A stretch of DNA of 64,000 nt, taken from positions 1-64,000 of the forward strand of contig NZ_VVIW01000004.1 in assembly GCF_011682045.1 (NCBI RefSeq), given 5' to 3'. The notes beneath the pieces were generated by a model. That model was not told where the DNA came from, did no database searches, and saw only the letters and a list, made by a program, of their open reading frames with translations. Below are positions 1-64,000 of the stretch, piece by piece. Position 1 is the stretch's first letter. Each line of letters begins with the position of its first letter. The DNA comes from Massilia aquatica. GTDB lineage: Bacteria; Pseudomonadota; Gammaproteobacteria; Burkholderiales; Burkholderiaceae_D. Both the position numbers and the translations under genes were made by a program.

Positions 1-197
1 CCCAATTCGAGGCCGGAAGCTTCTATTTCATTCGACTTTCGCACGCGAAAGTGAATCGCTATCGACGGCGGCGAAGACGCGCCTGGCATGCTCAGCGAAA
101 AAACTGTCTGCCGCGCAGACTCCTAGCGATGGGCAACGCAGCAAGGCGCCGCTTATGGAAGCTGGAAATGACAAGAATTTAGGCGCACTTACTTAGC

Positions 198-365
198 TTA
201 GTGCAGGAAGAAGGTGCTCGGCTTCGGGTCGGGCACCGGATCGTCGTCCTGCGGGTGCCTGGTCGGTGGATGGTGCGGGTGGGGATTGTCGAACGGCTCG
301 GGCGATGGTTCGTCGACCGGCGCGGGGTCCGGTGCGCGATGAAAGTCGATGGCTGCTGGATTCAT
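198..365 (-). CDS. 55-residue proline- and acid-rich small protein, function unknown
   Basis: The frame opens with ATG at 365, preceded by a good Shine-Dalgarno (AGGAG, about 8 nt upstream), and ends with TAA at 198. The product begins MNPAAIDFHR, is dominated by Pro, Asp, Glu and His (for example DPAPVDEPSPEPFDNP) and ends STFFLH. It has no Cys, no hydrophobic segment and no signal peptide, so it is probably a disordered cytosolic polypeptide. A longer 70-residue frame overlaps on the same strand, but it is Arg/Ser-rich and lacks a ribosome-binding site, which is why this frame is preferred. Nothing is encoded in the first 190 bases that I can support. It lies downstream of the S9 peptidase gene on the same strand but beyond a strong hairpin, so it may have its own promoter. 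Function unknown; that it is expressed is inferred from the RBS and composition only. Confidence 0.5.
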   Translation of the reverse strand: MNPAAIDFHRAPDPAPVDEPSPEPFDNPHPHHPPTRHPQDDDPVPDPKPSTFFLH

Positions 366-442
366 GGGGGTCGCTCCTGGTTGAATAGAGCGATGACACT
401 ATCATAAGCGTCGCGGCGGGGCCGTACGCTTGGATAGTCTTC

Positions 443-465
443 AGGGGCCGCCAGCAGCGGCCCCT
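443..465. terminator. 9-bp GC-rich hairpin downstream of the S9 peptidase gene
   Basis: AGGGGCCGC and its exact reverse complement flank a CAGCA loop. A T5 run (472-476) follows on the + strand, whereas on the - strand, the direction of the peptidase gene, the hairpin has no U-tract. It could terminate in either direction but is canonical only for rightward transcription. Confidence 0.5.
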
Positions 466-483
466 GTGGCGTTTTTGGCCTGG

Positions 484-2931
484 CTACGGCTTGGCGTTCT
501 TGACGTATTTGTCGAGCCAGGAATTGGTCTCGTAGAGCATGTGCATGATCGACTCGCGCGCGCGGTAGGCGTGGCTTTCGTTCGGCAGCATGACCAGGCG
601 CGCCGTGCCGCCCAGGCCCTTCATGGCCTGGAACATGCGCTCGCTCTGCATCGGGAAGGTGCCCGAATTGTTATCCTGCTCGCCGTGGATCAGCAGCAGC
701 GCATCCTTGATCTTGTCGGCGTTATTAAACGGCGACATGGCCTGGTACACCTCTTTCGCCTTCCAGAATTCACGCTCTTCCGACTGAAAACCGAACGGCG
801 TGAGCGTGCGGTTGTAGGCGCCGCTGCGCGCCACGCCGGCCTTGAACAGGCGCGTATGCGCCAGCAGGTTGCCGGTCATGAAAGCGCCGTACGAGTGGCC
901 GCCGATGGCGATGCGGTGGCGCTCGGCCACGCCGCGCCGCACCACTTCCTCGACCGCCGCTTCGGCATTGGCGACCAGCTGCGGCAGGTAGCTGTCGTTC
1001 GGCTCGGCCTCGCCGGCGCCGACGATCGGCATCGACGGGTTATCCAGCACCGCGTAGCCCATCGCCAGCATCGGCGCCGGGCCCCAATAGCTGATGGCGT
1101 TGAAGCGGAACGGCGAACCGGTGGTCTGGCTGGCCGCGCTGGCGCTCTTGAAGTCTTGCGGATAGGCCCACATCAGCAGCGGCAGCGGGCCATCGCGCTT
1201 GGCTTCGTAGTTCGGCGGCAGCATCAGGGTGGCGGTCAGGTCGACGCCGTCGGCGCGCTTGTAGCGGATCTGCTCCTTCTGCACATCCTTTAACTGCGGG
1301 GTCGGATGCGGGAAGTTGGTCAGCGCCGTCAGTTGCTCCGCGCCGCTGCGTTTCAGGTCGCGCACATAAAAATTCGGGCGCTCGGTGGGCGACTCGCGCG
1401 TGGTCAACAGGCGCGAGCCATCGTCGCTGAGCACCGTGACGATGCTCTCGTAATACGGTGCCTCGCTCTGGAACAGGCGTTCCTTGGCCTTGCTGGTGAG
1501 GTTGAAGCGGTCCAGGAACGGGCGGTCCCCTTCGTTCGAGGCGCCGCTGCCGCCCAACAGGATGGTCGAATCGGCACCGATCACCAGGCGCGGGCGGCCG
1601 GCACTATCGGGCATGGTGACCGGCGAGCCGGGATTGTTGTAGCGGTCTTCGGCCGAGTACGAAAACAGCAGTTCGGGCGCCACCGCCTGCTGTTCGGGGC
1701 GGAAGCGCCAGATCTTGACGGCGCGCGTCTTGTACCAGCTTTCGCCCAGCAAGGCCACCTCGCCATTGCCCCAGACGATGCGCTCGTAGCGTGAACCGAG
1801 TCTGGCCAGCACGGCCGGCTCACCCGCGAACGGCGCGGCGTGCGCGTAGACGATGTCGCGCACCTCGGCCGCCTTGGCCGGGTCGCCGCCATCCTGCGCC
1901 TCGGCCCAGACCAGGGTGGCCGGCGCATCGACGCGCCAGCTGACCTTGCGCACGCCGGCCGACACCGCGTCGTTCCCGGGCGGCAGGCCCTCTTCGAGCG
2001 GCTTGTTGACCACCAGGTGCACCTGCTTGCCGGTCAGGTCGCGCACCACGACCTGGCGCGGAAAGGCCGATGCCGGCACCACGTACGAGAACGGCCGTTG
2101 CAGCACGGACGAGAGCAGCAGCTTGCCGTTCGGCGCGACCGTGACGTCGGTGTACATGTCCGGAGTGCCGATCAGGCGCAGCTTGCCCGACAGGTCCACC
2201 AGCGCCAGTTGCGAGCTGGCGTAATGCTCGAACAGGCGCGCGTCTTCTTCATTTTTGAGCAGGTCCTGGTAGGTGCGCAGCTGGCGCGCGCCGACGCTGA
2301 CCTGGCTGTCCTGCAGGATCGGCCCACTCGGAATGCCGGTCGCTTGCGGCGCCTTGCCGCGCCCGATCGGCTTGACATGCACCAGCAGGCCTTTGGCGTC
2401 CGGCATCCAGGAAAATCCCGAGCCGGCCAGGTACGACAGCGGCTGCGCGGTCAGGCGGCGCGCGATGCGGGTGTTGATATCGACCAGCCACAGTTCGACG
2501 CCGGAGGCGCCATCGCGGTCGGCGTAGGTGACGTGGGTGAAGGCCAGGTAGCGCTGGTCGGGCGACCAGGCCGTGTCGGCCAGGCGCAGCTGCTTGGGCA
2601 GCCCCATGATCTTGATTTCCTTCTGGGTCGCGATATCGAGCAGCTTGAGACCCGTACCGAAAGAAAAGCGGCTCGGCGAATAGGTGCGCGGATTGATGCG
2701 CAGGCCAGCCAGTTTGAGTTCGGGCTGCGCCACCTCGGCGATGCTGGGCAGGGCCGGGGTATCGACCATCATCGCCAGGTTACGCTGCGGGGACAGGCCC
2801 AGCGCCGGTGCGCGCGGCGCGTCGACAATGGCCTGCAATTGCGCCGGCGGCAGCTGGTACTGGGAGTGCGCATTCGGGGCGGCGGCGAGCAGGGACATGG
2901 TCAGCGGGACGATCGGGAGGCGGTGGCGCAT
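484..2931 (-). CDS. Secreted S9 (prolyl oligopeptidase family) serine peptidase
   Basis: This 815-residue protein has a short signal peptide (about residues 1-23, ending near NAHS). A long beta-propeller region follows (about 60-560, with repeats such as WSPDQRYLAF and LSDDGSRLLTTRES), then a C-terminal alpha/beta-hydrolase domain. The catalytic triad is visible: Ser680 in GGHSYGAFMT, Asp753 in HGEQDNNSGT and His787 in NESHAYRARES. Architecture and length match the S9 dipeptidyl-peptidase/acylaminoacyl-peptidase and glutamyl-endopeptidase-like group, which degrade oligopeptides in the periplasm or outside the cell. The spacing of Asp to His and the HGEQDNNSGT motif resemble the glutamyl-endopeptidase branch, but substrate specificity cannot be set from sequence alone. 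It is monocistronic: a hairpin lies just downstream and the neighbouring upstream gene is divergent. The start is the ATG at 2931; its RBS is weak. Confidence 0.9.
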   Translation of the reverse strand: MRHRLPIVPLTMSLLAAAPNAHSQYQLPPAQLQAIVDAPRAPALGLSPQRNLAMMVDTPALPSIAEVAQPELKLAGLRINPRTYSPSRFSFGTGLKLLDIATQKEIKIMGLPKQLRLADTAWSPDQRYLAFTHVTYADRDGASGVELWLVDINTRIARRLTAQPLSYLAGSGFSWMPDAKGLLVHVKPIGRGKAPQATGIPSGPILQDSQVSVGARQLRTYQDLLKNEEDARLFEHYASSQLALVDLSGKLRLIGTPDMYTDVTVAPNGKLLLSSVLQRPFSYVVPASAFPRQVVVRDLTGKQVHLVVNKPLEEGLPPGNDAVSAGVRKVSWRVDAPATLVWAEAQDGGDPAKAAEVRDIVYAHAAPFAGEPAVLARLGSRYERIVWGNGEVALLGESWYKTRAVKIWRFRPEQQAVAPELLFSYSAEDRYNNPGSPVTMPDSAGRPRLVIGADSTILLGGSGASNEGDRPFLDRFNLTSKAKERLFQSEAPYYESIVTVLSDDGSRLLTTRESPTERPNFYVRDLKRSGAEQLTALTNFPHPTPQLKDVQKEQIRYKRADGVDLTATLMLPPNYEAKRDGPLPLLMWAYPQDFKSASAASQTTGSPFRFNAISYWGPAPMLAMGYAVLDNPSMPIVGAGEAEPNDSYLPQLVANAEAAVEEVVRRGVAERHRIAIGGHSYGAFMTGNLLAHTRLFKAGVARSGAYNRTLTPFGFQSEEREFWKAKEVYQAMSPFNNADKIKDALLLIHGEQDNNSGTFPMQSERMFQAMKGLGGTARLVMLPNESHAYRARESIMHMLYETNSWLDKYVKNAKP

Positions 2932-3062
2932 GGAGGGGTCTCGGGTGTAGGCAATCGCCCATCTTGCGCACTCCTGGCGGGCTTGTCAATCTGCTCTTAT
3001 CGGGTATTTACGGGGCGTACGGTATGCAGGACGGGTGCAATCGAGGCTGCGCGACGGGCGTT

Positions 3063-3068
3063 TATAAT
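3063..3068 (+). promoter_or_regulatory. Perfect TATAAT -10 box
   Basis: A consensus -10 hexamer lies 31 nt upstream of the ATG at 3099. No convincing -35 is present at 16-18 bp spacing, so the promoter may depend on another element. Confidence 0.45.
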
Positions 3069-3098
3069 GCGTGTTTCAGGACCGGATTCGCACACGCC

Positions 3099-3605
3099 AT
3101 GTCAATTACCACTATCGCACTGCTGGTGCTCGCCCCCTTTCTGGTGTGGCGCTTTTACCAGCGCCTCAAGGCCATGATGACGCGCCAGCGCTCAATCGTC
3201 TCGCGCCATTACACGGGCGTGGGCGTGTTTGCGGCCATGATCCTGGTGGCCGGGTCGGAAGTGCTCTCGCGCCCGACGCTATTGGGCTGGCTGGCGGTGG
3301 GCACGGCGGCCGGCATCGCCTACGGGATCTGGGGACTGAAGCTGACCCGGTTCGAAAACGATACCTGCCATTTCACGCCGAATGCGCGCCTGGGAATGGT
3401 CATTGCGATGCTGTTTTTCGCGCGGGTGATGTACATCGGGGTGGAGATTTATGCCAACCAGGGCAGCAACGTGCCGACCCCGGGGTTTACCGACAGCTTC
3501 ATCACGCTGCTGGCGCTGGGGCTGACGGCGGGGTATTTCGGGACCTATTCGGCAGGCTTGATCCGCTGGCGCCGGGCCCTGAAGAAGGCGATCAACGCGG
3601 CTTAG
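3099..3605 (+). CDS. Small integral membrane protein (CcdC/DUF1453-like), 168 aa
   Basis: The protein begins MSITTIALLVLAPFLVWRFY and has about five predicted membrane segments (near residues 2-18, 37-55, 61-81, 97-118 and 131-151). Basic stretches (QRLKAMMTRQR after the first helix, RWRRALKK at the C terminus) are probably cytoplasmic. The layout, with an N-terminal helix then RxRs and three or more helices, recalls the DUF1453/CcdC family, whose role is poorly defined; this family call is tentative. The ATG at 3099 is chosen because the hydrophobic first helix starts there and a TATAAT box lies 31 nt upstream; longer in-frame extensions run into the divergent peptidase promoter region. It is convergent with the next gene, with a hairpin between them. 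Confidence 0.65.
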   Translation: MSITTIALLVLAPFLVWRFYQRLKAMMTRQRSIVSRHYTGVGVFAAMILVAGSEVLSRPTLLGWLAVGTAAGIAYGIWGLKLTRFENDTCHFTPNARLGMVIAMLFFARVMYIGVEIYANQGSNVPTPGFTDSFITLLALGLTAGYFGTYSAGLIRWRRALKKAINAA

Positions 3606-3619
3606 GAGCGGCGAGGACG

Positions 3620-3642
3620 CGGATGCCGGGCACCCGCATCCG
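3620..3642. terminator. Hairpin between convergent genes
   Basis: CGGATGC (3620-3626) pairs with GCATCCG (3636-3642). An overlapping GCACCC/GGGTGC pair could form an alternative stem. It sits between convergent stops at 3605 and 3652 without a clear U-tract, so it is a plausible bidirectional terminator. Confidence 0.4.
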
Positions 3643-3651
3643 TCCGGGTGC

Positions 3652-5001
3652 TTATTGAAGATTGAACGCGTTGATGATCATTCCGCCCTGAACATACAGA
3701 ATGCCATTGGCCGACACCGATAAACTGCCGCGTGCGGGCGTGCTCCACACCACCTGGCGCTTATCGAGGTCGATCGCAAAAACGCCTTTTTCGCTACCGA
3801 CAAAAGCGAATTTGTTGGTAATGATCAGATCGCCAAGATCGGCCGAGTTCTCCGGCGCGGGCATGCTCCACAACAGCTTGCCGTCAGTTTCGGCATACGC
3901 CTCGATGCGCGATTTCAGATAGTTCAGCGCATACAGTACGCCATTGTTGTAGGCCGCGCCGGCAAACGATCCGGGCACCGTCCAGCGCACCTTGCGCGAT
4001 GGCACATCGATCGCCGAAATCCCCTCATTGTAGGCAGCGCTGTTCACACGAACAAAGACGGTCCCGGCGGAGCCCAGCACCGGCGCCCCGGCGGAAGTCG
4101 TAAAGACCTGGGCGGTCGGATCGTCTATTTTCGCCACCGGTTCGCCCGAGACGCGGTCAAAGACAACCAGATAGGTATGCCGGTACACGTAGGCATAGTT
4201 GGCGTCCACGGCGGCCGCAGTGCCCCACAGCATGTCAACCGGGGTGAAAGATTTTTGCGCTCCGGTGGACCCATCGAACTGATAAAAGCCGCCATGGGGG
4301 CCGGCGTTGAGATACACGCTGCCACCGAATGGCGTGGCCGCGACGGGGCCGACGCCCTGCGACGGCGCGGGCGATGTTGTCAGCAGCGCTCCGGTGGACG
4401 CGTCCAGGGTGAACATGGCAGTCGTTGCCCCGCCTGTGGCGGTGTACACCTTGCCGTTAGCGGTTGCCGGGGCTTGCGGGGTGTTCGATGCCCCTTTGCC
4501 GAAATCGCGCTTCCAGACCAGTTCGGCATCGGCTTCGCTCAAGGAATAAACACAATTGCAACTGCCTGGAACCAGATAACTTTCAACACCCGCGAAATAC
4601 AGGCGGCCACCGCTATTAGTCGGCGCGAGCATGTAGGTAAGCACACCGGCAGGCACGGGCATCTCGTACTTCCAGCGGGCACTGAAGTTCGAAGGGTTCA
4701 CATTGACGGGCACAAACCCGCTGTGTGCGGCATTGCCCCGGAAGGTCGACCAATCGGTGGCGCCGGGCATGGCGCGCAAGGGACTCAGATTGTAACGGGT
4801 CAGGGTCGCGCCGATGGCGTTGGTCGAGGTCACGCCGGCAGGCGGCGTCACAGGTGCTACCGTAACGGGCACAACCGGCGCCGGCACGGTTGGGGTGGTG
4901 GACGGGGCCGCTGGTGCGGCAGGGGTACCGCCGCCGCCGCCGCCGCACGCGCTCAAAGCGACGCACACGGTGCTGGTACCGGCAATCATTGCAAATCTCA
5001 T
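3652..5001 (-). CDS. PQQ-like beta-propeller lipoprotein
   Basis: This 449-residue exported lipoprotein starts MRFAMIAGTS. Its lipobox is LSAC (Cys about residue 18), followed by a Gly6 run and a Pro/Thr/Ala/Val linker to about residue 60 that would hold the propeller off the membrane. The rest is a repeated-blade domain with PQQ-propeller features (SGGRLYFAGV, ANGKVYTATGG, DASTGALLTT, DGKLLWSMPAP, NGILYVQGG). No heme motif or methanol-dehydrogenase catalytic signature is seen, so a scaffold or binding role similar to BamB is more likely than dehydrogenase activity. The start at 5001 is preferred over an upstream in-frame ATG at 5049 because it is preceded by GAGTGAAG and gives a proper lipoprotein signal. 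The gene is isolated; the condensin operon upstream on the same strand ends at 5179 with a hairpin between them. Confidence 0.85.
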   Translation of the reverse strand: MRFAMIAGTSTVCVALSACGGGGGGTPAAPAAPSTTPTVPAPVVPVTVAPVTPPAGVTSTNAIGATLTRYNLSPLRAMPGATDWSTFRGNAAHSGFVPVNVNPSNFSARWKYEMPVPAGVLTYMLAPTNSGGRLYFAGVESYLVPGSCNCVYSLSEADAELVWKRDFGKGASNTPQAPATANGKVYTATGGATTAMFTLDASTGALLTTSPAPSQGVGPVAATPFGGSVYLNAGPHGGFYQFDGSTGAQKSFTPVDMLWGTAAAVDANYAYVYRHTYLVVFDRVSGEPVAKIDDPTAQVFTTSAGAPVLGSAGTVFVRVNSAAYNEGISAIDVPSRKVRWTVPGSFAGAAYNNGVLYALNYLKSRIEAYAETDGKLLWSMPAPENSADLGDLIITNKFAFVGSEKGVFAIDLDKRQVVWSTPARGSLSVSANGILYVQGGMIINAFNLQ

Positions 5002-5152
5002 GTTGACTTCACTCTCTGTTATGTCTGCGTGGATGCGCGCAACGCGCAATCAGCTCTGCAGGCTAAGGCAAACCGAACAGATTAACACAAAGTAAATACA
5101 AATGTACATAGGGAATTATTGGTTCCACAAGAACATATGATGCGCGGGTGCC

Positions 5153-5175
5153 CCTTGCTGCCGGCGGCAGCAAGG
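5153..5175. terminator. 10-bp stem-loop after the condensin operon
   Basis: CCTTGCTGCC and its reverse complement are separated by 3 nt, four bases beyond the SMC stop codon. There is no T-tract on the - strand, so termination would be structure-only or Rho-assisted. Confidence 0.45.
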
Positions 5176-5178
5176 CGG

Positions 5179-8004
5179 TCAGGTGGCGGCGGCAGGCGTC
5201 ACGCGCCGCTGCAGCACGAAAATCGGCTGCGCCCACGGCATGTCCTTCTTCTTCTTGCTGGTGATGAGCGTGAGCTCCGACGGGTCGTACACGTCCGTGT
5301 TGTGCGTCAGCGGCGTCGTCATCAGATACTGCGCCTCGGTGTTCTTGAGGAACTCGCCCACCAGCTGGATGTTGCGGATATCCAGGTGGGCAAACGGTTC
5401 GTCGATGAACACAAAGCCACCCGAGCCGTCTTCGGACTTCAACAAACCAATCAGCAGCACCAGCGACTTCATCACCTGCTGCCCGCCCGACGCTTCGCCG
5501 TCGTTCATCCCGATCTGGTCCTTGCCGTCGAACTTGAAGCGCACGTGCAGGCCGGCCTGTGACAACTGCACGTCTTCGTTCTCCAGCTTGACCGGGTCGG
5601 CATGCACTTCGATCCCCGCCAGTTCCCCCAGCTCCTTGATGTTCTTGCTGTAGGTCTTGATGGTATAGCGCAGCCGCTCGATATACGCGCCGCGCGCGTT
5701 GGCGGTCGCTTCGATCGCGCGGTTGTTCTGGTAGCGCCGTTCGTCGGTCTCGGTCTGGCGGCCCTGTAGCTGCTCGTTCAGGCGGTGATGCTGGTCGATG
5801 ACCGTGGCGTCCAGCTCCCAGTCGTCGCGCGCCAGGCTGTGTTCGAGCGAGGACACGCGCAGGTCGACCTGGTGCGCGTTCTGGTGTTCGGCCACCAGCG
5901 CGGCGCGGCGCGCCAATCGGCGCCAACCCTGCGGCAGATGGCGCCAGGCGCGGCGCAGCTCCAGCAACGCGCGCGCATGCTCGGCGCGCTGTTCGATCTG
6001 GCGCTTGTGGCCGAGCCGCAGGCCGGCTTCGGCCTCCGACAGGGTCATGCGCGCGTTCTGCCACACCGTGTCGGCGCGCGTGCGCGTCACAGTGGCCGCT
6101 TTGGTGAGCGCCTGCAGTTCACCCAGGCGTGTGCCCACGTCCATGCGCTCGGCCTTGAGCGGCACGGTGCTGCGCAGGGCTTCGTCGAATTCCGCCTGGC
6201 GCGCGGCCAGTTCCTTGGCCGCGTCCACGCCGGCGATGCGGGCCTTGAGCGCGCCCACTTCCGAGGCGAGTTTACTGATGGTGATGGTGAGCGCGTCTTC
6301 CTGCGCTTCCAGCGCCGGCAGCGACTTTTGCAGCGCTTCCATGCGCTGGCCGCGGCCGGCGCTACCGAAGCGGTAGCGCGATACTTCGACGAACAGCGAA
6401 CGTCCGCCGCGCCGTTCGCGGTGATACGCGTCCGGCGTGATCCACTCGGCGTCGCGGTGCAGCTTGAAGCCCTTCTCGACCGAGTCGACCCGTTCGATAC
6501 GCGCAAGCTGGTCGATCAGCCATGGCGGAGCGGCGGCCGAAAAACGCACCACCGACAACAGGCTGTCATCTTTCGTCACCGGCGCCTTGATGCACTCGGG
6601 GACGATGAAGTGGCGATAGCGTTCTTTTTCGGCCAGGCGATACGCGGCCGCAGCATCCTTGGAGCGTTCGAGCAGCACCACGGAGGCATACCCGCCCAGC
6701 ACACCTTCGACCGCGCCCTGCCATTTGGGGTCGGTCACTTCGACGATATCGGACAGCATCGCGTGCGGGATGCCGTCGTCGCGCAGGGCGCGGCGCATGG
6801 CGCGCACGGCGTCCGGTTCGGGCATCGCGGTCTTGCCCTGCAAGGCCGAGATGGTCGATTTTTCGGTCAGGATACGGCTGGCCAGGGCGTCGCGCGACTG
6901 GCGCTGGCGCGTCAGTTCGGCTTCTTTCTGGTCCAGCTGGGCCGCCACTTCGGCGAGGTCGGCCCCGGAATCGGCGGCCAGCTTTTGCAGGCGCTCCTTC
7001 TGTTCGAGCAGGCTGTCGAGCGGTTTGAGTCTGGCGTTCACTTGCGTGAGGCGGCTGCCCAGCGCCGTCGCTTCCTGCTCCAGCAAGGTCTCCTGCTGCT
7101 GCGCGTCCGCCAGCGCCTTGGCCTGCGCGGCGACCGCGTTGCGCTTTTCGATCAGCTGCGTGTCGGCTTGCGCCATCGGTTTGCGGGCTTCGCGCAGCGC
7201 GCGGCTGGCGTTGCCCGCTTTTTCGCGCGCTTCGTGGTATTCGAGGCTCGGCAACACCTCTTCCAGCAGATTGCGGCGTTCCTTGTGCAGGTCTTCCCAC
7301 TGGTGGTAATTGGCCACGCGCAGGCGCAGGCCTTCCAGGTTGGTACGCGAGGCTTCCAACTCGGTTTCGAAGCGCTTCAGTTCCGTTTCAGTGTCGCGCT
7401 GGTGGCGCTTGGCTTCGTCGTACGCATCCAGCACTTCCTTGTCGCCGAAGACCTGGAACACCAGGTCGAGCAGCTGGCGCGGCGCGTATTCGCACAGCTT
7501 GTCGGTTTCGCCCTGCTCCAGCGCCAGCACCTTGGCCATGGCCGGCGACAGGCCGGCGTTGTGCAGGCGCTTGCGGTAGTTCTCCACGCCCAGCCAGTCG
7601 GTGGCGTCGCTGACTTCCTCGATCTGGATATTCCCCGGACGCATAAGGTACTGGCGTTTCCAGTCGCCGCCGTTCTTTTCGATCTTGCAGAACAGGGTGA
7701 CTTCATCGTCGCTGAAAAAACCGGAGCTGCGGAACGGCCGGTTCGACAACTGGCGCCCCACCGCCTTGTTGTCGACCACGGAGCGGATCCACGCGGTCTG
7801 CTGACCGGAGTGGCGCGCGTAATGCTTGTAAGTGCGGCCCATCGAGCAATCGAGCCCGAACAGGGTGCGCAGCGCGTCGAGCAAGGTGGTCTTGCCGGAG
7901 CCGTTCTGGCCGGCGATGGTGATGATCTTGGCGTCGAGCGGGATGTTCTTGATCCGTTGCCAGTAATCCCAGTGGACCAGTTCGAGCGATTTAATATGGA
8001 ACAT
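5179..8004 (-). CDS. mksB: SMC-type condensin ATPase, MksB/JetC-like
   Basis: This 941-residue SMC ATPase has Walker A GQNGSGKTT (residues 32-40), a long first coiled coil (about 230-400), a hinge-like domain (about 410-560, with WQGAVEGVLGGYASVVLLE and HFIVPE), a second coiled coil and a C-terminal ATPase half. That half carries the signature EASGGQQ, Walker B FVFIDEP and a D-loop AHLD. The protein is much shorter than MukB (about 1,480 aa) and similar to MksB/JetC, whose smaller hinge it also resembles. It would bind ATP and DNA and, with the two upstream products, form a loop-extruding ring. It is last in a tight three-gene operon, 9 nt after the KITE gene, with GAGG ahead of the ATG. No JetD/MksG nuclease gene lies in the window. 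RecF/SbcC-like alternatives are less likely given the kleisin and KITE neighbours. Confidence 0.8.
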   Translation of the reverse strand: MFHIKSLELVHWDYWQRIKNIPLDAKIITIAGQNGSGKTTLLDALRTLFGLDCSMGRTYKHYARHSGQQTAWIRSVVDNKAVGRQLSNRPFRSSGFFSDDEVTLFCKIEKNGGDWKRQYLMRPGNIQIEEVSDATDWLGVENYRKRLHNAGLSPAMAKVLALEQGETDKLCEYAPRQLLDLVFQVFGDKEVLDAYDEAKRHQRDTETELKRFETELEASRTNLEGLRLRVANYHQWEDLHKERRNLLEEVLPSLEYHEAREKAGNASRALREARKPMAQADTQLIEKRNAVAAQAKALADAQQQETLLEQEATALGSRLTQVNARLKPLDSLLEQKERLQKLAADSGADLAEVAAQLDQKEAELTRQRQSRDALASRILTEKSTISALQGKTAMPEPDAVRAMRRALRDDGIPHAMLSDIVEVTDPKWQGAVEGVLGGYASVVLLERSKDAAAAYRLAEKERYRHFIVPECIKAPVTKDDSLLSVVRFSAAAPPWLIDQLARIERVDSVEKGFKLHRDAEWITPDAYHRERRGGRSLFVEVSRYRFGSAGRGQRMEALQKSLPALEAQEDALTITISKLASEVGALKARIAGVDAAKELAARQAEFDEALRSTVPLKAERMDVGTRLGELQALTKAATVTRTRADTVWQNARMTLSEAEAGLRLGHKRQIEQRAEHARALLELRRAWRHLPQGWRRLARRAALVAEHQNAHQVDLRVSSLEHSLARDDWELDATVIDQHHRLNEQLQGRQTETDERRYQNNRAIEATANARGAYIERLRYTIKTYSKNIKELGELAGIEVHADPVKLENEDVQLSQAGLHVRFKFDGKDQIGMNDGEASGGQQVMKSLVLLIGLLKSEDGSGGFVFIDEPFAHLDIRNIQLVGEFLKNTEAQYLMTTPLTHNTDVYDPSELTLITSKKKKDMPWAQPIFVLQRRVTPAAAT

Positions 8005-8013
8005 GGGCTAGCC

Positions 8014-8841
8014 TCAGGTTGGGGTATCGGCGGCCGGATCGGCGGCGGGATCAGGATCGGCCGCGGGCTCGATATGGACCGCCGAGACGGCGTCGGTGAC
8101 CTTGTCGGCGGCCGCGTCGGATGCCGCGTCGGATGCCGCGTCGGATGCGGCGTCGGATCCCGCCGCGTCGGCGTCGCTGGCGGCCTCGCTCACGACCTTC
8201 TTGGGCACGGCCAGCACCGGCGCGCGCTTGAAGACGTCGGCCAGGGCACCGTTGATGATGCGTTCCTTGAGCACGTCGGTATCCATCAGCAGGTCGAGCA
8301 GCGCGCCTTCGAGGATCACGTCGCCGCGCCGTTCGATGAAGCCCATGCGCGAGAGCGCGCCCAGGTTCATGTCCATGCGCGTCTTTTTACCGAGTTTGTC
8401 GCCGAAGTCCGACAGCAGCGCGGTGTACGAAATGCCGATCGAGGTGTCTTCGGCGCGCGGCAGCGGCTTGTCCTTGTCGAACAGGTCGTTCTGGTCGTCG
8501 GCGCTCTGGTGGGTCTCCTGGCGTTCGCGCTTGGGCAGGATGATCTGCGCCCACAGCACCACCAGCAGCGCCACGCCGTCGCGCGTGAGGCCGAAGTTAT
8601 TGTTTTGCCAGATGTCCTTGGCGCCGAAGATCTTCGGCTCCACCGCGCGGTGCAGCGCCAGCGTCACATGGTCGGCATACACGTTGTCCAGCAATTTGAG
8701 GCCCGATTCGAGCAGGCGTTTGTCGACTTCGGCGCGGAACAGTTCGTCCGACAGCACGCGCTTGACCAGGCGGTCGTCGCGGCGCAGGGTCTGATGCGTC
8801 AGCAGGCGCGCAATCAGGATTTGGGAGTCGTCATTTATCAT
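8014..8841 (-). CDS. mksE: KITE subunit of condensin, MksE/JetB-like
   Basis: This 275-residue protein starts MINDDSQILI at an ATG that overlaps the kleisin stop codon by 11 nt; the upstream in-frame ATG at 8865 lies inside the kleisin gene and is not needed. Residues 1-220 look like tandem winged helices, the fold of MksE/JetB KITE proteins that bridge kleisin and SMC heads (ELFRAEVDKRLLESGLKLLD, YTALLSDFGDKLGKKTRMDM, LSRMGFIERRGDVIL, ALLDLLMDTDVLKERI). The last 55 residues are a low-complexity Ala/Ser/Asp then Ala/Asp/Pro tail (AASD repeats, then AADPDPAADPAAD) with no counterpart in the fold. The family call rests on operon position, size and helix pattern rather than a diagnostic motif. 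Confidence 0.7.
   Translation of the reverse strand: MINDDSQILIARLLTHQTLRRDDRLVKRVLSDELFRAEVDKRLLESGLKLLDNVYADHVTLALHRAVEPKIFGAKDIWQNNNFGLTRDGVALLVVLWAQIILPKRERQETHQSADDQNDLFDKDKPLPRAEDTSIGISYTALLSDFGDKLGKKTRMDMNLGALSRMGFIERRGDVILEGALLDLLMDTDVLKERIINGALADVFKRAPVLAVPKKVVSEAASDADAAGSDAASDAASDAASDAAADKVTDAVSAVHIEPAADPDPAADPAADTPT
8111..8158. repeat. Four 12-bp tandem repeats inside mksE
   Basis: The unit GCCGCGTCGGAT occurs three times exactly and once with one change (GCGGCGTCGGAT). It encodes AASD repeats in the C-terminal tail of the KITE subunit. The 12-bp unit preserves frame, so copy number could vary without disrupting the gene. Confidence 0.9.
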
Positions 8842-10198
8842 CGGCCGGGCCGCTTTCCAGATCAAGTGAGAGGGTGGCGATCGACATCGCGAATACGTGC
8901 GGGTCGTTCAGCTGCACCATCTCGTCGGTGGGCGTGAAGGTGATCGGCAGGCGCGCCAGTTGCGCCGTGGCGCCCTGCAGGCTCGCTTCGGCGGCGTCGC
9001 CCAGCAGCGGCAGCATCGAAGCGCGGTACGAGGCCACCGCAAAGCTGGCCGGCAGCAGCGAATCCTGGATCGGCACCGTTTTCGGGCCGTGCTCCGAGAA
9101 GCTGGGGAAGTTACCGAGGTTGGCAAAATCGGCCAGGCGTGCCAGCCAGTCATCGAGTTCGGCCTGGATCGCCGGGCCGTCGTTAATCGTCAGCGGGGCG
9201 TCCTCGCCTTGCGGCAGGCCGGTCGGACCGGTGGTGGCGCCGCGTTCGGCCAGCAGTTCGGTTTCGGCCACGTCGATCATTTCGGCCGGAGTGACGAACA
9301 GCGGCATCACCGGACGGTCGATCGCGCCGTGCGCCAGGCTCGATAAATCTTCGTGCGCCAGCAGCCAGCGCTTGACGTCCGTGGTCGACAGGCCCGACTG
9401 GCCCAGGTGCACGCGCTGGCGCTCGATCTGGTTCAGCGCGCGCGAGAACATGCCCTGCATGTTCAGCAGCGCGCTCTGGGCGCGGCCGATCGCTTGCGCC
9501 GCCTTGTGGGTGGCCGAATCGGCGCGTTCGTCGCTGGTGATCGCGCGCAGGATCTCGGAGCCCTTCTCGACCCAGTCGCAGGCCATGTGCCACTTCGCTT
9601 GCGAGGTACGCAGGCGGAATTCCGAACCGGAGGCGATCGCGTCGCGAAATTCTTCGGTCAGTTCGACCAGGCGCCCCAGCAGGTGCTTGAGCTGTTCCAC
9701 GGTGACGCCGCCCACCGCCTGGGCGCCGGCCACTTGCGAGAGCAAAAAGCCCATGTCGGCGTCGTCGTCGGCCTGGCCCATCGAGAGCAGGGTGTCGAGC
9801 GACGAGAGCACGTTACGCGCCATGGGCGTGACGCGGTACACGGCGGCCTGGGCGTCCCAGGCCAGCAAGCTGTGCGAACGCAGGCGGGTGAGCACCGTTT
9901 CCAGGCTTTCGGGTAGCAGGTAGGCCAGCTTCTGGTTGATGTCGGCCCGCGAAAACGCGGTGGTGCTGGTATCGGCGGCCAGTTCGCGCAGCACCAGCAG
10001 GCGGATCAACACGCCGTCGGCGCCACCGTGGAACAGTGCGGTGAACGCTTGCAAGGTCGGTTGCGCCCGCTTCAAATGAAAGACTTGCTCGATCTCGTCA
10101 GCCGAAATGCCGGCCTGGAAATGCGCCTGCAAAGAATCGTGGTCGTCTTGCCCTAAAGTCAGTGGTTCTGCAGCCACGCCTGCCGTTATTTCCATCAT
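8831..10198 (-). CDS. mksF: Kleisin subunit of condensin, MksF/JetA-like
   Basis: This 455-residue helical protein is first in the operon. The N-terminal 110 residues look like a winged helix (FSRADINQKLAYLLPESLETVLTRLRSHSLLAWD, then the beta-hairpin YRVTPMARNVLSSL). A long helical middle follows (about 150-280, ELTEEFRDAIASGSEFRLRTSQAKW and SALLNMQGMFSRALNQIERQR) and then a mixed C-terminal domain, as in MukF/MksF/JetA kleisins. In such complexes the kleisin links the two SMC heads and recruits KITE dimers. Its stop overlaps the mksE start (GATGATAAATGA), implying translational coupling and stoichiometric synthesis. Two adjacent ATGs at the start are equivalent. The order kleisin-KITE-SMC matches mksFEB and jetABC operons. 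A 174-nt divergent intergenic region with an inverted repeat lies upstream. Confidence 0.7.
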   Translation of the reverse strand: MMEITAGVAAEPLTLGQDDHDSLQAHFQAGISADEIEQVFHLKRAQPTLQAFTALFHGGADGVLIRLLVLRELAADTSTTAFSRADINQKLAYLLPESLETVLTRLRSHSLLAWDAQAAVYRVTPMARNVLSSLDTLLSMGQADDDADMGFLLSQVAGAQAVGGVTVEQLKHLLGRLVELTEEFRDAIASGSEFRLRTSQAKWHMACDWVEKGSEILRAITSDERADSATHKAAQAIGRAQSALLNMQGMFSRALNQIERQRVHLGQSGLSTTDVKRWLLAHEDLSSLAHGAIDRPVMPLFVTPAEMIDVAETELLAERGATTGPTGLPQGEDAPLTINDGPAIQAELDDWLARLADFANLGNFPSFSEHGPKTVPIQDSLLPASFAVASYRASMLPLLGDAAEASLQGATAQLARLPITFTPTDEMVQLNDPHVFAMSIATLSLDLESGPADDK

Positions 10199-10300
10199 CG
10201 TGTTCCGGTACCAGTTTCTTGCTTCCGGCTAAGGTCTGCCGTTGGGGGCGTCAGTATATCAGTTAAGCCAAGGCAATCTGTCCAAATGTACCGACCCTGT

Positions 10301-10325
10301 TTGCAATCTTGTTTCATAATTGCAA
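10301..10325. promoter_or_regulatory. Inverted repeat TTGCAAT-N11-ATTGCAA, possible operator
   Basis: Perfect 7-bp arms 11 nt apart lie in the AT-rich divergent region between mksF (start 10198) and the unknown gene at 10373. The spacing suits a dimeric helix-turn-helix regulator. The rest of the region shows nothing else I can name. Confidence 0.4.
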
Positions 10326-10372
10326 GAAGTATTGAAACTAAAGTAATATCACAACATTAAGAGGAGATAGGT

Positions 10373-10804
10373 GTGAATCACGAAGAGTTGCAACGGGTAA
10401 CGGCTTTGCCCGAGTATTTGCCGTCTCCGCAGGTGGAAAAGGAACTCGCTTCCCTGTTGCGCTCGTTCAGGCACGGGATGCCGGATGCGCAGGAAAAGCT
10501 GTTGATGATGGAAGCACTGGCACAACTTGCAGACAGGCAATGGCAAACCTTTGAAACCCTGCCGCATGCGGCCCGCAAGCGCCTCAGTGCGTTTGCGATC
10601 GGGGTATGGGAGCGGCGTTCGCTGGCGTCGACCGCGCTGCTGATCAGCATTATCCGCACCCTGGGGCTGGCGGATGCGCTGGCGTTCGCCACCTCGCTCG
10701 ATCCCCAGACCCTGGAACCGATCATCGCCTCCGAACTGCGCGACGCGCTCGATGAGTTCGGCGCGACCGTCGACAATCCGTATACCCAGATCAAACAACG
10801 CTAA
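10373..10804 (+). CDS. Conserved-looking hypothetical protein, 143 aa
   Basis: The start is a GTG at 10373, chosen because AGAGGAG lies 8 nt upstream; the protein then reads MNHEELQRVTALPEYLPSP. It is helical, with amphipathic segments (VEKELASLLRSFRHGM, EKLLMMEALAQLADRQW, RKRLSAFAIGVWERRS, LASTALLISIIRTLGLADAL) and a polar tail ending NPYTQIKQR. No signal peptide or long membrane helix is evident, although SLASTALLISIIRTLGL is moderately hydrophobic. I recognise no family. It is divergent from the condensin operon and convergent with the MFS gene, with a 30-bp repeat at its 3' side. Confidence 0.7.
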   Translation: MNHEELQRVTALPEYLPSPQVEKELASLLRSFRHGMPDAQEKLLMMEALAQLADRQWQTFETLPHAARKRLSAFAIGVWERRSLASTALLISIIRTLGLADALAFATSLDPQTLEPIIASELRDALDEFGATVDNPYTQIKQR

Positions 10805-10816
10805 CAACAAACAACA

Positions 10817-10846
10817 CCGGTGTCAGGTCTGACATTTGGACACGAG
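10817..10846 (+). repeat. 30-bp dispersed repeat, copy 1, between convergent genes
   Basis: It contains the core GTGTCAGGTCTGACATT followed by GGACACG. An outer GTGTC/GACAC pair encloses an inner TGTCAG/CTGACA pair, so the RNA could fold in either direction. It lies between convergent stops (10804 + and 10855 -) and matches an inverted copy at 13112-13141 at 27 of 30 positions. Confidence 0.8.
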
Positions 10847-10854
10847 CTGAGCAT

Positions 10855-12102
10855 TCAGGAGCGAGCTGAGCGGGCAAACAGCGGCAAGGCCAGCGCCGCG
10901 CACGCCGCCCCGACCAGCCACACACCAGCCCATCCGGCCAGCGCATTTATATGCGGAATCGCCGACGCGGTCGCGAAACACACCACGAACACGCTGGTAT
11001 TGGCCATCCCCAGCGCCGTGCCCGCCTTGTGCGCGCCCGCCAGGGTGACCAGCTCGGCATAGGCAACGCCATGCCAGGCCGACACGCACACCCCGCTCAC
11101 GGCCAGCGCCGCCAGCATTGCCGCCAGCACCAGCGGCCCGTGCGCCAAGGTGCGCGCGAGCAAGCAGGATGACAATCCCAGCACCACAAAGCAGAGCACG
11201 CTGATCCAGGTGGCGGCGCGCAGGAAGCCGGCGCGGTTGCCGTGGCGGTCGGTCCAGCGCCCGCTCCAGACGCGCATGGCCATCGCGCCGCATTGCAGGC
11301 CGACCAAGGCGCCGGTGGTGGCGCCTACGCCGGCATGCAGCACGTCGTGCAAGAACACGGTGCCGAAGGTGAGGATGCCGAATTGCGGCGCGCACAGAAT
11401 GCCGATGGCGGCCACCATCGCCCACAGCCGGGCCCGGTCCGGCGACGGCGCGGCCCCGGCGGAGGCAAGGGTATGTCCGGCGCTGCCGCTGGCCTGCGGA
11501 TCGCGCAGCCAGATCCAGGTGAGCAACAGGCTGATGGCGCAGCATGCCGACAACAGGCTGTAGACCGCCGCAAAGCCCGCCTCGCGCGCCAGGGTCGGCA
11601 GGATCAACGCGCCGACCGCGCCGCCCAGCGGGACGGCCGTCTGGCGGATGCTCATCGCCATGCCGCGCTCGGCGCTGCTGAACCAGACCATCACCGCACG
11701 CCCGCTCGAGCCGTTGACGCTGCCACCGAGCATGCCGACCAGCAGCAGGCCGGCGCCGACCAGCCCCAGTCCGGGAACGCCGCTCCCGCCCGGGGCACCC
11801 CAGAGCGCCATCAGCAGCAGCGCCAGCGCGGTCGCGCCTAGTCCGGTGAGCAACACCTTGCGGTCGCCCCAGCGATCGGTCAGCACGCCCCACGGAAATT
11901 CGCTGCAGGCGATGCCCAGGCCCATCGCGCCCAGCGCCAAGCCGAGCGCGGCGTCGCTGAAGCCGTAGGCCGAGCGCATCATAACCGCGGCGGCGGGAAT
12001 GCCGGAAAAGGCGGCGGCGAAACTGGCGTTGGCGGCAACACCGACGCTCAATACTTTCCAGCGGTGCCGGTCGGGTGCGGCGGGGATGGCGATGGCAGAC
12101 AA
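10855..12102 (-). CDS. MFS transporter
   Basis: This 415-residue protein has about twelve hydrophobic helices and a typical MFS loop-2 motif (GVLTDRWGDRKVLLTG). A cytoplasmic central loop (DPQASGSAGHTLASAG) separates the halves, and a second-half loop-8 motif reads RVWSGRWTDRHGNRAG. The start is a TTG at 12102 (then SAIAIPAAPDRHR), preferred because AAGGAG sits 6 nt upstream and no nearby ATG has an RBS. The fold resembles CynX/YcaD-type small-molecule exporters; the substrate is unknown. The gene is divergent from a LysR regulator, which probably controls it. Its 3' end lies 9 nt from repeat copy 1. Confidence 0.85.
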   Translation of the reverse strand: MSAIAIPAAPDRHRWKVLSVGVAANASFAAAFSGIPAAAVMMRSAYGFSDAALGLALGAMGLGIACSEFPWGVLTDRWGDRKVLLTGLGATALALLLMALWGAPGGSGVPGLGLVGAGLLLVGMLGGSVNGSSGRAVMVWFSSAERGMAMSIRQTAVPLGGAVGALILPTLAREAGFAAVYSLLSACCAISLLLTWIWLRDPQASGSAGHTLASAGAAPSPDRARLWAMVAAIGILCAPQFGILTFGTVFLHDVLHAGVGATTGALVGLQCGAMAMRVWSGRWTDRHGNRAGFLRAATWISVLCFVVLGLSSCLLARTLAHGPLVLAAMLAALAVSGVCVSAWHGVAYAELVTLAGAHKAGTALGMANTSVFVVCFATASAIPHINALAGWAGVWLVGAACAALALPLFARSARS

Positions 12103-12202
12103 TTTGGCTCCTTGAGAAAGGGGAGACTGGATTGTCGGCCGGGGTGACTGTTTTGAATATCAGATAATATTGGAGCCATCGTGCCATAAAACAGGACAAT
12201 TA

Positions 12203-13135
12203 ATGCGGCTGCTCAATTTTGATCTGGATACCTTGCGCACCTTCGCCGCCGGGATCGACCTCGGCAGTTACGCGAAGGCGGCGGCGCAGCTGGGACGCTC
12301 CACCTCGGCTGTCAGCGCCCAGTTGAAGAAACTGGAAGACCAGGCGGGCGCCGTGCTGTTTCGCAAGGCGGGACGCGGCCTGGCGCTGACCGACGCCGGC
12401 ACCACCCTGCTGGCCTACGCGCGCCGTCTGCTGGACATCAACGATGAAGCCGCACTGGCCCTGCGCAGCGCCAGCCTGGCGGGCGAGGTGCGGCTGGGCT
12501 TGCAGGAAGATGTGGGCGAAGCCTTGCTCGCGCAGGTGCTGGGGCAATTTATTCGCAGCCATCCCAACGCGCGCATCGAGGTGTGCGTGGCGCGCAGCGC
12601 GGAGTTACAGCGGCGCGTGGCGGCCGGGCAGCTCGACCTGGCCATTACGTGGGACACCGCGCCGGACGCGCTGGCCGGCGAACGCCTGGCCACCTTGCCG
12701 CTGCACTGGATCGGGCCGGCCGGGTTTGATCCGCTGCTTGGCGCCGCAGGCCAGCCATTGCCGCTGGTGCTGCTGGAAGCGCCGTGCGCGCTGCGCGACA
12801 TCGCCGCCGAGGCCATGGACCGCGCCGGCATCCGCTGGCGTTGCGCCTTGTCGAGCGCCAGCCTGTCCGCGCTGTGGGCGGCCTCGGCTGCGGGGCTGGG
12901 GATGACGATTCGTACGCGCATCGGGCTGCCGTCGACCCTGGCGCTGCTCGATCCTGTGGCTGGCAGGCTGCCGGCGTTGCCGAGCATCAGTCTGGCCATG
13001 CACCGGTTGGCGGGCGACGAGAATGCCTTAAGCACGCTCTTGGCCGAGTTGCTGCGGCAGGCGGTGCGCGAGCTGGCAGGGCCGGCGCGCCAGCAACTGT
13101 GCACGGTCGGGCCCGTGTCTGAATGTCAGACCTGA
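12203..13135 (+). CDS. LysR-family transcriptional regulator
   Basis: This 310-residue protein starts MRLLNFDLDTLRTF at the ATG at 12203 (AGGA upstream). The N-terminal winged helix-turn-helix (about residues 8-68) reads GSYAKAAAQLGRSTSAVSAQLKKLEDQAGAVLF, typical of LysR, followed by LTDAGTTLLAYARRLL and a periplasmic-binding-protein-like effector domain (about 90-300). It probably regulates the divergent MFS gene; the AT-rich spacer holds AATAT-N6-ATATT near 12155-12170 as a possible binding site. The C-terminal residues VSECQT and the stop codon lie inside repeat copy 2, so the original 3' end may have been replaced by the repeat. Confidence 0.9.
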   Translation: MRLLNFDLDTLRTFAAGIDLGSYAKAAAQLGRSTSAVSAQLKKLEDQAGAVLFRKAGRGLALTDAGTTLLAYARRLLDINDEAALALRSASLAGEVRLGLQEDVGEALLAQVLGQFIRSHPNARIEVCVARSAELQRRVAAGQLDLAITWDTAPDALAGERLATLPLHWIGPAGFDPLLGAAGQPLPLVLLEAPCALRDIAAEAMDRAGIRWRCALSSASLSALWAASAAGLGMTIRTRIGLPSTLALLDPVAGRLPALPSISLAMHRLAGDENALSTLLAELLRQAVRELAGPARQQLCTVGPVSECQT

Positions 13136-13141
13136 CACCGG
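13112..13141 (-). repeat. 30-bp dispersed repeat, copy 2, inverted
   Basis: This is the reverse-oriented copy of the element at 10817-10846. It supplies the last codons and the stop of the LysR gene and sits between convergent stops 13135 (+) and 13142 (-). A T6 run (13145-13150) follows on the + strand, consistent with a terminator role. Confidence 0.8.
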
Positions 13142-13888
13142 CTATTTTTTGTTGATCTTGTCGACCGTCTGCTCGATGAACTCGCCTTCTTCATCGCTGT
13201 AGCGCAATTGCACCGGATACCAGTCGTGCCCCGGCGCCAGCCACAGGTCGACGGTCTGGTCCTTGGCGCCCGGCGGCGGCGCCTTGGACAGCAGCACGGC
13301 CTCGACTTCACCAAGCCCGGTGGCAATCTTCTCGCGCTTGACCACCTTGAACGACCACGGCTGCGCATCCTTGCGCCCGGCCACGAACAGGCGCCATTCC
13401 GATCCCGGCGTGAACTTCTCCGGCTGGGCCCGCGCCAGCGCCGCCAGTTGCCACTGCGCGCTCAGGCGGTCCTGCTCGCCGCCAAGCAAGGGGTAGGCTT
13501 CCTTGCCCGCACTGAAATTGAGGGTCTTGGCGCCACGGTCGAAAGTGGCCGTGGTCGCTTCTTTGCGGAAGCGCTTCTCGACAAACTGTGCCGGCGCAAT
13601 GCCGTAAGTGTCGACCGTGCCTTCGCTGCGCGTCTCCAAAATCTTGCCCAACATCTGCGCTTTGGTTTCGTTGACGAGGCTGTACTTGCCCTCGCCCGCG
13701 CGCCAGGTCACCTGGGCCTCGCCGCTAAGGGCCAACCCTTTCTGGCGCGCCTTGAGCGTGTAGTGCAGGTCGGCCGAGGGCGCCAGGTTGAACGGGCGCA
13801 GCGCTGCTTCGTGTTCGGCGGCAAAAATGCCGGCGCAGGCGCTGGCCAGCACGGCGCCGCCCAACAGGTGTGTAAATAATGGTCGCAT
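13142..13888 (-). CDS. Secreted DUF3108 protein, second of a tandem pair
   Basis: This 248-residue protein has a signal peptide (about residues 1-23, ending AGIFAAEH). It carries the DUF3108 pattern LHYTLKARQKGLALSGEAQVTWRAGEGKYSL, an RKEATTATFDRGAKTLNFS segment, and the C-terminal LWLAPGHDWYPVQLRYSDEEGE. DUF3108 proteins are predicted periplasmic beta-rich proteins of unknown function. The start lies 1 nt after the stop of the upstream gene (TGATATG), so the two are translationally coupled. They are paralogues: the C-terminal DxWLAPxHxWYPVQxR motif and the region before it align. The LysR gene converges on its 3' end with only 6 nt between stops. Confidence 0.85.
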   Translation of the reverse strand: MRPLFTHLLGGAVLASACAGIFAAEHEAALRPFNLAPSADLHYTLKARQKGLALSGEAQVTWRAGEGKYSLVNETKAQMLGKILETRSEGTVDTYGIAPAQFVEKRFRKEATTATFDRGAKTLNFSAGKEAYPLLGGEQDRLSAQWQLAALARAQPEKFTPGSEWRLFVAGRKDAQPWSFKVVKREKIATGLGEVEAVLLSKAPPPGAKDQTVDLWLAPGHDWYPVQLRYSDEEGEFIEQTVDKINKK

Positions 13889-13889
13889 A

Positions 13890-15017
13890 TCAGTTTCCTA
13901 AATCAGTGATGAGAATCTTGCGGATGGTCTGGGTCGTGACCGAGCCGTTCGATTCGGTATTGCGGATCTGCACCGGATACCAGTTGTGCGCTGGCGCCAG
14001 CCAGATATCCAGGCGCGAGTTGTACGCCCCGGGACGCGGCGGACGGGCCAGGTGCCAGGTCGCCAGCGGCCCCATCGGGGTGTTGATGTTTTCCTGCCCG
14101 ACCAGCACGAAGCCGAACGGGTTGGCGTCTTTTTCTTCGCCGACGAACAGTTCGACGCCGCTGGCGAACTGGGCGCTGTCGGCGCGTCCGATGGCGGCCA
14201 GCTGCATCAGGAAGGTCGCCTTGTCCTGCGCCCCGGGCACCATCGGATAGCTGCGCTCGGAGGCGGAAAAGGTAATCTTGCCGTCCGCTCCGCCGAAATG
14301 GGTGGCAGTCTGGCTTTTGCCACGCCGCTTTTCGGTGGTGATGCGCGGGACGATGCCGCCCGGCCCGACCGCGCCCTCGCTGTTCAAGAGCACCAGGTTC
14401 ACGCGCGCCACCAGTACGCTCACGCTCGCTTCCATCGACAGCTTGTAGGCGCCTCCGGCTTGCTTCCACGAGATGGTCGAGACCCCGGACCAGGTGCCGC
14501 CGTCGCGGTCGGTGCGCGCCACGTCGAAGTTCAGCTCGGCCGATGGCGGCAGGCTGACCTTGAGCGCGGGCTTGACCGGCTCCGGCGGCGGCGCCTCGGC
14601 CACCGCTGGCGGCTCGGGGGTCAATTCTACGACCGGCGCCATCTCGGCAGCGCTCGCCTGGACAGGCGCCGCGGCCGCATCGCCAGCTTTCTCCGCGCCA
14701 TCGGCCGGGCCGGCGTCGGCCTCGGCCGTTGCCTCGGGCAGCGGCGCAGCGGGCGGCGGCGCCGGCTTGGGTGCCGGACGCGGACGCGCTGGCGCAGGCT
14801 TCGGCTTCGGCGGCGGCGCAGCCGGTGCCAGCACCGGCGCGGGTGCGCGCAGCAAGGCGACCATGGTCACCGGGTCTGGCGCGGGCGCGGGCATGCCAGG
14901 CGGGCTCATTCCGATGCGCGCGCCGACAAAGTCGATGGCAAGGACATGCAGCAGGACTGTCGCCGTGCCGATCACCAGGGCGCGACGCCGTCGGGATAGG
15001 AAGGATGCGATCGTCAT
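13890..15017 (-). CDS. DUF3108 protein with TonB-like anchor and proline-rich linker
   Basis: This 375-residue protein starts MTIASFLSRRRRALVIGTATVLLHVLAIDF: a basic N terminus then one hydrophobic anchor. A long Pro/Ala/Lys linker follows (PKPKPAPARPRPAPKPAPPP and an acidic Ala-rich stretch, to about residue 165), then a DUF3108 domain with SAELNFDVARTDRDGGTWSG and DIWLAPAHNWYPVQIRNTES. The layout copies TonB (anchor, rigid proline spacer, periplasmic domain) but the C-terminal domain is not TonB. It is first in a two-gene operon with its shorter paralogue. The ATG at 15017 is preferred over 15086 because the anchor then sits at the N terminus, although its RBS is weak. Confidence 0.8.
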   Translation of the reverse strand: MTIASFLSRRRRALVIGTATVLLHVLAIDFVGARIGMSPPGMPAPAPDPVTMVALLRAPAPVLAPAAPPPKPKPAPARPRPAPKPAPPPAAPLPEATAEADAGPADGAEKAGDAAAAPVQASAAEMAPVVELTPEPPAVAEAPPPEPVKPALKVSLPPSAELNFDVARTDRDGGTWSGVSTISWKQAGGAYKLSMEASVSVLVARVNLVLLNSEGAVGPGGIVPRITTEKRRGKSQTATHFGGADGKITFSASERSYPMVPGAQDKATFLMQLAAIGRADSAQFASGVELFVGEEKDANPFGFVLVGQENINTPMGPLATWHLARPPRPGAYNSRLDIWLAPAHNWYPVQIRNTESNGSVTTQTIRKILITDLGN

Positions 15018-15149
15018 GGCCCACAGTTTAACGTGTCTGGCGCTTTTCCCGCTGACACTACCCCGTGCGCGCTTTGCACCTCGCACAACTCGCTTTGATA
15101 GGATGATAATTATCTGCTACGCTCAGGCTTCTACTTTACGGAGACTTCC

Positions 15150-15827
15150 ATGCTGAAACCACCCATGCCCAACATCCCCGGTGTCGGCGCCGTGACCGAC
15201 ACGCTGGACTTCGTCAAGAATTTGTGGGGAAGCATGTCCGTGCCGGGCATGTCTTTCCCCAACATGGCCATGCCACCCGTCTCGCTCGACGAGCTGGACA
15301 AGAAAATTGCCGACCTGAAAGCCGTTGAGGCCTGGCTCAACATCAACGTGTCGATGCTGCGCGGCACCATCCAAACGATGGAAGTGCAGCGCGGCACGAT
15401 CGCCACCCTGAAATCGATGGGTGCGACCCTGGCGGCGGCCGTCAAGCAGCCGGGTGCGGATGAAAAGTCGGTGCTGGCGGCGGCGCCGTTCGCGTCGGCA
15501 TTTTTCAGCCAGCCGGCCCCTGCCCCTGCCCCTGCCCCTGCCAAGGCGCCTGTGCCCGAGCCTGCCAAGCAAGAGAAGGAAGCAGCGCCGGTCAATGCCA
15601 TGAACAATCCCGTGGCATGGTGGAACATGCTTCAGGAACAGTTCAATCAGGCGGTGACGACGGCGATGACGCCGGAAGCGGGCGCGGACAAAACCGGCCA
15701 GGGTGATGCTGGAGGAAAAGCGGCGACGCAGGTGTCGCCAGCGGGCGGGACCAATGCCAACCCGGCCGAACCGGAAAATGCGGGCAAGATCGCATCGCGC
15801 CGCACCAAGCCGAAAAGCGACGCTTAG
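15150..15827 (+). CDS. phaM: PhaM-type polyhydroxyalkanoate granule protein
   Basis: This 225-residue protein has the N-terminal PhaM signature (residues 1-100): TLDFVKNLWGSMSVPGMS, then LDELDKKIADLKAVEAWLNINVSMLRGTIQTMEVQRGTIATLKSMG. A low-complexity Ala/Pro stretch follows (about 120-150), then MNNPVAWWNMLQEQFNQAV and a basic tail SRRTKPKSDA. In Ralstonia, PhaM activates PHB synthase and tethers granules to the nucleoid through a Lys-rich tail; here that tail is short. It binds PhaC through its helical N terminus. RBS CGGAGAC precedes the ATG. A GATAATTATC palindrome lies at 15105-15114 in the promoter region. The gene is isolated from other pha genes. Confidence 0.85.
   Translation: MLKPPMPNIPGVGAVTDTLDFVKNLWGSMSVPGMSFPNMAMPPVSLDELDKKIADLKAVEAWLNINVSMLRGTIQTMEVQRGTIATLKSMGATLAAAVKQPGADEKSVLAAAPFASAFFSQPAPAPAPAPAKAPVPEPAKQEKEAAPVNAMNNPVAWWNMLQEQFNQAVTTAMTPEAGADKTGQGDAGGKAATQVSPAGGTNANPAEPENAGKIASRRTKPKSDA
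15516..15539. repeat. Four 6-bp tandem repeats (GCCCCT) in phaM
   Basis: The perfect hexamer repeat encodes alternating Ala-Pro. A multiple of three, it could expand or contract in frame. Confidence 0.85.
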
Positions 15828-15889
15828 CGTAAAGGCGCTTTCTTAAAAAAGCGTCATTACCACTGAAACCATCATTCCCGTTAACGTTT

Positions 15890-15927
15890 AAACCGTCATT
15901 CCTACCACTGGCAGAAATGACGGTTTT
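15890..15927. terminator. Bidirectional terminator, 11-bp stem
   Basis: AAACCGTCATT (15890-15900) and its exact complement (15916-15926) enclose a 15-nt loop, with a T run on both sides. It separates phaM from the small convergent gene at 15947. The arm and the preceding decayed copies (GCGTCATTAC at 15851) resemble the GTCATTCC repeat family seen at 32807. Confidence 0.8.
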
Positions 15928-15946
15928 GAGGGTATTGGCTGCGCTC

Positions 15947-16162
15947 TTACGCCAGCCGCTGGATCCTGATCGCGTCGATCAAGCCATCTTCCTGGCGTTT
16001 GATGGTCGAAATGGTAATCAAACCATCTTCCGCCATCTGTTTGACTTGCTCATGCACAGCCTGGAACGAGGGCACGGTATCGCCCTTGGCGGCCACTGGC
16101 CGAATCCATGCACTGCTGCCTACACGCATTTTTTCATAGACTTCATTTGCGATGTCGCGCAT
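15947..16162 (-). CDS. Hypothetical protein, 71 aa, possible winged-helix-like fold
   Basis: The start has a strong RBS (AAGAAAGGGA). The protein reads MRDIANEVYEKMRVGSSAWIRPVAAKGDTVPSF and then AVHEQVKQMAEDGLITISTIKRQEDGLIDAIRIQRLA. Helices followed by GLITI-x9-GLIDAIRIQRLA could form the recognition helix and wing of a small helix-turn-helix protein, but no family is recognised. It lies 92 nt downstream of the response-regulator gene on the same strand and may be cotranscribed with it. Confidence 0.6.
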   Translation of the reverse strand: MRDIANEVYEKMRVGSSAWIRPVAAKGDTVPSFQAVHEQVKQMAEDGLITISTIKRQEDGLIDAIRIQRLA

Positions 16163-16254
16163 GGTCGTCCCTTTCTTCTTGAATGCGGAAACTTCCGCGC
16201 AGCGAGCAGTTTATCACCAGCAAGCGTCGGGGCAATGGCAAACGTGCAAACGGC

Positions 16255-17940
16255 TCAGGCTGGATCAATACCGGCGGCCCCATCGGCCGCTCCCGGCGCC
16301 AGTGCGGCGAGCTGTTCCATGAGCTGGGCGAAGCGCTGTTGCGCAGGCAGGATTTTGTCCACGTGCAGCAACACCTCGGTCGCCTCGGCCGCCAGTTCGG
16401 CGTCGAATCCGAGCTGCTGCATGTGCGAAATCAGGATCTGCGCCGAGTTGAACAGGATGCGCAGGTTGTTCGGCAAACTCAGGCGCGCGCTGCGCATCCA
16501 GGCCACCGCTTCGGGCAATTTGCCGGTTTTCCATAGCGACACGCCCTGATTCATCAGGTCGCTCGCTTCTTTCTTCGACGAGCGGATCAGCGCCAGCCCC
16601 TCGTCGCTCATGTGGGCGCGGTCGAAGATTTTTTGCACGTCGTCGAGCAGTTGCAGGTTGTCGTGATTGTTCTTGATTACGTAACACAGCAGTTCGACCG
16701 GCGAATCGCGGTGCCCGACGGAAAACAGCAAGGTTGCCAGTTCCAGGCAGGTGGGCGTATCCGGACGCTCGGGATTGGCGAGCAGCAGTTCGTCGAGCTC
16801 GTCGCCCGCCTTGCGCGCGCGCTGGAAGTCGCCGCTCTCGTGGTGAACCATGCCTTCGGTAATCTTGCAGCGCAGCTGGACTTGTTCACCGGTAAATTCG
16901 CGCTGGGCCAGCACCAGCAACTGCATCGCTTCCTTGGTTTCCAGCTTGAGTCCGCAGACCCGCGCCAGGCCCAGGTAGGCGTCGACCGTTTTCATGACCG
17001 AATATTCGCCGATCGAAATGCACTTGCGGAAAGCTTTTTCGGCCATCGCCACATTGCCCAGCTTGAGCGCCACCTGCCCCAGCGAGCGCTGGCGCATCAC
17101 CGAATTGGGAGACAGCTTGGCGGCCCGCTCGAGCACGGCGCAGGCTTCCTCCATCTGTCCCATGCTCTGGTAAGTGAGCGCCAACTGATCATACGCGTCA
17201 ATATAGTAGCGGTTCTCGGAAATGACTCCCTGGAACATCTGGCGCGCCTGCTCGTATTCGCCATTGGCCATGCGGATCCTGGCCAGGCCCGACTTGGCCC
17301 ACTGGTAATCGCGTTCCTGCAACACGCGTTCGTAGGTTTCACGCGCTTTTTCCGGCTCGCCGCTTTTGAGCATCAGGCGCGCCTTCATGCGCAGCAATTC
17401 CATTTCGTGCACCTTGTTGCTCACGATCTGGCTGTCGCACACCTTGGCGGCGCGCAGGTAATCCTTTTCGGCAAAAGCCTGGTCGATTTGCTTGAACACC
17501 TGTTTCTTTTGCCACACGCGGTTCAGGCGGGTCAGCAGCACGCCTTCGGTGATCGGCTTGATCAGGTAGGCATCGGGCTGGTGCTCGGCCGCGCCCATCA
17601 CCGATTCGATGCTTTTTTCGGCCGACACCATCAGCCAGACGCTGCTCGGCAACAGCAAATTGCGCACGCGCGCCTCTTCCAGCACCTGCTGCCCGTTCTT
17701 GCCCTCGCCCAGGTTGTAGTCGCACAGCACCACGTCGTAACGGATGCGCGCCAGCATGGCGATGGCTTCCCCGCCGCTCGATGCCTGATCGATATTCTTG
17801 GCGCCCAGGTTGCGCAAGCTTTCGCGCAGCAGTTGGCGGATACCGATGAAGTCATCGACCACCAGGTAATTCTTGCCGGCCCAGTCGACCAACTGGATGC
17901 TGGTGGCCAGGTTGGCGGTCGGTTTGGGATCGACGATCAT
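16255..17940 (-). CDS. Response regulator with C-terminal TPR repeats
   Basis: This 561-residue protein has a receiver domain at residues 20-140 with acidic Asp29/Asp30, phospho-acceptor Asp74 (VVLCDYNL), Ser106 and Lys128 (YLIKPI). The remainder is helical with TPR-like repeats (AKSGLARIRMANGEYEQARQMFQ, AYDQLALTYQSMGQMEEACAVLERAAKLSPNS, QVALKLGNVAMAEKAFRKC). No DNA-binding or enzymatic output domain is present, so the phosphorylated form probably signals by protein interaction, as in Pseudomonas TPR-containing regulators. Its start overlaps the kinase stop (ATGA, 17937-17940), marking the kinase as its partner. The tail is Ala/Pro-rich. Confidence 0.9.
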   Translation of the reverse strand: MIVDPKPTANLATSIQLVDWAGKNYLVVDDFIGIRQLLRESLRNLGAKNIDQASSGGEAIAMLARIRYDVVLCDYNLGEGKNGQQVLEEARVRNLLLPSSVWLMVSAEKSIESVMGAAEHQPDAYLIKPITEGVLLTRLNRVWQKKQVFKQIDQAFAEKDYLRAAKVCDSQIVSNKVHEMELLRMKARLMLKSGEPEKARETYERVLQERDYQWAKSGLARIRMANGEYEQARQMFQGVISENRYYIDAYDQLALTYQSMGQMEEACAVLERAAKLSPNSVMRQRSLGQVALKLGNVAMAEKAFRKCISIGEYSVMKTVDAYLGLARVCGLKLETKEAMQLLVLAQREFTGEQVQLRCKITEGMVHHESGDFQRARKAGDELDELLLANPERPDTPTCLELATLLFSVGHRDSPVELLCYVIKNNHDNLQLLDDVQKIFDRAHMSDEGLALIRSSKKEASDLMNQGVSLWKTGKLPEAVAWMRSARLSLPNNLRILFNSAQILISHMQQLGFDAELAAEATEVLLHVDKILPAQQRFAQLMEQLAALAPGAADGAAGIDPA

Positions 17941-18650
17941 GGCAGGCTCAGCACGAAGCAGGCGCCGCCGTACGCGCCGCCGTTTTCCAGGCGCAGGCGG
18001 CCGCTGCGCTGGCGGTGCTTGTGCATCTTGGCTACTTCGCTGGAGAAATACAGTCCCAGGCCGGTGCTGTTGGTCAAGAAGTTCACGCCGGCGCTGGCGC
18101 CGTGCATGGCCGACACACCGGCCTCGAGCATGGCGTTTGAGTAGCCACCGCCGTTGTCTTCGATGCGGATCTCCAAATCGCCATCGACCACGGCGATCGC
18201 CAGGCGGATGGTGTCTTTGGTGTAATGGATGGCGTTGTTGATGGCATGCCCGAGCACGCCGACGATCAGGTCTTCATCCACATGCCAGACCAGCTCGGGG
18301 TCGGCCTGCGTTTCGAGCTTGATGTGGCGCGAGTCGAGCAGCACGCGGCTGGCGCCCGCCACCTGCGCCACCAGGTCGCCCATCGCCAGCGGCTGCATGT
18401 CGAAGGGATACTCGGGTTTGCCGACCTGCTTGTACAAGGCCAGCAGCTGGATCAGGTTGTCGTTGAGGCGCTTGGTCTGGTACAGCATGTGCGCCATCTG
18501 CGGATAGGCGGCCTCGGTCGCGCTGGTGGGCGCGGCTTGCGCGAGCAGGGTTTCCAGCGTGCCGCTCAGCACGCTGACAGAGTTTTTCATATCGTGCGCG
18601 GTGGACGCAAGAAACAGAAACAGCTCGTTCGACTCGGGCGCATCGTCCAT
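17937..18650 (-). CDS. Sensor-less histidine kinase
   Basis: This 237-residue protein contains only the transmitter core. The H-box is FLASTAHDMKNSVSVLSGTL with phospho-acceptor His19; the N-box is GHAINNAIHYTK, G1 is DNGGGYSN and G2 is STGLGLYFSSEVAKMH. There is no membrane segment or sensor domain, so it is cytoplasmic and must receive input from another protein or respond to the cell state. The ATG at 18650 (GGAG upstream) is chosen because a TATAAT box lies at 18712-18707, which would put an alternative ATG at 18707 inside the promoter. It is coupled to the TPR response regulator by a 4-nt overlap. Confidence 0.85.
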   Translation of the reverse strand: MDDAPESNELFLFLASTAHDMKNSVSVLSGTLETLLAQAAPTSATEAAYPQMAHMLYQTKRLNDNLIQLLALYKQVGKPEYPFDMQPLAMGDLVAQVAGASRVLLDSRHIKLETQADPELVWHVDEDLIVGVLGHAINNAIHYTKDTIRLAIAVVDGDLEIRIEDNGGGYSNAMLEAGVSAMHGASAGVNFLTNSTGLGLYFSSEVAKMHKHRQRSGRLRLENGGAYGGACFVLSLP

Positions 18651-18706
18651 CGTGATCGGCTCCAGCCACGCTGGGCGCGGCGATGGGTTGAAGTTGCTAC
18701 AGGCCA

Positions 18707-18712
18707 ATTATA
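18707..18712 (-). promoter_or_regulatory. Perfect TATAAT -10 box of the kinase-regulator operon
   Basis: The hexamer reads TATAAT on the - strand, about 57 nt before the chosen ATG at 18650, directly beside the inverted-repeat element at 18725-18858. Confidence 0.5.
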
Positions 18713-18724
18713 ACCGGATGACAA

Positions 18725-18858
18725 GGGACCTCGAAAAACCGTAGCGAGCGGTGTAAGTTTTGTCGCGGACGCGCATGTCCGAGAAGCGCAGCCGTACGAA
18801 GGTACGGCGAGCATCACAGGGCGAAAATTACGCCGCGCAGTAGGTTTGTCGAGGTCCC
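18725..18858. repeat. 134-nt rod-like inverted-repeat element
   Basis: The ends are perfect 10-bp complements (GGGACCTCGA and TCGAGGTCCC), and pairing continues imperfectly inward through AAACC/GGTTT and CGGTGTAAGTTTT against AAAATTACGCCG. The centre is a perfect CCGTAC-GAAG-GTACGG hairpin. The short outer pair AACCGG (18712-18717) and CCGGTT (18863-18868) also matches. It fills the gap between the mnmC stop and the kinase promoter and has no ORF. It could be a MITE, a terminator or a structured RNA. Confidence 0.7.
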
Positions 18859-18870
18859 AAGGCCGGTTCG

Positions 18871-20511
18871 CTATCCTACCTCGCTACGTCGCCGTTCGCG
18901 CAACAGGAAGCGGGCCGGGTCGAGCGCCGCGACCAGGTCGGCTTCGAGCGGCAGCGGCTCGCCATTGAGTTGCGCGGCCAGCAGTTCGGCCGCCAGCGGC
19001 GCCCAGGTCAGCCCGCGCGAAGCGTAGCCCAGCAGCCCATACACGCCGTCGTGGCGCGGCACGTCGCGCAGGCGCTCGATGCGGCCGGCCGCGTCCGGGT
19101 CGGGCAAGGCGCCCACCAGCGGCATGCGATCCGGCGCCACGCAGCGAAACCCAACGCGCCCGAGCAGCGGCGCCTCGCTCCCCAGTGCGGGGGCGCCCAG
19201 CATGGTGCGGATCTTGGCGAGGTTCTCGTCCTGGCTCAACTGGCGCAGGGCCGGATCGGCATCGTCGTCGTAGCTGGCGCCCAGGCTGTGCAGGCCGCCG
19301 ACGGCGGGTGTCAGGTAGGCTTCGCGGCACAGCACGAAGGGCAGCACCGGTGCTGATCCCTCGGCCAGATGGGTAACCTGGCCGCGCACGGCGGCCAGCG
19401 GCAGGCCGGCGGCCAGCGGCACATCGACCGCGCCGGTGCCGTTGGCCAGCACCAGCACCGGCGCCCGTGCCAGCACTTCGCCGGCGGCGTCGATGGCGCA
19501 CCAGTCGGCACCGCGTTTGTCGAGTGTCACGGTGCCGGCGCCGAAGTGCCGCACCAGCGCCTCGCCGCAGGCGGTGAGCATGGCGCCGCAGGCGCTGGCC
19601 GGACGAATCCAGCCGCCCTGGCGAAACAGCCAGGCGCCGTCGGGTGCGGGGGCGCCAAGCAGTTCGGTCGCCGCCGGCGCTTCCAGCCATTCGGCAAAAT
19701 CGGGCGGATATGCGCGGCCTGCCGCGATCGCGCGCTGCACCTCGGCGTGGGCAGGGTCGCGCGCCAGTTGCAGCACGCCGCAGCGGGCGCGCTCGATGCT
19801 GTTCTCGCTGACGCGGTCCCAGTAAGCCTGCGCATACAGGAAGGCCGCGCGCGACAGGCGCGTCATGAGGTTGTCGTCTTTGGAGAGCAGCGGCATGCTG
19901 ATGCCGGCCAGGTTGCCGGACGCTTCGCGCGCGGGCTGGGCGTGGCGTTCGATCAGGGTCACCTTCCAGCCGCGCGCGCACAGGCGCTCGCAGGCGGCGG
20001 CGCCGGCCAGCCCCGCGCCGATCACAATGGCGTGACGCGCACGCGGCGCCCCTGCTTCGGCCTGCGGCCGGCGGCTGGCGTAGACGGCGCGCTGCGCGCC
20101 CGGTTCCCAGGCAAAGCCGGCGTGCGCCAGCGCTTCGATCTGCGTGTGCGTCAGGCCTTCGGCGTCGAGCAGCGCGCCCGGCGCGGCCAACTTGCCCAGC
20201 GCGTGCGCGAAGCGGGTGCCGGCGTCACGGGCGCCGTGCAGCCAGATCGCGTCGAGCCGCGCAGTCAGTTGTTCGAGCGCGGCATCGAGCGGCGCGGTGA
20301 GCAGGTCGAGCGTGACCGCGTCTTCAATCTGCGCAATGCGCCGGTAGCCGGGCAGCGCTTCGTTGGCCAGCGCAATGTAATGCAAGCGCGCGGGCCGCTG
20401 CGGGTCGTTACGCCAGGCGTGCAGTGTCTTCTGGAAGGCTGCGCCGTCGCCGTAGGCCGCATCGAAAATGACGAAGTGGGTGCGTTCGCTCCACATGCTT
20501 TGCCAGTTCAT
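18871..20511 (-). CDS. mnmC: MnmC-like tRNA-modification FAD oxidoreductase with degenerate methyltransferase domain
   Basis: MnmC normally joins a methyltransferase and an FAD oxidase that act on 5-carboxymethylaminomethyl-uridine-34 of tRNA. Here (546 aa, against about 668 in E. coli) the oxidase is complete: the Rossmann motif HAIVIGAGLAGAAACERL starts near residue 160, then ASGNLAGISMPLLSKDDN, and the C-terminal LLGYASRGLTWAPLAAELLAAQL. The N-terminal region of about 145 residues keeps only traces of the methyltransferase: VIFDAAYGDGAAF replaces the SAM loop ESGFGTGLNF, and IWLHGARDAG replaces LDGFAP. Methyl transfer is therefore unlikely. The start is the ATG at 20511, overlapping the tag stop by 4 nt; upstream in-frame sequence belongs to tag. 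Confidence 0.85.
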   Translation of the reverse strand: MNWQSMWSERTHFVIFDAAYGDGAAFQKTLHAWRNDPQRPARLHYIALANEALPGYRRIAQIEDAVTLDLLTAPLDAALEQLTARLDAIWLHGARDAGTRFAHALGKLAAPGALLDAEGLTHTQIEALAHAGFAWEPGAQRAVYASRRPQAEAGAPRARHAIVIGAGLAGAAACERLCARGWKVTLIERHAQPAREASGNLAGISMPLLSKDDNLMTRLSRAAFLYAQAYWDRVSENSIERARCGVLQLARDPAHAEVQRAIAAGRAYPPDFAEWLEAPAATELLGAPAPDGAWLFRQGGWIRPASACGAMLTACGEALVRHFGAGTVTLDKRGADWCAIDAAGEVLARAPVLVLANGTGAVDVPLAAGLPLAAVRGQVTHLAEGSAPVLPFVLCREAYLTPAVGGLHSLGASYDDDADPALRQLSQDENLAKIRTMLGAPALGSEAPLLGRVGFRCVAPDRMPLVGALPDPDAAGRIERLRDVPRHDGVYGLLGYASRGLTWAPLAAELLAAQLNGEPLPLEADLVAALDPARFLLRERRRSEVG

Positions 20512-21080
20512 GCGCGCCGCTCCGCTTGGCGGAAGCAGTTGGCGGCATGGTCGTCGATCATGCCGATGCCCTGCATGTAGGCGTACACGATGGTCGAACC
20601 GACAAACTTGAAGCCGCGCTTGAGCAGGTCTTTCGAGAGCCGGTCCGACAGCTCGGTCTTGGCCGGCGAGCGCTCGCCGGCGTTGTAGTGGTTGACGATC
20701 GGCTGGCCGTCGACAAACCCCCACAGGTAGGCGTCGAGCGAACTACCTTCGGCGCGCAGGCGCAGGTAGGCTTGCGCGTTGGTGATGGCGGCGCCCACTT
20801 TGAGCTTGTTGCGCACGATGCCGGGATTGGCCAGCAGTTCGGCCACCTTGGCCGCGTCGTAGCGGGCGATTTTTTCGGCATCCCAGTCATCGAAAGCGAG
20901 ACGATAACTATCACGCTTGTTCAAGATGGTTTCCCAGCTCAGGCCCGCCTGCGCGCCTTCGAGATTGAGCATTTCGAACAGCGTGTTCTCGTCGTGGCAC
21001 GGCACGCCCCACTCGTGGTCGTGGTAATCGAGGTAGCGTTGGTTGGCGGTGTTGGCCCAGGAGCAGCGTTCAATAGTCAT
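20508..21080 (-). CDS. tag: DNA-3-methyladenine glycosylase I
   Basis: This 190-residue protein has Tag-family features throughout: zinc ligands Cys6 (MTIERCSWA), the His of DYHDHEWG, and the C-terminal His and Cys of DDHAANC. The base-pocket and catalytic region is ENTLFEMLNLEGAQAGLSWETILNKR, followed by GFKFVGSTIVYAYMQGIGM. It excises 3-methyladenine from alkylated DNA. The ATG at 21080 gives the standard N terminus; the frame extends upstream only into the MocR gene. It is first in a coupled pair with mnmC. Confidence 0.95.
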   Translation of the reverse strand: MTIERCSWANTANQRYLDYHDHEWGVPCHDENTLFEMLNLEGAQAGLSWETILNKRDSYRLAFDDWDAEKIARYDAAKVAELLANPGIVRNKLKVGAAITNAQAYLRLRAEGSSLDAYLWGFVDGQPIVNHYNAGERSPAKTELSDRLSKDLLKRGFKFVGSTIVYAYMQGIGMIDDHAANCFRQAERRA

Positions 21081-21094
21081 GGCATCAGTATAGT

Positions 21095-22579
21095 TCAACG
21101 CGGCAGGCTTAGCACCTTCGCCAGCACATCGATTCCGTGCACGATCTGCGCCGGCGTGAGCGACGAAAACCCCAGCAGCAGGCCGGGGGCGAATGCGCAC
21201 GCCGGCGTGGCCATCCGGTTCGCATAATAGGCCAGCGCGCGCGTTTCGATGCCCTGCTCGAGCGCGCGCGCCACCACCGCCGCCTCATCGTGGCCGCGCA
21301 GGAAATGCACGGCCAGATCGAGGCCGGCGTCGGACGGGCCGGCCAATACCGTGCCGCCCAGGCGCGCGGCGATGGCGTCCAGCAGCGCCGCGCGCCGTTC
21401 GCCGTAGGCCTCGCGCGTGCGCCGGATATGGCGGCCAAAATGGCCGTCCGCCATGAAGTCGGCCAGCACCATCTGCGGCACGATGGCGGTGTGGCGGTCC
21501 ATCACCGCCTTGGCGCGCACCACCGGCTCCACCAGCGCCGGCGGCGCCACGATGTAGCCGAGGCGCAGGCCGGGAAACAGCACCTTCGACAGGGTGCCGA
21601 CATACAGCACGCAGCCGGCGCGGTCCAGGCTTTGCAGGGACGCCAGCGGCGGGCCAGTGTAGCGGTATTCGCTGTCGTAGTCGTCTTCGATGATCCAGGC
21701 GCGTTGGGCGGCGGCCCAGCGCAGCAGTTCCAGGCGGCGCTGCAAACTCATGGTCACGCCCAGCGGCAGCTGATGCGAGGGCGTGGCCAGCACCATGCGC
21801 GCGTCGGGATAATGCGCGATGCCATAGGCGATGTCCATGCCGTCGGCCGTCACCGGCACCGTGCAGACCTTGGCGCCGGCGGCGAACAGCGGCGCGCTGG
21901 CGCCCTGGTAGCCGGGCGACTCGACCCAGACCTCGTCGCCGGGCGCGAGCAACAGTTGCGATAGCAGGAACAGGCCCTGTTGCGAGCCGGAGGTGATGAC
22001 CACCTGTTCGGGCGTGCAGTTCACGCCGCGCGAGGCGCGCAGGTAGACGCACAGCAGCTCGCGCAGGGGCGCGTAGCCGGCCGGGTCGCTGTAGCCCATG
22101 TGGTAGTCCGGGTGGCGCCAGCGCCGCCCCTCCAGCCGGCTCCAGACGTCGAACGGGAACAGGTCGAGCGAGGGCATGCTGACCCGGAATGGGCGCAGTT
22201 TGCCTTGATGGAAGCCGACGCTTTCCATGGCGGCGGTATAGGCCTCGCCGCGCGCGGAGAGAGGACGCATCGGCGCCTGCGTGGCTGCGGCGGCCTGCGG
22301 GCCGGGCGCGGCGTGGGCCAGGTGCTCGCTGATGAAGGTGCCCTTGCCGACGGCGCCACTGAGGTAGCCTTCGGCGCTGAGCTGGTCGTAGGCGTTGAGA
22401 ACCGTCTGGCGCGAGACCGACAGCAGGCGCGCCAGTTCACGCGTGGGCGGCAGCTGCATGCCGGCGCCGAGCGTGCCGCGCAGGATGGCGTCCTTGATCT
22501 GCGCGTACAGCTGGCGGAACAGGGGGTCTTGCGTGCCGCGTGCGAGGGGCAAGGCGGAGAGGATGTCGGTAACGAGCAT
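21095..22579 (-). CDS. MocR/PdxR-type GntR-aminotransferase regulator
   Basis: This 494-residue fusion has an N-terminal GntR winged helix (about residues 15-80, QLYAQIKDAILRGTLGAGMQLPPTRELARLLSVSRQTVLNAYDQL). A type-I aminotransferase-like domain follows (about 110-480) with WIIEDDYDSEYRYTG and the PLP-lysine segment YVGTLSKVLFPGLRLGYIV. Such proteins sense PLP or amino-compound adducts. The ATG at 22579 is chosen because the HTH then starts near the N terminus. The gene is divergent from the OsmC/PaiB-like pair, whose 110-bp promoter region it probably controls. Confidence 0.9.
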   Translation of the reverse strand: MLVTDILSALPLARGTQDPLFRQLYAQIKDAILRGTLGAGMQLPPTRELARLLSVSRQTVLNAYDQLSAEGYLSGAVGKGTFISEHLAHAAPGPQAAAATQAPMRPLSARGEAYTAAMESVGFHQGKLRPFRVSMPSLDLFPFDVWSRLEGRRWRHPDYHMGYSDPAGYAPLRELLCVYLRASRGVNCTPEQVVITSGSQQGLFLLSQLLLAPGDEVWVESPGYQGASAPLFAAGAKVCTVPVTADGMDIAYGIAHYPDARMVLATPSHQLPLGVTMSLQRRLELLRWAAAQRAWIIEDDYDSEYRYTGPPLASLQSLDRAGCVLYVGTLSKVLFPGLRLGYIVAPPALVEPVVRAKAVMDRHTAIVPQMVLADFMADGHFGRHIRRTREAYGERRAALLDAIAARLGGTVLAGPSDAGLDLAVHFLRGHDEAAVVARALEQGIETRALAYYANRMATPACAFAPGLLLGFSSLTPAQIVHGIDVLAKVLSLPR

Positions 22580-22689
22580 GGCGATCTTCAGATTGGTCTT
22601 TACATAATCGCGTGAATTGGATATTTGAGCAAGCCAAAGCGGCGCATAAGATGGGCATCTGACCACATCATCATCGGGAGCCGAGCGAC

Positions 22690-23154
22690 ATGCAGCAATT
22701 CGAAGCACAACTGGCCTGGCAGCGCGGCGCGCAGCCATTCCTGGACCAGCGCTACAGCCGCGCCCACGCGTGGACCTTCGACGGCGGCCTGCGCGTGCCC
22801 GCCTCGTCGTCACCGCTGTCGGTCGCGCTGCCGATGTCCGACCCCGCCGCCGTCGATCCGGAAGAAGCGCTGGTGGCCGCCGTATCGAGCTGCCACATGC
22901 TGTTCTTCCTCTCGCTGGCGGCCCGCGCCGGCCACGTGGTGGACGACTACCGTGACCACGCCATCGGCACCATGAGCAAAAACGCCGATGGCAAGATGGC
23001 GATGACGCGCATCGTGCTGCGTCCGGCGATCAGTTTCGCCGATGGCACCGGTCCCGATTGCGCCCAGCTGGACGCCCTGCACCACGCCGCGCACGCGCAG
23101 TGCTACATCGCCAATTCGATCAAGGCCGACGTGGTCGTGGAAGGGAGCGCATAA
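22690..23154 (+). CDS. OsmC-family peroxide-reducing protein
   Basis: This 154-residue protein carries the two redox cysteines of the OsmC/Ohr family: Cys68 in AAVSSCHMLFFLSL and Cys138 in AAHAQCYIANSIKADV. It begins MQQFEAQLAWQRG and contains DPEEALVAAVSSCH, close to the family core. These proteins reduce organic hydroperoxides through a thiol pair. It is followed after 1 nt by the PaiB-like gene, forming a likely two-gene operon under the divergent MocR regulator. Confidence 0.9.
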   Translation: MQQFEAQLAWQRGAQPFLDQRYSRAHAWTFDGGLRVPASSSPLSVALPMSDPAAVDPEEALVAAVSSCHMLFFLSLAARAGHVVDDYRDHAIGTMSKNADGKMAMTRIVLRPAISFADGTGPDCAQLDALHHAAHAQCYIANSIKADVVVEGSA

Positions 23155-23155
23155 G

Positions 23156-23770
23156 ATGTACGGACCTGCTTACTTCGACGAGATCCGCCCCGCCCTGCTG
23201 CATGGCCTGATCGACGAGCACCCGCTGGGCGCCGTCGTCACGCACGGCGACAATGGCCTGGACGCCAACCACATTCCGTTCATCATCGACGCCGCGCACG
23301 CCGATGCACCCTTCGGCATCCTGCGCGCCCACGTGGCGCGCGCCAACCCGCTCTGGCGCCATGAAGGCGAGACCCTGGTGGTGTTCCAGGGGCCGTCGGC
23401 CTACATCACGCCGGCGCTGTACGAAGACAAGAAGATCAACGGCAAAGTGGTCCCGACCTACAACTACGCCGTGGTGCACGCGCACGGCACCTTGCGCGCC
23501 ATTGAAGACCCGGCGTGGTTACTGGCGCTGCTGGCGCGCCTGACCGCACGCCACGAAGCGGCGCAGGCAATGCCATGGACCATGGACGACGCCCCGCCCG
23601 ACTTCATCGAGCGGCTGGTGAAGATGATCGTGGGGATCGAGATTCCGGTCACGCGCATGCACGGCAAATGGAAGGTGAGCCAGAACCGCTCCCAGAACGA
23701 CCAGAGGACGGTCATGGCGGCCATGGATGCGCCGATGGCGCACACCATGCGGCACCGCGCCGAAGCCTGA
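23156..23770 (+). CDS. PaiB-like FMN-binding protein
   Basis: This 204-residue protein matches the PaiB/FMN-binding split-barrel family: MYGPAYFDEIRPALLHGLIDEHPLGAVVTHG, HIPFIIDA, HVARANPLWRH, TLVVFQGPSAYITPALYEDK, VPTYNYAVVHAHG and a C-terminal HGKWKVSQNRSQNDQRTVM. Members were described in Bacillus as negative regulators but are usually FMN binders of unclear chemistry. It starts 1 nt after the OsmC stop (TAAGATG), so the two are coupled. It converges with the diguanylate cyclase gene only 7 nt away. Confidence 0.9.
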   Translation: MYGPAYFDEIRPALLHGLIDEHPLGAVVTHGDNGLDANHIPFIIDAAHADAPFGILRAHVARANPLWRHEGETLVVFQGPSAYITPALYEDKKINGKVVPTYNYAVVHAHGTLRAIEDPAWLLALLARLTARHEAAQAMPWTMDDAPPDFIERLVKMIVGIEIPVTRMHGKWKVSQNRSQNDQRTVMAAMDAPMAHTMRHRAEA

Positions 23771-23777
23771 CAGCCTG

Positions 23778-26624
23778 CTAGCGCGGCGTGACTTTGTCGG
23801 TGGCGAGCACCAGGCGCCGCGTCTTGGCGCCGGCGCCGACCTGGATTTCGTCGACATTGGTCACCAGCCGCGCCTCGCCATCGGTCAGCGCCTGGTCCAG
23901 ATGGTGGATCAGGTGCGAGAAAACGCCCTCGTGCTGCGTTTCGGGCGTGCTGTAGATGCCGGCCCAGGCATTGCGCCCGGAGCGCTTGACCAGATACAGG
24001 CCCTGGTCGGCCAGCTCCACCACTTCGGACCACGACAGCAGGCGCGGTTCTTCCGGCACGAACGGAAAGCACGCAAATCCGATCGAACAGGTCTTGCGAA
24101 TGGCGGTCCCGTCGGGCAGCACGAAGTCGCGGTTGGCGACCGCCTGGCGAATCCGTTCCGCCACCACCCTGGCGTCGTCGCGGTGGGTGGCACGCGCCAG
24201 CACCAGAAATTCTTCGCCGCCCCAGCGGATCAGGTAATCGGACTCGCGGAACACTTCGCGCAGCCGCTCCTGCATCTGCACCAGCACCGCGTCGCCGGCC
24301 GCATGGCCGTGCACATCGTTCACTTGCTTGAAGTGGTCCAGGTCAACCATGAAAAACACCAGGTCTTTGCCGGGCGCGTTTTCGCGTTCGACGGCGCCGT
24401 TGCGCAATGGGTCGTCGTAGCCGCGCAGGCTCATGACCACGTCGGCGTCGACGTGCTGCAAAAAGAAGCGGCGGTTGCGCAGGCCGGTCAGCTGGTCGGT
24501 CAGGCTCACTTCTTCCAGCGCCTTGTAGGCTTGTTCGAGTTCGAGGTTCTTCTCCAGAAGCTGGGCCTGGGTCGCGCTCAGGGCCTTGAGCGTGGCCGCC
24601 ACCTGAAGATAGGCGCCAGCGTTGTCGAGGGCGATGGCGCCGTACGCGCACAGGGTGCGGAAAATAAGCCGCTCCCGTTCGCGGTAGGCGTTCGCCTGCA
24701 GCGACTGCACCGTCATCACGCCGAGCACCCGCTCCCCGATAAGCAGCGGCGCAAACAGCAGGCTCAGTGTCGGCAGGGTGCCCGGGATCAGGTTAGGCAT
24801 GTCGTCGCCGGCGTTCAGGTCGAGCAGGATCTCGCGCCGCTCGCGCACGCAGCGCGCCGAATTGGCCTGTTCGTCGGTGAGCGAATAGCGCGTGGCCGGC
24901 AGCGCCTTGCCCGCTTCCACGCCGAAGGCGCAGCTCAGGGAACTGCCGTCCGCATCGATCAGGAAGATGGAAAAGTGGGTCGCGTCGAGCAGGCCATGCA
25001 CGTGGCGGTCGAGCGCGCGGAACACGGCGGCGGCGTCGAGGTGGGTGGTGATCTCCTGCCCGATGGCCGACAAGTGTTCGAGCGTGGCGCTGGTCTGTTG
25101 CAGCACCTCGGCGCGCTTGGCTTCGGCGGCGGCCAGCTGGCGGTGATGCTCGCCTTCGGTCTTGGCGCGTTCGGTCTGGTACTGCACCTGCATGGCGACG
25201 GCGCGGTTGGTCGCTTCCTGGCTGTGGGTCTTGTCGCGCGCGGCGCCGGCGCGCAGCGCGATCTCGTAGGCTTGCGGGTAGTCGCCCACGCTGGCGTATT
25301 CGCGCGCGACCGCGTCATACAGGTCGCCGGGCACGGTGTAGCCGTCGATGGTGGCCGCCACCGCCATCGCCTGCTGGAGGTAATGCAGCGCGGGGCTGGG
25401 CGCTTCCAGCGGCGCCGGACACGGCAAGCGGTGGCGCGCGTGGATCTCGGCCAGCACCTTGAGCGCGGCGATCTGGTTGTACGAGTCGCCGTGTTCGCGC
25501 GCCAGCGCCAGCGCGGCGGCGGCCTTGTCGAGCGCATCGTGCGGGCGGTTCATGTGCGACAGCGCGTGCGCCTGGCCGCGCCGCGCGCCGCTCTGAAAAT
25601 CCGCCTGGTGCAGCGCTTCGCCGCGCGCTTCGAGGCGCGCGAAGCTCGCCAGCGCCGCCGCATAATCGCCGCCGTCGAGCGCCAGGTCGCCTTCGTATTC
25701 GAGCGCGATGGCGTAGGCGCGCGAGCCGGACATGGGCGCCAGCGTGGCCAGCGCTTCATGCAGCAGTTCCAGCGCCGCTTCGCGCTGGCCCAGCTGGCGC
25801 AAGGTTTCGGCGGTCTGCATCAGCGCCAGGCCAATGCTCATCGGCCAGCCGGTGGGCCGCGCCAGGTCCAGCCCGCGCTGCATCCATGCGAGCGCGGCGT
25901 GGTGCGCATTGAGGCTGGTGAAGGCGTTGCCGATGTTGGTGGCCACGTTGATCGCGCGCCGCACCTGGCCGGTGGCCAGCGCCGCCTCGAAGGTGTTCAT
26001 CAACAGGCCGATGGCGCGCCCGAAATCGCTGGCCTGGAAGGCGGCGGTGCCGAGGTAGTCGTTGATCCAGCCGGCGGCGGCCGGGTGCAGGCCTTTTTCG
26101 GCGGGGTCGAAGCGCTTGCCCCAGCGTTCATTGGCCGAGTGCAGGTTGCGGAACACCGCGAACAGGGCGGCGGCGGCGTCGATCACGTCGGCCCGCAAAC
26201 GGTCGCCGGCGCGCCAGACGTCATGCGCGGCGCCTGCCAGTTCGGCGTCGCTGGCGGCCGCGTTGCCGCGATCGACCTCGATCCAGGCGCGCAGCCAGCG
26301 CGCGTCGGCGCTGCCGATCGAGTCGTCCTGGCGGTGGAATTCTTCCCAGGCGGCGTCGGCCAGGGCGTGCGCGGCGTCGAGCTGGCCGGCCAGCCAGGCC
26401 GCTTCGCCGTCGATCAGCTGGCAGCGCGCCTGTTCCAGGCGGCGCTGCGCTTCGGGCAGCAGCGCCAGCAAAGGCGCGGCGTCCGTCGACAGGGCGCGGG
26501 CGCGCGCAGGGTCGCGCTGGCGCAGGTGCCAGGCCAGCGCCAGCATCGGCTTCAGGCGCGCGAGGCCATACTGGGAAGAAAGCTCCTCTTCCAGTTGCGC
26601 CAGCTCCTGCTCCACTGCAAACAT
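23778..26624 (-). CDS. TPR-GAF-GGDEF diguanylate cyclase
   Basis: This 948-residue cytosolic protein has an N-terminal helical TPR-like region (about 1-480, for example RAINVATNIGNAFTSLNAHHAALAWMQ). A coiled coil follows (about 480-540), then a GAF domain (about 545-700, DATHFSIFLIDADGSSL) and a GGDEF domain with active site RWGGEEFLVLA near residue 800. A product-inhibition I-site RESD lies five residues before GGEEF. It would make cyclic-di-GMP and be feedback-inhibited. The TPR-coiled coil-GAF order resembles cyclases that integrate small-molecule or redox signals. A second in-frame ATG at 26660 (MWRQIQG) is equally possible; neither has a strong RBS. Monocistronic. Confidence 0.85.
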   Translation of the reverse strand: MFAVEQELAQLEEELSSQYGLARLKPMLALAWHLRQRDPARARALSTDAAPLLALLPEAQRRLEQARCQLIDGEAAWLAGQLDAAHALADAAWEEFHRQDDSIGSADARWLRAWIEVDRGNAAASDAELAGAAHDVWRAGDRLRADVIDAAAALFAVFRNLHSANERWGKRFDPAEKGLHPAAAGWINDYLGTAAFQASDFGRAIGLLMNTFEAALATGQVRRAINVATNIGNAFTSLNAHHAALAWMQRGLDLARPTGWPMSIGLALMQTAETLRQLGQREAALELLHEALATLAPMSGSRAYAIALEYEGDLALDGGDYAAALASFARLEARGEALHQADFQSGARRGQAHALSHMNRPHDALDKAAAALALAREHGDSYNQIAALKVLAEIHARHRLPCPAPLEAPSPALHYLQQAMAVAATIDGYTVPGDLYDAVAREYASVGDYPQAYEIALRAGAARDKTHSQEATNRAVAMQVQYQTERAKTEGEHHRQLAAAEAKRAEVLQQTSATLEHLSAIGQEITTHLDAAAVFRALDRHVHGLLDATHFSIFLIDADGSSLSCAFGVEAGKALPATRYSLTDEQANSARCVRERREILLDLNAGDDMPNLIPGTLPTLSLLFAPLLIGERVLGVMTVQSLQANAYRERERLIFRTLCAYGAIALDNAGAYLQVAATLKALSATQAQLLEKNLELEQAYKALEEVSLTDQLTGLRNRRFFLQHVDADVVMSLRGYDDPLRNGAVERENAPGKDLVFFMVDLDHFKQVNDVHGHAAGDAVLVQMQERLREVFRESDYLIRWGGEEFLVLARATHRDDARVVAERIRQAVANRDFVLPDGTAIRKTCSIGFACFPFVPEEPRLLSWSEVVELADQGLYLVKRSGRNAWAGIYSTPETQHEGVFSHLIHHLDQALTDGEARLVTNVDEIQVGAGAKTRRLVLATDKVTPR

Positions 26625-26718
26625 TTCTAGCAATCGACACCCCTGAATTTGCCGCCACATCGTCGATGGACTCGCCCGTTATTATTTCACAAACAGGCTT
26701 CCAAAAGTCAGAAATGTT

Positions 26719-27669
26719 TCATATCAGCAACGACACGGCCGCCGAAAAGCTCAGGAAGGACAGTGCGGTCGAGACCAGGATGATGCGCGCCACCCTGCCC
26801 GTGTCGGCGCCGAAGCGCTCGGTCAGCAGCGCCACGTTGCTGGCACTGGGCAGGCAGGCGACCAGCACCAGCACCGTCAGGGCGGCCGGATCGATGGGAA
26901 CGCCCAGCCGGATGGCGGCGTGGCCGATGGCGAACATGAGCAGCGGGTGGATCAGCAGCTTGACCAGGGCAACCGGCACAAAATCGGCCAGCGCGGTAGC
27001 GCCGCTAGCGTTCATCTGCGAACGCGCCAGCACCGCGCCGATGGTAAACAGCGCCACCGGCGAGGCGGCGTCGGCCAGCAGGCCGATGGTGCTGGTCAAC
27101 GGTTTGGGCAGCACCAGGCCGATGCCGGACGCCAGCGCGCCCAGCAGGATCGACCAGGGCATCGGGTTGCGCAGCATGCCCTTCAAGGCATTGCGCAGGG
27201 CGGCGGCACTGCTCTGCCCGCCGGAAGGACCGAGGCGCGAGAGGGCGATGCACAGCGAGGTCGTGATCACCAGGTCGACCACCAGCGCCACGATCACCGG
27301 CCCGGACGAGCGCGGCCCGAGCAGGGCGAGCAGGAGCGGCACCCCCATGAAGCCGGTGTTGGGAAACGCCGCCACCAGCGCCCCGAAAGCGCCATCGTTC
27401 CAGCCGGCGCGGCGCAAGGTGAGCAGCATGGCCAGGCCCACCGTCACGAGCGCGCACAGCAGGTAGACGCCGAACAGCCCGGCGTCGAGCAGCTGGGTCA
27501 GCGGCGTGGTCGAGCCGAAGCGGTACAGCAGGCACGGCAAGGCAAAGTACAGGACGAAGCTGTTCAGGCCCGGAATGGCCAGTTGCGGCAGCAGATGACG
27601 CCGCACGGCAAGGTAGCCGCACAGGACCAGTGCGAAAAACGGAAAGGTAATGGCGAGAATGGCGAGCAT
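26719..27669 (-). CDS. AEC-family (auxin efflux carrier type) permease
   Basis: This 316-residue protein has about ten hydrophobic helices in two halves. Typical AEC features are LNSFVLYFALPCLLYRF in helix 2, AAFPNTGFMGVPLLLALLGP in the first crossover and CLPSASNVALLTERFGAD in the second. The family exports or imports small organic acids and amino acids; the substrate here is unknown. A TACAAT hexamer 9 nt upstream of the ATG would make the transcript nearly leaderless. The gene stands alone, 95 nt from the cyclase. Confidence 0.85.
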   Translation of the reverse strand: MLAILAITFPFFALVLCGYLAVRRHLLPQLAIPGLNSFVLYFALPCLLYRFGSTTPLTQLLDAGLFGVYLLCALVTVGLAMLLTLRRAGWNDGAFGALVAAFPNTGFMGVPLLLALLGPRSSGPVIVALVVDLVITTSLCIALSRLGPSGGQSSAAALRNALKGMLRNPMPWSILLGALASGIGLVLPKPLTSTIGLLADAASPVALFTIGAVLARSQMNASGATALADFVPVALVKLLIHPLLMFAIGHAAIRLGVPIDPAALTVLVLVACLPSASNVALLTERFGADTGRVARIILVSTALSFLSFSAAVSLLI

Positions 27670-27773
27670 GAACGGCCATTGTAGCGTGACCGCTCAGCCC
27701 GCGCCCGCGTCCCCTCCGCCGCCGATATCGACGGCTTGCCGTGCCGGGAACCCTGCCCTGCTTGTTGGCGATA

Positions 27774-28406
27774 CTACTGGCCGGACTTCTCCGTCGCCGT
27801 GCCCGAACTGCCCATGGCGCGGCTCTTGCCGTGCAGTTCTTTCGCCGCATTCAGATGCTGGTCGACAGTGGGCGTCATGCGGGTGACCAGCGCCTTGATA
27901 TCGGGGTCCTTGGCGCGGCCCTGCGCCTTGGTCAGCATGCCGTGGGTTTTCTTGTGATCGGCCACGCCGGCCTGTGCCATGTAGGCGCGGTCGAAGGCGT
28001 CGCCCGACAGCGCGGCCAGCTTGTCGGCCTTGGCCTTGTGCATGCGGTCCAGCGTGGAGGGCAAGGTGACGCCCTTGGTTTGCGCCAGTTGCCGCACCTC
28101 CTCCAGCGCCTTGGTATGGTCGTCGATCATTTGCTGCGCATATTTTTTGACGTCATCGTTCTGGCTCTTGGCTTGCGCCGTGCGCCCCGCTTCGATCTCG
28201 GCCATGTTGGCCATGGCAAGGTCGGTGACGATCTTGCGGTCGGCGCTGCTGATTGTTGCGGTGCCGCTGCCGCCCTGGGCGCCGGTCTGTCCGCTGGCGC
28301 CCTGGGTGCCGGACTGCGTCGCGCCGGTCTGGGCATGGACGGCGACGCTGGCGCACAGCGCGGCGGCTGCACACATGCCGATCAATCCTGGTTTTTTCTT
28401 GAACAT
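27774..28406 (-). CDS. Secreted DUF4142 protein
   Basis: This 210-residue protein has a signal peptide (about residues 1-25, ending VHAQ) and a Gly/Ser/Thr/Gln linker (to about 50). An all-helical DUF4142 domain follows (SSADRKIVTDLAMANMAEIEAGRTAQAKSQNDDVKKYAQQMIDDHTKALEEV in outline). DUF4142 proteins are exported ferritin-like four-helix bundles of unknown role, often linked to stress or biofilm. AGGAG lies 7 nt before the ATG. It is separated from the FucP-like gene by a terminator. Confidence 0.85.
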   Translation of the reverse strand: MFKKKPGLIGMCAAAALCASVAVHAQTGATQSGTQGASGQTGAQGGSGTATISSADRKIVTDLAMANMAEIEAGRTAQAKSQNDDVKKYAQQMIDDHTKALEEVRQLAQTKGVTLPSTLDRMHKAKADKLAALSGDAFDRAYMAQAGVADHKKTHGMLTKAQGRAKDPDIKALVTRMTPTVDQHLNAAKELHGKSRAMGSSGTATEKSGQ

Positions 28407-28511
28407 GTCGATCTCCTGATGAGGTTAGGGTTGGCGCCCGCGCGCGGACGCCTGTTCCTTTTGGACCGTGCCCGGTCCCCGCAAGTTCAACCAAATCCGC
28501 ATCCGCAAACG

Positions 28512-28537
28512 AAAACACCGCCGGCAAGCGGCGGTGT
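28512..28537 (-). terminator. Rho-independent terminator of the FucP-like gene
   Basis: ACACCGCCG (28515-28523) and CGGCGGTGT (28529-28537) enclose a 5-nt loop; on the - strand the stem is followed by a T4 tract (28515-28512). It is 21 nt past the stop at 28558. Confidence 0.8.
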
Positions 28538-28557
28538 CTGTCTGCGGAGATAGCGGA

Positions 28558-29850
28558 TCAGCCCTGGTACATCCTGGCGTACTTGAGGCCGTAATAGATG
28601 ACGAACAGGTAGCAAGCGGCCGGCACCAGGAACGACAGCTGCACGCCGAACGCATCGGCCAGCACGCTTTGCGCCAGCGGCACCAGTGCGCCGCCGACGA
28701 TGGCCATGCACAGGATGCTCGATCCCTGCCCCGTGAATTTGCCCAGCTTGAACAGTGCCATGCTGAAGATGGTCGGGAACATGATCGAGTTGCACAGGCC
28801 GACCAGCAGGATCGCCCACATCGCCGTCATGCCGCTGCCGAACACCGCCACCATGATCAGCGCGATCGAGCAGGCCGCGTTGAAGGCCAGCGCCCGGCCC
28901 GGGCTGACGTAGCGCATTGCCGCAAAGCCGATGAAGCGGCCCAGCATGGCGCCGCCGCCGTAGATGGTGACGTATTTGGCGGCGGTGTCGGCGCTGAATC
29001 CGGCGATGTGCTTTTCGCCCATGAAGTTAATCAGGAAGCTGCCGATGCTCACTTCCGCACCCACATATAAAAAGATCCCGAGTGCGCCGAGCACCAGGTG
29101 GCGGTAGCCGGCGGCCGAGGTCTTGTCGTCGGTGTGGGCGACATCGTCGCCGGCCTCGCTGTCGGCAATCGCCGGCAAGCGCGCCAGGGCGAAGAAAGTC
29201 GCCAGCGCCAGCAGGACCGCCGCCATCACCAGGTAAGGCACTTGTACGGTGGCCGCTTCCTGCGCACGGTAAGCCAGTTGCTCGGCGGCCGGCAGTTTTT
29301 TCAGCTCGTCCACACTGAGTACGGCGCTCGACAAAATCAGCAGCGCGCCCAGATACGGCGCCACCGTGGCGCCGAGCGAATTGAAGGCCTGGGTGAGCGT
29401 GAGGCGGCTCGACGCGGTGGCCGGATCGCCCAGCACAGTGACGTACGGGTTGGCCGCCACCTGGAGCACCGTGATGCCCGAGGCCAGCACGAACAGCGAC
29501 AGCAGGAACAGCGCGTAGCCGGCGTTCGCGGCCGGATAAAACATCGCGCAGCCGATGGCGGCAATCACCAGGCCGGCCACGGCGCCTTTCTGGTAGCCGA
29601 TCTTCTTGATCAGAATCCCGGCCGGCAGCGACACGATGAAGTAGGCGCCGAAGAAGCACAGCTGCACCAGCATGGCTTTCAGGTAGCTCAGTTCATACAC
29701 CGATTTTAAATGGGGGATCAGCACTTCGTTCATGGAGGTCAGCAAACCCCACATGAAGAACAGGATGGTAATGATGATGAGCGGGCCGGTATGGCCCTGC
29801 TGCGCAGCGTGCGCCTGCGGCACGGGCTTGGCCGTTGATACGTGTTGCAT
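28558..29850 (-). CDS. FucP/GluP-type sugar:proton symporter
   Basis: This 430-residue MFS protein has FucP-family signatures: ILFFMWGLLTSMNEVLIPHLKSVYELSY in helix 1, QLCFFGAYFIVSLPAGIL, LQVAANPYVTVLGDPATASSRLTLTQAFNSLGA (the NPYV motif) and IMFPTIFSMALFKLGKFTGQGSSIL. The family carries fucose, glucose, galactose or N-acetylglucosamine; the position beside a GH3 glucosidase favours glucose. A strong RBS (AAGGAG) precedes the ATG. It is 287 nt downstream of the GH3 stop, on the same strand, with a perfect 20-bp palindrome between them. It ends at a good terminator. Confidence 0.9.
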   Translation of the reverse strand: MQHVSTAKPVPQAHAAQQGHTGPLIIITILFFMWGLLTSMNEVLIPHLKSVYELSYLKAMLVQLCFFGAYFIVSLPAGILIKKIGYQKGAVAGLVIAAIGCAMFYPAANAGYALFLLSLFVLASGITVLQVAANPYVTVLGDPATASSRLTLTQAFNSLGATVAPYLGALLILSSAVLSVDELKKLPAAEQLAYRAQEAATVQVPYLVMAAVLLALATFFALARLPAIADSEAGDDVAHTDDKTSAAGYRHLVLGALGIFLYVGAEVSIGSFLINFMGEKHIAGFSADTAAKYVTIYGGGAMLGRFIGFAAMRYVSPGRALAFNAACSIALIMVAVFGSGMTAMWAILLVGLCNSIMFPTIFSMALFKLGKFTGQGSSILCMAIVGGALVPLAQSVLADAFGVQLSFLVPAACYLFVIYYGLKYARMYQG

Positions 29851-29937
29851 GCTACTCCTTAATGGTGATCAAGCCCCCTTTCATCTGTTCCGACAATATC
29901 GCCGACATACCGAGAAACGCGGGAGACTTTTCCGTGA

Positions 29938-29957
29938 CCGGATACCTGGGTATCCGG
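29938..29957. promoter_or_regulatory. Perfect 20-bp inverted repeat upstream of the FucP-like gene
   Basis: CCGGATACC (29938-29946) and its exact complement GGTATCCGG (29949-29957) are separated by TG. It lies 88 bp before the FucP-like start. It does not match the LacI-type sites at 32700 and 38121, so it may bind a different regulator, or it is a structure at the 3' end of the GH3 transcript. A G8 tract (30121-30128) also lies in this gap. Confidence 0.5.
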
Positions 29958-30137
29958 GCCGCGGAAACGCCGTCCGGCCGGGCCGTGTACGTACGCGCGG
30001 CACTGCCGCACAGCCGGAATGATACCCGACCCGCCGCACACGGTTCCGGGAGCGGCCATTTTTGGCGTGCGCCCGGATGGCGCCCGCCCCGACCCTATCT
30101 GCATACGCAGGCGCCGGTTCGGGGGGGGCTTGACCAC

Positions 30138-32624
<2,487 letters not shown>

Positions 32625-32699
32625 GGTGTCAGTGCGAAAAGGTGGAAATGCCTGGCGGTGAAAACCGGGTACCAGGGTCCGTTCTGCTGCTGGCAGAAG

Positions 32700-32715
32700 T
32701 TGGAAACGCTCCCAA
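32700..32715. promoter_or_regulatory. LacI-family operator in front of the GH3 gene
   Basis: TTGGAAACGCTCCCAA is a near-palindrome centred on CG, matching the LacI/GalR consensus (TGG-A-CG-T-CCA). It begins about 11 bp beyond the -10 box at 32726-32731, where a bound repressor would block initiation or early elongation. It resembles the site at 38121. Confidence 0.7.
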
Positions 32716-32725
32716 CCGAAGATCA

Positions 32726-32754
32726 ATAGTGCGATGATGAAGGAATTTTGTCAA
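32726..32754 (-). promoter_or_regulatory. Sigma70-like promoter of the GH3 gene
   Basis: On the - strand TTGACA (32754-32749) and CACTAT (32731-32726) are separated by 17 bp. The -35 is consensus and the -10 weak, consistent with a regulated promoter. Confidence 0.6.
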
Positions 32755-32806
32755 TCATAAGATTGTGTAAATGGCCGGCTACTTTTGCACGCGCCACCAA
32801 GAAGAC

Positions 32807-32834
32807 CGTCGTTCCCGCCTGCGCGGGAATGACG
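32807..32834. repeat. REP-like palindrome of the GTCATTCCCGC family
   Basis: CGTCGTTCCCGC (32807-32818) pairs with GCGGGAATGACG (32823-32834), a 12-bp stem with one G-T wobble and a 4-nt loop. This motif type is dispersed in many Proteobacteria. It lies between the LacI stop and the GH3 promoter and may also end the LacI transcript. Confidence 0.75.
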
Positions 32835-32898
32835 AGGGTAGTGGTGGAAACGACGGTGATAGTGATGGTAGACGCGGCAAACCAGAAAGTCGACACCC

Positions 32899-33921
32899 CT
32901 ACTCCGCGCGGCGCCTGGCCGGCTTGCCCAGCGAGGCCCGCACGGTCACGCTGATCGCAAATTCGCGCCGCACCGGGTGCCTGCTGCCGTAGCAGCGGTT
33001 GAGCAGCGCATTGAGCCCGTTCAGGGTCACGTCGCGCCAGGGAATGTGGACCGACGTCAGGCGCGGCGCCGAAAACTGCGCGCTCGGCGTATCGTCGTAG
33101 CCGAGCACCGAGACGTCGCCCGGCACCGACAGCCCCACGTCCTGGAAGTACGACAAGGCGCCGACCGCCATTTCGTCATTGGCGCAGAACAGGGCCGTGA
33201 ACTTGTGCCCGGACGCCACCAGTTCGGCCGCCGCGTCCCACCCGCCCTGCGGCGAAAAGTCGCTCTCGGCCACCCACATCTTGTCGGTGGCGATGCCATT
33301 GCGTTCCAGTTCGTCCATGAAGCCGGCGATGCGCTCGACGTTGTCGGGCGAGGTCGATGGTCCGGCGATCACGGCGATCTTGCGGTGGCGGTGCTCCAGC
33401 AGCGCGCGCGCCGCCGCGCGTCCGCCCTCGGTATGGTCGGCCGAAAAGCACTGCTCGGGAATGCTCTCGTGGCTGTGGCCCAGCACCACCACGCGCGACT
33501 GCTTGGGCCCAAGCGCGGCGATGTCGTCGTCGGTCAGCAGATTGGTCAGCAGAATCAGGCCGTCGCAGCCGCGCTCCATCAGGAAGTCGATGCCTTCGAT
33601 GGCCTGGCGCCGCGCATCGCCCGAGCCGACCCCGAACGCCACCACCATGTGCAGGCCGGCGGCGCGCAGCGCGGTGTCGATCGACTGCAGGATGGGGGTG
33701 TAGAAGGTGCCCTTGAGGACCGGGATGTACACGCCGATCATTTGCGAGGTGCCCGACAACAGCGAGCGCGCCGCGTGCGACGGGCGGAAGTCGAGTTCCG
33801 CGATGGCTTTCTTGACCCGTTCCAGCGTCGCCGGCGAGACCGAGCCCTTGCCGCTGACCACGCGCGACGCGGTTCCCAGGCCGACGCCGGCAAGGCGTGC
33901 TACGTCTTTGATATTGGCCAC
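32899..33921 (-). CDS. LacI-family sugar regulator
   Basis: This 340-residue repressor starts with GTG at 33921 (AAAGGGA upstream), giving the standard LacI N terminus (V/M)ANIKDVARLAGVGLGTASRVVSGKGSVSPATLERV. The hinge helix follows at SHAARSLLSG. The sugar-binding domain has MIGVYIPVLKGTFYTPILQSID, GLILLTNLL and FTALFCANDEMAVGALSYFQD. It sits 94 nt after the ABC ATPase gene and before the GH3 gene on the same strand. The two LacI-type operators at 32700 and 38121 flank the locus, so it most likely represses both the ABC operon and the GH3 gene until its inducing sugar appears. Confidence 0.9.
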   Translation of the reverse strand: MANIKDVARLAGVGLGTASRVVSGKGSVSPATLERVKKAIAELDFRPSHAARSLLSGTSQMIGVYIPVLKGTFYTPILQSIDTALRAAGLHMVVAFGVGSGDARRQAIEGIDFLMERGCDGLILLTNLLTDDDIAALGPKQSRVVVLGHSHESIPEQCFSADHTEGGRAAARALLEHRHRKIAVIAGPSTSPDNVERIAGFMDELERNGIATDKMWVAESDFSPQGGWDAAAELVASGHKFTALFCANDEMAVGALSYFQDVGLSVPGDVSVLGYDDTPSAQFSAPRLTSVHIPWRDVTLNGLNALLNRCYGSRHPVRREFAISVTVRASLGKPARRRAE

Positions 33922-34015
33922 GGCGTCCCTTTGATCGGTCAAATTGGTAAATACAGCGGAAGCATACCGCAAACGGCGGATTATGCATGGCCCGCGCCCG
34001 TCTTTCCAGTCCGAA

Positions 34016-35080
34016 TTACAGTCGCGCTGACAGACGCTGCTCGCTGGCCTTGTCGAACAGCGACACGCGCGCCGCGTCGACCGCGAAGCGCACCGTCTGG
34101 CCCAGCGCGAATACGCGCGTGTCGTTGACGATGGCCGAGAGCTGCTGGCCGGCGGTGGCGATCCACACGATCTGGTGGTTGCCCATCGGTTCGACCAGCG
34201 CCACGGTGCCTTCGAGCGCGCCGTCGTCGGCGATGCGAATGTGCTCGGGGCGAATTCCCAGCACCAGCGCCTGGCCGGGCGCCGCCTCCGCCGCGCCGCC
34301 TTCCAGGCGAAAGCCGTTGCCGGCAAAGCAGCCATCAAGGTCGAGCGCACCGTCGATAAAGTTCATCGAGGGCGAACCGAGAAAGCCGGCCACGAACAGG
34401 TTGGCCGGCCGCTCGTACACGTCGCCAGGGGCGCCGATCTGCAAGATTTTACCGGCCCGCATGACCACGATGCGGGTGGCCAGGGTCATCGCTTCGACCT
34501 GGTCGTGGGTCACGTAGATCATGGTCGAGCGCAGGTCCTGGTGCAGCAGTTTCAGTTCGCGCCGCAGTTCGGCGCGCAGCTTGGCGTCCAGGTTCGAGAG
34601 CGGTTCGTCGAACAGGAACACGCCCGCTTCGCGCACCAGCGCGCGCCCGATCGCCACCCGCTGGCGCTGTCCGCCCGACAGCTGCGCCGGTTTACGCGCC
34701 AGCAGCGGGCCGAGATGGAGCATGTCGGCGGCGCGCTTGACGCGGCGCGCAATCTCCGCCTTGGGCGTGCCGTTGATGCGCAGCCCGAACGACATGTTCT
34801 TCTCCACCGTCATGGTCGGATACAGCGCGTACGACTGGAACACCATGCCGATATGGCGCTCGCTCGGGTCGGCATACGTCATGTCTTCGCCGCCGATTTC
34901 CACCGTGCCGGCGCTCACATCGATCAAGCCGGCGATGCTGTGCAACAGGGTCGACTTGCCGCAGCCGGAAGGCCCCAGCAGCACCAGGAATTCGCCCTCG
35001 TCCACCGCCAGGTCGAGGTCCTTGATAATCTCGTTGCCACCCAGGGTGATGCACAGCTTGCGGACACAGACATTCGACAT
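34016..35080 (-). CDS. UgpC/MsmK-type sugar ABC transporter ATPase
   Basis: This 354-residue ATPase has Walker A GPSGCGKST (residues 36-44), Q-loop MVFQSYALYPTMTVEKN, signature LSGGQRQRVAIGRAL, Walker B VFLFDEPLSNLD and switch His in YVTHDQVEAMTLA. A C-terminal TOBE-like regulatory domain follows (about 240-354, VLGIRPEHIRI). It powers the sugar importer encoded directly upstream. The start lies 3 nt after the permease stop, with AAAGGG overlapping it. It is the fourth gene of the importer operon. Confidence 0.95.
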   Translation of the reverse strand: MSNVCVRKLCITLGGNEIIKDLDLAVDEGEFLVLLGPSGCGKSTLLHSIAGLIDVSAGTVEIGGEDMTYADPSERHIGMVFQSYALYPTMTVEKNMSFGLRINGTPKAEIARRVKRAADMLHLGPLLARKPAQLSGGQRQRVAIGRALVREAGVFLFDEPLSNLDAKLRAELRRELKLLHQDLRSTMIYVTHDQVEAMTLATRIVVMRAGKILQIGAPGDVYERPANLFVAGFLGSPSMNFIDGALDLDGCFAGNGFRLEGGAAEAAPGQALVLGIRPEHIRIADDGALEGTVALVEPMGNHQIVWIATAGQQLSAIVNDTRVFALGQTVRFAVDAARVSLFDKASEQRLSARL

Positions 35081-35083
35081 GGA

Positions 35084-35947
35084 TTACCCTTTTACCGCGC
35101 CGGCGGCGATTCCGCGCACAAACCAGCGCCCTGAAATGAAATAGATCGCCAGCGGCACCAGCGACGTGAGGATGGTGGCGGCCATGTTGACGTTGTACAG
35201 GCGCGTGCCGGTGGTGGTGTTGATCACGTTATTGAGCTGCACCGTCATCGGCGCGTTGTCGCGCCCCGCGAACACCAGTCCCAGGATGTAATCGTTCCAC
35301 ACGCCGGTGACCTGCATGATGGCGGCCACCACGATGATCGGCAGCGACATCGGCAGCATCACCCAGGCGAAGATGCGAAAGAAGCCGCCGCCGTCGATGC
35401 GGGCGGCCTGGAACAGTTCATGCGGCACCGCCGCGTAATAATTCCGGAACAGCAGGGTCATCACCGGCATGGCGAAGATCATGTGCACCAGCACGATGCC
35501 CGGCAGCGAGCCGAATACGCCGAACGCGGCCAGCACCCGCACCAGCGGATAGATCATCACCTGCAGCGGTATGAAGGCGCCGATCATCAGGATCGCAAAC
35601 AGCACCGGGGCGCCGCGCGGCTTCCAGAACGAGAGCGCGTAGCCGTTCAAGGCGCCGAGCAGGATCGGCAGGATGGTGCTGGGCACGGTGATCGCCACCG
35701 AATTCCAGAAGCCGCCGCGGATGCCTTCGCACGAGGCGCCGGTGCAAGCCCCGCTCCAGGCGCTGCGCCATGGCTCGAAGGTGATTTGCAGCGGCAGCGC
35801 GAAGATGTTCCCGAGCCGGATTTCTTCCATCGGCTTGACCGAGGTGACCAGCATCACGTACAGCGGCAGCAGGAAGAACAGCGCCGCGGTGATCAAGAAG
35901 GCGTAGATGCCGATGCGCGCCGGGTTAAAGTGCGAGCGGCGCTTCAT
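35084..35947 (-). CDS. Sugar ABC permease, MalG type
   Basis: This 287-residue membrane protein has six helices and the EAA loop (QAARIDGGGFFRIFAWVMLPMSLPII), typical of CUT1 permeases. It starts MKRRSHFNPARIG at 35947, overlapping the MalF-type stop by 4 nt (ATGA); the longer upstream frame is a shadow of that gene. An insert with two cysteines (GACTGASCEG, about residue 75) sits in the first periplasmic loop. It pairs with the MalF-type subunit to form the channel. Confidence 0.95.
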   Translation of the reverse strand: MKRRSHFNPARIGIYAFLITAALFFLLPLYVMLVTSVKPMEEIRLGNIFALPLQITFEPWRSAWSGACTGASCEGIRGGFWNSVAITVPSTILPILLGALNGYALSFWKPRGAPVLFAILMIGAFIPLQVMIYPLVRVLAAFGVFGSLPGIVLVHMIFAMPVMTLLFRNYYAAVPHELFQAARIDGGGFFRIFAWVMLPMSLPIIVVAAIMQVTGVWNDYILGLVFAGRDNAPMTVQLNNVINTTTGTRLYNVNMAATILTSLVPLAIYFISGRWFVRGIAAGAVKG

Positions 35948-36816
35948 GCGCGCCCCTTGCGGCTGCGCGCGTACGCGTATGGCGCCAGCATGGCCAGCAC
36001 CGGCACCAGCAGCAGCACCGCGCCGGCCGAGGCCAGGGCGATGTTGGCGCGCCCGAACAGGTGGTCCATGATGAACTTGGCCGGCACTTCGCTGGCGGTG
36101 CCGGGACCGCCCTGGGTCATGGCGACGACCGCGTCGAACAGCTTGACCACGGCGGTGGTGAGCAGCAGCAGCACGGTGGCGATGGTCGGCCACAACATCG
36201 GCAGCACGATCGACAGGTACACGCGCCAGGCGGGAATGCCGTCCAGGCGCGCGGCCTTCCAGATTTCGCCGTCGATGCCGCGCAGGCCGGCCAGCATCAT
36301 CGCCATCACCAGACCGGACGCCTGCCACACGGTGGCGATGACGACCGTATACATGACCATGTCCTGGTCGACGATCCAGTCGAACGAAAAACCGGCGAAC
36401 CCGAACTGGTGCGCGGCTTGTTCGATGCCGTTGCCGGGCGTGAGCATCCATTGCCACACCAGGCCCGTGGCGACGAACGACATCGCATACGGATACAGGA
36501 AGATCGTGCGCAGCACCCCTTCGCCGGTCACGTTCTGGTCGATGAACACGGCCAGCAAAAAGCCGATCACCAGGCAGGCGCCGATGAACAGCACGCCGTA
36601 CAGGGCCAGGTTATTGAGCGAGAGCAGCCAGCGTTCGTTCTCGAACAGGCGCGTGTACTGCGCCATGCCGACAAAGGTATCGGACGGGAAGCTGCGCGAG
36701 TTGGTCAGCGAAATGCGCAGCGACCAGAGTACCGTGCCGAGGTAGCCGACGATGACGGTGAGCGCCATCGGCAGCAGTGCGGCAAAGGGTACGGCTTTAC
36801 GCAAAGGGTGACGCAT
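35944..36816 (-). CDS. Sugar ABC permease, MalF type
   Basis: This 290-residue protein has six membrane helices and the CUT1 EAA-loop motif (KAARLDGIPAWRVYLSIVLPMLWPTI). It starts 4 nt after the binding-protein stop and overlaps the MalG-type gene by 4 nt. It begins MRHPLRKAVPFAALLPMAL with basic residues before helix 1. Together with its neighbours it forms a complete CUT1 importer. Confidence 0.95.
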   Translation of the reverse strand: MRHPLRKAVPFAALLPMALTVIVGYLGTVLWSLRISLTNSRSFPSDTFVGMAQYTRLFENERWLLSLNNLALYGVLFIGACLVIGFLLAVFIDQNVTGEGVLRTIFLYPYAMSFVATGLVWQWMLTPGNGIEQAAHQFGFAGFSFDWIVDQDMVMYTVVIATVWQASGLVMAMMLAGLRGIDGEIWKAARLDGIPAWRVYLSIVLPMLWPTIATVLLLLTTAVVKLFDAVVAMTQGGPGTASEVPAKFIMDHLFGRANIALASAGAVLLLVPVLAMLAPYAYARSRKGRA

Positions 36817-36820
36817 GGCG

Positions 36821-38071
36821 TTAGCGCTTCAGGGCGGCAGCGATGTTCTTCTGCGCCTTTTCGACCGGCATGGCGGTGTTCCAGTAGGCGGTCAGCACAT
36901 CGACCAGCGCGCCATTCTGGTCGGGCGTGAGATACACCTCGCCGTTGCCGACGTGGCGCGTGCGGTCTTTCATCACCGTCATGGCGGCCTGGGTGCAGGC
37001 GTCGAGCGTGGAGGCGTCGACGTCGGTGCGCACCGGCAGCGAGCCTTTTACGCGATTGAAGGCGGCCAGGGTGGCGGGTGCGGTCATCACGGAACCGAGC
37101 AGCTTTTGCGCCTTGAGCGTATCGGCGTTGGCGCTCTTGGGGAAGATGAAGGCGTCGCCCTGGATCAGGAACGGGGCCTTGGGGCCGAAGCCGGTGATGC
37201 AGCCGTATTCCTTGCCGGCGGTGAGCCTGGCCGCGTTGAATTCGCCCTTGACCCAATCGCCCATGATCTGCACGCCGGCCTTGTTGTTGACCAATAGCGC
37301 GCTGGCGTCGTTCCAGTTGCGCCCGGGCGAGCCGGGATCGACGTAGGACTTGAGGCGCTTGAACGCGACCAGCACCTGCTTGAACGGTTCGGAGGCAATG
37401 GCACGCGGGTCGCGTTCGCGGAACACGCTCAGGTACAGGTCCTTGCCGCCCACATTGGCCAGCACCGCCATGAAGACGATATTCTCCTGCCACGACTGGC
37501 CGCCGTGCGCGAGCGGTATCAGGCCGGCCGCCTTGAGCTTGTCGAGCGCGGCGAACAGCTCGTCCATGCTGGCCGGCTCCCTGGCGATGCCGGCTTTCGC
37601 AAACGCCGCCTTCGAGTACCAGATCCAGGTCGGCATGTGGACGTTCAGCGGCACCGCGTAGTAGTGGCCCTTGACCTTGATGACATCGCGGATCGGCGCC
37701 GGCAGCGTGCTGTCCCAGCGCTCCCTGGCGGCGATGTCGTCGACGTTATTGAGCATGCCCTGTTCGACGATGTCGAGGAACTGCATGGAGGCGTTGAACT
37801 GGGCGGCGGCGGGCGGATTGCCGCCGACGATGCGGTTGACCGCCACCGCGCGCGCCTGTTCGTTGCCGGCGACGGCGGTATCGACCCACACCCCGCCGGC
37901 GGCGCGATAAGCATCGGCGATGGTCTTGACGGCAGCCGATTCGCCGCCCGAGGTCCACCAGTGAATCACCTCGGCGCGCGGCGCGCCGGCGATCGGTGCC
38001 GCCGCGTGCGCCGTGGCGCAGGCGCCCAGCGCAAGCGCTGCCGCCAACGCCAGCTTGTGTGCTCTGTGCAT
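36821..38071 (-). CDS. Sugar ABC transporter periplasmic binding protein
   Basis: This 416-residue protein has a signal peptide (MHRAHKLALAAALALGACATAHA). It carries features of family-1 sugar-binding proteins: EVIHWWTSGGESAAVKTIADAYRAAGGVW, NGEVYLTPDQNGALVDVLTAYW and a conserved VNNKAGVQIMGDWVKGEF. AAGGAG precedes the ATG. It is the first gene of the importer operon and has its own sigma70 promoter with a LacI operator just downstream of the start point. The ligand is probably a glucoside or oligosaccharide released by the GH3 enzyme; this is inferred from context. Confidence 0.92.
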   Translation of the reverse strand: MHRAHKLALAAALALGACATAHAAAPIAGAPRAEVIHWWTSGGESAAVKTIADAYRAAGGVWVDTAVAGNEQARAVAVNRIVGGNPPAAAQFNASMQFLDIVEQGMLNNVDDIAARERWDSTLPAPIRDVIKVKGHYYAVPLNVHMPTWIWYSKAAFAKAGIAREPASMDELFAALDKLKAAGLIPLAHGGQSWQENIVFMAVLANVGGKDLYLSVFRERDPRAIASEPFKQVLVAFKRLKSYVDPGSPGRNWNDASALLVNNKAGVQIMGDWVKGEFNAARLTAGKEYGCITGFGPKAPFLIQGDAFIFPKSANADTLKAQKLLGSVMTAPATLAAFNRVKGSLPVRTDVDASTLDACTQAAMTVMKDRTRHVGNGEVYLTPDQNGALVDVLTAYWNTAMPVEKAQKNIAAALKR

Positions 38072-38120
38072 CCTGTCTCCTTGTGTGCGGATCTGTGTCC
38101 GCTGGCCGGGATAACGTTAA

Positions 38121-38137
38121 ATTGGAAACGTTACCAT
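38121..38137. promoter_or_regulatory. LacI-family operator in front of the sugar ABC operon
   Basis: ATTGGAAACGTTACCAT has a CG centre and near-symmetric arms (TGGAAAC/GTTACCA), like the site at 32700-32715. It starts about 12 bp beyond the -10 at 38150-38155, the same geometry as at the GH3 promoter. Additional AACGTT half-sites occur at 38113 and 38247. Confidence 0.75.
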
Positions 38138-38149
38138 CTCAGGCACACG

Positions 38150-38179
38150 AATATAACACCCATCGATTTTCAGTGTCAA
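38150..38179 (-). promoter_or_regulatory. Sigma70 promoter of the sugar ABC operon
   Basis: On the - strand consensus TTGACA (38179-38174) is followed after 18 bp by TATATT (38155-38150). The expected start point near 38143 places the LacI operator at about +6 to +22. Confidence 0.75.
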
Positions 38180-38283
38180 CGAAATAACATCGTGCCGGAA
38201 AACCGAGGGGAGCGGAGGAAAAACACGCTGATACGCCGATGCATTGTTAACGTTTTGCAACAGTTAAATGCGTCGGCGGTGCT

Positions 38284-38775
38284 TTAGCGGAAGGTCGGAC
38301 CGGCCGAATGGATGATGTCGCGCCAGGACGACGGCGCTGCCGGCGGCGCGCCAGGCACCATCAGGGGCACGGCGACCATGTCGGCGTCGGCATCGCGCAG
38401 GGCTGACGGCAGCGAGGGCGCGGCCACCTGCACGAGCGGCTCTGGCGAAGGGGCGGCAGTGGCGGCGGGTGCGGGTGCGGGTGCGGGTGCAGCAGCAGGT
38501 GCGCGCGCTACCGGCGCGGCAGGCGCGGGGACTGGCGGCGCTGGCGGCGCTGGGGGCACCGGGGTGGCGGGCAGGTTGGCATAGGCGGCGTCGCTGACCC
38601 CGGAGCGCACCATGCCGCGCCGGTACGGGGTCGTGAGGACGCGCCCGGTCACGTCGAGCGGCACGCCGCCCGAGGCCAGGTAAATTGCCGCTTGGTGTAC
38701 CGATACGGTGTCCTTGAGAAGGATTGCCTTCTCCACCGTCGCGGCCATTGCATGATTCTTGCGTCGCTCTTCCAT
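38284..38775 (-). CDS. Hypothetical protein with Ala-Pro-rich region, 163 aa
   Basis: A strong RBS (AAGGGAG) precedes the ATG at 38775. The N-terminal part, MEERRKNHAMAATVEKAILLKDTVSVHQAAIYLASGGVPLDVTGRVLTTPYRRG, looks folded. The middle (about residues 70-115) is nearly all Ala and Pro and is encoded in part by a GGGTGC tandem repeat (four units, 38467-38490). The end reads SSWRDIIHSAGPTFR. There is no signal peptide. I recognise no family. Confidence 0.6.
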   Translation of the reverse strand: MEERRKNHAMAATVEKAILLKDTVSVHQAAIYLASGGVPLDVTGRVLTTPYRRGMVRSGVSDAAYANLPATPVPPAPPAPPVPAPAAPVARAPAAAPAPAPAPAATAAPSPEPLVQVAAPSLPSALRDADADMVAVPLMVPGAPPAAPSSWRDIIHSAGPTFR

Positions 38776-38867
38776 TGCTGCTCCCTTTCGGCAACAATAT
38801 ACAGCCCGATGGAATTCAACGCAATCCTTGCCGCCGACTTCCCGGGGTCAGCTCGTCCGGCGCCGTC

Positions 38868-39491
38868 CTAGGCGCTTGACTTGGCGATCCACTGGCGCAC
38901 GCTGTCGCGCTGCCACTGCGCCGCGCACCAGGCTGTGAGCCGTTCCGGCACCGGGTCGCCGTTCAGAATCAGGCGGTTGAGCATCAGCGCCAGTTCGGTA
39001 TCGGCGATGCTCCATTGCCCAAACAGATGCTCGCCCGTGACCAGCCGCTCGGCAATGGCGATCAGGCGCTCGGCCGCGGCCTGCCCGGCCGCTGTGAGTG
39101 GCGTGACCACCGGCGCATAAAACACCACCTCGGTCGAGCGCTCGGCGCGCAGGGCCATCAGGTCGCTGCGCAGCCAGGCCATGACCTGGCGCGCACGCGC
39201 GCGCTGCTCCAACCCGGCCGGCAGCACGGCCGCGTAGGCCGGCGGCGGAAAGGCTTCTTCCAGGTATTCGACGATGGCGCTCGATTCGGCCAGTGCCAGG
39301 TCGCCCTGCACCAGCAGCGGCACGCGGCCCAGCGGGCCCAGGTCGCGAAACGGGACCTGCTTCTGCTCGCCCTTGTCCAGATCGACCGTGTGCAGCGTGA
39401 ACGGCAGCTTTTTCTCGGTCAGGGCCTGGAACGCCGACAGCGCCCACGGGCTGGTAAAACGGCGGTCGACGTACAGGGTCAGTTCTTGCAT
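38868..39491 (-). CDS. yfcF: Glutathione S-transferase, YfcF type
   Basis: This 207-residue protein has an N-terminal thioredoxin-like domain (MQELTLYVDRRFTSPWALSAFQALTEKKLPF, cis-Pro in GRVPLLVQ, and ESSAIVEYLEEAF). The helical C-terminal domain includes ARARQVMAWLRSDLMALRAERSTEVVF and HLFGQWSIADTELALMLNRLILNGDPVPERL. These segments follow E. coli YfcF closely, a GST involved in organic peroxide defence. GGAG lies 5 nt before the ATG. Monocistronic. Confidence 0.9.
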   Translation of the reverse strand: MQELTLYVDRRFTSPWALSAFQALTEKKLPFTLHTVDLDKGEQKQVPFRDLGPLGRVPLLVQGDLALAESSAIVEYLEEAFPPPAYAAVLPAGLEQRARARQVMAWLRSDLMALRAERSTEVVFYAPVVTPLTAAGQAAAERLIAIAERLVTGEHLFGQWSIADTELALMLNRLILNGDPVPERLTAWCAAQWQRDSVRQWIAKSSA

Positions 39492-39566
39492 GGTGGCTCC
39501 GGGCAGTGAGGGTGGAAAGTCAGCCGTTCATCTTATAGCAGAACTTGCAACGTTGCCGGCGCCCCA

Positions 39567-40439
39567 TCAGAAGTGGTAGGCCACCCGTATCATCGGGGTC
39601 TTGGCACGGTAGCCTTTGCCGCCCGTGGTGGCCGAGGTATTGCCGAATTTGTTGTTCCAGTACTGGTATTCGAGGCCGACGCGGAAGGTGCGCTTCTTGT
39701 AGCCCATGGCGGCGCCGGCGTCGAACATGAGCTGCATGTCGATGTTGGTTTCGGCCCCGGTGTCAGCCCCGGTTTCGCTCTTGCCCTTGGAGGCGATGAA
39801 GTTGGCGTAGCCTTCGACGGCCCACAGCGTGCCGACCGGAATGCCCCAGCTGGCGGTGAGCATCGGATGCAGGTCGTAGGTGTAGCGCCCGCGCACCTGC
39901 GAGACCGGCGGAAAGGCGCCGCTCGGGGCGTTGCTCTCGCGTAGCAGCAACAGGCTGGTCGACAGGAAACCGGGCACGTCCCACATCAAGGTCGGGCCGG
40001 CCACCAGCATCTGCTTGCGCGAGTTGTAGCCGACATCGTTCTTGGTGTTCCAGTCGAAGCCGACGGTGGCGCCAAGCCCGCTGACCGGGCCGAACTTGAT
40101 GGGGGCGCCGCGCAGCTTGCCGATATCGAGCGTGTGGCGGTACACCACGTAGGCTTCCTGGGCGCCGTCGGTCTGGTTGAGCGAGGCCGGGTCCTTGCTG
40201 TCGGAGACCAGCATGTCGAGATTGAAGAAGTTGCTGCCGTACTGGTAGCCGCTGGCGTGGGTCAGCGCGAACACGTGCTTGCCGATGTTCTCGCTGTTGA
40301 ACGGTTCGCGGAAGCGCTCGCCGGTGCGCCAGCTGATCGCGGTGTCGCTCCAGTCGGCCGCCTGGGCGATGCCGCCGGCCAGGCTGGCCGCCGCGAGCAA
40401 GCAGGCCGCAGGCAGGCGGCGCAGGTTAGTGTCAGTCAT
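39567..40439 (-). CDS. Tsx-like outer-membrane channel protein
   Basis: This 290-residue protein has a signal peptide (MTDTNLRRLPAACLLAAASLAGGIAQA) and begins its mature part ADWSDTAISWRTGERFREPF. It ends in alternating beta-strand segments, and the final RVAYHF has the C-terminal phenylalanine recognised by the BAM complex. The pattern resembles nucleoside-specific channel-forming Tsx proteins. The start at 40439 is preferred over ATGs at 40445 and 40493 because GGGGA then lies 6 nt upstream. A purine permease gene 2.2 kb away is consistent with nucleobase or nucleoside uptake, but this is only context. Confidence 0.8.
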   Translation of the reverse strand: MTDTNLRRLPAACLLAAASLAGGIAQAADWSDTAISWRTGERFREPFNSENIGKHVFALTHASGYQYGSNFFNLDMLVSDSKDPASLNQTDGAQEAYVVYRHTLDIGKLRGAPIKFGPVSGLGATVGFDWNTKNDVGYNSRKQMLVAGPTLMWDVPGFLSTSLLLLRESNAPSGAFPPVSQVRGRYTYDLHPMLTASWGIPVGTLWAVEGYANFIASKGKSETGADTGAETNIDMQLMFDAGAAMGYKKRTFRVGLEYQYWNNKFGNTSATTGGKGYRAKTPMIRVAYHF

Positions 40440-40489
40440 GGTCATTCCCCGGTTGAAGTCAAAGGTTGAAGTCGAAAAGCGTGCGCCGT

Positions 40490-42541
40490 TCAAAACTCTT
40501 CCCAGTCGTCGCCGGCGGGGGCGGACTTGGCTGGCGCCTTGGCGGCCGGCCTGGCGGGCGCTGCGGTCGCGGGCCGGGCCAGCGGTTTGGCGGCGGGCCT
40601 GGCAGCGGCACGCGGCGCGAGACGGGCCGCGTGAGCGGGCCGCACCAGCGCGGCCCGGGCCGGTGGCGCCACGCTCTCGTCGAGCTTGAACACGCTGACC
40701 ACCTCGGCAAGCGTGGCCGCCTGGTCCTGCAGCGACTTGGCGGCGGCCGCCGCTTCTTCCACCAGCGCGGCGTTCTGCTGGGTGGCGTCGTCCATGGCGC
40801 TGATCGAATGGTTGATCTGGCCGATGCCCTGGCTCTGCTCGAAGCTGGCGGCGGCGATTTCGCTCATCAGGTCGGCCACCTGCTGCACCGAGGTGACGAT
40901 CTGGTGCATGGTGACGCCGGCTTCGTCCACCAGCTTGCTGCCGGCATCGACCTTGAGCACCGAATCGTCGATCAGGGTCTTGATTTCCTTGGCGGCGGCG
41001 GCCGAGCGCTGGGCCAGGTTGCGCACTTCGGAGGCGACCACGGCAAAGCCACGGCCCTGCTCGCCAGCGCGCGCCGCTTCCACGGCGGCGTTCAGCGCCA
41101 GGATGTTGGTCTGGAAAGCGATGCCGTCGATGACGCCGATAATGTCGACGATCTTGCGCGAACTGTCGGTAATCGACCCCATCGTGCTGACCACCTGCCC
41201 CACCACCTGGCCGCCCTTGACGGCGTGCGAAGAGGCCGACACGACCAGCTGGTTGGCCTGGCTGGCGTTCTCGGCATTCTGCTTCACGGTCGAGGTCATC
41301 TGCTCCATGGCGGCGGCGGTTTCTTCCAGGCTGGACGCCTGCGCTTCGGTGCGGCCCGACAAATCCATATTCCCGGCCGCGATTTCGCTCGAGGCGGCGG
41401 CGATGGTTTCGGTGCTGCCGCGCACCTGGCTGATGGTCAGGTTGAGCGAGGACACGAAGCGGTTGAAGGCCTCGGCCAGTTCGCCCACTTCGTCGCCGCT
41501 CTCGACCGGCATACGCCGACTCAGGTCGCCATTGCCGCCGGCGATATCGCTCAGCATCGCGGCGGCGCGTGCCACCGGGCCGGCGATCGCGCGGCTGATC
41601 AGGAAGATGCCGAACAGGCCGATGCCGCCGCCGACCAGGGCCGCCACCAGGGCCGAGACGGTGGCGTCGCGCGCGACGTTGCCCAGCACTTCGGCTTCCG
41701 GCACTTCGGCCACCACATACATGTTCAGTTCCGGCACATACGACGAGGCCAGGATGCGCGCACCGTTAGCGCCGGTACCGGCGGCGTAGGTGAACTTGGC
41801 GCCGCCCAGCAGGGTCTTGCCCAGTTCATCGCTGTAGCCGGGCAAGTCCTTGAGGAAGTGCTTGCCGTCGGCCAGGGCGGCGTCGCGGTGCACCAGCACG
41901 GTGCCGTTGGCGGCCACCAGCGACACGAAACCGGTCTGGCCGACCTTGTAGGCGCGAATCGTGTCGGCCAGTGCCGCCACCGACAGGCCGACCCCGGCCA
42001 CGCCCAGCTTGCCCGGTCCGGCTTCGGCGCGCACGTTGATGAACAACATGATGTCGGACGCGCCTTCCTTGTTCAGCACCAGGGAATAGGGCTTGCCTTC
42101 GGCCAGGAAGCTGTGGAACCACTGGTCGTTGCCGCCCTCCTTGTCCACGGTGCGGGTCAGGCCCTGCTCGCTCATGTACTTGCCGGTCGCCTTCGAGACC
42201 CAGAACACGGTGACCGCCTTGTTCTTGGCCTTGACGCTCCCGGCGTAGGCCTTCCAGGCATCGATGCCGGTGTCGGGCAAGCCCTCGCCTTCCCAGGCGT
42301 GGATGTAGGTGTTGTTGGCCAGCGCCAGCGAGGCGCCCAGCGGCACCGCAATCTGGCGCAGCACGTCGTTGCGGATCTCGCCCACCACCGACGGCAGTTC
42401 CTGCTCGACGACCCGCTCGCGGATCCCGCGGCTGGTCATGGTGATGCTCAGGGTGGAGGAAATGACAACGAACAATAGCAGGCAGGCTGCCATGCTCAGC
42501 ATGAGTTTCTTTTGGATCGAGAGATGGCGCAGCAAAGTCAA
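40490..42541 (-). CDS. Methyl-accepting chemotaxis protein with CheR-binding tail
   Basis: This 683-residue transducer has a cytoplasmic N terminus, TM1 (about residues 14-35) and a periplasmic dCache-like sensor (about 38-300, with [13 protein letters not shown] and [17 protein letters not shown]). TM2 is near 305-330, followed by HAMP ([27 protein letters not shown]) and the signalling domain with hairpin tip [42 protein letters not shown]. An Ala/Pro/Arg linker ends in DDWEEF, fitting the xWxxF tail that docks CheR/CheB. The TTG at 42541 is favoured because AAAGGA lies 7 nt upstream; a GTG at 42571 is the alternative. The ligand is unknown. Confidence 0.92.
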
Positions 42542-42702
42542 GGCAGTGTCCTTTCGGTGACAGGGAGTCACAACACAAGAACATAGTCCTGTCTGGCTTG
42601 AGCCAGGTCAAGACGAAATGCAATCCGGCGTGCTATCGCCCTCCGGAAGTGTTGCGTGCCTGTCGCAAGCTGGACAAACACGCAAGGTTTCACGTGCCCG
42701 CC

Positions 42703-44004
42703 TCAGCCTGCGCCGAGGTAAATAAATTTAAACAAGAACAATGCCGCGATCACCCACACGGCTGCCTTGACGTCGCGCGCGCGCCCGGTCAGCAGCTTGA
42801 GCACGGCGTAGGAAATAAAACCGAAGGCCACGCCGGTAGCGATCGAATAGGTAAACGGCATGGCCAGCGCGGTGATCGCGGCCGGAATGCTTTCGGTGGT
42901 GTCGTTCCAGTCGATCTCGCCCAGTTCGCGCAGCATCAGGCAGGCCACGTACAGCAGCGCCGGGGCGGTGGCGTAGGCCGGCACTACCGCCGCCAGCGGC
43001 GACAGGAACAGGCAGCCGAGGAACAGAAGCGCGACCGCCACCGCGGTCAGGCCGGTGCGCCCGCCGGCCTGGACCCCGGCCGCGCTTTCGATGTAGGCCG
43101 TGGTGCTCGAGGTGCCCAGGGCGGCGCCGGCCACGATGGCGCAGCTGTCGGCCATCAGGGCCTTGTTCATGCGCGCCATCTTGCCGTCGACCAGCAGGCC
43201 GGCGCGGCTGGCCACGCCCATCAGGGTGCCGGTGGCGTCGAACAGTTCGACCAGGAAGAACACCAGCACCACGTTCAAGATCCCGACCGAGAGCGCCCCC
43301 ATGATGTCGAGCTTGAACAGGGTGGGCGCCAGCGACGGCGGGGCCGACAGCAGGCCGCCGAACTTGTTGCCGGCGAAGAAAAAGCTGAGCACGGTGACCA
43401 GCATGATGCCGATCAGGATCGCGCCTTTGACCTTGAGTTTGTCGAGCGCGACGATGGCGAAAAAGCCGATGATCGCCAGCAGGGCCGGCGCCGAATGCAA
43501 GTCGCCCATGGTGACCATGGTGTCCTTGTTGGCCACCACGATGCCGGCATTGTGCAGCGCGATCAGGCCGAGGAACAGGCCGATCCCGACCGCGATGGCG
43601 ATCCGGATCGAGGCGGGAATGCCGTTGATGATCATTTCGCGCAGGCGAAACAGGCTCACCAGCAAGAACAGGCAGCCGGAAATGAAGACCGCGCCCAGCG
43701 CCACCTCCCACGACAAGCCCATCTGCTTGACCACGATGAAGGCGAAATAGGCGTTCAAGCCCATCCCCGGCGCCAGCGCGATCGGATAGTTGGCGTACAG
43801 GCCCATGATCAGGCTGCCGATGGCGGCGGCCAGGCAGGTGGCCACGAACACGGCGTCGGTGGGCATGCCGGCGCTGCCGAGGATCGAGGGGTTGACGAAG
43901 ATGATGTAGGCCATCGTCAGGAAGGTGGTCAGCCCGGCCAGCAGCTCGGTGCGGACGTCGGTTCCGTGCTCCTTGAGTTTGAAATGGTTTTCAAGAAAGG
44001 ACAA
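42703..44004 (-). CDS. AzgA/PbuG-type purine permease
   Basis: This 433-residue NCS2-related permease has about 13 helices and AzgA-family motifs: ELLAGLTTFLTMAYIIFVNPSIL, ALAPGMGLNAYFAF, LVELFDATGTLMGVASRAGLL and GTSSTTAYIESAAGVQAGGRTGLTAV. It transports adenine, guanine or hypoxanthine. The start is placed at TTG 44004 (then SFLENHFKLKEHGTDVRTE) because AGGAG lies 6 nt upstream and family members begin at this point; the ATG at 44028 has no RBS. A perfect 7-3-7 palindrome lies 96 bp upstream. Confidence 0.9.
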   Translation of the reverse strand: MSFLENHFKLKEHGTDVRTELLAGLTTFLTMAYIIFVNPSILGSAGMPTDAVFVATCLAAAIGSLIMGLYANYPIALAPGMGLNAYFAFIVVKQMGLSWEVALGAVFISGCLFLLVSLFRLREMIINGIPASIRIAIAVGIGLFLGLIALHNAGIVVANKDTMVTMGDLHSAPALLAIIGFFAIVALDKLKVKGAILIGIMLVTVLSFFFAGNKFGGLLSAPPSLAPTLFKLDIMGALSVGILNVVLVFFLVELFDATGTLMGVASRAGLLVDGKMARMNKALMADSCAIVAGAALGTSSTTAYIESAAGVQAGGRTGLTAVAVALLFLGCLFLSPLAAVVPAYATAPALLYVACLMLRELGEIDWNDTTESIPAAITALAMPFTYSIATGVAFGFISYAVLKLLTGRARDVKAAVWVIAALFLFKFIYLGAG

Positions 44005-44321
44005 GATGGTCTCCTGGTGTAGTTGCATGAGAATAGTACAGCCGCTTGGTACAGTCGGTTTACTGCCGGGGGCCGTATCGTACCCGCTCGCCGCCATTCG
44101 CATGCAAAGTGCATGCCAAGCGCCGCCTTGTGCTGGGAGCTGACGCAAATACAACAGTTCAATTGTTGCATCAGCGCAAATTTGCCTTAAACTAAGGCGC
44201 CCTTGCCAAGAACGCTATTAATTTGCGCAACGTTGGGCGCGCGACCATGATGCTGCGCGGCCGTATCCGGAGTCCCCCTCAGCAGTTTGCCCCTTACAGA
44301 ACAGAAGGAAAAGGATTACGC
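44005..44321. other. 317-bp divergent intergenic region
   Basis: No gene is seen here. It holds the promoters of the purine permease (left) and the amino-acid binding protein (right), a perfect palindrome at 44100-44116, an imperfect CAACA-N7-TGTTG repeat (44152-44168) and the self-complementary GCAAATTTGC (44176-44185). Confidence 0.6.
44100..44116. promoter_or_regulatory. Perfect palindrome GCATGCA-AAG-TGCATGC, possible operator
   Basis: Seven-base arms are exact complements around AAG. It lies 96 bp upstream of the purine permease start, where a dimeric regulator could act. Confidence 0.45.
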
Positions 44322-45470
44322 ATGAAACTTAGCCATATCGGATTCGCAGCAGCCACGCTGTGCCTCGCCAGCGCCACATTGGCGGCCGACACCATCAAGA
44401 TCGGCGCGCTGTTGCCGCTGACGGGCGGATCGGCCCCGCTGGGCCTGGCGGTACGCGACGGCCAGCGCCTCGCGGTGGCGCAGATCAATGCCCGTGGCGG
44501 GGTGATGGGGCGCAATCTGGAGCTGGTCGAGCTGAACGATGAAAGCAAACCCGAACTGGCCGAGAAGAACATGCAGGCCCTGCTGGCCAAGGGCGTGGTG
44601 GCCTGTTCCTGCGGGGTGAACACGGGCGTGGTGCTGGCTTACCAGCCGGCGATGCAGAAAGCCAAGCTGCCGAATATCGTGCCGGCCTCGGCGGGCACCA
44701 AGCTGACCAAGGCGTTTCAGAACGCGCCGGAAGGCAACTTCACCTTCCGCGTGCAAGCGTCGGACACCTTGCAGGCGCAGATGATGGTCGACTACGCGGT
44801 CAAGAAGGGCCACAAGAAAATCGCGCTGCTGCACGACACCACGCCCTACGGCACCGGCGGGCATGACGACATGGTCAAGCAGTTGCTCACGCATGATGTG
44901 AAGGCGGTGTCGGTCGGCAGCTTCAAGATCGGGGACGCCGATATGTCGGCCCAGCTGGCCAAGGCCAGGGAAGCCGGTGCGACCGTGCTGCTGGTGTACG
45001 GCATCGGAACCGAGCAGGGCCATATCGCCGCCAGCGGCGCCAAGCTGGGCATGCATCTGCCGATCATCGGCTCATGGGCCAACGCCACCGATTCCTTCCT
45101 CAATGTGGCGGCCGCCCATGCCGAAGGCGCGATCTCGCCGCAGACCTTCGTGGAAGGCGCCACCTCGACGGCCGGGCGCGAATTCGAAGCGGCCTACCGC
45201 AGCGAATACAAGCGCGCGCGCATGACCAATCCGACCGCCGTGGCCGGCGGGCACGACTCGATCCTGCTGCTGGCGGCCGCCATCCGCCAGGCCAACAGCA
45301 CCGACGGCGCCAAGATCAAGGCCGCGCTGGAGCGACTGAGCGTCCCGGTGCCGGGCGCGATCGCCACCTACAACAAGCCGTTCTCGGAAGATGATCACGA
45401 AGGCATCAACCTGAGCAGCGCAGTGATGGCAATCTGGAAAAAAGGCGCGATCATGCGCGCGCCGCTGTAA
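44322..45470 (+). CDS. Branched-chain-amino-acid-type ABC binding protein
   Basis: This 382-residue protein has a signal peptide (MKLSHIGFAAATLCLASATLAA) and the type-I periplasmic binding fold of LivJ-like proteins: DTIKIGALLPLTGGSAPLGLAVRDGQRLAVAQINARGGVMGR, then KKIALLHDTTPYG and the C-terminal KAALERLSVPVPGAIATY. No permease or ATPase genes adjoin it, so it must work with distant transporter genes or serve as a sensor partner. AAGGA precedes the ATG at 44322. An upstream in-frame ATG lacks an RBS. Confidence 0.88.
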   Translation: MKLSHIGFAAATLCLASATLAADTIKIGALLPLTGGSAPLGLAVRDGQRLAVAQINARGGVMGRNLELVELNDESKPELAEKNMQALLAKGVVACSCGVNTGVVLAYQPAMQKAKLPNIVPASAGTKLTKAFQNAPEGNFTFRVQASDTLQAQMMVDYAVKKGHKKIALLHDTTPYGTGGHDDMVKQLLTHDVKAVSVGSFKIGDADMSAQLAKAREAGATVLLVYGIGTEQGHIAASGAKLGMHLPIIGSWANATDSFLNVAAAHAEGAISPQTFVEGATSTAGREFEAAYRSEYKRARMTNPTAVAGGHDSILLLAAAIRQANSTDGAKIKAALERLSVPVPGAIATYNKPFSEDDHEGINLSSAVMAIWKKGAIMRAPL

Positions 45471-45485
45471 ACCTGGCCGAATGGT

Positions 45486-46115
45486 TCAGGAGACCGGCCG
45501 GCCCAGCTGCGCCAGCGCCTGGGCCGTGCCGTTGAACAGGTCCAGGTCGACCGCGCCTTCAATGCCGTCGACCTTGCCGGTTTGCGCGTGCTGCCAGATG
45601 GCGTAGCCATGCACGCCGTGCGGCAGGACCGGTGCGGCGGCGCTGCTGTACTCGGCGATCCAGAGCGGATAGGCGCACAGCGCGGCGCTGCCGGCCAGGT
45701 TGCTGTTCCAGAACGAGAGCGATGAATAGATCAGCGGCGTGCAGCCGAGCGCTTGTTGCACTTGGCCCAGCCAGGCCAGCGCAGCGCGGTCGATGGCGGC
45801 GCATTGCATGCCACAGGCGGTTTCGACATCGAGCATGGGCGGCAGGTCGCCCGGCTGCGGCGGTCCGAGCACGCTCAGGAAATGGCGCGCCTGCTGGCCC
45901 GCATCCACATCCGCATGCAGGAAGTGATAGGCCCCGCGTGCGATACCGGCGGCACGCATGGCCGGATAATTTGTGCTGAACAGGGGATCGGTGACGCTGC
46001 CGCCTTCACTGGCCTTGGCGTAGGCAAACGCAATGCCCTGCTGCGCCACCGTGGGCCAGTCGATCTGGCCCTGGAAATGCGAGACGTCAATCCCCTTCAA
46101 GAAGGCGTTGCTCAT
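45486..46115 (-). CDS. GH25 lysozyme-family muramidase
   Basis: This 209-residue protein shows the GH25 pattern: GIDVSHFQGQIDWPTVAQQGIAFAYAKASEGGSVTDPLF at the N terminus, RAAGIARGAYHFLHADVDAGQQARHFL, the catalytic DVE in LPPMLDVET, and WIAEYSS and YAIWQHAQTGKVDGIEGAVDLDLFNG. It cleaves the MurNAc-GlcNAc bond of peptidoglycan. No signal peptide is evident, so it may be a phage-derived or released lysin. AAGGAAG lies before the ATG. It converges on the ABC binding-protein gene, 15 nt apart. Confidence 0.9.
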   Translation of the reverse strand: MSNAFLKGIDVSHFQGQIDWPTVAQQGIAFAYAKASEGGSVTDPLFSTNYPAMRAAGIARGAYHFLHADVDAGQQARHFLSVLGPPQPGDLPPMLDVETACGMQCAAIDRAALAWLGQVQQALGCTPLIYSSLSFWNSNLAGSAALCAYPLWIAEYSSAAAPVLPHGVHGYAIWQHAQTGKVDGIEGAVDLDLFNGTAQALAQLGRPVS

Positions 46116-46256
46116 GCGTGGCTTCCTTTCTGGAGCCGCGCGCGGCGCCGTTGGTGAGATCGCTCGGAGAGTGCTGCAAGGTAAGGAACAGCGCGCGCAG
46201 ACACGTGCGATGTTAATGCCGGATCAGATTACCATGCCTTCCGCCGACGCACCAAT

Positions 46257-46270
46257 GACACCGGTGTCAG
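46257..46270. repeat. Perfect palindrome TGACACCGGTGTCA
   Basis: This 14-bp palindrome shares ACACCGGTGTCAG with repeat copy 1 at 10817 and lies just beyond the 3' end of the Rpn remnant. It is a partial or decayed copy at best. Confidence 0.5.
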
Positions 46271-46281
46271 AGCAAACCTGT

Positions 46282-47092
46282 CTAGCCAGGTGTCTTATCG
46301 TCAGCAAACACAGCCGCCAAGGTGGGCGCATCAAGGCTGCGCTCGAACCATTGTTCAAGATCGTCCTTCGCGGCTTGGGCGATACACTGGGCCACCGGCG
46401 CCGGCAAGTCGCCGAAGCGCTTGTGCAACAGGGCGCCAACCATTTTGCGCAGGGCGATGACCTGACCGTCAGCGATGCCTACCGCCTTGCCTTCCGCCAA
46501 GCCTTCCGCCGTGGCCTTTCTCGATAATTGTTTCTTTCTCTCTCTTAAGCCGCTTAAGTGCGACGTCATAGACGCCGTGCTTGACCTGCTCTGGCCAGCT
46601 TAACCTTGCCAGCCTTTCCATGTCCTTCTCCAACTCTTTGTCAATGTCAATGTCCATGTCGCTCTCCTCCGCAGTATCGAGATTAATCAATTGGATATCG
46701 TCATTTCTACGCGCCAGCAGCGCTTTCCACCACGCCCAGACCGAGGTCCGCAGGCTGGTCAGGGGAGTGGACCTGAACCAGGTCTTCAGCACCGGCACAT
46801 GCGTCGTAAAGACATCGGAGAACACTGAAAGTTCAATCCGGAATAGCAGCGCCAGCAGATCGTCATTCGCGTCCAGCGCCGCCCGGTCCAGGCGCTGCTG
46901 GTCGATCAGCGTGTAGCGCTGGGATGGCTGCAAGGCCGCCAGCCCGGCGGGCGGCACCATGAGCAACTCGGTCAGATCGAGCGGCGCACTCCAGCGCGGC
47001 GCGCCGTTGTAGAACACCAGCGGCAGCACCGGCGGCAATCGCAATCCTGGCGACAGTTCATGGCGCTTGACCAGGTCCTGGCACAGCTCCCG
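46282..47092 (-). pseudogene. Truncated and frameshifted Rpn-family nuclease (recombination-promoting nuclease/putative transposase)
   Basis: Homology to Rpn proteins begins abruptly near CQDLVKRHELSPGLRLPPVLPLVFYNGAPRWSAPLDL (about 47085), so the N-terminal PD-(D/E)XK nuclease domain of about 100 residues is missing. The frame continues through WPEQVKHGVYDVALKRLKREKET and is then broken near 46518. One extra G (AAAGGCC where AAAGCC would keep frame) turns IEKATAEGLAEG into IEKGHGG. The rest, KATAEGLAEGKAVGIADGQVIALRKMVGALLHKRFGD to TLAAVFADDKTPG, is in another frame. The acidic DMDIDIDKELEKDME region is intact. The remnant is immediately downstream of the helical-protein gene at 47058 and overlaps its last codons. 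Confidence 0.8.
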
Positions 47093-47609
47093 GCTCGGCA
47101 ATCTCGCGGCGCAATTGTTCCAGGCGCCGGATCTTCTCCTCCACCCTGGCAATCTGCGCCGCCGGAATGCCGCTGGCGCGGGCGCGCTCGACATCAGCCT
47201 GCAAGCGCGGCACTTCAAGCTGCGCGGCGCTGGCGAAGGCGGCCATGACGCGCGCATCCTGGCGCGCTTCGTAGGCCCGGTAAGCCTGCGGGTCGGCCAA
47301 CTGGGCCGGGCTCGGTCCCGCGCCGGCGGCCGCTGCCGGCGCCAGCGGCGGCGTGCGCGCGTCGCCATGCAGGCGCGCATCGGCCATGCTGTCGGCGGCC
47401 GTGACGGGCGTGGCAGGCGCGGCGCGCGGCACCTCGTCGAACCATCCCGGCCGCGCCGCCTGGACAGGCTGGGCTGCGCCAGGCGCCGTGGCCGCGGCCG
47501 CAGCCCCGGCGGGCGGCGCAGCGGCGGCCGGGGCCGGCACTGGCGGGCGCGCCAGCAGGGAGGCGGCAGCGGCGAGCACCAGCGCCGCGAGCAGGGCGCC
47601 GCCCTTCAT
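47058..47609 (-). CDS. Anchored Ala/Pro-linker helical protein, third gene of a phospholipase operon
   Basis: This 183-residue protein starts MKGGALLAALVLAAAASLLA (anchor), followed by an Ala/Pro linker to about residue 95. The helical C terminus is RAYEARQDARVMAAFASAAQLEVPRLQADVERARASGIPAAQIARVEEKIRRLEQLRREI. The layout (anchor, Ala-Pro spacer, charged helices) resembles lipase-specific foldases, but I cannot assign the family. It overlaps the foldase stop by 4 nt (ATGA). Its last eight codons (VPGPGQAP) come from the Rpn remnant, so the true C terminus may have been cut off. Confidence 0.65.
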   Translation of the reverse strand: MKGGALLAALVLAAAASLLARPPVPAPAAAAPPAGAAAAATAPGAAQPVQAARPGWFDEVPRAAPATPVTAADSMADARLHGDARTPPLAPAAAAGAGPSPAQLADPQAYRAYEARQDARVMAAFASAAQLEVPRLQADVERARASGIPAAQIARVEEKIRRLEQLRREIAEPGAVPGPGQAP

Positions 47610-48982
47610 GCCGGCCCCGCCCCTGCCATCCCGGCCCTGGTGATCTCGATGCGCGCCTTGCGCAGCAGTTCCGCGCGCAATGCCGCCAGTTGCGCCGCCG
47701 CCATCTCGCGCGCCACCGCGCGGCTGGCCACATGGCGCACCGATTCGGAATCGGCCGCCTGGTAGCCTTGCACCCGTTCCTCGACCAGCACGATTTCCCA
47801 TGGCGCATTGCGGCCGGGCCCGGCAGGGGTGCGCACCGGGGCCGATACCTGGCCCGGCGCCTGGGTGAACAGCAGATGCGCCAGCCAGCCGGGTTTGCCC
47901 GCCGGCTTGCTGTCGTGCTGCACCCAGCCGAGCGCGCCGCCGGCGGCGGCGTCGGGCGCGATCGAGTGGCGCCGCGCCATGGCCGCGAAATCGGCGCCGC
48001 CGGCCAGCGCGGCCGCCACCGTGCGCGCCGCCGCTTCATCGGGCAGGCGGATATGGCGCGCGCGCACCCGTTCGATGCGCACAAAATCGGCGCGCTGGCG
48101 CGCGTAGTAGGCGCGCACCTGCTCGGCGCTGACCTGCGCGGCCAGGGTGTCGAGCAGGCGGCTGCCGGCGTGCTGGTCGTCGCCCATGCCGTGCAAGCGC
48201 ATCAGCGCCTGCACATCGGACTGGTCGGCCAGCACCCGGCGCAGGTCGGCCACGGACGCGGCGCCGAAGCGGCGCGCGCTCCAGTCCAGCACATACCACG
48301 AGGCGACCTGCAGCCTGGCCTGCTGCTGCATGAAGTCGCGCTGGCGCGCAAACAGCGCCACCCTGCCCTGGACGTTCTGGCGCCGCGCCACGTCGGCCAG
48401 GCTGATGCTGCCTTCTCCACCGCCCGGTTTGGCAAAGCGCAGCAGCACCAGCTTGCCGGCTTGCGCCAGCTGCGCCTCGCCCAGGCTGTCGTCGAGCCGC
48501 AGCGCGCCGGGCTTGCCGAATACCGTGTCGAGCTCGGCGTCGCTCAAGGGCGGCGCCGGACGCAGCAGGCTGTCGAGGCCGGCGCCGGGCAGTTGCTGCA
48601 AATCGTGTTCCATCTCCTTGCCGTACAGGCTGCGCAAGGTGCTCACCAGTTGGTCGTCGATGCTCACCTCGCGCGTGAAGCCGACCCGCTGGCCGGCCCA
48701 CAGCGCCGCTTCGCCGAAGCGCTTGCGCGCCTCCCCGGCCAGCAGGCGGTTGGCGATGAGGAGCTCGAGCGTGGCGCTGCGCTGGGCGTCCGGATCGCTG
48801 GCGCGCGCCATGCGCCAGCTGCTGTCGACGCTGAACGCGAGCAGCGGCGCGCCGTCGATGCGCGCCGCCGCCACGCTGGCCGGTGCCGCCTGGGCCGGGT
48901 CCGCCACGGCGGGCCAGGCGCACGCCACCCAGGCGCCGCCGGCCAGCATGCGCAGCAGGCGCGCCAAGGGCACCGCCATCAA
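47606..48982 (-). CDS. Secreted parvulin-type peptidyl-prolyl isomerase
   Basis: This 458-residue protein has a signal peptide (about residues 1-27, ending WPAVAD) and an N-terminal SurA-like helical region. A parvulin domain lies near 300-415 (RVRARHIRLPDEAAARTVAAALAGGADFAAMARRHSIAPDAAAGGALGWV and PVRTPAGPGRNAPWEIVLVEER), with the His-Ile and Gly-rich motif typical of rotamases. It would fold exported proteins in the periplasm. It overlaps its upstream gene by 4 nt and its downstream gene by 4 nt, so the three are made together. The natural client is the phospholipase-like enzyme encoded first. Confidence 0.88.
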   Translation of the reverse strand: MMAVPLARLLRMLAGGAWVACAWPAVADPAQAAPASVAAARIDGAPLLAFSVDSSWRMARASDPDAQRSATLELLIANRLLAGEARKRFGEAALWAGQRVGFTREVSIDDQLVSTLRSLYGKEMEHDLQQLPGAGLDSLLRPAPPLSDAELDTVFGKPGALRLDDSLGEAQLAQAGKLVLLRFAKPGGGEGSISLADVARRQNVQGRVALFARQRDFMQQQARLQVASWYVLDWSARRFGAASVADLRRVLADQSDVQALMRLHGMGDDQHAGSRLLDTLAAQVSAEQVRAYYARQRADFVRIERVRARHIRLPDEAAARTVAAALAGGADFAAMARRHSIAPDAAAGGALGWVQHDSKPAGKPGWLAHLLFTQAPGQVSAPVRTPAGPGRNAPWEIVLVEERVQGYQAADSESVRHVASRAVAREMAAAQLAALRAELLRKARIEITRAGMAGAGPA

Positions 48983-50004
48983 ATCGCCAACCGCTCGGCG
49001 GCGCGGTTAAGTACGTGCACCACCATGGCGATCGAATGCGGCACCATGGCGCGCGCCACCGCGCGGCGGTCGGCGTGATCGGTGGACGAGAGCACGATGC
49101 CGCCGTTGGCGTACGAATAGCTGCCGCCCTGGGTCAGCAGCGCGCGGATATCGGTGGCGTTTGGCGCGAGCGGGGTAAAGCTGGCCAGCGCGCCGCGCAC
49201 CAGCGCGGCATCGTTCAACTGTTCGCGGTCGTAATAGTCGCCCACCCACTGTTCCCAGCCCGAGTGGCCGTTGCCCGAGGTGCCCCAGGTGTGGTGCGGC
49301 TGGACCAGGTCGGTGGTGTGCAGCACAAAGCCGAGCGACTGCGCGGTCGGACGCGCCAGGAACTGCTGCCACCAGTACTGCCCGAGGTTGTCGATCGGCT
49401 GGAACGGCATCGACTCGAAATCGGCGTACTGCTTGCTGGTGGAGCTGCCGCCCATGCGGTAGTTCGCTTCGGTCACGCCGAAGCTGTTGTACTTGCTGCT
49501 GTCGCCGAACCAGCCTTTCAGGCCGCCGGCGCCATCGTCCAGATAGTCGCCCACCAGCCAGCCGGCGGCCAGCTTGTCGATATCGCCGCGGTGGGTCAGT
49601 TTGGCATAGTTGTAGCCGCCGAAGGCGTTGCCGTGCACATCGCGTCCACCCGTGTGGTTCTGGAAGTGCCAGTACGAGGTGTAGTTGGCCAGCGAGGAGC
49701 CCAGGCCCCACACCGGCGCCATCTGGCAGCTGCCGGTGGTGGCGCCGCACAGGTAGGTGTCGGCAAAATCGTCGACGTCGTAGGCGCCCTGGCCCACGGC
49801 TTGGGCGAACTGGTCCATCGTGTAGCCGGCCCTGGTTACGCCGGCGGCCAGCTTGGCGTAGTTGGTGGAGGATGGATTGTTCTTCATGAACGTGATCGCA
49901 TCGAGCACGATGCGGCGGTGCGTTTCTTGTTGCCATGCCTGGGCGGGTGCGCTGGCAAACAGGGCCAGCGCGAGGCTGGCGGCGAGCAGTGTCGGTTTCA
50001 TCAT
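48979..50004 (-). CDS. Secreted zinc phospholipase C/S1-P1-type hydrolase
   Basis: This 341-residue enzyme has a signal peptide ending APAQA, so the mature protein starts with Trp (WQQETHRRIVLDA). Zinc-dependent phospholipase C and S1-P1 nucleases also begin with a metal-liganding Trp1 and His near residue 6. A second set of ligands is visible in HTTDLVQPHHTW (H-x3-D-x2-QP-x-H) and GNGHSGWEQWV. These points support a three-zinc phosphodiesterase acting on phospholipids or nucleic acids; sequence does not decide which. It is the first gene of a three-gene ATGA-coupled operon with a parvulin foldase and an anchored helical protein. GGAG precedes two adjacent ATGs. Confidence 0.85.
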   Translation of the reverse strand: MMKPTLLAASLALALFASAPAQAWQQETHRRIVLDAITFMKNNPSSTNYAKLAAGVTRAGYTMDQFAQAVGQGAYDVDDFADTYLCGATTGSCQMAPVWGLGSSLANYTSYWHFQNHTGGRDVHGNAFGGYNYAKLTHRGDIDKLAAGWLVGDYLDDGAGGLKGWFGDSSKYNSFGVTEANYRMGGSSTSKQYADFESMPFQPIDNLGQYWWQQFLARPTAQSLGFVLHTTDLVQPHHTWGTSGNGHSGWEQWVGDYYDREQLNDAALVRGALASFTPLAPNATDIRALLTQGGSYSYANGGIVLSSTDHADRRAVARAMVPHSIAMVVHVLNRAAERLAI

Positions 50005-50124
50005 GACTCCAGGGTGATGCCGGCGGTACGGTGGCCGCGTGGCTGGTTCGCGAAGGAAGAAATGTAAAAATGTAACGATGAAATGTGACGATGAAATGAC
50101 TGTGGCGCGCGTCCGACAATCGGC

Positions 50125-50511
50125 TCAGGCTGGTGCGATATGGTCTTCACACAGGAGAAAGCGGTTTTTCGACGGATCTTCAAGCATGAAATTCTTCCCG
50201 CCTGGCCATTCGAATACCTCCAGCACGCCGTTTTTGTCCGGTACCAGGCCGCCGCCGCCGGCAAAGCGCATGGCCCGCAGGCGCTGGAATGCGACGTCGC
50301 AGCTTGGTATGGTCAGCGCAAACACGGGCGCCTCGCGCGCCGCCGGATGCCAGGGCGTGATTTGCAGGCAGATGCCGGGATGGGCGCTGGCCCGCAGCAA
50401 GTACGAATCCATGCCGTAATCCGCATCGACCTGGAACATTCCCAATTCCTGCACGTAAAACCTGATCGTATCGACCGCCGATTCGGCCCGCAGAAACACA
50501 TCGATCCGCAT
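50125..50511 (-). CDS. VOC/glyoxalase-fold protein
   Basis: This 128-residue protein shows the VOC pattern: MRIDVFLRAESAVDTIRFYVQELGMFQVDADYGMDSYLLRA, GICLQITPWHP, APVFALTIPSCDVAFQRLRAM and a C-terminal EVFEWPGGKNFMLEDPSKNRFLLCEDHIAP. Such proteins bind metal and act on small molecules or give resistance; the function here is unknown. GAAAGGAAAGGG precedes the ATG at 50511. The longer upstream frame is not supported. Confidence 0.85.
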   Translation of the reverse strand: MRIDVFLRAESAVDTIRFYVQELGMFQVDADYGMDSYLLRASAHPGICLQITPWHPAAREAPVFALTIPSCDVAFQRLRAMRFAGGGGLVPDKNGVLEVFEWPGGKNFMLEDPSKNRFLLCEDHIAPA

Positions 50512-50763
50512 ACACCCTTTCCTTTCAACAGCGGCACATCCGGCCGCGCTTTTCGGCGAGCAAGATGGTGATGAAGGCCGACGGCGCCATGTCAATCCAC
50601 GGCGTGCATGTGGATGTGGTGGGCAGCGGCAGGATCGACCTGAACAAGTAGAGACAGGACAGGATACGCCAGGCAACGATCGCGATTGACTTTCGCCACC
50701 GGCGGGTACACCATCAGGATGCTTGCCGACACATGTTCCTCCCACGCTTGAAGGAGTAAGTTG

Positions 50764-51225
50764 ATGACAATGTTGATCAAAAGTGTAATCGGCGTCGCCG
50801 CTTCCCTGGCATTCGCGGCCAATGTGCTGGCGGCGGACGCCGCAACGGCCGAGGAAGCCAGTGCGCTGGTGAAGCAGGGCGTGGCTTTCTTCAAGGCCAA
50901 CGGCAAGGACAAGCTGATTGCCGAGGTGGCCAATACCAGGGGCCAGTTCGTCAGCAAGGACTTGTACCTGAGCGTGTGGGACACCAAGGCCAAGGTGCTG
51001 GCGCACGGCGCCAATCCCAAGATGGCGGGCAAGAATATCATCGAGTTGAAAGATGCCGACGACAAGTACTTCATGAAGGAAATCATGAGCAAAGCCGCCA
51101 ATCCGGGCAACGGCTGGGTCGACTACAAATGGGTCAATCCGGTGACCAAGGAAATGCAAGCCAAGTCGGCCTATTTTGAAAAAGTCGAAGACATCGTCAT
51201 TTCAGCAGGCTACTACAAAAAATAG
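50764..51225 (+). CDS. Secreted single-Cache-domain protein
   Basis: This 153-residue protein has a signal peptide (about residues 1-23, ending AANVLAAD). A Cache-like domain follows: ATAEEASALVKQGVAFFKANGKDKLIAEVANTRGQFVSKDLYLSVWDTKAKVLAHGANPKMAGKNIIELKDADDKYFMKEI, then GNGWVDYKWVNPVTKEMQAKSAYFEKVEDIVISAGYYKK. These are the two parts of an sCache fold in which Tyr and Trp line the ligand pocket. It has no signalling domain and may be a free ligand-binding protein. The ATG at 50764 is chosen because AAGGAG is 7 nt upstream. The 250 bp before it contain nothing else I can assign. Confidence 0.85.
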   Translation: MTMLIKSVIGVAASLAFAANVLAADAATAEEASALVKQGVAFFKANGKDKLIAEVANTRGQFVSKDLYLSVWDTKAKVLAHGANPKMAGKNIIELKDADDKYFMKEIMSKAANPGNGWVDYKWVNPVTKEMQAKSAYFEKVEDIVISAGYYKK

Positions 51226-51289
51226 GCGGCTGGATGGGGCTGCGCGCGGATTCCTCGCAGCGCTCGCCGCCTGAGGCTGGCGCCGTCGA

Positions 51290-51712
51290 TCAGCGCCGTC
51301 CCTGGCGCTTTTCGGCGGCAACGATCGCCATGACCAGCCCCACCGCAGCGAGCACGACGGCGGATGGCCCCAGGTAATACAGCATCACCATCGTGAACCA
51401 CACCTCTTCCTCCTTGCTGATCGAGGCCGCGTGCAGCGACAGGCGCATGCCACCGGCCAGCGCCACATTGGCGATCGCGACCAGCGCCTGGCCGGCCCAG
51501 TAAAGCTTGCCCGGCGCGCTGGGCGCCATTCCCTTCCTGACCCAGATCGCCGTGAGCAGCAGGGCCACGCCCGCGCAGCCGGCCAGCGTCATCGCCGCCA
51601 TGCCGCTGCGGGGAACGAGCAGCACTGAGGCCGTCGTGTCCGGAAGCCACAGCGCGAGGTAAAACGCGCAGGCGAACAACAAGGTAAATACGTTGAGATT
51701 GGCAAAAAACAT
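51290..51712 (-). CDS. Hypothetical four-helix membrane protein
   Basis: This 140-residue protein has four hydrophobic segments (about residues 3-24, 38-57, 72-91 and 105-128) and a charged tail EKRQGRR. It begins MFFANLNVFTLLFACAFYLALWLPD. No family is recognised and the RBS is weak. A nested hairpin (AGGCGGC...GCCGCCT with an inner GCTGCG/CGCAGC) lies between its stop and the Cache gene, serving both convergent genes. Confidence 0.55.
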   Translation of the reverse strand: MFFANLNVFTLLFACAFYLALWLPDTTASVLLVPRSGMAAMTLAGCAGVALLLTAIWVRKGMAPSAPGKLYWAGQALVAIANVALAGGMRLSLHAASISKEEEVWFTMVMLYYLGPSAVVLAAVGLVMAIVAAEKRQGRR

Positions 51713-51885
51713 CGAGGAAATCCCGGGAAAAACAGCGCCACGCTGACCAGGCTAGTCAACGTTGCAAGAATTAAAAGATGCAATTTTAGTCCCTGTGCAA
51801 TCAAGCCATTCGGTATTCGTCTTCGCACCGCCGCCATTCCCACGCAATACATCATTTGAGCAACAGAAATGCTGTTGCCGTAAAT

Positions 51886-51904
51886 GCAAATGAGATTGAT
51901 TAAC
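51886..51904 (+). promoter_or_regulatory. Fur-box-like sequence
   Basis: GCAAATGAGATTGATTAAC matches the 19-bp Fur consensus at 13 positions. It abuts the -35 at 51906, where Fur with Fe(II) would block transcription of the TonB receptor gene. Confidence 0.65.
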
Positions 51905-51905
51905 G

Positions 51906-51934
51906 TTTACGCTCCTGTGAGATTTGGCTATAAT
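51906..51934 (+). promoter_or_regulatory. Sigma70-like promoter of the TonB receptor
   Basis: TTTACG (51906-51911) and a perfect TATAAT (51929-51934) are separated by 17 bp. It lies 27 bp before the TTG start codon. Confidence 0.7.
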
Positions 51935-51960
51935 CGGCATATCTATCTGAGGAGTTAATC

Positions 51961-54357
51961 TTGAAGCAACAGCAATCGCAACAGCCAAAAAGTCTTCGTA
52001 GCAAGAGCGACATGACGTTCAATTCCATGAAGAAAACCAGTATCGCCATGGGCATTTCCAGTGCCTTGCTGATAATGCCGTTCGCAGCCAATGCGCAGAC
52101 GGGTCCAAGCGCCGCAGCCGCCGCGCCCTCGGAAAAAGACAGCAAGACCCTGCCGGACGTCGTTGTCTACGGCAAATACCTCGACCCGAACCCGAACGCC
52201 GAAGTCGGCGCGCCGTACAAGGCCAAGACCTCGGGCGATTCGCGCCACACCCGTCCGCTGGCTGAAACGCCGCAGACCATCTCGGTGATCACCAAGGCCG
52301 CGATCGACGATTCGGGCATGACCGAACTCAAGCAAATCCTCAGCTCCCAGCCAGGCATCACCCTCGGCACCGGCGAAAACGGCAATGCCTTCGGCGACCG
52401 CTACATCATCCGCGGCCAGGAAGCGCGCAGCGACGTCTTCGTCGACGGCTTGCGCGACCCTGGCATGACCACCCGCGAAAGCTTCGCCATCGAGCAGCTC
52501 GAAATCTCCAAAGGCCCGAACTCGAGCTTCGCCGGCCGCGGCACCGCCGGCGGCGCGATCAACGCGATCACCAAGCAGGCGACCCTGGACAAAGACTTCC
52601 AGCGCGTCACCGTGGGCGTCGGCACCGACAGCCACAAACGCGTCACCGCCGACTTCAACAAAGGCTTCGGCGACAACTTCGCCCTGCGCGCCAACGTGCT
52701 GTACGGCGACGAAGACGTGCCTGACCGTAAGCCATCGAGCCGCACCCGCAAGGGCGTCGCGGTATCGGGCCTGTGGGAAGTCAACAAAGACCTGTCCGTC
52801 ACGCTCGACTACTATGGCCTGCGCACCGACGACAAGCTGCCCGACCTGGGCCACTTCCTGGTCGGCGCCGTGCCGAACCGCGTACCGGCCACCAACGTGC
52901 CGGTGTACGCCCAGTCGAACGACTTCCTGAGCTCGGACGTGGACACCATGACCGCGCGCGTCAACTGGAAACTCGCCCCCGACCTGACCCTGACCAGCCT
53001 GACCCGCTACGGCCAGTCGAACAATGCCTACGTCACCACCGGCGCCTCGAGCGGCACCCGGTATGTCGGCGACACCACCGCCAACACCAAATCGTTCGTC
53101 AGCGCAGCGCTGGACGGCGGCCACACCGGCTGGCAGGATGTCGAGTATTTTGCGCACCAGAGCAATCTGCGCTGGGACAAGCAGATCATGGGCATGAAGC
53201 ACGAATTCATCTTCGGCGCCGAATACACCGACCATCAAGTCGTCTCGGGTAACTTCACGGTCGCCAACAGCGGCGCCTTCAACTGCCGCAGCGCGATCGC
53301 CGTCGGCCCGAACAACGCGCGTTGCTTCAACGACGTCAATGGCGTGCCGGTGGCCGACCTGACCAACCTGGCCGGCCGCAGCAGCACCCGCAACAGCTGG
53401 AACCAGGACTGGCAAGTCAAGACCTTCTCGCTGACCGCGATGGACACAGTCGACCTGACCGACCGCGTGACCGCCTTTGCCGGCATCCGCGCCGACCGCT
53501 TCGACCTGTCGCTGGCGCGCCGCACCCCGGCCACCAACCTGGTCACGGGCGACTACAGCTACACCGACACCCTGGTCAACGGCCACGCGGGCGTGAGCTT
53601 CAAGGTCCTGCCGAAACTGATCGTCTACGGCAGCGCGGCGAGCTCGCAGGACATCAACGGCGGCGAAGCCGATTCGGGCACCAACAGCGGCTACGGCGGC
53701 GCCGTGCTGTACCAGAACAAGATCGCCGGCGCCAAGCCTGAATCCTCGCTCAACCTGGAACTGGGCACCAAGTGGAACCTGCTTGACGACAAACTGCTGG
53801 CCACCGCCGCCATCTTCCAGACCAAGAAGAAGGATGTGATGGAAGGCGCCAACTACGACACCGTCGGCACCTTCAACACCGGCAAGAACAAGGTGCAGGG
53901 GATTGAATTCGGCCTGACCGGCAACGTCACCGAAGCCCTCTCGACCCAGGTCGGCGCAGCCATCATGAAGTCGAAAGTCACGGGTTCCTCCACGCCAGTG
54001 GGCATCGGCCGCGAACTGGCCAACTTCGCCGAAAAGTCGTTCTCGGCGCAGGCCAAGTACCAGCTGTCCGACGCCTTCTCGTTCGGCGCCGTGGCCCGCT
54101 ACGAGAGCGGCCGTTGCGGCGGCCAGCCCGACACCGCTGCCGGCTACACCGCCGACAACCAGTGCTCGCAGCCGGTACCGTCGTTCACCGTGTACGACGC
54201 GTTTGCCGCCTACCGCTTCTCGAAGAAGCTGGACCTGCGCGTGAACGTGCTCAACGTCGGCAACAAGGACTACTTCACCGCCGTGTACCGCTCGGGCGCC
54301 TTCCTGTACAAGGGTGACGCGCGCGCTGTTCGCGTGGCGCTGAACTACGAACTGTAA
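51961..54357 (+). CDS. TonB-dependent catecholate-siderophore receptor (Fiu/PiuA type)
   Basis: This 798-residue outer-membrane receptor has a signal peptide after a short lead (MKKTSIAMGISSALLIMPFAANAQ at about residue 24), an exposed TonB-box-like SKTLPDVVVYG, a plug (ETPQTISVITKAAI, SFAGRGTAGGAIN) and a 22-strand barrel ending in Leu (VRVALNYEL). Motifs such as RDYFIRG-like RYIIRGQEARSDVFVDGLRD are typical of siderophore receptors. The start is TTG at 51961 because GAGGAG lies 8 nt upstream; internal ATGs at 52012 and 52027 are alternatives that lack an RBS. A Fur-like box and a good promoter lie upstream. Confidence 0.92.
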   Translation: MKQQQSQQPKSLRSKSDMTFNSMKKTSIAMGISSALLIMPFAANAQTGPSAAAAAPSEKDSKTLPDVVVYGKYLDPNPNAEVGAPYKAKTSGDSRHTRPLAETPQTISVITKAAIDDSGMTELKQILSSQPGITLGTGENGNAFGDRYIIRGQEARSDVFVDGLRDPGMTTRESFAIEQLEISKGPNSSFAGRGTAGGAINAITKQATLDKDFQRVTVGVGTDSHKRVTADFNKGFGDNFALRANVLYGDEDVPDRKPSSRTRKGVAVSGLWEVNKDLSVTLDYYGLRTDDKLPDLGHFLVGAVPNRVPATNVPVYAQSNDFLSSDVDTMTARVNWKLAPDLTLTSLTRYGQSNNAYVTTGASSGTRYVGDTTANTKSFVSAALDGGHTGWQDVEYFAHQSNLRWDKQIMGMKHEFIFGAEYTDHQVVSGNFTVANSGAFNCRSAIAVGPNNARCFNDVNGVPVADLTNLAGRSSTRNSWNQDWQVKTFSLTAMDTVDLTDRVTAFAGIRADRFDLSLARRTPATNLVTGDYSYTDTLVNGHAGVSFKVLPKLIVYGSAASSQDINGGEADSGTNSGYGGAVLYQNKIAGAKPESSLNLELGTKWNLLDDKLLATAAIFQTKKKDVMEGANYDTVGTFNTGKNKVQGIEFGLTGNVTEALSTQVGAAIMKSKVTGSSTPVGIGRELANFAEKSFSAQAKYQLSDAFSFGAVARYESGRCGGQPDTAAGYTADNQCSQPVPSFTVYDAFAAYRFSKKLDLRVNVLNVGNKDYFTAVYRSGAFLYKGDARAVRVALNYEL

Positions 54358-54411
54358 GAACTTCCACAGCGTGGCGCTTCAAGTCGCTTGAGTGCCACGC
54401 AAGTTCGCTAC

Positions 54412-54437
54412 AATGCCGGGTAACCCCCGGCATTTTT
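54412..54437 (+). terminator. Terminator of the TonB receptor gene
   Basis: AATGCCGGG (54412-54420) and CCCGGCATT (54426-54434) form a 9-bp stem with a TAACC loop and a T5 tract to 54437. A second hairpin with GCGTGGC/GCCACGC ends lies just before it (54369-54400). Readthrough, or a promoter within, must supply the next gene, which starts 7 nt later. Confidence 0.85.
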
Positions 54438-54443
54438 CATTTG

Positions 54444-55580
54444 ATGATGACACCACCACTCCCTGGCGCCCAGCCGCCTCTTGGCAAGATCCCCGCCGAC
54501 ATCGGCTGCGCCGCCGATTACGAAGTGCTGGCGCAGCGCTTCATGGCGCCGCCCAGCTACGACTACGTGGCCGGCGGCAGCGGGCGCGACCTGACCGTGG
54601 CCGCCAACCTGGCCGCCTTTGCGCGCTGGGACATCTATCCGCGCCTGCTGCGCGACGTCGGCGCCGGCCACACCCGCGTGACCGTGGCCGGACAGCAGTT
54701 CGCCCATCCGGTGTTCCTGGCGCCGGTCGCCTTCCAGAACCTGGCGCACGGCGCCGGCGAACTGCAAAGCGCGCGCGCGGCGCACGCGGTCGACAGTTGC
54801 CTGATCAGCAGCACGCTCTCGTCCTGCACCCTGGAAGACGTGGCGCGCGGCGCCGGTCCGCAGCGCTGGTTCCAGCTCTACTTCCAGCTGCGCCGCGAAC
54901 ACACGCAAGACCTCTTGCGCCGCGCCGTGCAAGCCGGCTACACGGCCATCGTGGTCACGCTCGACGCCCCGATCCAGGTGCCCAGCAAGCGCGCCCTGGA
55001 TGCGGGTTTCCGCATGCCGGCCGACTGCGTGGCGGCCAACCTGCGCGGCTACGCCCCGGCCGCCACGCCCCCGCTCGCGCCGGAACAGAGCCGCATCTTC
55101 CAGGGCATCATGAGCACGGCGCCGACCTGGGACGACCTGCGCTGGCTGCTCGGCCAGACCACGCTGCCGGTGCTGGTCAAGGGCGTACTGCATCCCGACG
55201 ATGCGATTGCCCTGCGCGCCATCGGCGTGGCCGGGCTGGTGGTATCGAACCACGGCGGGCGCACGCTCGACGGCGCCCCGGCCAGCCTGGACGTGCTGCC
55301 GGCCATCCGCAATGCCGTTGGCCCGGCGTTTCCGCTGCTGTTCGACGGCGGCATCCGCTCCGGCGCCGACATCTTCAAGGCGCTGGCCCTGGGCGCCGAC
55401 GCGGTGCTGGTCGGGCGCCTGCAAATGTACGCGCTCAGCGTGGCCGGCGCGCTCGGCGTGGCGCACATGCTCAAGCTGCTGCGCGAAGAACTCGAAGTGT
55501 GCATGGCGCTGGCCGGCTGCGCCACGGTGGGCGAGATCGACAGCGGCACCCTGCTGCGCCGCCAGGACGCGCCATGCTGA
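54444..55580 (+). CDS. FMN-dependent alpha-hydroxy acid oxidase
   Basis: This 378-residue enzyme has the family TIM-barrel motifs: [20 protein letters not shown] near the N terminus, [33 protein letters not shown] (FMN-binding Lys), the catalytic His/Arg segment [20 protein letters not shown] and [26 protein letters not shown]. Members oxidise lactate, glycolate or mandelate; the substrate here is unknown. It lies between the TonB receptor and an Fe(II)/2-oxoglutarate hydroxylase and overlaps the latter by 7 nt, so it is translated with it. A TACAAT hexamer (54409) upstream could drive it. Confidence 0.9.
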
Positions 55581-56257
55581 CCACGCTCGACGCGGTCCTC
55601 TCCAAGGACGAAGTACGCCAGTTTCGCGCCTACCTCGACAAAGCCGACTGGCAAGACGGCGCGGCCACCGCCGGCACCCTGGCGCGTTCGGCCAAGAACA
55701 ATGCCCAGATCGACGATGGCGCCGAAGTGGCCGTCAGCCTGGGCAACCATATCCTGCGCACGCTGGGCAATACGCCGCTGTTCATCGCCGCCGCCCTGCC
55801 GCGCAAGATCTATCCGCCAAAATTTAATCGCTACAGTGTCGGCGAAACCTACGGCACGCACGTTGATAGTGCTGTGATGCAGATTCCCGGCACGCACCTG
55901 AGCCTGCGCAGCGACCTGGCCGCCACCCTGTTCCTGGCCGAGCCGGATGAATACGATGGCGGCGAGCTGGAAATCGACACCGAATTCGGCGTCCAGACCG
56001 TGAAACTGGGCGCCGGCGCCATGGTGCTGTATCCGGCTTCGAGCCTGCACCGGGTTACACCGGTCACGCGCGGGGCGCGGGTGGCCTCGTTTTTCTGGAT
56101 CGAGAGCCTGGTCGGCGACGAGGCCGAGCGCACCTTGCTGTTCGACCTGGACCAGACCATCCAGAACCTGACCCCGGGTCTTGCGGCGGACGACCGCAAC
56201 CTGCTCAAGCTGACCGGGATTTACCACAACCTGCTGCGCCGCTGGGCAGCGACCTGA
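55574..56257 (+). CDS. piuC: PKHD-type Fe(II)/2-oxoglutarate dioxygenase (PiuC family)
   Basis: This 227-residue hydroxylase shows PiuC-family features: [29 protein letters not shown] gives the iron ligands His96 and Asp98, and [25 protein letters not shown] gives His159 and 2-oxoglutarate Arg169. PiuC genes are usually beside TonB siderophore receptors and iron-repressed. It overlaps the alpha-hydroxyacid oxidase by 7 nt. The product may modify a siderophore or another small molecule; this is inferred from context. The longer frame upstream is a shadow of the oxidase gene. Confidence 0.93.
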
Positions 56258-56292
56258 TTTTTCGTTTGATTTTTCACTAACAAGGAAACAAC

Positions 56293-56565
56293 ATGACTTC
56301 GACCTTCGCCAAACTGGTACCGCTCGTCCTCGCCTTCGCCGTCAACGGCGCCTGGGCCCACGGCGACGTGAAATGCACCACCCGTCCAAAAGCGGAATGG
56401 AAGCCGCACACCGAACTGCACGAAAAACTGACCAAGGAAGGCTGGGTGATTCGCCGCATGGAACAGACCCCGAGCTGCTACGAAGTCTATGCCAAGGACC
56501 CGCAAGGCAAGCGCATCGAAGCGTTTTTCGACCCGGTGACCTTTGCCCGCGTCGAAGAGAAGTGA
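56293..56565 (+). CDS. Secreted PepSY-domain protein
   Basis: This 90-residue protein has a signal peptide (about residues 1-22, NGAWA-HGD). A single PepSY fold follows: HTELHEKLTKEGWVIRRMEQTPSCYEVYAKDPQGKRIEAFFDPVTFARVEE. Small exported PepSY proteins often accompany cytochrome b561 and iron genes. AAGGAAAC lies ahead of the ATG. It overlaps or nearly abuts the cytochrome b561 gene. Confidence 0.9.
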   Translation: MTSTFAKLVPLVLAFAVNGAWAHGDVKCTTRPKAEWKPHTELHEKLTKEGWVIRRMEQTPSCYEVYAKDPQGKRIEAFFDPVTFARVEEK

Positions 56566-57109
56566 TCTGAGCCAGCCCTCGCAAACAATCTGGGATGCGC
56601 CGGTGCGCCTGCTGCACTGGGGCCTGGTCGCGAGTATCGTCGCGGCCTGGGTGACCAGCGAGCAGGTCGAGGGGTGGCACGAAGTCATCGGCTACGCCTC
56701 GGCCGCCATTGTGGCGGCGCGCCTGCTGTGGGGCTTCGCGGGCAATCGCTACGCGCGCTTTTCGCATTTCGTGCGCGCGCCCGGCCCCACCGTCGCCTAT
56801 CTGCGGGCGGTGGCGCAGGGGCGCGCCGCGCGCCACCTGGGCCACAATCCGCTCGGTGGCGCGATGGTGCTCGCCCTGCTCTCCTGCGTGGCCCTGCTGG
56901 CGGTAAGCGGCTGGGCGCTCGGCACCGATTTGCTGTGGGGGTATGCCTGGCCGGTGCGGCTGCACGTGGCCATTGCCTGGACCCTGGTGGGACTGGTGGT
57001 GCTGCACGTCTCGGGCGTGGTGTTTACCAGCTTGCAGCATCGTGAAAACCTGGTCCTCGCCATGATCACCGGCAAAAAGAAGCCGCCGGTGCAGGGCGAC
57101 CAGGATTGA
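56543..57109 (+). CDS. Cytochrome b561-type membrane protein
   Basis: This is a four-helix cytochrome b561 family protein (RLLHWGLVASIVAAWV, GWHEVIGYASAAIVAARLLWGF, LHVAIAWTLVGLVVLHVSGVVF) with the His residues that bind two b hemes. It would move electrons across the inner membrane, likely to a periplasmic partner such as the PepSY protein. The start is uncertain: a TTG at 56543 overlaps the PepSY gene by 23 nt; a CTG at 56567 has a better upstream AGAAG but is a rare codon. The coupling is supported by both. It is followed after 6 nt by the large unknown gene. Confidence 0.8.
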   Translation: MPASKRSDLSQPSQTIWDAPVRLLHWGLVASIVAAWVTSEQVEGWHEVIGYASAAIVAARLLWGFAGNRYARFSHFVRAPGPTVAYLRAVAQGRAARHLGHNPLGGAMVLALLSCVALLAVSGWALGTDLLWGYAWPVRLHVAIAWTLVGLVVLHVSGVVFTSLQHRENLVLAMITGKKKPPVQGDQD

Positions 57110-57115
57110 TCTTCC

Positions 57116-59749
57116 ATGCCGCCTGATACGCAAGCGATTCAAGCTCCCTTGCTGCTCGCCCTGATGCGCGGCGCCGACGGCCTGTTCGCGTGGGTCGCCG
57201 ACGCGTCCGGCGGCGCGCCGGCCCTGCGCCGCATGGCGCTGGCCGACCTGCCCGCCGGCCTGTATCCGCAGCGCGACGCCTTGCTGGCCGACTGGCGCCA
57301 GGTCTGCGCGGCGCGCGAACTCGATGCCGTGTGGCCGGCCCTGTGGCGCGTGTTTTGGGCCACGCTGTCCGAGTCCGGCGAGCAGGCCGCGCCGATGCCG
57401 CAGCGCATAGCACCAGCGCCAGCGCCGAAAGCCAGCGCCGCTCACCCGCGCGCTTTTCGCGGCACCAAATTCCAGCCGCCCAAACCCGCTGCGCCGGTGC
57501 TCGACCTGGCCGCCTGGCTGGCGGACGAGCGCCTGTTCGATGGTTTTCTGGCGCGTCACGACCACCCGCGTCTGCCGGTTCCCGGCGCCGATGGCGCGCC
57601 GCTCGCGCTGACTTCCGATACAGACCGGGCGCCGACCGTGGCAAGCTTGCTGGCGCGGGGAGCGGGCCAATGGCCGGCGATCCCGGACGCCTTCCGCCGC
57701 GCCTTCCTGTGGCGGCTGCGCACGCGGCCATCGAACGAGCTGCTGGCATGGCTGCACCTCTGGCGCGGACTCGGCGGCGCGGCGCAGGGGCCGGCATTGA
57801 TCGTGCCCGCGACCCTGTGCGCACTGGCCCCGCACGCGCATGCCTGGGCCGCGCTGGCGCTCATGCTGCCTCCGCCGCGCCAGATCATCTTTTTAACGGT
57901 CCTGCTGAAACAGCGCGCGTACCTGCTGGCGCCGGGCGCTCTCGACCAAAGCCAACTGGCCGCCATCGATGCGCTTGACGCGGACGACGACTGTTTTTCC
58001 GCCTACCTCGACGCCGTGCTCGATAACCTTCAGCGCAAGGTGAGTGTGGCGTATTCGCTGGAAGGCTGCCTGCTGGCCAGCCAGAGAGTCGATCCTTTGC
58101 TCCCGCACGAGTTGAGGTCCAGGCTGAGCGTGGGCAAAGCATGCCCGGACTTTCGTGTCAGCGACATTGCCCGCATGCGCGTCACGCTTGGTCCGGATGG
58201 CGATTACCGCACTCTGCGTCTCTGGGAAGACTGCGCACACGCACCCGGACTGGCGCAGCTGCTGCGCGAGACCTGCTGGGAAAAGCTCAGCGCCGGCGCG
58301 GCCGACACCTGGCTGTCGATCTTCACCAGCACGGTATGGTACGGCGACGGTCAGACCGAAAAACAAAACGACAAGCGCTGGCGCGCCCATCTTGCGCTTT
58401 TTCCGGCCTGGCACGCCGACCTGATCGCCTTGTCGGGAGCCTGGCAAGAAAAATATGCCCGCATGTTGCACGACTACACGACCGGGTGGGACGATGGCGA
58501 TACCTTGCGCGAGAGCTTAGCGCACCTGGCGCCCTTGCTGCGGCGGCTGTGCAGCGCACCGTTTTCAGCCGACATCGACATTGGGCATCCACTTTCCAGC
58601 ATGGCCAACTCCTTTCCTGTGGAAGGCTGGCAGCAACTGGCCGCCGCCAGCGAGCGCACCTGGCTGACAGTGGAACGGGCCTGCCGGCGCGAGGACGATG
58701 GCAGGATGATCGGACGCGGCCTGGTCAGCCTGGCGCGATGCTGGCCGGCATTCACCATGCGCAGCTTGAGCGTGGCGCCACAGCGCCTGATGCGCGTCGC
58801 GCGGCTGCTGGGATACATCGCATGGGAACGCCGCCGCCAGTTCCTGTCCGAGACCGCGCACACGGTCTGGTTTTCCACCCGCTGGAGCGAACTGGTCCCG
58901 GACGACGCCTGCCGCACGCTGTACCGCCTGTGCCTCGACTGCGGCGTGCAAAGCCCGGTGCCACGGCGCTTGCGCGAGCACTTCGAAGGGAAATTCATCC
59001 TGAGCGATGCGCAGGTCGCGCGCCACTGCCGCCTCGCCATGTCGCGTTTGCCGCAGGTGCTGCTGGCGGCGCTGGAACAGGCGATCCTGCGCAGCATCGA
59101 CCAGCCGTTCAAGCTGCATGACCGGTCAGGCGCGGCCAGCCACGCGGTGCGGCTGGCCGCTGGCATCGACATCAACCGCAAGGGATTGCGGCGCGTCCTG
59201 CGCGAGCAGGCCGAGGGACAAACCGGTGCCTACCTTGAGCACCCGCTCAACCGCGCCTGGTTCGCACGTCATCCGCGCATCGACGCGCTGGCGTGGCAAG
59301 GCAGCGCGCTCTGCGTGGACGTGGATGGCCTGCCCGGCGCGCGGCTGACGGTGGCAAGCGATCCGCTCGACATCCTGATGCTGGGCACCCACGTGGGCAG
59401 CTGCCTTGGTCTGGGCGGCTTGTGCGACTATTCCGCCGTGGCCTGCCTGCTCGACGCCAACAAGCAGGTGGTGTACGCGCGCGACGGCGCCGGCCGGGTG
59501 CTGGCGCGCCAGTTGCTGGCAATCGATGAACGCGACCGGCTGGTGTGCTTTTCGGTCTACCCGCTCAATGCCAACGCAGCGCTGCTGCGCGCGTTTCATG
59601 CCTTCGACCAGGCCATGGCGGCGTCCCTTAGCATCGATATCTATCGCCATGATGACGACGACGCCTACGATGTCGCCATCGTCCTGGCCGAACACTGGTG
59701 GGACGACGGCGTGTGGCAGGACCAGGACGACTACGCCGCTGCGACCTGA
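57116..59749 (+). CDS. Large unknown protein, 877 aa
   Basis: No family is recognised with confidence. The N-terminal 100 residues are mixed (LALMRGADGLFAWVADASGG), and an Ala/Pro linker lies near 96-125. A long helical part (about 130-700) contains many Trp and Arg residues (FRRAFLWRLRTRPSNELLAWLHLWRGLGG). A C-terminal domain (about 715-840) holds LTVASDPLDILMLGTHVGSCLGLGG and DYSAVACLLDANKQVVYARDGAGRVLARQLLAIDE. The GTHVGSCL-x-AVACLLDANKQVVYARD pattern recalls the C-terminal domain of PcfJ-like proteins, but weakly. The end is acidic (YRHDDDDAYDV). It starts 6 nt after cytochrome b561 with a poor RBS and is followed by a terminator. Confidence 0.75.
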   Translation: MPPDTQAIQAPLLLALMRGADGLFAWVADASGGAPALRRMALADLPAGLYPQRDALLADWRQVCAARELDAVWPALWRVFWATLSESGEQAAPMPQRIAPAPAPKASAAHPRAFRGTKFQPPKPAAPVLDLAAWLADERLFDGFLARHDHPRLPVPGADGAPLALTSDTDRAPTVASLLARGAGQWPAIPDAFRRAFLWRLRTRPSNELLAWLHLWRGLGGAAQGPALIVPATLCALAPHAHAWAALALMLPPPRQIIFLTVLLKQRAYLLAPGALDQSQLAAIDALDADDDCFSAYLDAVLDNLQRKVSVAYSLEGCLLASQRVDPLLPHELRSRLSVGKACPDFRVSDIARMRVTLGPDGDYRTLRLWEDCAHAPGLAQLLRETCWEKLSAGAADTWLSIFTSTVWYGDGQTEKQNDKRWRAHLALFPAWHADLIALSGAWQEKYARMLHDYTTGWDDGDTLRESLAHLAPLLRRLCSAPFSADIDIGHPLSSMANSFPVEGWQQLAAASERTWLTVERACRREDDGRMIGRGLVSLARCWPAFTMRSLSVAPQRLMRVARLLGYIAWERRRQFLSETAHTVWFSTRWSELVPDDACRTLYRLCLDCGVQSPVPRRLREHFEGKFILSDAQVARHCRLAMSRLPQVLLAALEQAILRSIDQPFKLHDRSGAASHAVRLAAGIDINRKGLRRVLREQAEGQTGAYLEHPLNRAWFARHPRIDALAWQGSALCVDVDGLPGARLTVASDPLDILMLGTHVGSCLGLGGLCDYSAVACLLDANKQVVYARDGAGRVLARQLLAIDERDRLVCFSVYPLNANAALLRAFHAFDQAMAASLSIDIYRHDDDDAYDVAIVLAEHWWDDGVWQDQDDYAAAT

Positions 59750-59797
59750 CGCCGCGCCAGCGGTGGCAGCCGCCCAATGCCAGCAGCGTTCACGGCC

Positions 59798-59823
59798 AAC
59801 GCCGATTAATGGCGTTCGCTTTT
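59798..59823 (+). terminator. Terminator of the large unknown gene
   Basis: AACGCC (59798-59803) and GGCGTT (59811-59816) form a stem with a 7-nt loop, followed by CGCTTTT. It overlaps the stop region of the convergent lipoprotein gene. Confidence 0.6.
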
Positions 59824-60216
59824 GTCCCCTGGCGTGATCAGGAACAGCAGCTTGCCGTTTTGCGGATCGTCTCCGGTCCATCCCGTGCCCACCTTTTTGC
59901 CTGCCAGATCGAGGCAAAATTCGGGCGTTACCCGCGCCGGCGTGGGATCCTTGGTGGTGCAAACCTGGTCCTTGTCGGCACGCCAGGAGCCTTCCGACAC
60001 GCTGCTGCCGCCAGTGTCGCGAAACCGTCCGGAAGGATCGAAGTAAATCGCGCTCGGGCCGTAGCGGTTCGTCACAAAGATCGTGTTCCCGCTGACCAGG
60101 CTGGCGGCGCCAGGGCTGGTATTGCCGGTCGTGCGTGCCGCCGGAACGGTGCACGCCACGCACGCCAGTGCCATGCCCGCGCAAGCCAGGGATTTCTTCA
60201 ACATCGTCGTTCTCAT
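59806..60216 (-). CDS. Small lipoprotein, function unknown
   Basis: This protein of 136 residues begins MRTTMLKKSLACAGMALACVAC, a lipoprotein signal with lipobox LACVAC. The mature part has SGNTIFVTNRYGPSAIYFDPSGRFRDTGGSSVSEGSWRADKDQVCTTKDP and EFCLDLAGKKVGTGWTGDDPQNGKLLFLITPG: a beta-rich pattern with two further Cys that could form a disulfide. A shorter start (MLKKSL at 60204) is possible. I recognise no family. Confidence 0.7.
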   Translation of the reverse strand: MRTTMLKKSLACAGMALACVACTVPAARTTGNTSPGAASLVSGNTIFVTNRYGPSAIYFDPSGRFRDTGGSSVSEGSWRADKDQVCTTKDPTPARVTPEFCLDLAGKKVGTGWTGDDPQNGKLLFLITPGDKSERH

Positions 60217-60314
60217 ACCTTTTCGTCCCAAGAAATGATTTCCAATGGATAAGAGTATGCCACGCACGATGCATTGGATGCAATATTAATCAAAAAGCCA
60301 GCGCCGCTCTCCTC

Positions 60315-61487
60315 CTAAGCGATGACGCGGCGCCGCCCGCCCGCGCCGCCGTACAACACCACCTTCAGCCCTACCAGCAGCATTGCCAGCAGCGCGAACA
60401 GCATGCCGCTGAACAAACTCCCGTGCATGCCGGCATGCGCGATGAACGCGCCGCCGGCGACGGAACCGATGGTTACGCCCAGGTTGATGAAGGCGATATA
60501 CAAGCCGGCCGCAAACGCGGGCGCTTCCGGCGCCGCCGAGCTCAGCCATACCTGTGTCACGACCAGGCCGCTGGTATGCGCGGCTCCCCAGAACAGCATG
60601 ATCGCCGCCATCCCCGCCACGCTGGCGGTGCCGGAAAAATACAAGGCGGCATACGCCACAGCCAGCACCAGCGGCTGCAGCAGGACGGTCGCAACCAGGC
60701 GTTTGGCCAGCAGGTGTCCCGCCAGCGCATTACCCGACAAACCGCCCAGCCCGAACACCAGCAGCATCAGGCTGATCGTGTTGCCGTCCATGCCGGCGCG
60801 TTTGAGCAAGTGCGCCGTGTAGGCATACACCGAGAACATGGCGGCAAACACCATCGTGGCAGCGCCGATATTGAGCCAGAGCGCAGGCTTGCGCAGGATG
60901 CGCAATTGCGTGCCGTAGGAGAGCATGGCGCCGCCGTGCGTGCGCGGCAGCCACACCAGCAGTCCCGCGCCTGCGCCCAGGTTCACGGCGGCGCAGAACA
61001 GGAACGATGCCTCATAGCCGACAGCGGCGGCAATCCAGGCGGTCAGCGGTATGCCCAAGACCATGCCCATGCTGGTACCGATGAAGGCGCGCGCACTGGC
61101 ACGGGTGGCCTCGCGCGGGGGATACATGGCGACTGCGGCGACCATCGCCAGCGAAAAGTAGACCGGGTGCAGCAGCGCCGCCAGCATGCGCAGCGCCAGC
61201 AGCGTGTCGAACGTCGGCGCGTAGGCGCACAGGGCGCTGACGACGGCGAACAGCAGCAGCGCCCCGGCGAGCAAACGCTTGCGCTCGAATCGGGAAGCGA
61301 GCAGCACCAGCAGCGGCCCGCCCAGCGCGACCACCAGGGCGAACAGGCCGACCAGCAGCCCGGCCCGCGCGGCCGACACGTGGAACCGCTCGATCACCAG
61401 TGGCAGGATCCCCACCACGCCGAACTCGATGCAGTACAGGCCGAACAGGCCGAGGGCGAGGAAGAAAATGGGATGCGGGCCCTTCAT
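60315..61487 (-). CDS. MFS transporter (AraJ/drug-efflux type)
   Basis: This 390-residue protein starts MKGPHPIFFLALGLFGLYCIEFGVVGILPLVIERFHVSAARAGLL, the pattern of DHA1-type MFS exporters. It has about twelve helices, with conserved LASRFERKRLLAGALLLF after helix 2 and helix 4 MLAALLHPVYFSLAMV. It overlaps the hydrolase gene stop by 4 nt (ATGA), so the two proteins are made together. The divergent LysR regulator upstream of the hydrolase probably controls both. The substrate is unknown. Confidence 0.9.
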   Translation of the reverse strand: MKGPHPIFFLALGLFGLYCIEFGVVGILPLVIERFHVSAARAGLLVGLFALVVALGGPLLVLLASRFERKRLLAGALLLFAVVSALCAYAPTFDTLLALRMLAALLHPVYFSLAMVAAVAMYPPREATRASARAFIGTSMGMVLGIPLTAWIAAAVGYEASFLFCAAVNLGAGAGLLVWLPRTHGGAMLSYGTQLRILRKPALWLNIGAATMVFAAMFSVYAYTAHLLKRAGMDGNTISLMLLVFGLGGLSGNALAGHLLAKRLVATVLLQPLVLAVAYAALYFSGTASVAGMAAIMLFWGAAHTSGLVVTQVWLSSAAPEAPAFAAGLYIAFINLGVTIGSVAGGAFIAHAGMHGSLFSGMLFALLAMLLVGLKVVLYGGAGGRRRVIA

Positions 61488-62683
61488 GGCCGCACCCCGG
61501 CGGCGCTGTCCGTGCTGCCGTAGACCGCCTGGCACAGCTGGTCGACGAACGCGCCCGACATGCCTTCGAGCGCGGTGTTGGTGAACGCGACCACGCTCAA
61601 CGCGCGCTGCGGATCGACGAACCACGAGTGGCCGTAGGTGCCACCCATGCGCCAGGTGCCGGTCGACTCGGGGCTGGCGGCCGCGCGCGGATCTTTCAGC
61701 ACGGTCACGCCCAGGCCGAAGCCGCGTCCAGGCCAGTATGCCATCGGCAGCTCGCCAATCCGGTTGCCGGTCATTTGCCGCACCAGCGCTGGCGGCAGCA
61801 GCGGCGCTCCGCCGCATCGCAGCATTTCCAGCAAACGCAGCAGGTCGGGCGCCGACCCCACCATGCCGGCGCCGCCGGACGCATAGGCGGCGGCGTCCAG
61901 CGCGCGTCCCGGGGCCAGCCGAAAACCTGCAGTGCCGTCGATGAAGGCAAGCCGCTCGGCGCCGCGCAGAAGGCGCGGCGCCGGACTGGCGTTGGCGTAG
62001 GCTTGCGCCAGCCGCCGCGGGTCGGCCACGCCAAAACCCGTGTCGCGCATGCCCAGCGGTTCGCACACCAGTGCCGCAACCGCCTGCGCCAGCGGCATCG
62101 CGCAGGCCTGCTCGATCACCGCGCCCAGCACATCGGTCGCCAGCGAATAGCGCCATTGCGTGCCCGGCGGGTACAACAGCGGAACGCTGGCCAGCCGCAC
62201 CAGGTTCTCGCGCAGGGTGAGGCCGCTGTCATCCATGCCGTCGGAGACCTGGGCGCGCGCGTAGGGACCGTCCTCTTCCTGGAAGAAGCGATAACCCAGG
62301 CCGGCGGTATGGGTCATCAGTTGGGCGATGGTAATGACGGCCGGCGTGCCGTCCGCCAGGGTCGGCTGGAAGTAAGGCAGGTAGGCGGTCACCGGCGCAT
62401 CGAGGTCGAGGCGCCCCTGCGCGACCAGCACCAGCGCCGCCACCGAGACGATCGGCTTGGACACGGAGGCAAGGCGGAACAGGGTATCGGGCGCCATCGG
62501 CCGACCCTGCTCGCGGTCGGCCATCCCGGCGGCGTTGCGGTAGATCAGGCGAGCGTCTTGGGCGACCAGGACCACGGCGCCGACCAGGCGCCGTTCGGCC
62601 AGGGCACGCTCGATCACGGCATCGAGGCGCGCCGGCATTGCCGTGTCGGGATGAGTGAAAGTATGCGGGGTGGAATCGGACAT
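61484..62683 (-). CDS. Beta-lactamase-fold serine hydrolase (class C/EstB-like)
   Basis: This 399-residue hydrolase has the serine-lysine dyad in LASVSKPIVS (Ser73, Lys76), the second motif Tyr179-Ser-Leu (WRYSLATDVL) and the third motif as GGTYGHSWFVD. Unlike true class C beta-lactamases it has no signal peptide, so it acts in the cytoplasm, as EstB-type esterases do. It is first in a two-gene operon with the MFS gene and divergent from the LysR gene 62805. AAGGAAAT precedes the ATG. The substrate is unknown; esters or a toxic small molecule are plausible. Confidence 0.88.
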   Translation of the reverse strand: MSDSTPHTFTHPDTAMPARLDAVIERALAERRLVGAVVLVAQDARLIYRNAAGMADREQGRPMAPDTLFRLASVSKPIVSVAALVLVAQGRLDLDAPVTAYLPYFQPTLADGTPAVITIAQLMTHTAGLGYRFFQEEDGPYARAQVSDGMDDSGLTLRENLVRLASVPLLYPPGTQWRYSLATDVLGAVIEQACAMPLAQAVAALVCEPLGMRDTGFGVADPRRLAQAYANASPAPRLLRGAERLAFIDGTAGFRLAPGRALDAAAYASGGAGMVGSAPDLLRLLEMLRCGGAPLLPPALVRQMTGNRIGELPMAYWPGRGFGLGVTVLKDPRAAASPESTGTWRMGGTYGHSWFVDPQRALSVVAFTNTALEGMSGAFVDQLCQAVYGSTDSAAGVRP

Positions 62684-62804
62684 GGGATTTCCTTGTTAAC
62701 GAGGGAAATCCAGCTTAGCCTTGTGCGAACTAAAGAAAAATGGGCTACAGTTCCGCTCATAACGGACGTCACCATCCGCAATCGGGCATCGGGAATCGAA
62801 CAGC

Positions 62805-63725
62805 ATGGATCATTTGGGAGGAATCGCCGCCTTCGTGCAGGCGGCCGAGGCGCGCAGCTTTGTCGCGGCAGGGCGCATGCTCGGCGTGTCGGCCTCGGCC
62901 ATCGGCAAAAGCATCGCGCGCCTGGAATCGCGCGTGGGCGTGCGCCTGTTTCATCGCAGTACCCGCAGTATCGCCCTGACCGCCGAAGGCGCGCTGTTCC
63001 TTGAAAGTTGCCGCCGCATTTTGCTCGAGATCGAACAAGCCGAGCAGGCGTTGTCCAGCACCAGGATGGCGCCGCGCGGACGCCTGAAGATCAGCCTGCC
63101 CCTGGTGGGCGGCTTGCTCAATCCAGTGTTGGTGGCGTTTTCCCGGCGCTATCCGGACATCGAGCTCGATATCGATTGCACCGACCGCCGCGTCGACCTG
63201 ATCGAAGAAGGCTTCGACGCGGTGGTACGCGTAGGCGAGACCGCCGATTCGCGACTGATGAGCCGCAAGCTGGGCACCTTCCATTTGCAGCTGGTGGCCT
63301 CGCCCGACTACCTGCGCCGGCATGGCTGGCCGTCGCTGCCGGCCGACCTGGCGCGCCAGCGCTGCCTGCTGTACAAGTTCCCCAGCACCGGCAAGAGCGA
63401 GCCGTGGCCGGTCGGCGGATGGGAACAGCTGGTCGGCGCCGGCCTGCCGACGGTGCTCGAATGCAGTACGATCGACACCCTGATGTACTTTGCCGAACAG
63501 GGAATGGGAATCGCCTGCCTGCCCGACTTCGCCGTGGGCGCGGCACTGGCCGATGGCCGCCTGCACGCCGTACTGGCGGAGCACACCCGTCACAATGGGG
63601 TGTTCCAGGTGTTGTGGCCATCAAGCAAGCATCTGTCGCCGAAGCTGCGCGCGCTGATCGACTTCCTCGGCAGCGAGGTATTCACGAACGCTGGCGCCAC
63701 GACCAGGGACCACGTTGCTCCTTAG
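62805..63725 (+). CDS. LysR-family transcriptional regulator
   Basis: This 306-residue regulator has the winged HTH at residues 1-60 (AFVQAAEARSFVAAGRMLGVSASAIGKSIARLESRVGVRLF) with the LysR hallmark TRSIALTAEGALFLESC. An effector domain follows (GRLKISLPLVGGLLNPVLVAFSRRYPDIELDIDCTDRRVDLIEEGFDAVVRVG). Its pattern is the CrgA/DhcR-type subgroup. It is divergent from the hydrolase-MFS operon with a 121-bp spacer and most likely controls it. The RBS is weak. Confidence 0.92.
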   Translation: MDHLGGIAAFVQAAEARSFVAAGRMLGVSASAIGKSIARLESRVGVRLFHRSTRSIALTAEGALFLESCRRILLEIEQAEQALSSTRMAPRGRLKISLPLVGGLLNPVLVAFSRRYPDIELDIDCTDRRVDLIEEGFDAVVRVGETADSRLMSRKLGTFHLQLVASPDYLRRHGWPSLPADLARQRCLLYKFPSTGKSEPWPVGGWEQLVGAGLPTVLECSTIDTLMYFAEQGMGIACLPDFAVGAALADGRLHAVLAEHTRHNGVFQVLWPSSKHLSPKLRALIDFLGSEVFTNAGATTRDHVAP

Positions 63726-63729
63726 CCTG

Positions 63730-63744
63730 CCGGCGTGGCGCCGG
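63730..63744. terminator. Hairpin between convergent genes
   Basis: CCGGCG and CGCCGG enclose TGG just past the LysR stop. No T-tract follows, so it is a weak or structural terminator. Confidence 0.35.
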
Positions 63745-63763
63745 ACCGCTCACGCTTGTCGCA

Positions 63764-64000
63764 TCAGCGGCGGCAGCTCGCCACCGGCGTCGGCGTCACC
63801 ACGAACGACAAGTGCGAACCATACTCGCCATGAATCGGCTGGGTGCCCGAGGCGCCCGCATTCGGCCCGATGATATAGGTATTGGCCTTGGCGATGCCGC
63901 CGTCGGCATACGCCGCGATATCGGTGGTCGCATTGCCATAGGCGCGCACGATGTTCAGGCCCACCACATCGCGCAGGTGGCGCACGTAATCGGTCTTGAA
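63764..64000 (-). CDS. HAD-superfamily lipin/Ned1-like phosphatase, C-terminal fragment
   Basis: The reading frame runs through the window edge, so the 5' part is missing. The visible C terminus, RAYGNATTDIAAYADGGIAKANTYIIGPNAGASGTQPIHGEYGSHLSFV, matches the end of HAD phosphatases of the lipin/LNS2 type (the NxTD-xAAY motif followed by IIGxNxG). Such enzymes dephosphorylate lipids or unknown substrates. The stop is TGA at 63764-63766. Confidence 0.65.
   Translation of the reverse strand, partial: FKTDYVRHLRDVVGLNIVRAYGNATTDIAAYADGGIAKANTYIIGPNAGASGTQPIHGEYGSHLSFVVTPTPVASCRR

Follow-up and report, generated by a model that had tools for sequence, protein, structure and literature searches.

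A probable nuclease-free MksBEF-type condensin operon in Massilia aquatica and its nuclease-linked relatives

Background

The Massilia aquatica genome contains a compact operon encoding a kleisin, a KITE protein and an SMC-like ATPase with no nuclease gene beside it, which raises the question of whether its product serves the host's own chromosome or the exclusion of foreign DNA. The operon lies in the window, by which is meant the whole stretch of 64,000 nucleotides that was analysed (contig NZ_VVIW01000004.1, positions 1 to 64,000). The Wadjet system, also called JetABCD or MksBEFG, is described as a plasmid defence system (PMC10123090, PMC10586767). The MksBEF complex of Pseudomonas aeruginosa is described as organising and segregating the chromosome (PMC7485682); it coexists with Smc and is said to be without JetD (PMC10586767). 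An earlier note, made from the sequence alone, had offered three readings of the Massilia operon: a chromosome-organising Mks complex, a Wadjet system that lost its nuclease, and a system using a divergent 143-aa protein as a new partner. The first of these proved to be the best supported, and the operon is probably a nuclease-free MksBEF-type condensin, an already known kind of complex, acting on the host's own chromosome.

Results and discussion

Genes and motifs of the operon

The three coupled genes of the earlier note were confirmed as ORFs with the places and sizes listed in Table 1. Their order and identity are kept in relatives, at 34-99% identity, so the ORFs can be regarded as real genes; the SMC protein is 99% identical to that of Massilia rubra. 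There is an 11-base overlap between the kleisin and KITE genes and a gap of 9 bases between the KITE and SMC genes; the mechanical ORF of the KITE gene begins upstream of its ATG, at TTG 8865. The description of the ATPase as complete also held, the key residues of the sequences that we take to be the Walker A, signature and Walker B motifs being invariant across 11 aligned SMC proteins, in which an AHLD motif was also located (residues 872-875). The Pfam families SMC_N, AAA_29 and AAA_21 all scored above their cut-offs in the SMC protein. The kleisin and KITE proteins have no match beyond chance in Pfam, PADLOC or NCBIfam, and a PDB search by sequence profile returned no match for either. The operon is under purifying selection, with dN/dS over five pairs of 0.08-0.13 for SMC, 0.05-0.18 for the kleisin and 0.18-0.34 for KITE.

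Table 1. Positions of the operon's genes and of the SMC motifs within the window
Feature	Positions	Strand	Basis
Kleisin gene (MksF/MukF-like), 455 aa	8831..10198	minus	ORF; first gene in relatives' loci
KITE gene (MksE/MukE-like), 275 aa from ATG, variable low-complexity tail	8014..8841	minus	ORF; second in relatives
SMC-like ATPase gene (MksB-like), 941 aa	5179..8004	minus	ORF; Pfam; third in relatives
SMC Walker A GQNGSGKTT, residues 32-40	7885..7911	minus	conserved columns
SMC hinge-like region, residues 415-484	6553..6762	minus	Pfam SMC_hinge E 0.0016, 19.3 bits, cut-off 22.5 not reached
SMC ABC signature SGGQQ, residues 839-843 (ASGGQQ 838-843)	5476..5490	minus	invariant columns
SMC Walker B FVFIDEP, residues 864-870	5395..5415	minus	invariant columns

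Affinities of the three subunits

The SMC protein was placed on the MukB/JetC side because of a profile comparison (hhalign) of the two halves of its head. For the N-terminal half the probabilities were 98.1% for JetC over 144 columns, 92.0% for MukB, and 96.3% for Smc over just 35 P-loop columns; for the C-terminal half they were 89.4% for MukB, 85.8% for JetC and 62.6% for canonical Smc. The earlier note would have been contradicted by profile searches placing this protein outside the MksB/JetC clade; the head came out nearest to JetC in its N-terminal half and to MukB in its C-terminal half, and the JetC matches of library profiles are partial and driven by the coiled coil: the PADLOC JetC1 profile matched with E 5.2e-20 over residues 184-757, mostly coiled coil. 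A profile-profile comparison of JetC with the SMC protein gave 99.5% over 860 columns. The MukB N-terminal family PF04310 scored 15.2 bits on this protein, under its cut-off of 23, and SMC_prok_B, whose cut-off is 567.35, reached 78.2 bits. A tree of heads in which the family stood beside canonical Smc was set aside, the Smc sequences in it having been cut at a wrong start.

An AF2 model of the kleisin was built from 30 sequences (mean pLDDT 57.9) and is of moderate quality, with blocks of pLDDT 52-86 between residues 21 and 260 and low values elsewhere. When it was compared with the PDB by Foldseek, the top seven of 663 matches were all MukF chains, with a best E of 7e-4 and TM scores of only 0.16-0.20, and a Wadjet JetA stood at rank 40; the predicted kleisin fold is therefore probably MukF-like, within the bounds of a moderate model and low TM scores. 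The KITE model was poor (mean pLDDT 54.4), with one winged-helix segment at residues 138-177 (block pLDDT 70-81), and it matched generic winged helices alone, at E of 0.34 or higher, so that the second subunit is assigned as KITE mainly from its position and size. By hhalign, neither the kleisin nor KITE has profile similarity to MukF or MukE or a match to JetA or JetB of Wadjet-I, and PADLOC likewise found no JetA or JetB match for them.

Distribution and genomic setting

Among 60 relatives surveyed, 27 carry the SMC gene: all 17 of the same genus (own genome included), 7 of 19 others of the same family, and 3 of 24 others of the same order. One of the 17 copies in the genus is broken; the genome that holds it has a completeness rating of 48%. 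The order kleisin-KITE-SMC was found in 25/25 loci (window included), two of them with a broken SMC gene. A scan of named genomes found 358 stretches encoding an SMC relative, and in the best 80 of these 358, which were kept, the three genes stand in order in every case. The titles of these 80 are Massilia, Janthinobacterium, Duganella, Rugamonas and Pseudoduganella, with one Herbaspirillum, two Oxalobacteraceae and one metagenome-assembled genome labelled Burkholderiaceae.

A KITE profile, with the own genome counted at each rank, was matched in 46/300 genomes of the order, 2/369 of the class and 6/398 of the phylum. A class-wide search with an SMC profile found only the own genome (1/274), which is weak evidence of absence elsewhere, three candidates having been scored per genome. 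Beyond the genus its occurrence is patchy, and many lineages thus do without it. In a plasmid collection an SMC relative was found in 2 of 72,556 records, neither with a single place covering 80% of the SMC protein.

Within the genus the operon is core and positionally stable. Of 81 loci with the window included, some cut by contig ends, 69 have DUF3108 genes upstream and 69 have a downstream homologue of the window's small 169-aa protein; a homologue of its prolyl-oligopeptidase-like protein occurs in 41. The flanks are as the earlier note described them, a PQQ/BamB-like propeller protein on one side and, on the other, a protein of 143 aa for which Pfam, PADLOC and NCBIfam gave no significant family; the propeller protein flanks the operon in the window alone among the named set of 81 loci, and in the window and one further locus (L034) in the other set.

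Linked nuclease genes in other members of the family

No JetD-like gene adjoins the operon in the window or in the window's clade, as the earlier note had observed for the window. Because PF09983 misses the divergent nuclease of this family, a profile of the family's own nuclease (A4) was run separately over 68 carriers, a count that leaves out G006, G014 and G016. It found a JetD-like gene in nine of these genomes, with Variovorax plasmid RA8 in addition, and no match in the remaining 59, the own genome among them. That the remains of a nuclease might lie hidden beside the operon was also considered and rejected: in the loci covered by tblastn with seven nuclease proteins of the family, none was found beside nuclease-free operons.

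On the Variovorax RA8 plasmid an SMC fragment is followed, with a four-base overlap, by a gene for a 393-aa protein that matches PADLOC JetD1 (E 3.4e-15) and has DUF2399 below the cut-off. In other carriers the gene that immediately follows the SMC gene encodes a homologue of this protein; the homologues are 30-54% identical between lineages. The nuclease-like protein of a genus in family f208 clears the JetD_C cut-off (26.1 bits versus 22). Members L155 and L156 have no Pfam family at E 0.1, profile A4 found no JetD in the PDB, and hhalign of the fourth-gene family with the JetD of Wadjet-I gave a non-significant 1.7%, though aligned in register; "JetD-like" is therefore the appropriate strength of naming. 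The invariant residues of the family include EN...FE and D..PAG, the latter reading DxDPAG in all members printed but L172, where it is DPHPAG; we take these to be the metal site of a Toprim domain.

One motor thus occurs both with and without the nuclease, even within one genus, of which three genomes have the nuclease gene and one does not. In a tree of 66 tips built from the concatenated kleisin, KITE and SMC proteins (L054 of G006, a broken copy, L056 with a split SMC, the partial L160, and L171 and L176 with no SMC ORF found were left out), 10 nuclease-bearing tips fall into six separate groups. The nuclease-free clades mostly follow host families, the exceptions being G468 and G575, the latter one of 25 same-family tips and outside the clade formed by the other 24. 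With a midpoint root, Fitch parsimony required five changes in the nuclease with absence as the root state, compared with a mean of 9.5 and a minimum of 6 in 1000 shuffles, and losses alone would need 10 changes versus 6 for gains alone; these counts lean slightly to gain of the nuclease. Across 8 loci, divergence of the nuclease correlates with that of the SMC protein (Mantel r 0.56, p 0.004), a near-identical pair of loci contributing to the value; the correlation would fit co-inheritance of the four genes and not a direction. An IFDR motif that docks JetD is described for the JetB N-terminus (PMC10586767); no such motif was seen by eye in the KITE N-termini printed, with or without a linked nuclease.

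The proposal that the operon derives from a Wadjet that lost its nuclease therefore has in its favour the relatives in which a JetD-like gene is linked, and parsimony leans slightly the other way; as a history it is possible. If the nuclease is ancestral, the operon is a domesticated defence system. As the relatives with a linked nuclease show, this motor can belong to an apparent defence system. A literature search, made outside the founding MksBEF paper, returned no account of the window's family as having forms both with and without a nuclease.

A relative in which Smc-ScpAB was not found

ScpA was found in 57 of the 60 relatives, in 49 of 51 genomes in another set that partly overlaps the first, and in 70 of the 71 carriers of both sets. 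The sole exception among carriers is G039, a single contig rated 100% complete. This genome also has no ScpB (tested in 9 genomes) and no canonical Smc (tested in 6), its only SMC_prok_B match being MksB itself, and it retains the kleisin, KITE and SMC genes in a nuclease-free locus (L053). Its relative G455 has Smc, ScpA and ScpB. At the smc site, only 141 bases separate apbC from the next gene in G039, where G455 has smc between the homologues, and homology upstream of scpA stops in G039 at about the start of the G455 scpA ORF; none of the stretches compared at these two sites holds an N.

In G039, then, no condensin was found besides the nuclease-free operon, and this genome would be a case of Smc-ScpAB naturally replaced within the order to which the window belongs. 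This replacement was seen in that one genome; a loss of Smc-ScpAB across the whole of family f5, which had been considered, is wrong, as G039 alone is affected. The literature search, again outside the founding MksBEF paper, returned no report of a genome in the Burkholderiales whose one condensin is MksBEF, though such a report may exist. The window's own genome encodes a separate canonical Smc, ScpA and ScpB.

Interpretation and alternatives

By analogy with MukBEF and with MksBEF of P. aeruginosa, we infer that two SMC proteins, the MukF-like kleisin and a KITE dimer would assemble into a ring, closed by the kleisin and driven by ATP, whose most likely action is to extrude loops of the host chromosome, in parallel with Smc-ScpAB, and that such extrusion would help to fold and segregate the chromosome. 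Plasmids would not be cut, because there is no JetD/MksG subunit. A wider reading, which we hold tentatively and as somewhat less than an even chance, is that one lineage exists in two states, a defence motor linked to a nuclease, patchily distributed and once found on a plasmid, and a nuclease-free core chromosomal condensin, which in at least one relative of the same order has replaced Smc-ScpAB entirely, a change with a parallel in the enterobacteria, where MukBEF did so.

The operon has the same kinds of subunits as MksBEF of P. aeruginosa, and differs in that its family, core in one genus, was met chiefly in the order of the window and has some members with a linked nuclease. With Wadjet it shares the order of kleisin, KITE and SMC, a head profile near JetC and, in some family members, a JetD-like gene next in line, whereas the window's operon has no JetD/MksG, its kleisin and KITE have no JetA/JetB profile match, and its distribution is core and chromosomal. 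It resembles MukBEF of Escherichia coli in gene order, overlapping genes, sizes near those of MukF (440) and MukE (234) and the match of the kleisin model to MukF; the SMC protein, however, has 941 residues compared with 1486, and profile similarity to MukF and MukE is lacking. In one genome it also takes the place of Smc-ScpAB, as MukBEF does (PMC10586767). Like Smc-ScpAB it is a KITE-type SMC complex present in the same genomes, but a canonical Smc, ScpA and ScpB are encoded separately in the own genome, and the SMC protein does not reach the SMC_prok_B cut-off.

Among the alternatives to a nuclease-free condensin acting on the chromosome, defence without cutting, in which plasmids or phages would be blocked, for instance if foreign circular DNA were trapped or compacted, is improbable. 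Related Wadjet motors recognise plasmid DNA (PMC10586767), and a linked JetD-like gene occurs in several family members, once on a plasmid; yet the operon is core and position-stable in the genus, G039 retains it as the one condensin found there, and PADLOC, run on the two flanking genes, named neither as a defence gene. Still less likely is a Wadjet-like plasmid defence that borrows its nuclease from elsewhere in the cell. The own genome does have one JetD match, on another contig (C36), as the earlier note had allowed, but it sits in a Wadjet-I operon of its own (jetA, jetB, jetC, jetD; L055, 1382-8005), and in all nine loci examined, drawn from 15 JetD-positive genomes, jetA, jetB and jetC adjoin jetD, with one jetC partial. 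By PF09983, JetD is commoner in operon carriers (12/27) than in non-carriers (3/33) among the 60 relatives, which shared ancestry within the genus can explain, and 15 of the 27 carriers have no JetD by this profile. The conditions under which the earlier note would have been refuted gave a mixed outcome.

It is very doubtful that the operon needs an unrecognised adjacent partner, for which the earlier note had named the 143-aa protein. Its gene is divergent from the operon, 174 bases upstream, and a homologue adjoins the operon in the six loci closest by SMC identity; in the remaining 18 of the 24 loci compared with the window, some of them from the same genus, no homologue was found beside the operon, and in the named set it occurs in just 3 of 81 loci, the window included. 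The 143-aa protein was rejected as an operon partner on this distribution. In the window, its gene and two further genes, which by reading are MFS-like and LysR-like, separate the operon from the otherwise adjacent DUF3108 genes.

Coexisting SMC systems and the JetD-like gene

The M. aquatica genome also encodes a Wadjet-I operon on another contig (Table), and thus a plasmid-cutting kind of SMC system is present together with two chromosome-type SMC complexes, the MksBEF-like operon of the window and Smc-ScpAB.

Among relatives carrying the operon, one genus (L148 compared with loci L175, L180 and L189) includes three genomes in which a JetD-like gene directly follows the SMC gene and one with no match to the operon family's own nuclease profile (A4) genome-wide; these loci are a natural comparison pair for the added contribution of the nuclease. 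On two Variovorax plasmids, of WDL1 (L160) and RA8 (L161), the SMC gene is partial and adjoins an IS1071 transposase gene. On the RA8 plasmid it is followed by a JetD-like gene, xseA and xseB, and an identical JetD-like gene lies ~27 kb from the partial SMC gene on the WDL1 plasmid. The nuclease-like protein of relative G566 may be altered or inactive, because His replaces the second Asp of its DxDPAG motif; the other members inspected keep Asp.

G042, a genome of the same order as M. aquatica (1.9 Mb, 40 contigs, completeness rating 100%), may lack any known condensin, since searches for ScpA, ScpB, SMC_prok_B and the window-type SMC found none of them.

Operon neighbours and the KITE tail

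Homologues of the PhaM-family gene are located upstream of the operon in 44 of 81 loci, window counted. Adjacency of the gene for the 143-aa protein to the operon is confined to the window and its closest relatives. The C-terminal tail of the KITE protein differs in length and composition among close relatives, and this variability may account for the higher dN/dS of KITE.

Table. Features of the window, its genome and a relative
Feature	Location	Strand	Remarks
KITE C-terminal tail	8014-8200	-	low-complexity Ala/Ser/Asp
143-aa protein gene	10373-10804	+	no significant known family
PhaM-family polyhydroxyalkanoate granule regulator gene	15150-15827	+	near operon; NF043076 above cut-off
Wadjet-I operon jetA, jetB, jetC, jetD	G000 (M. 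aquatica) contig C36, L055 1382-8005
JetD-like (nuclease-like) protein gene of G566	L172 3256-4518	-
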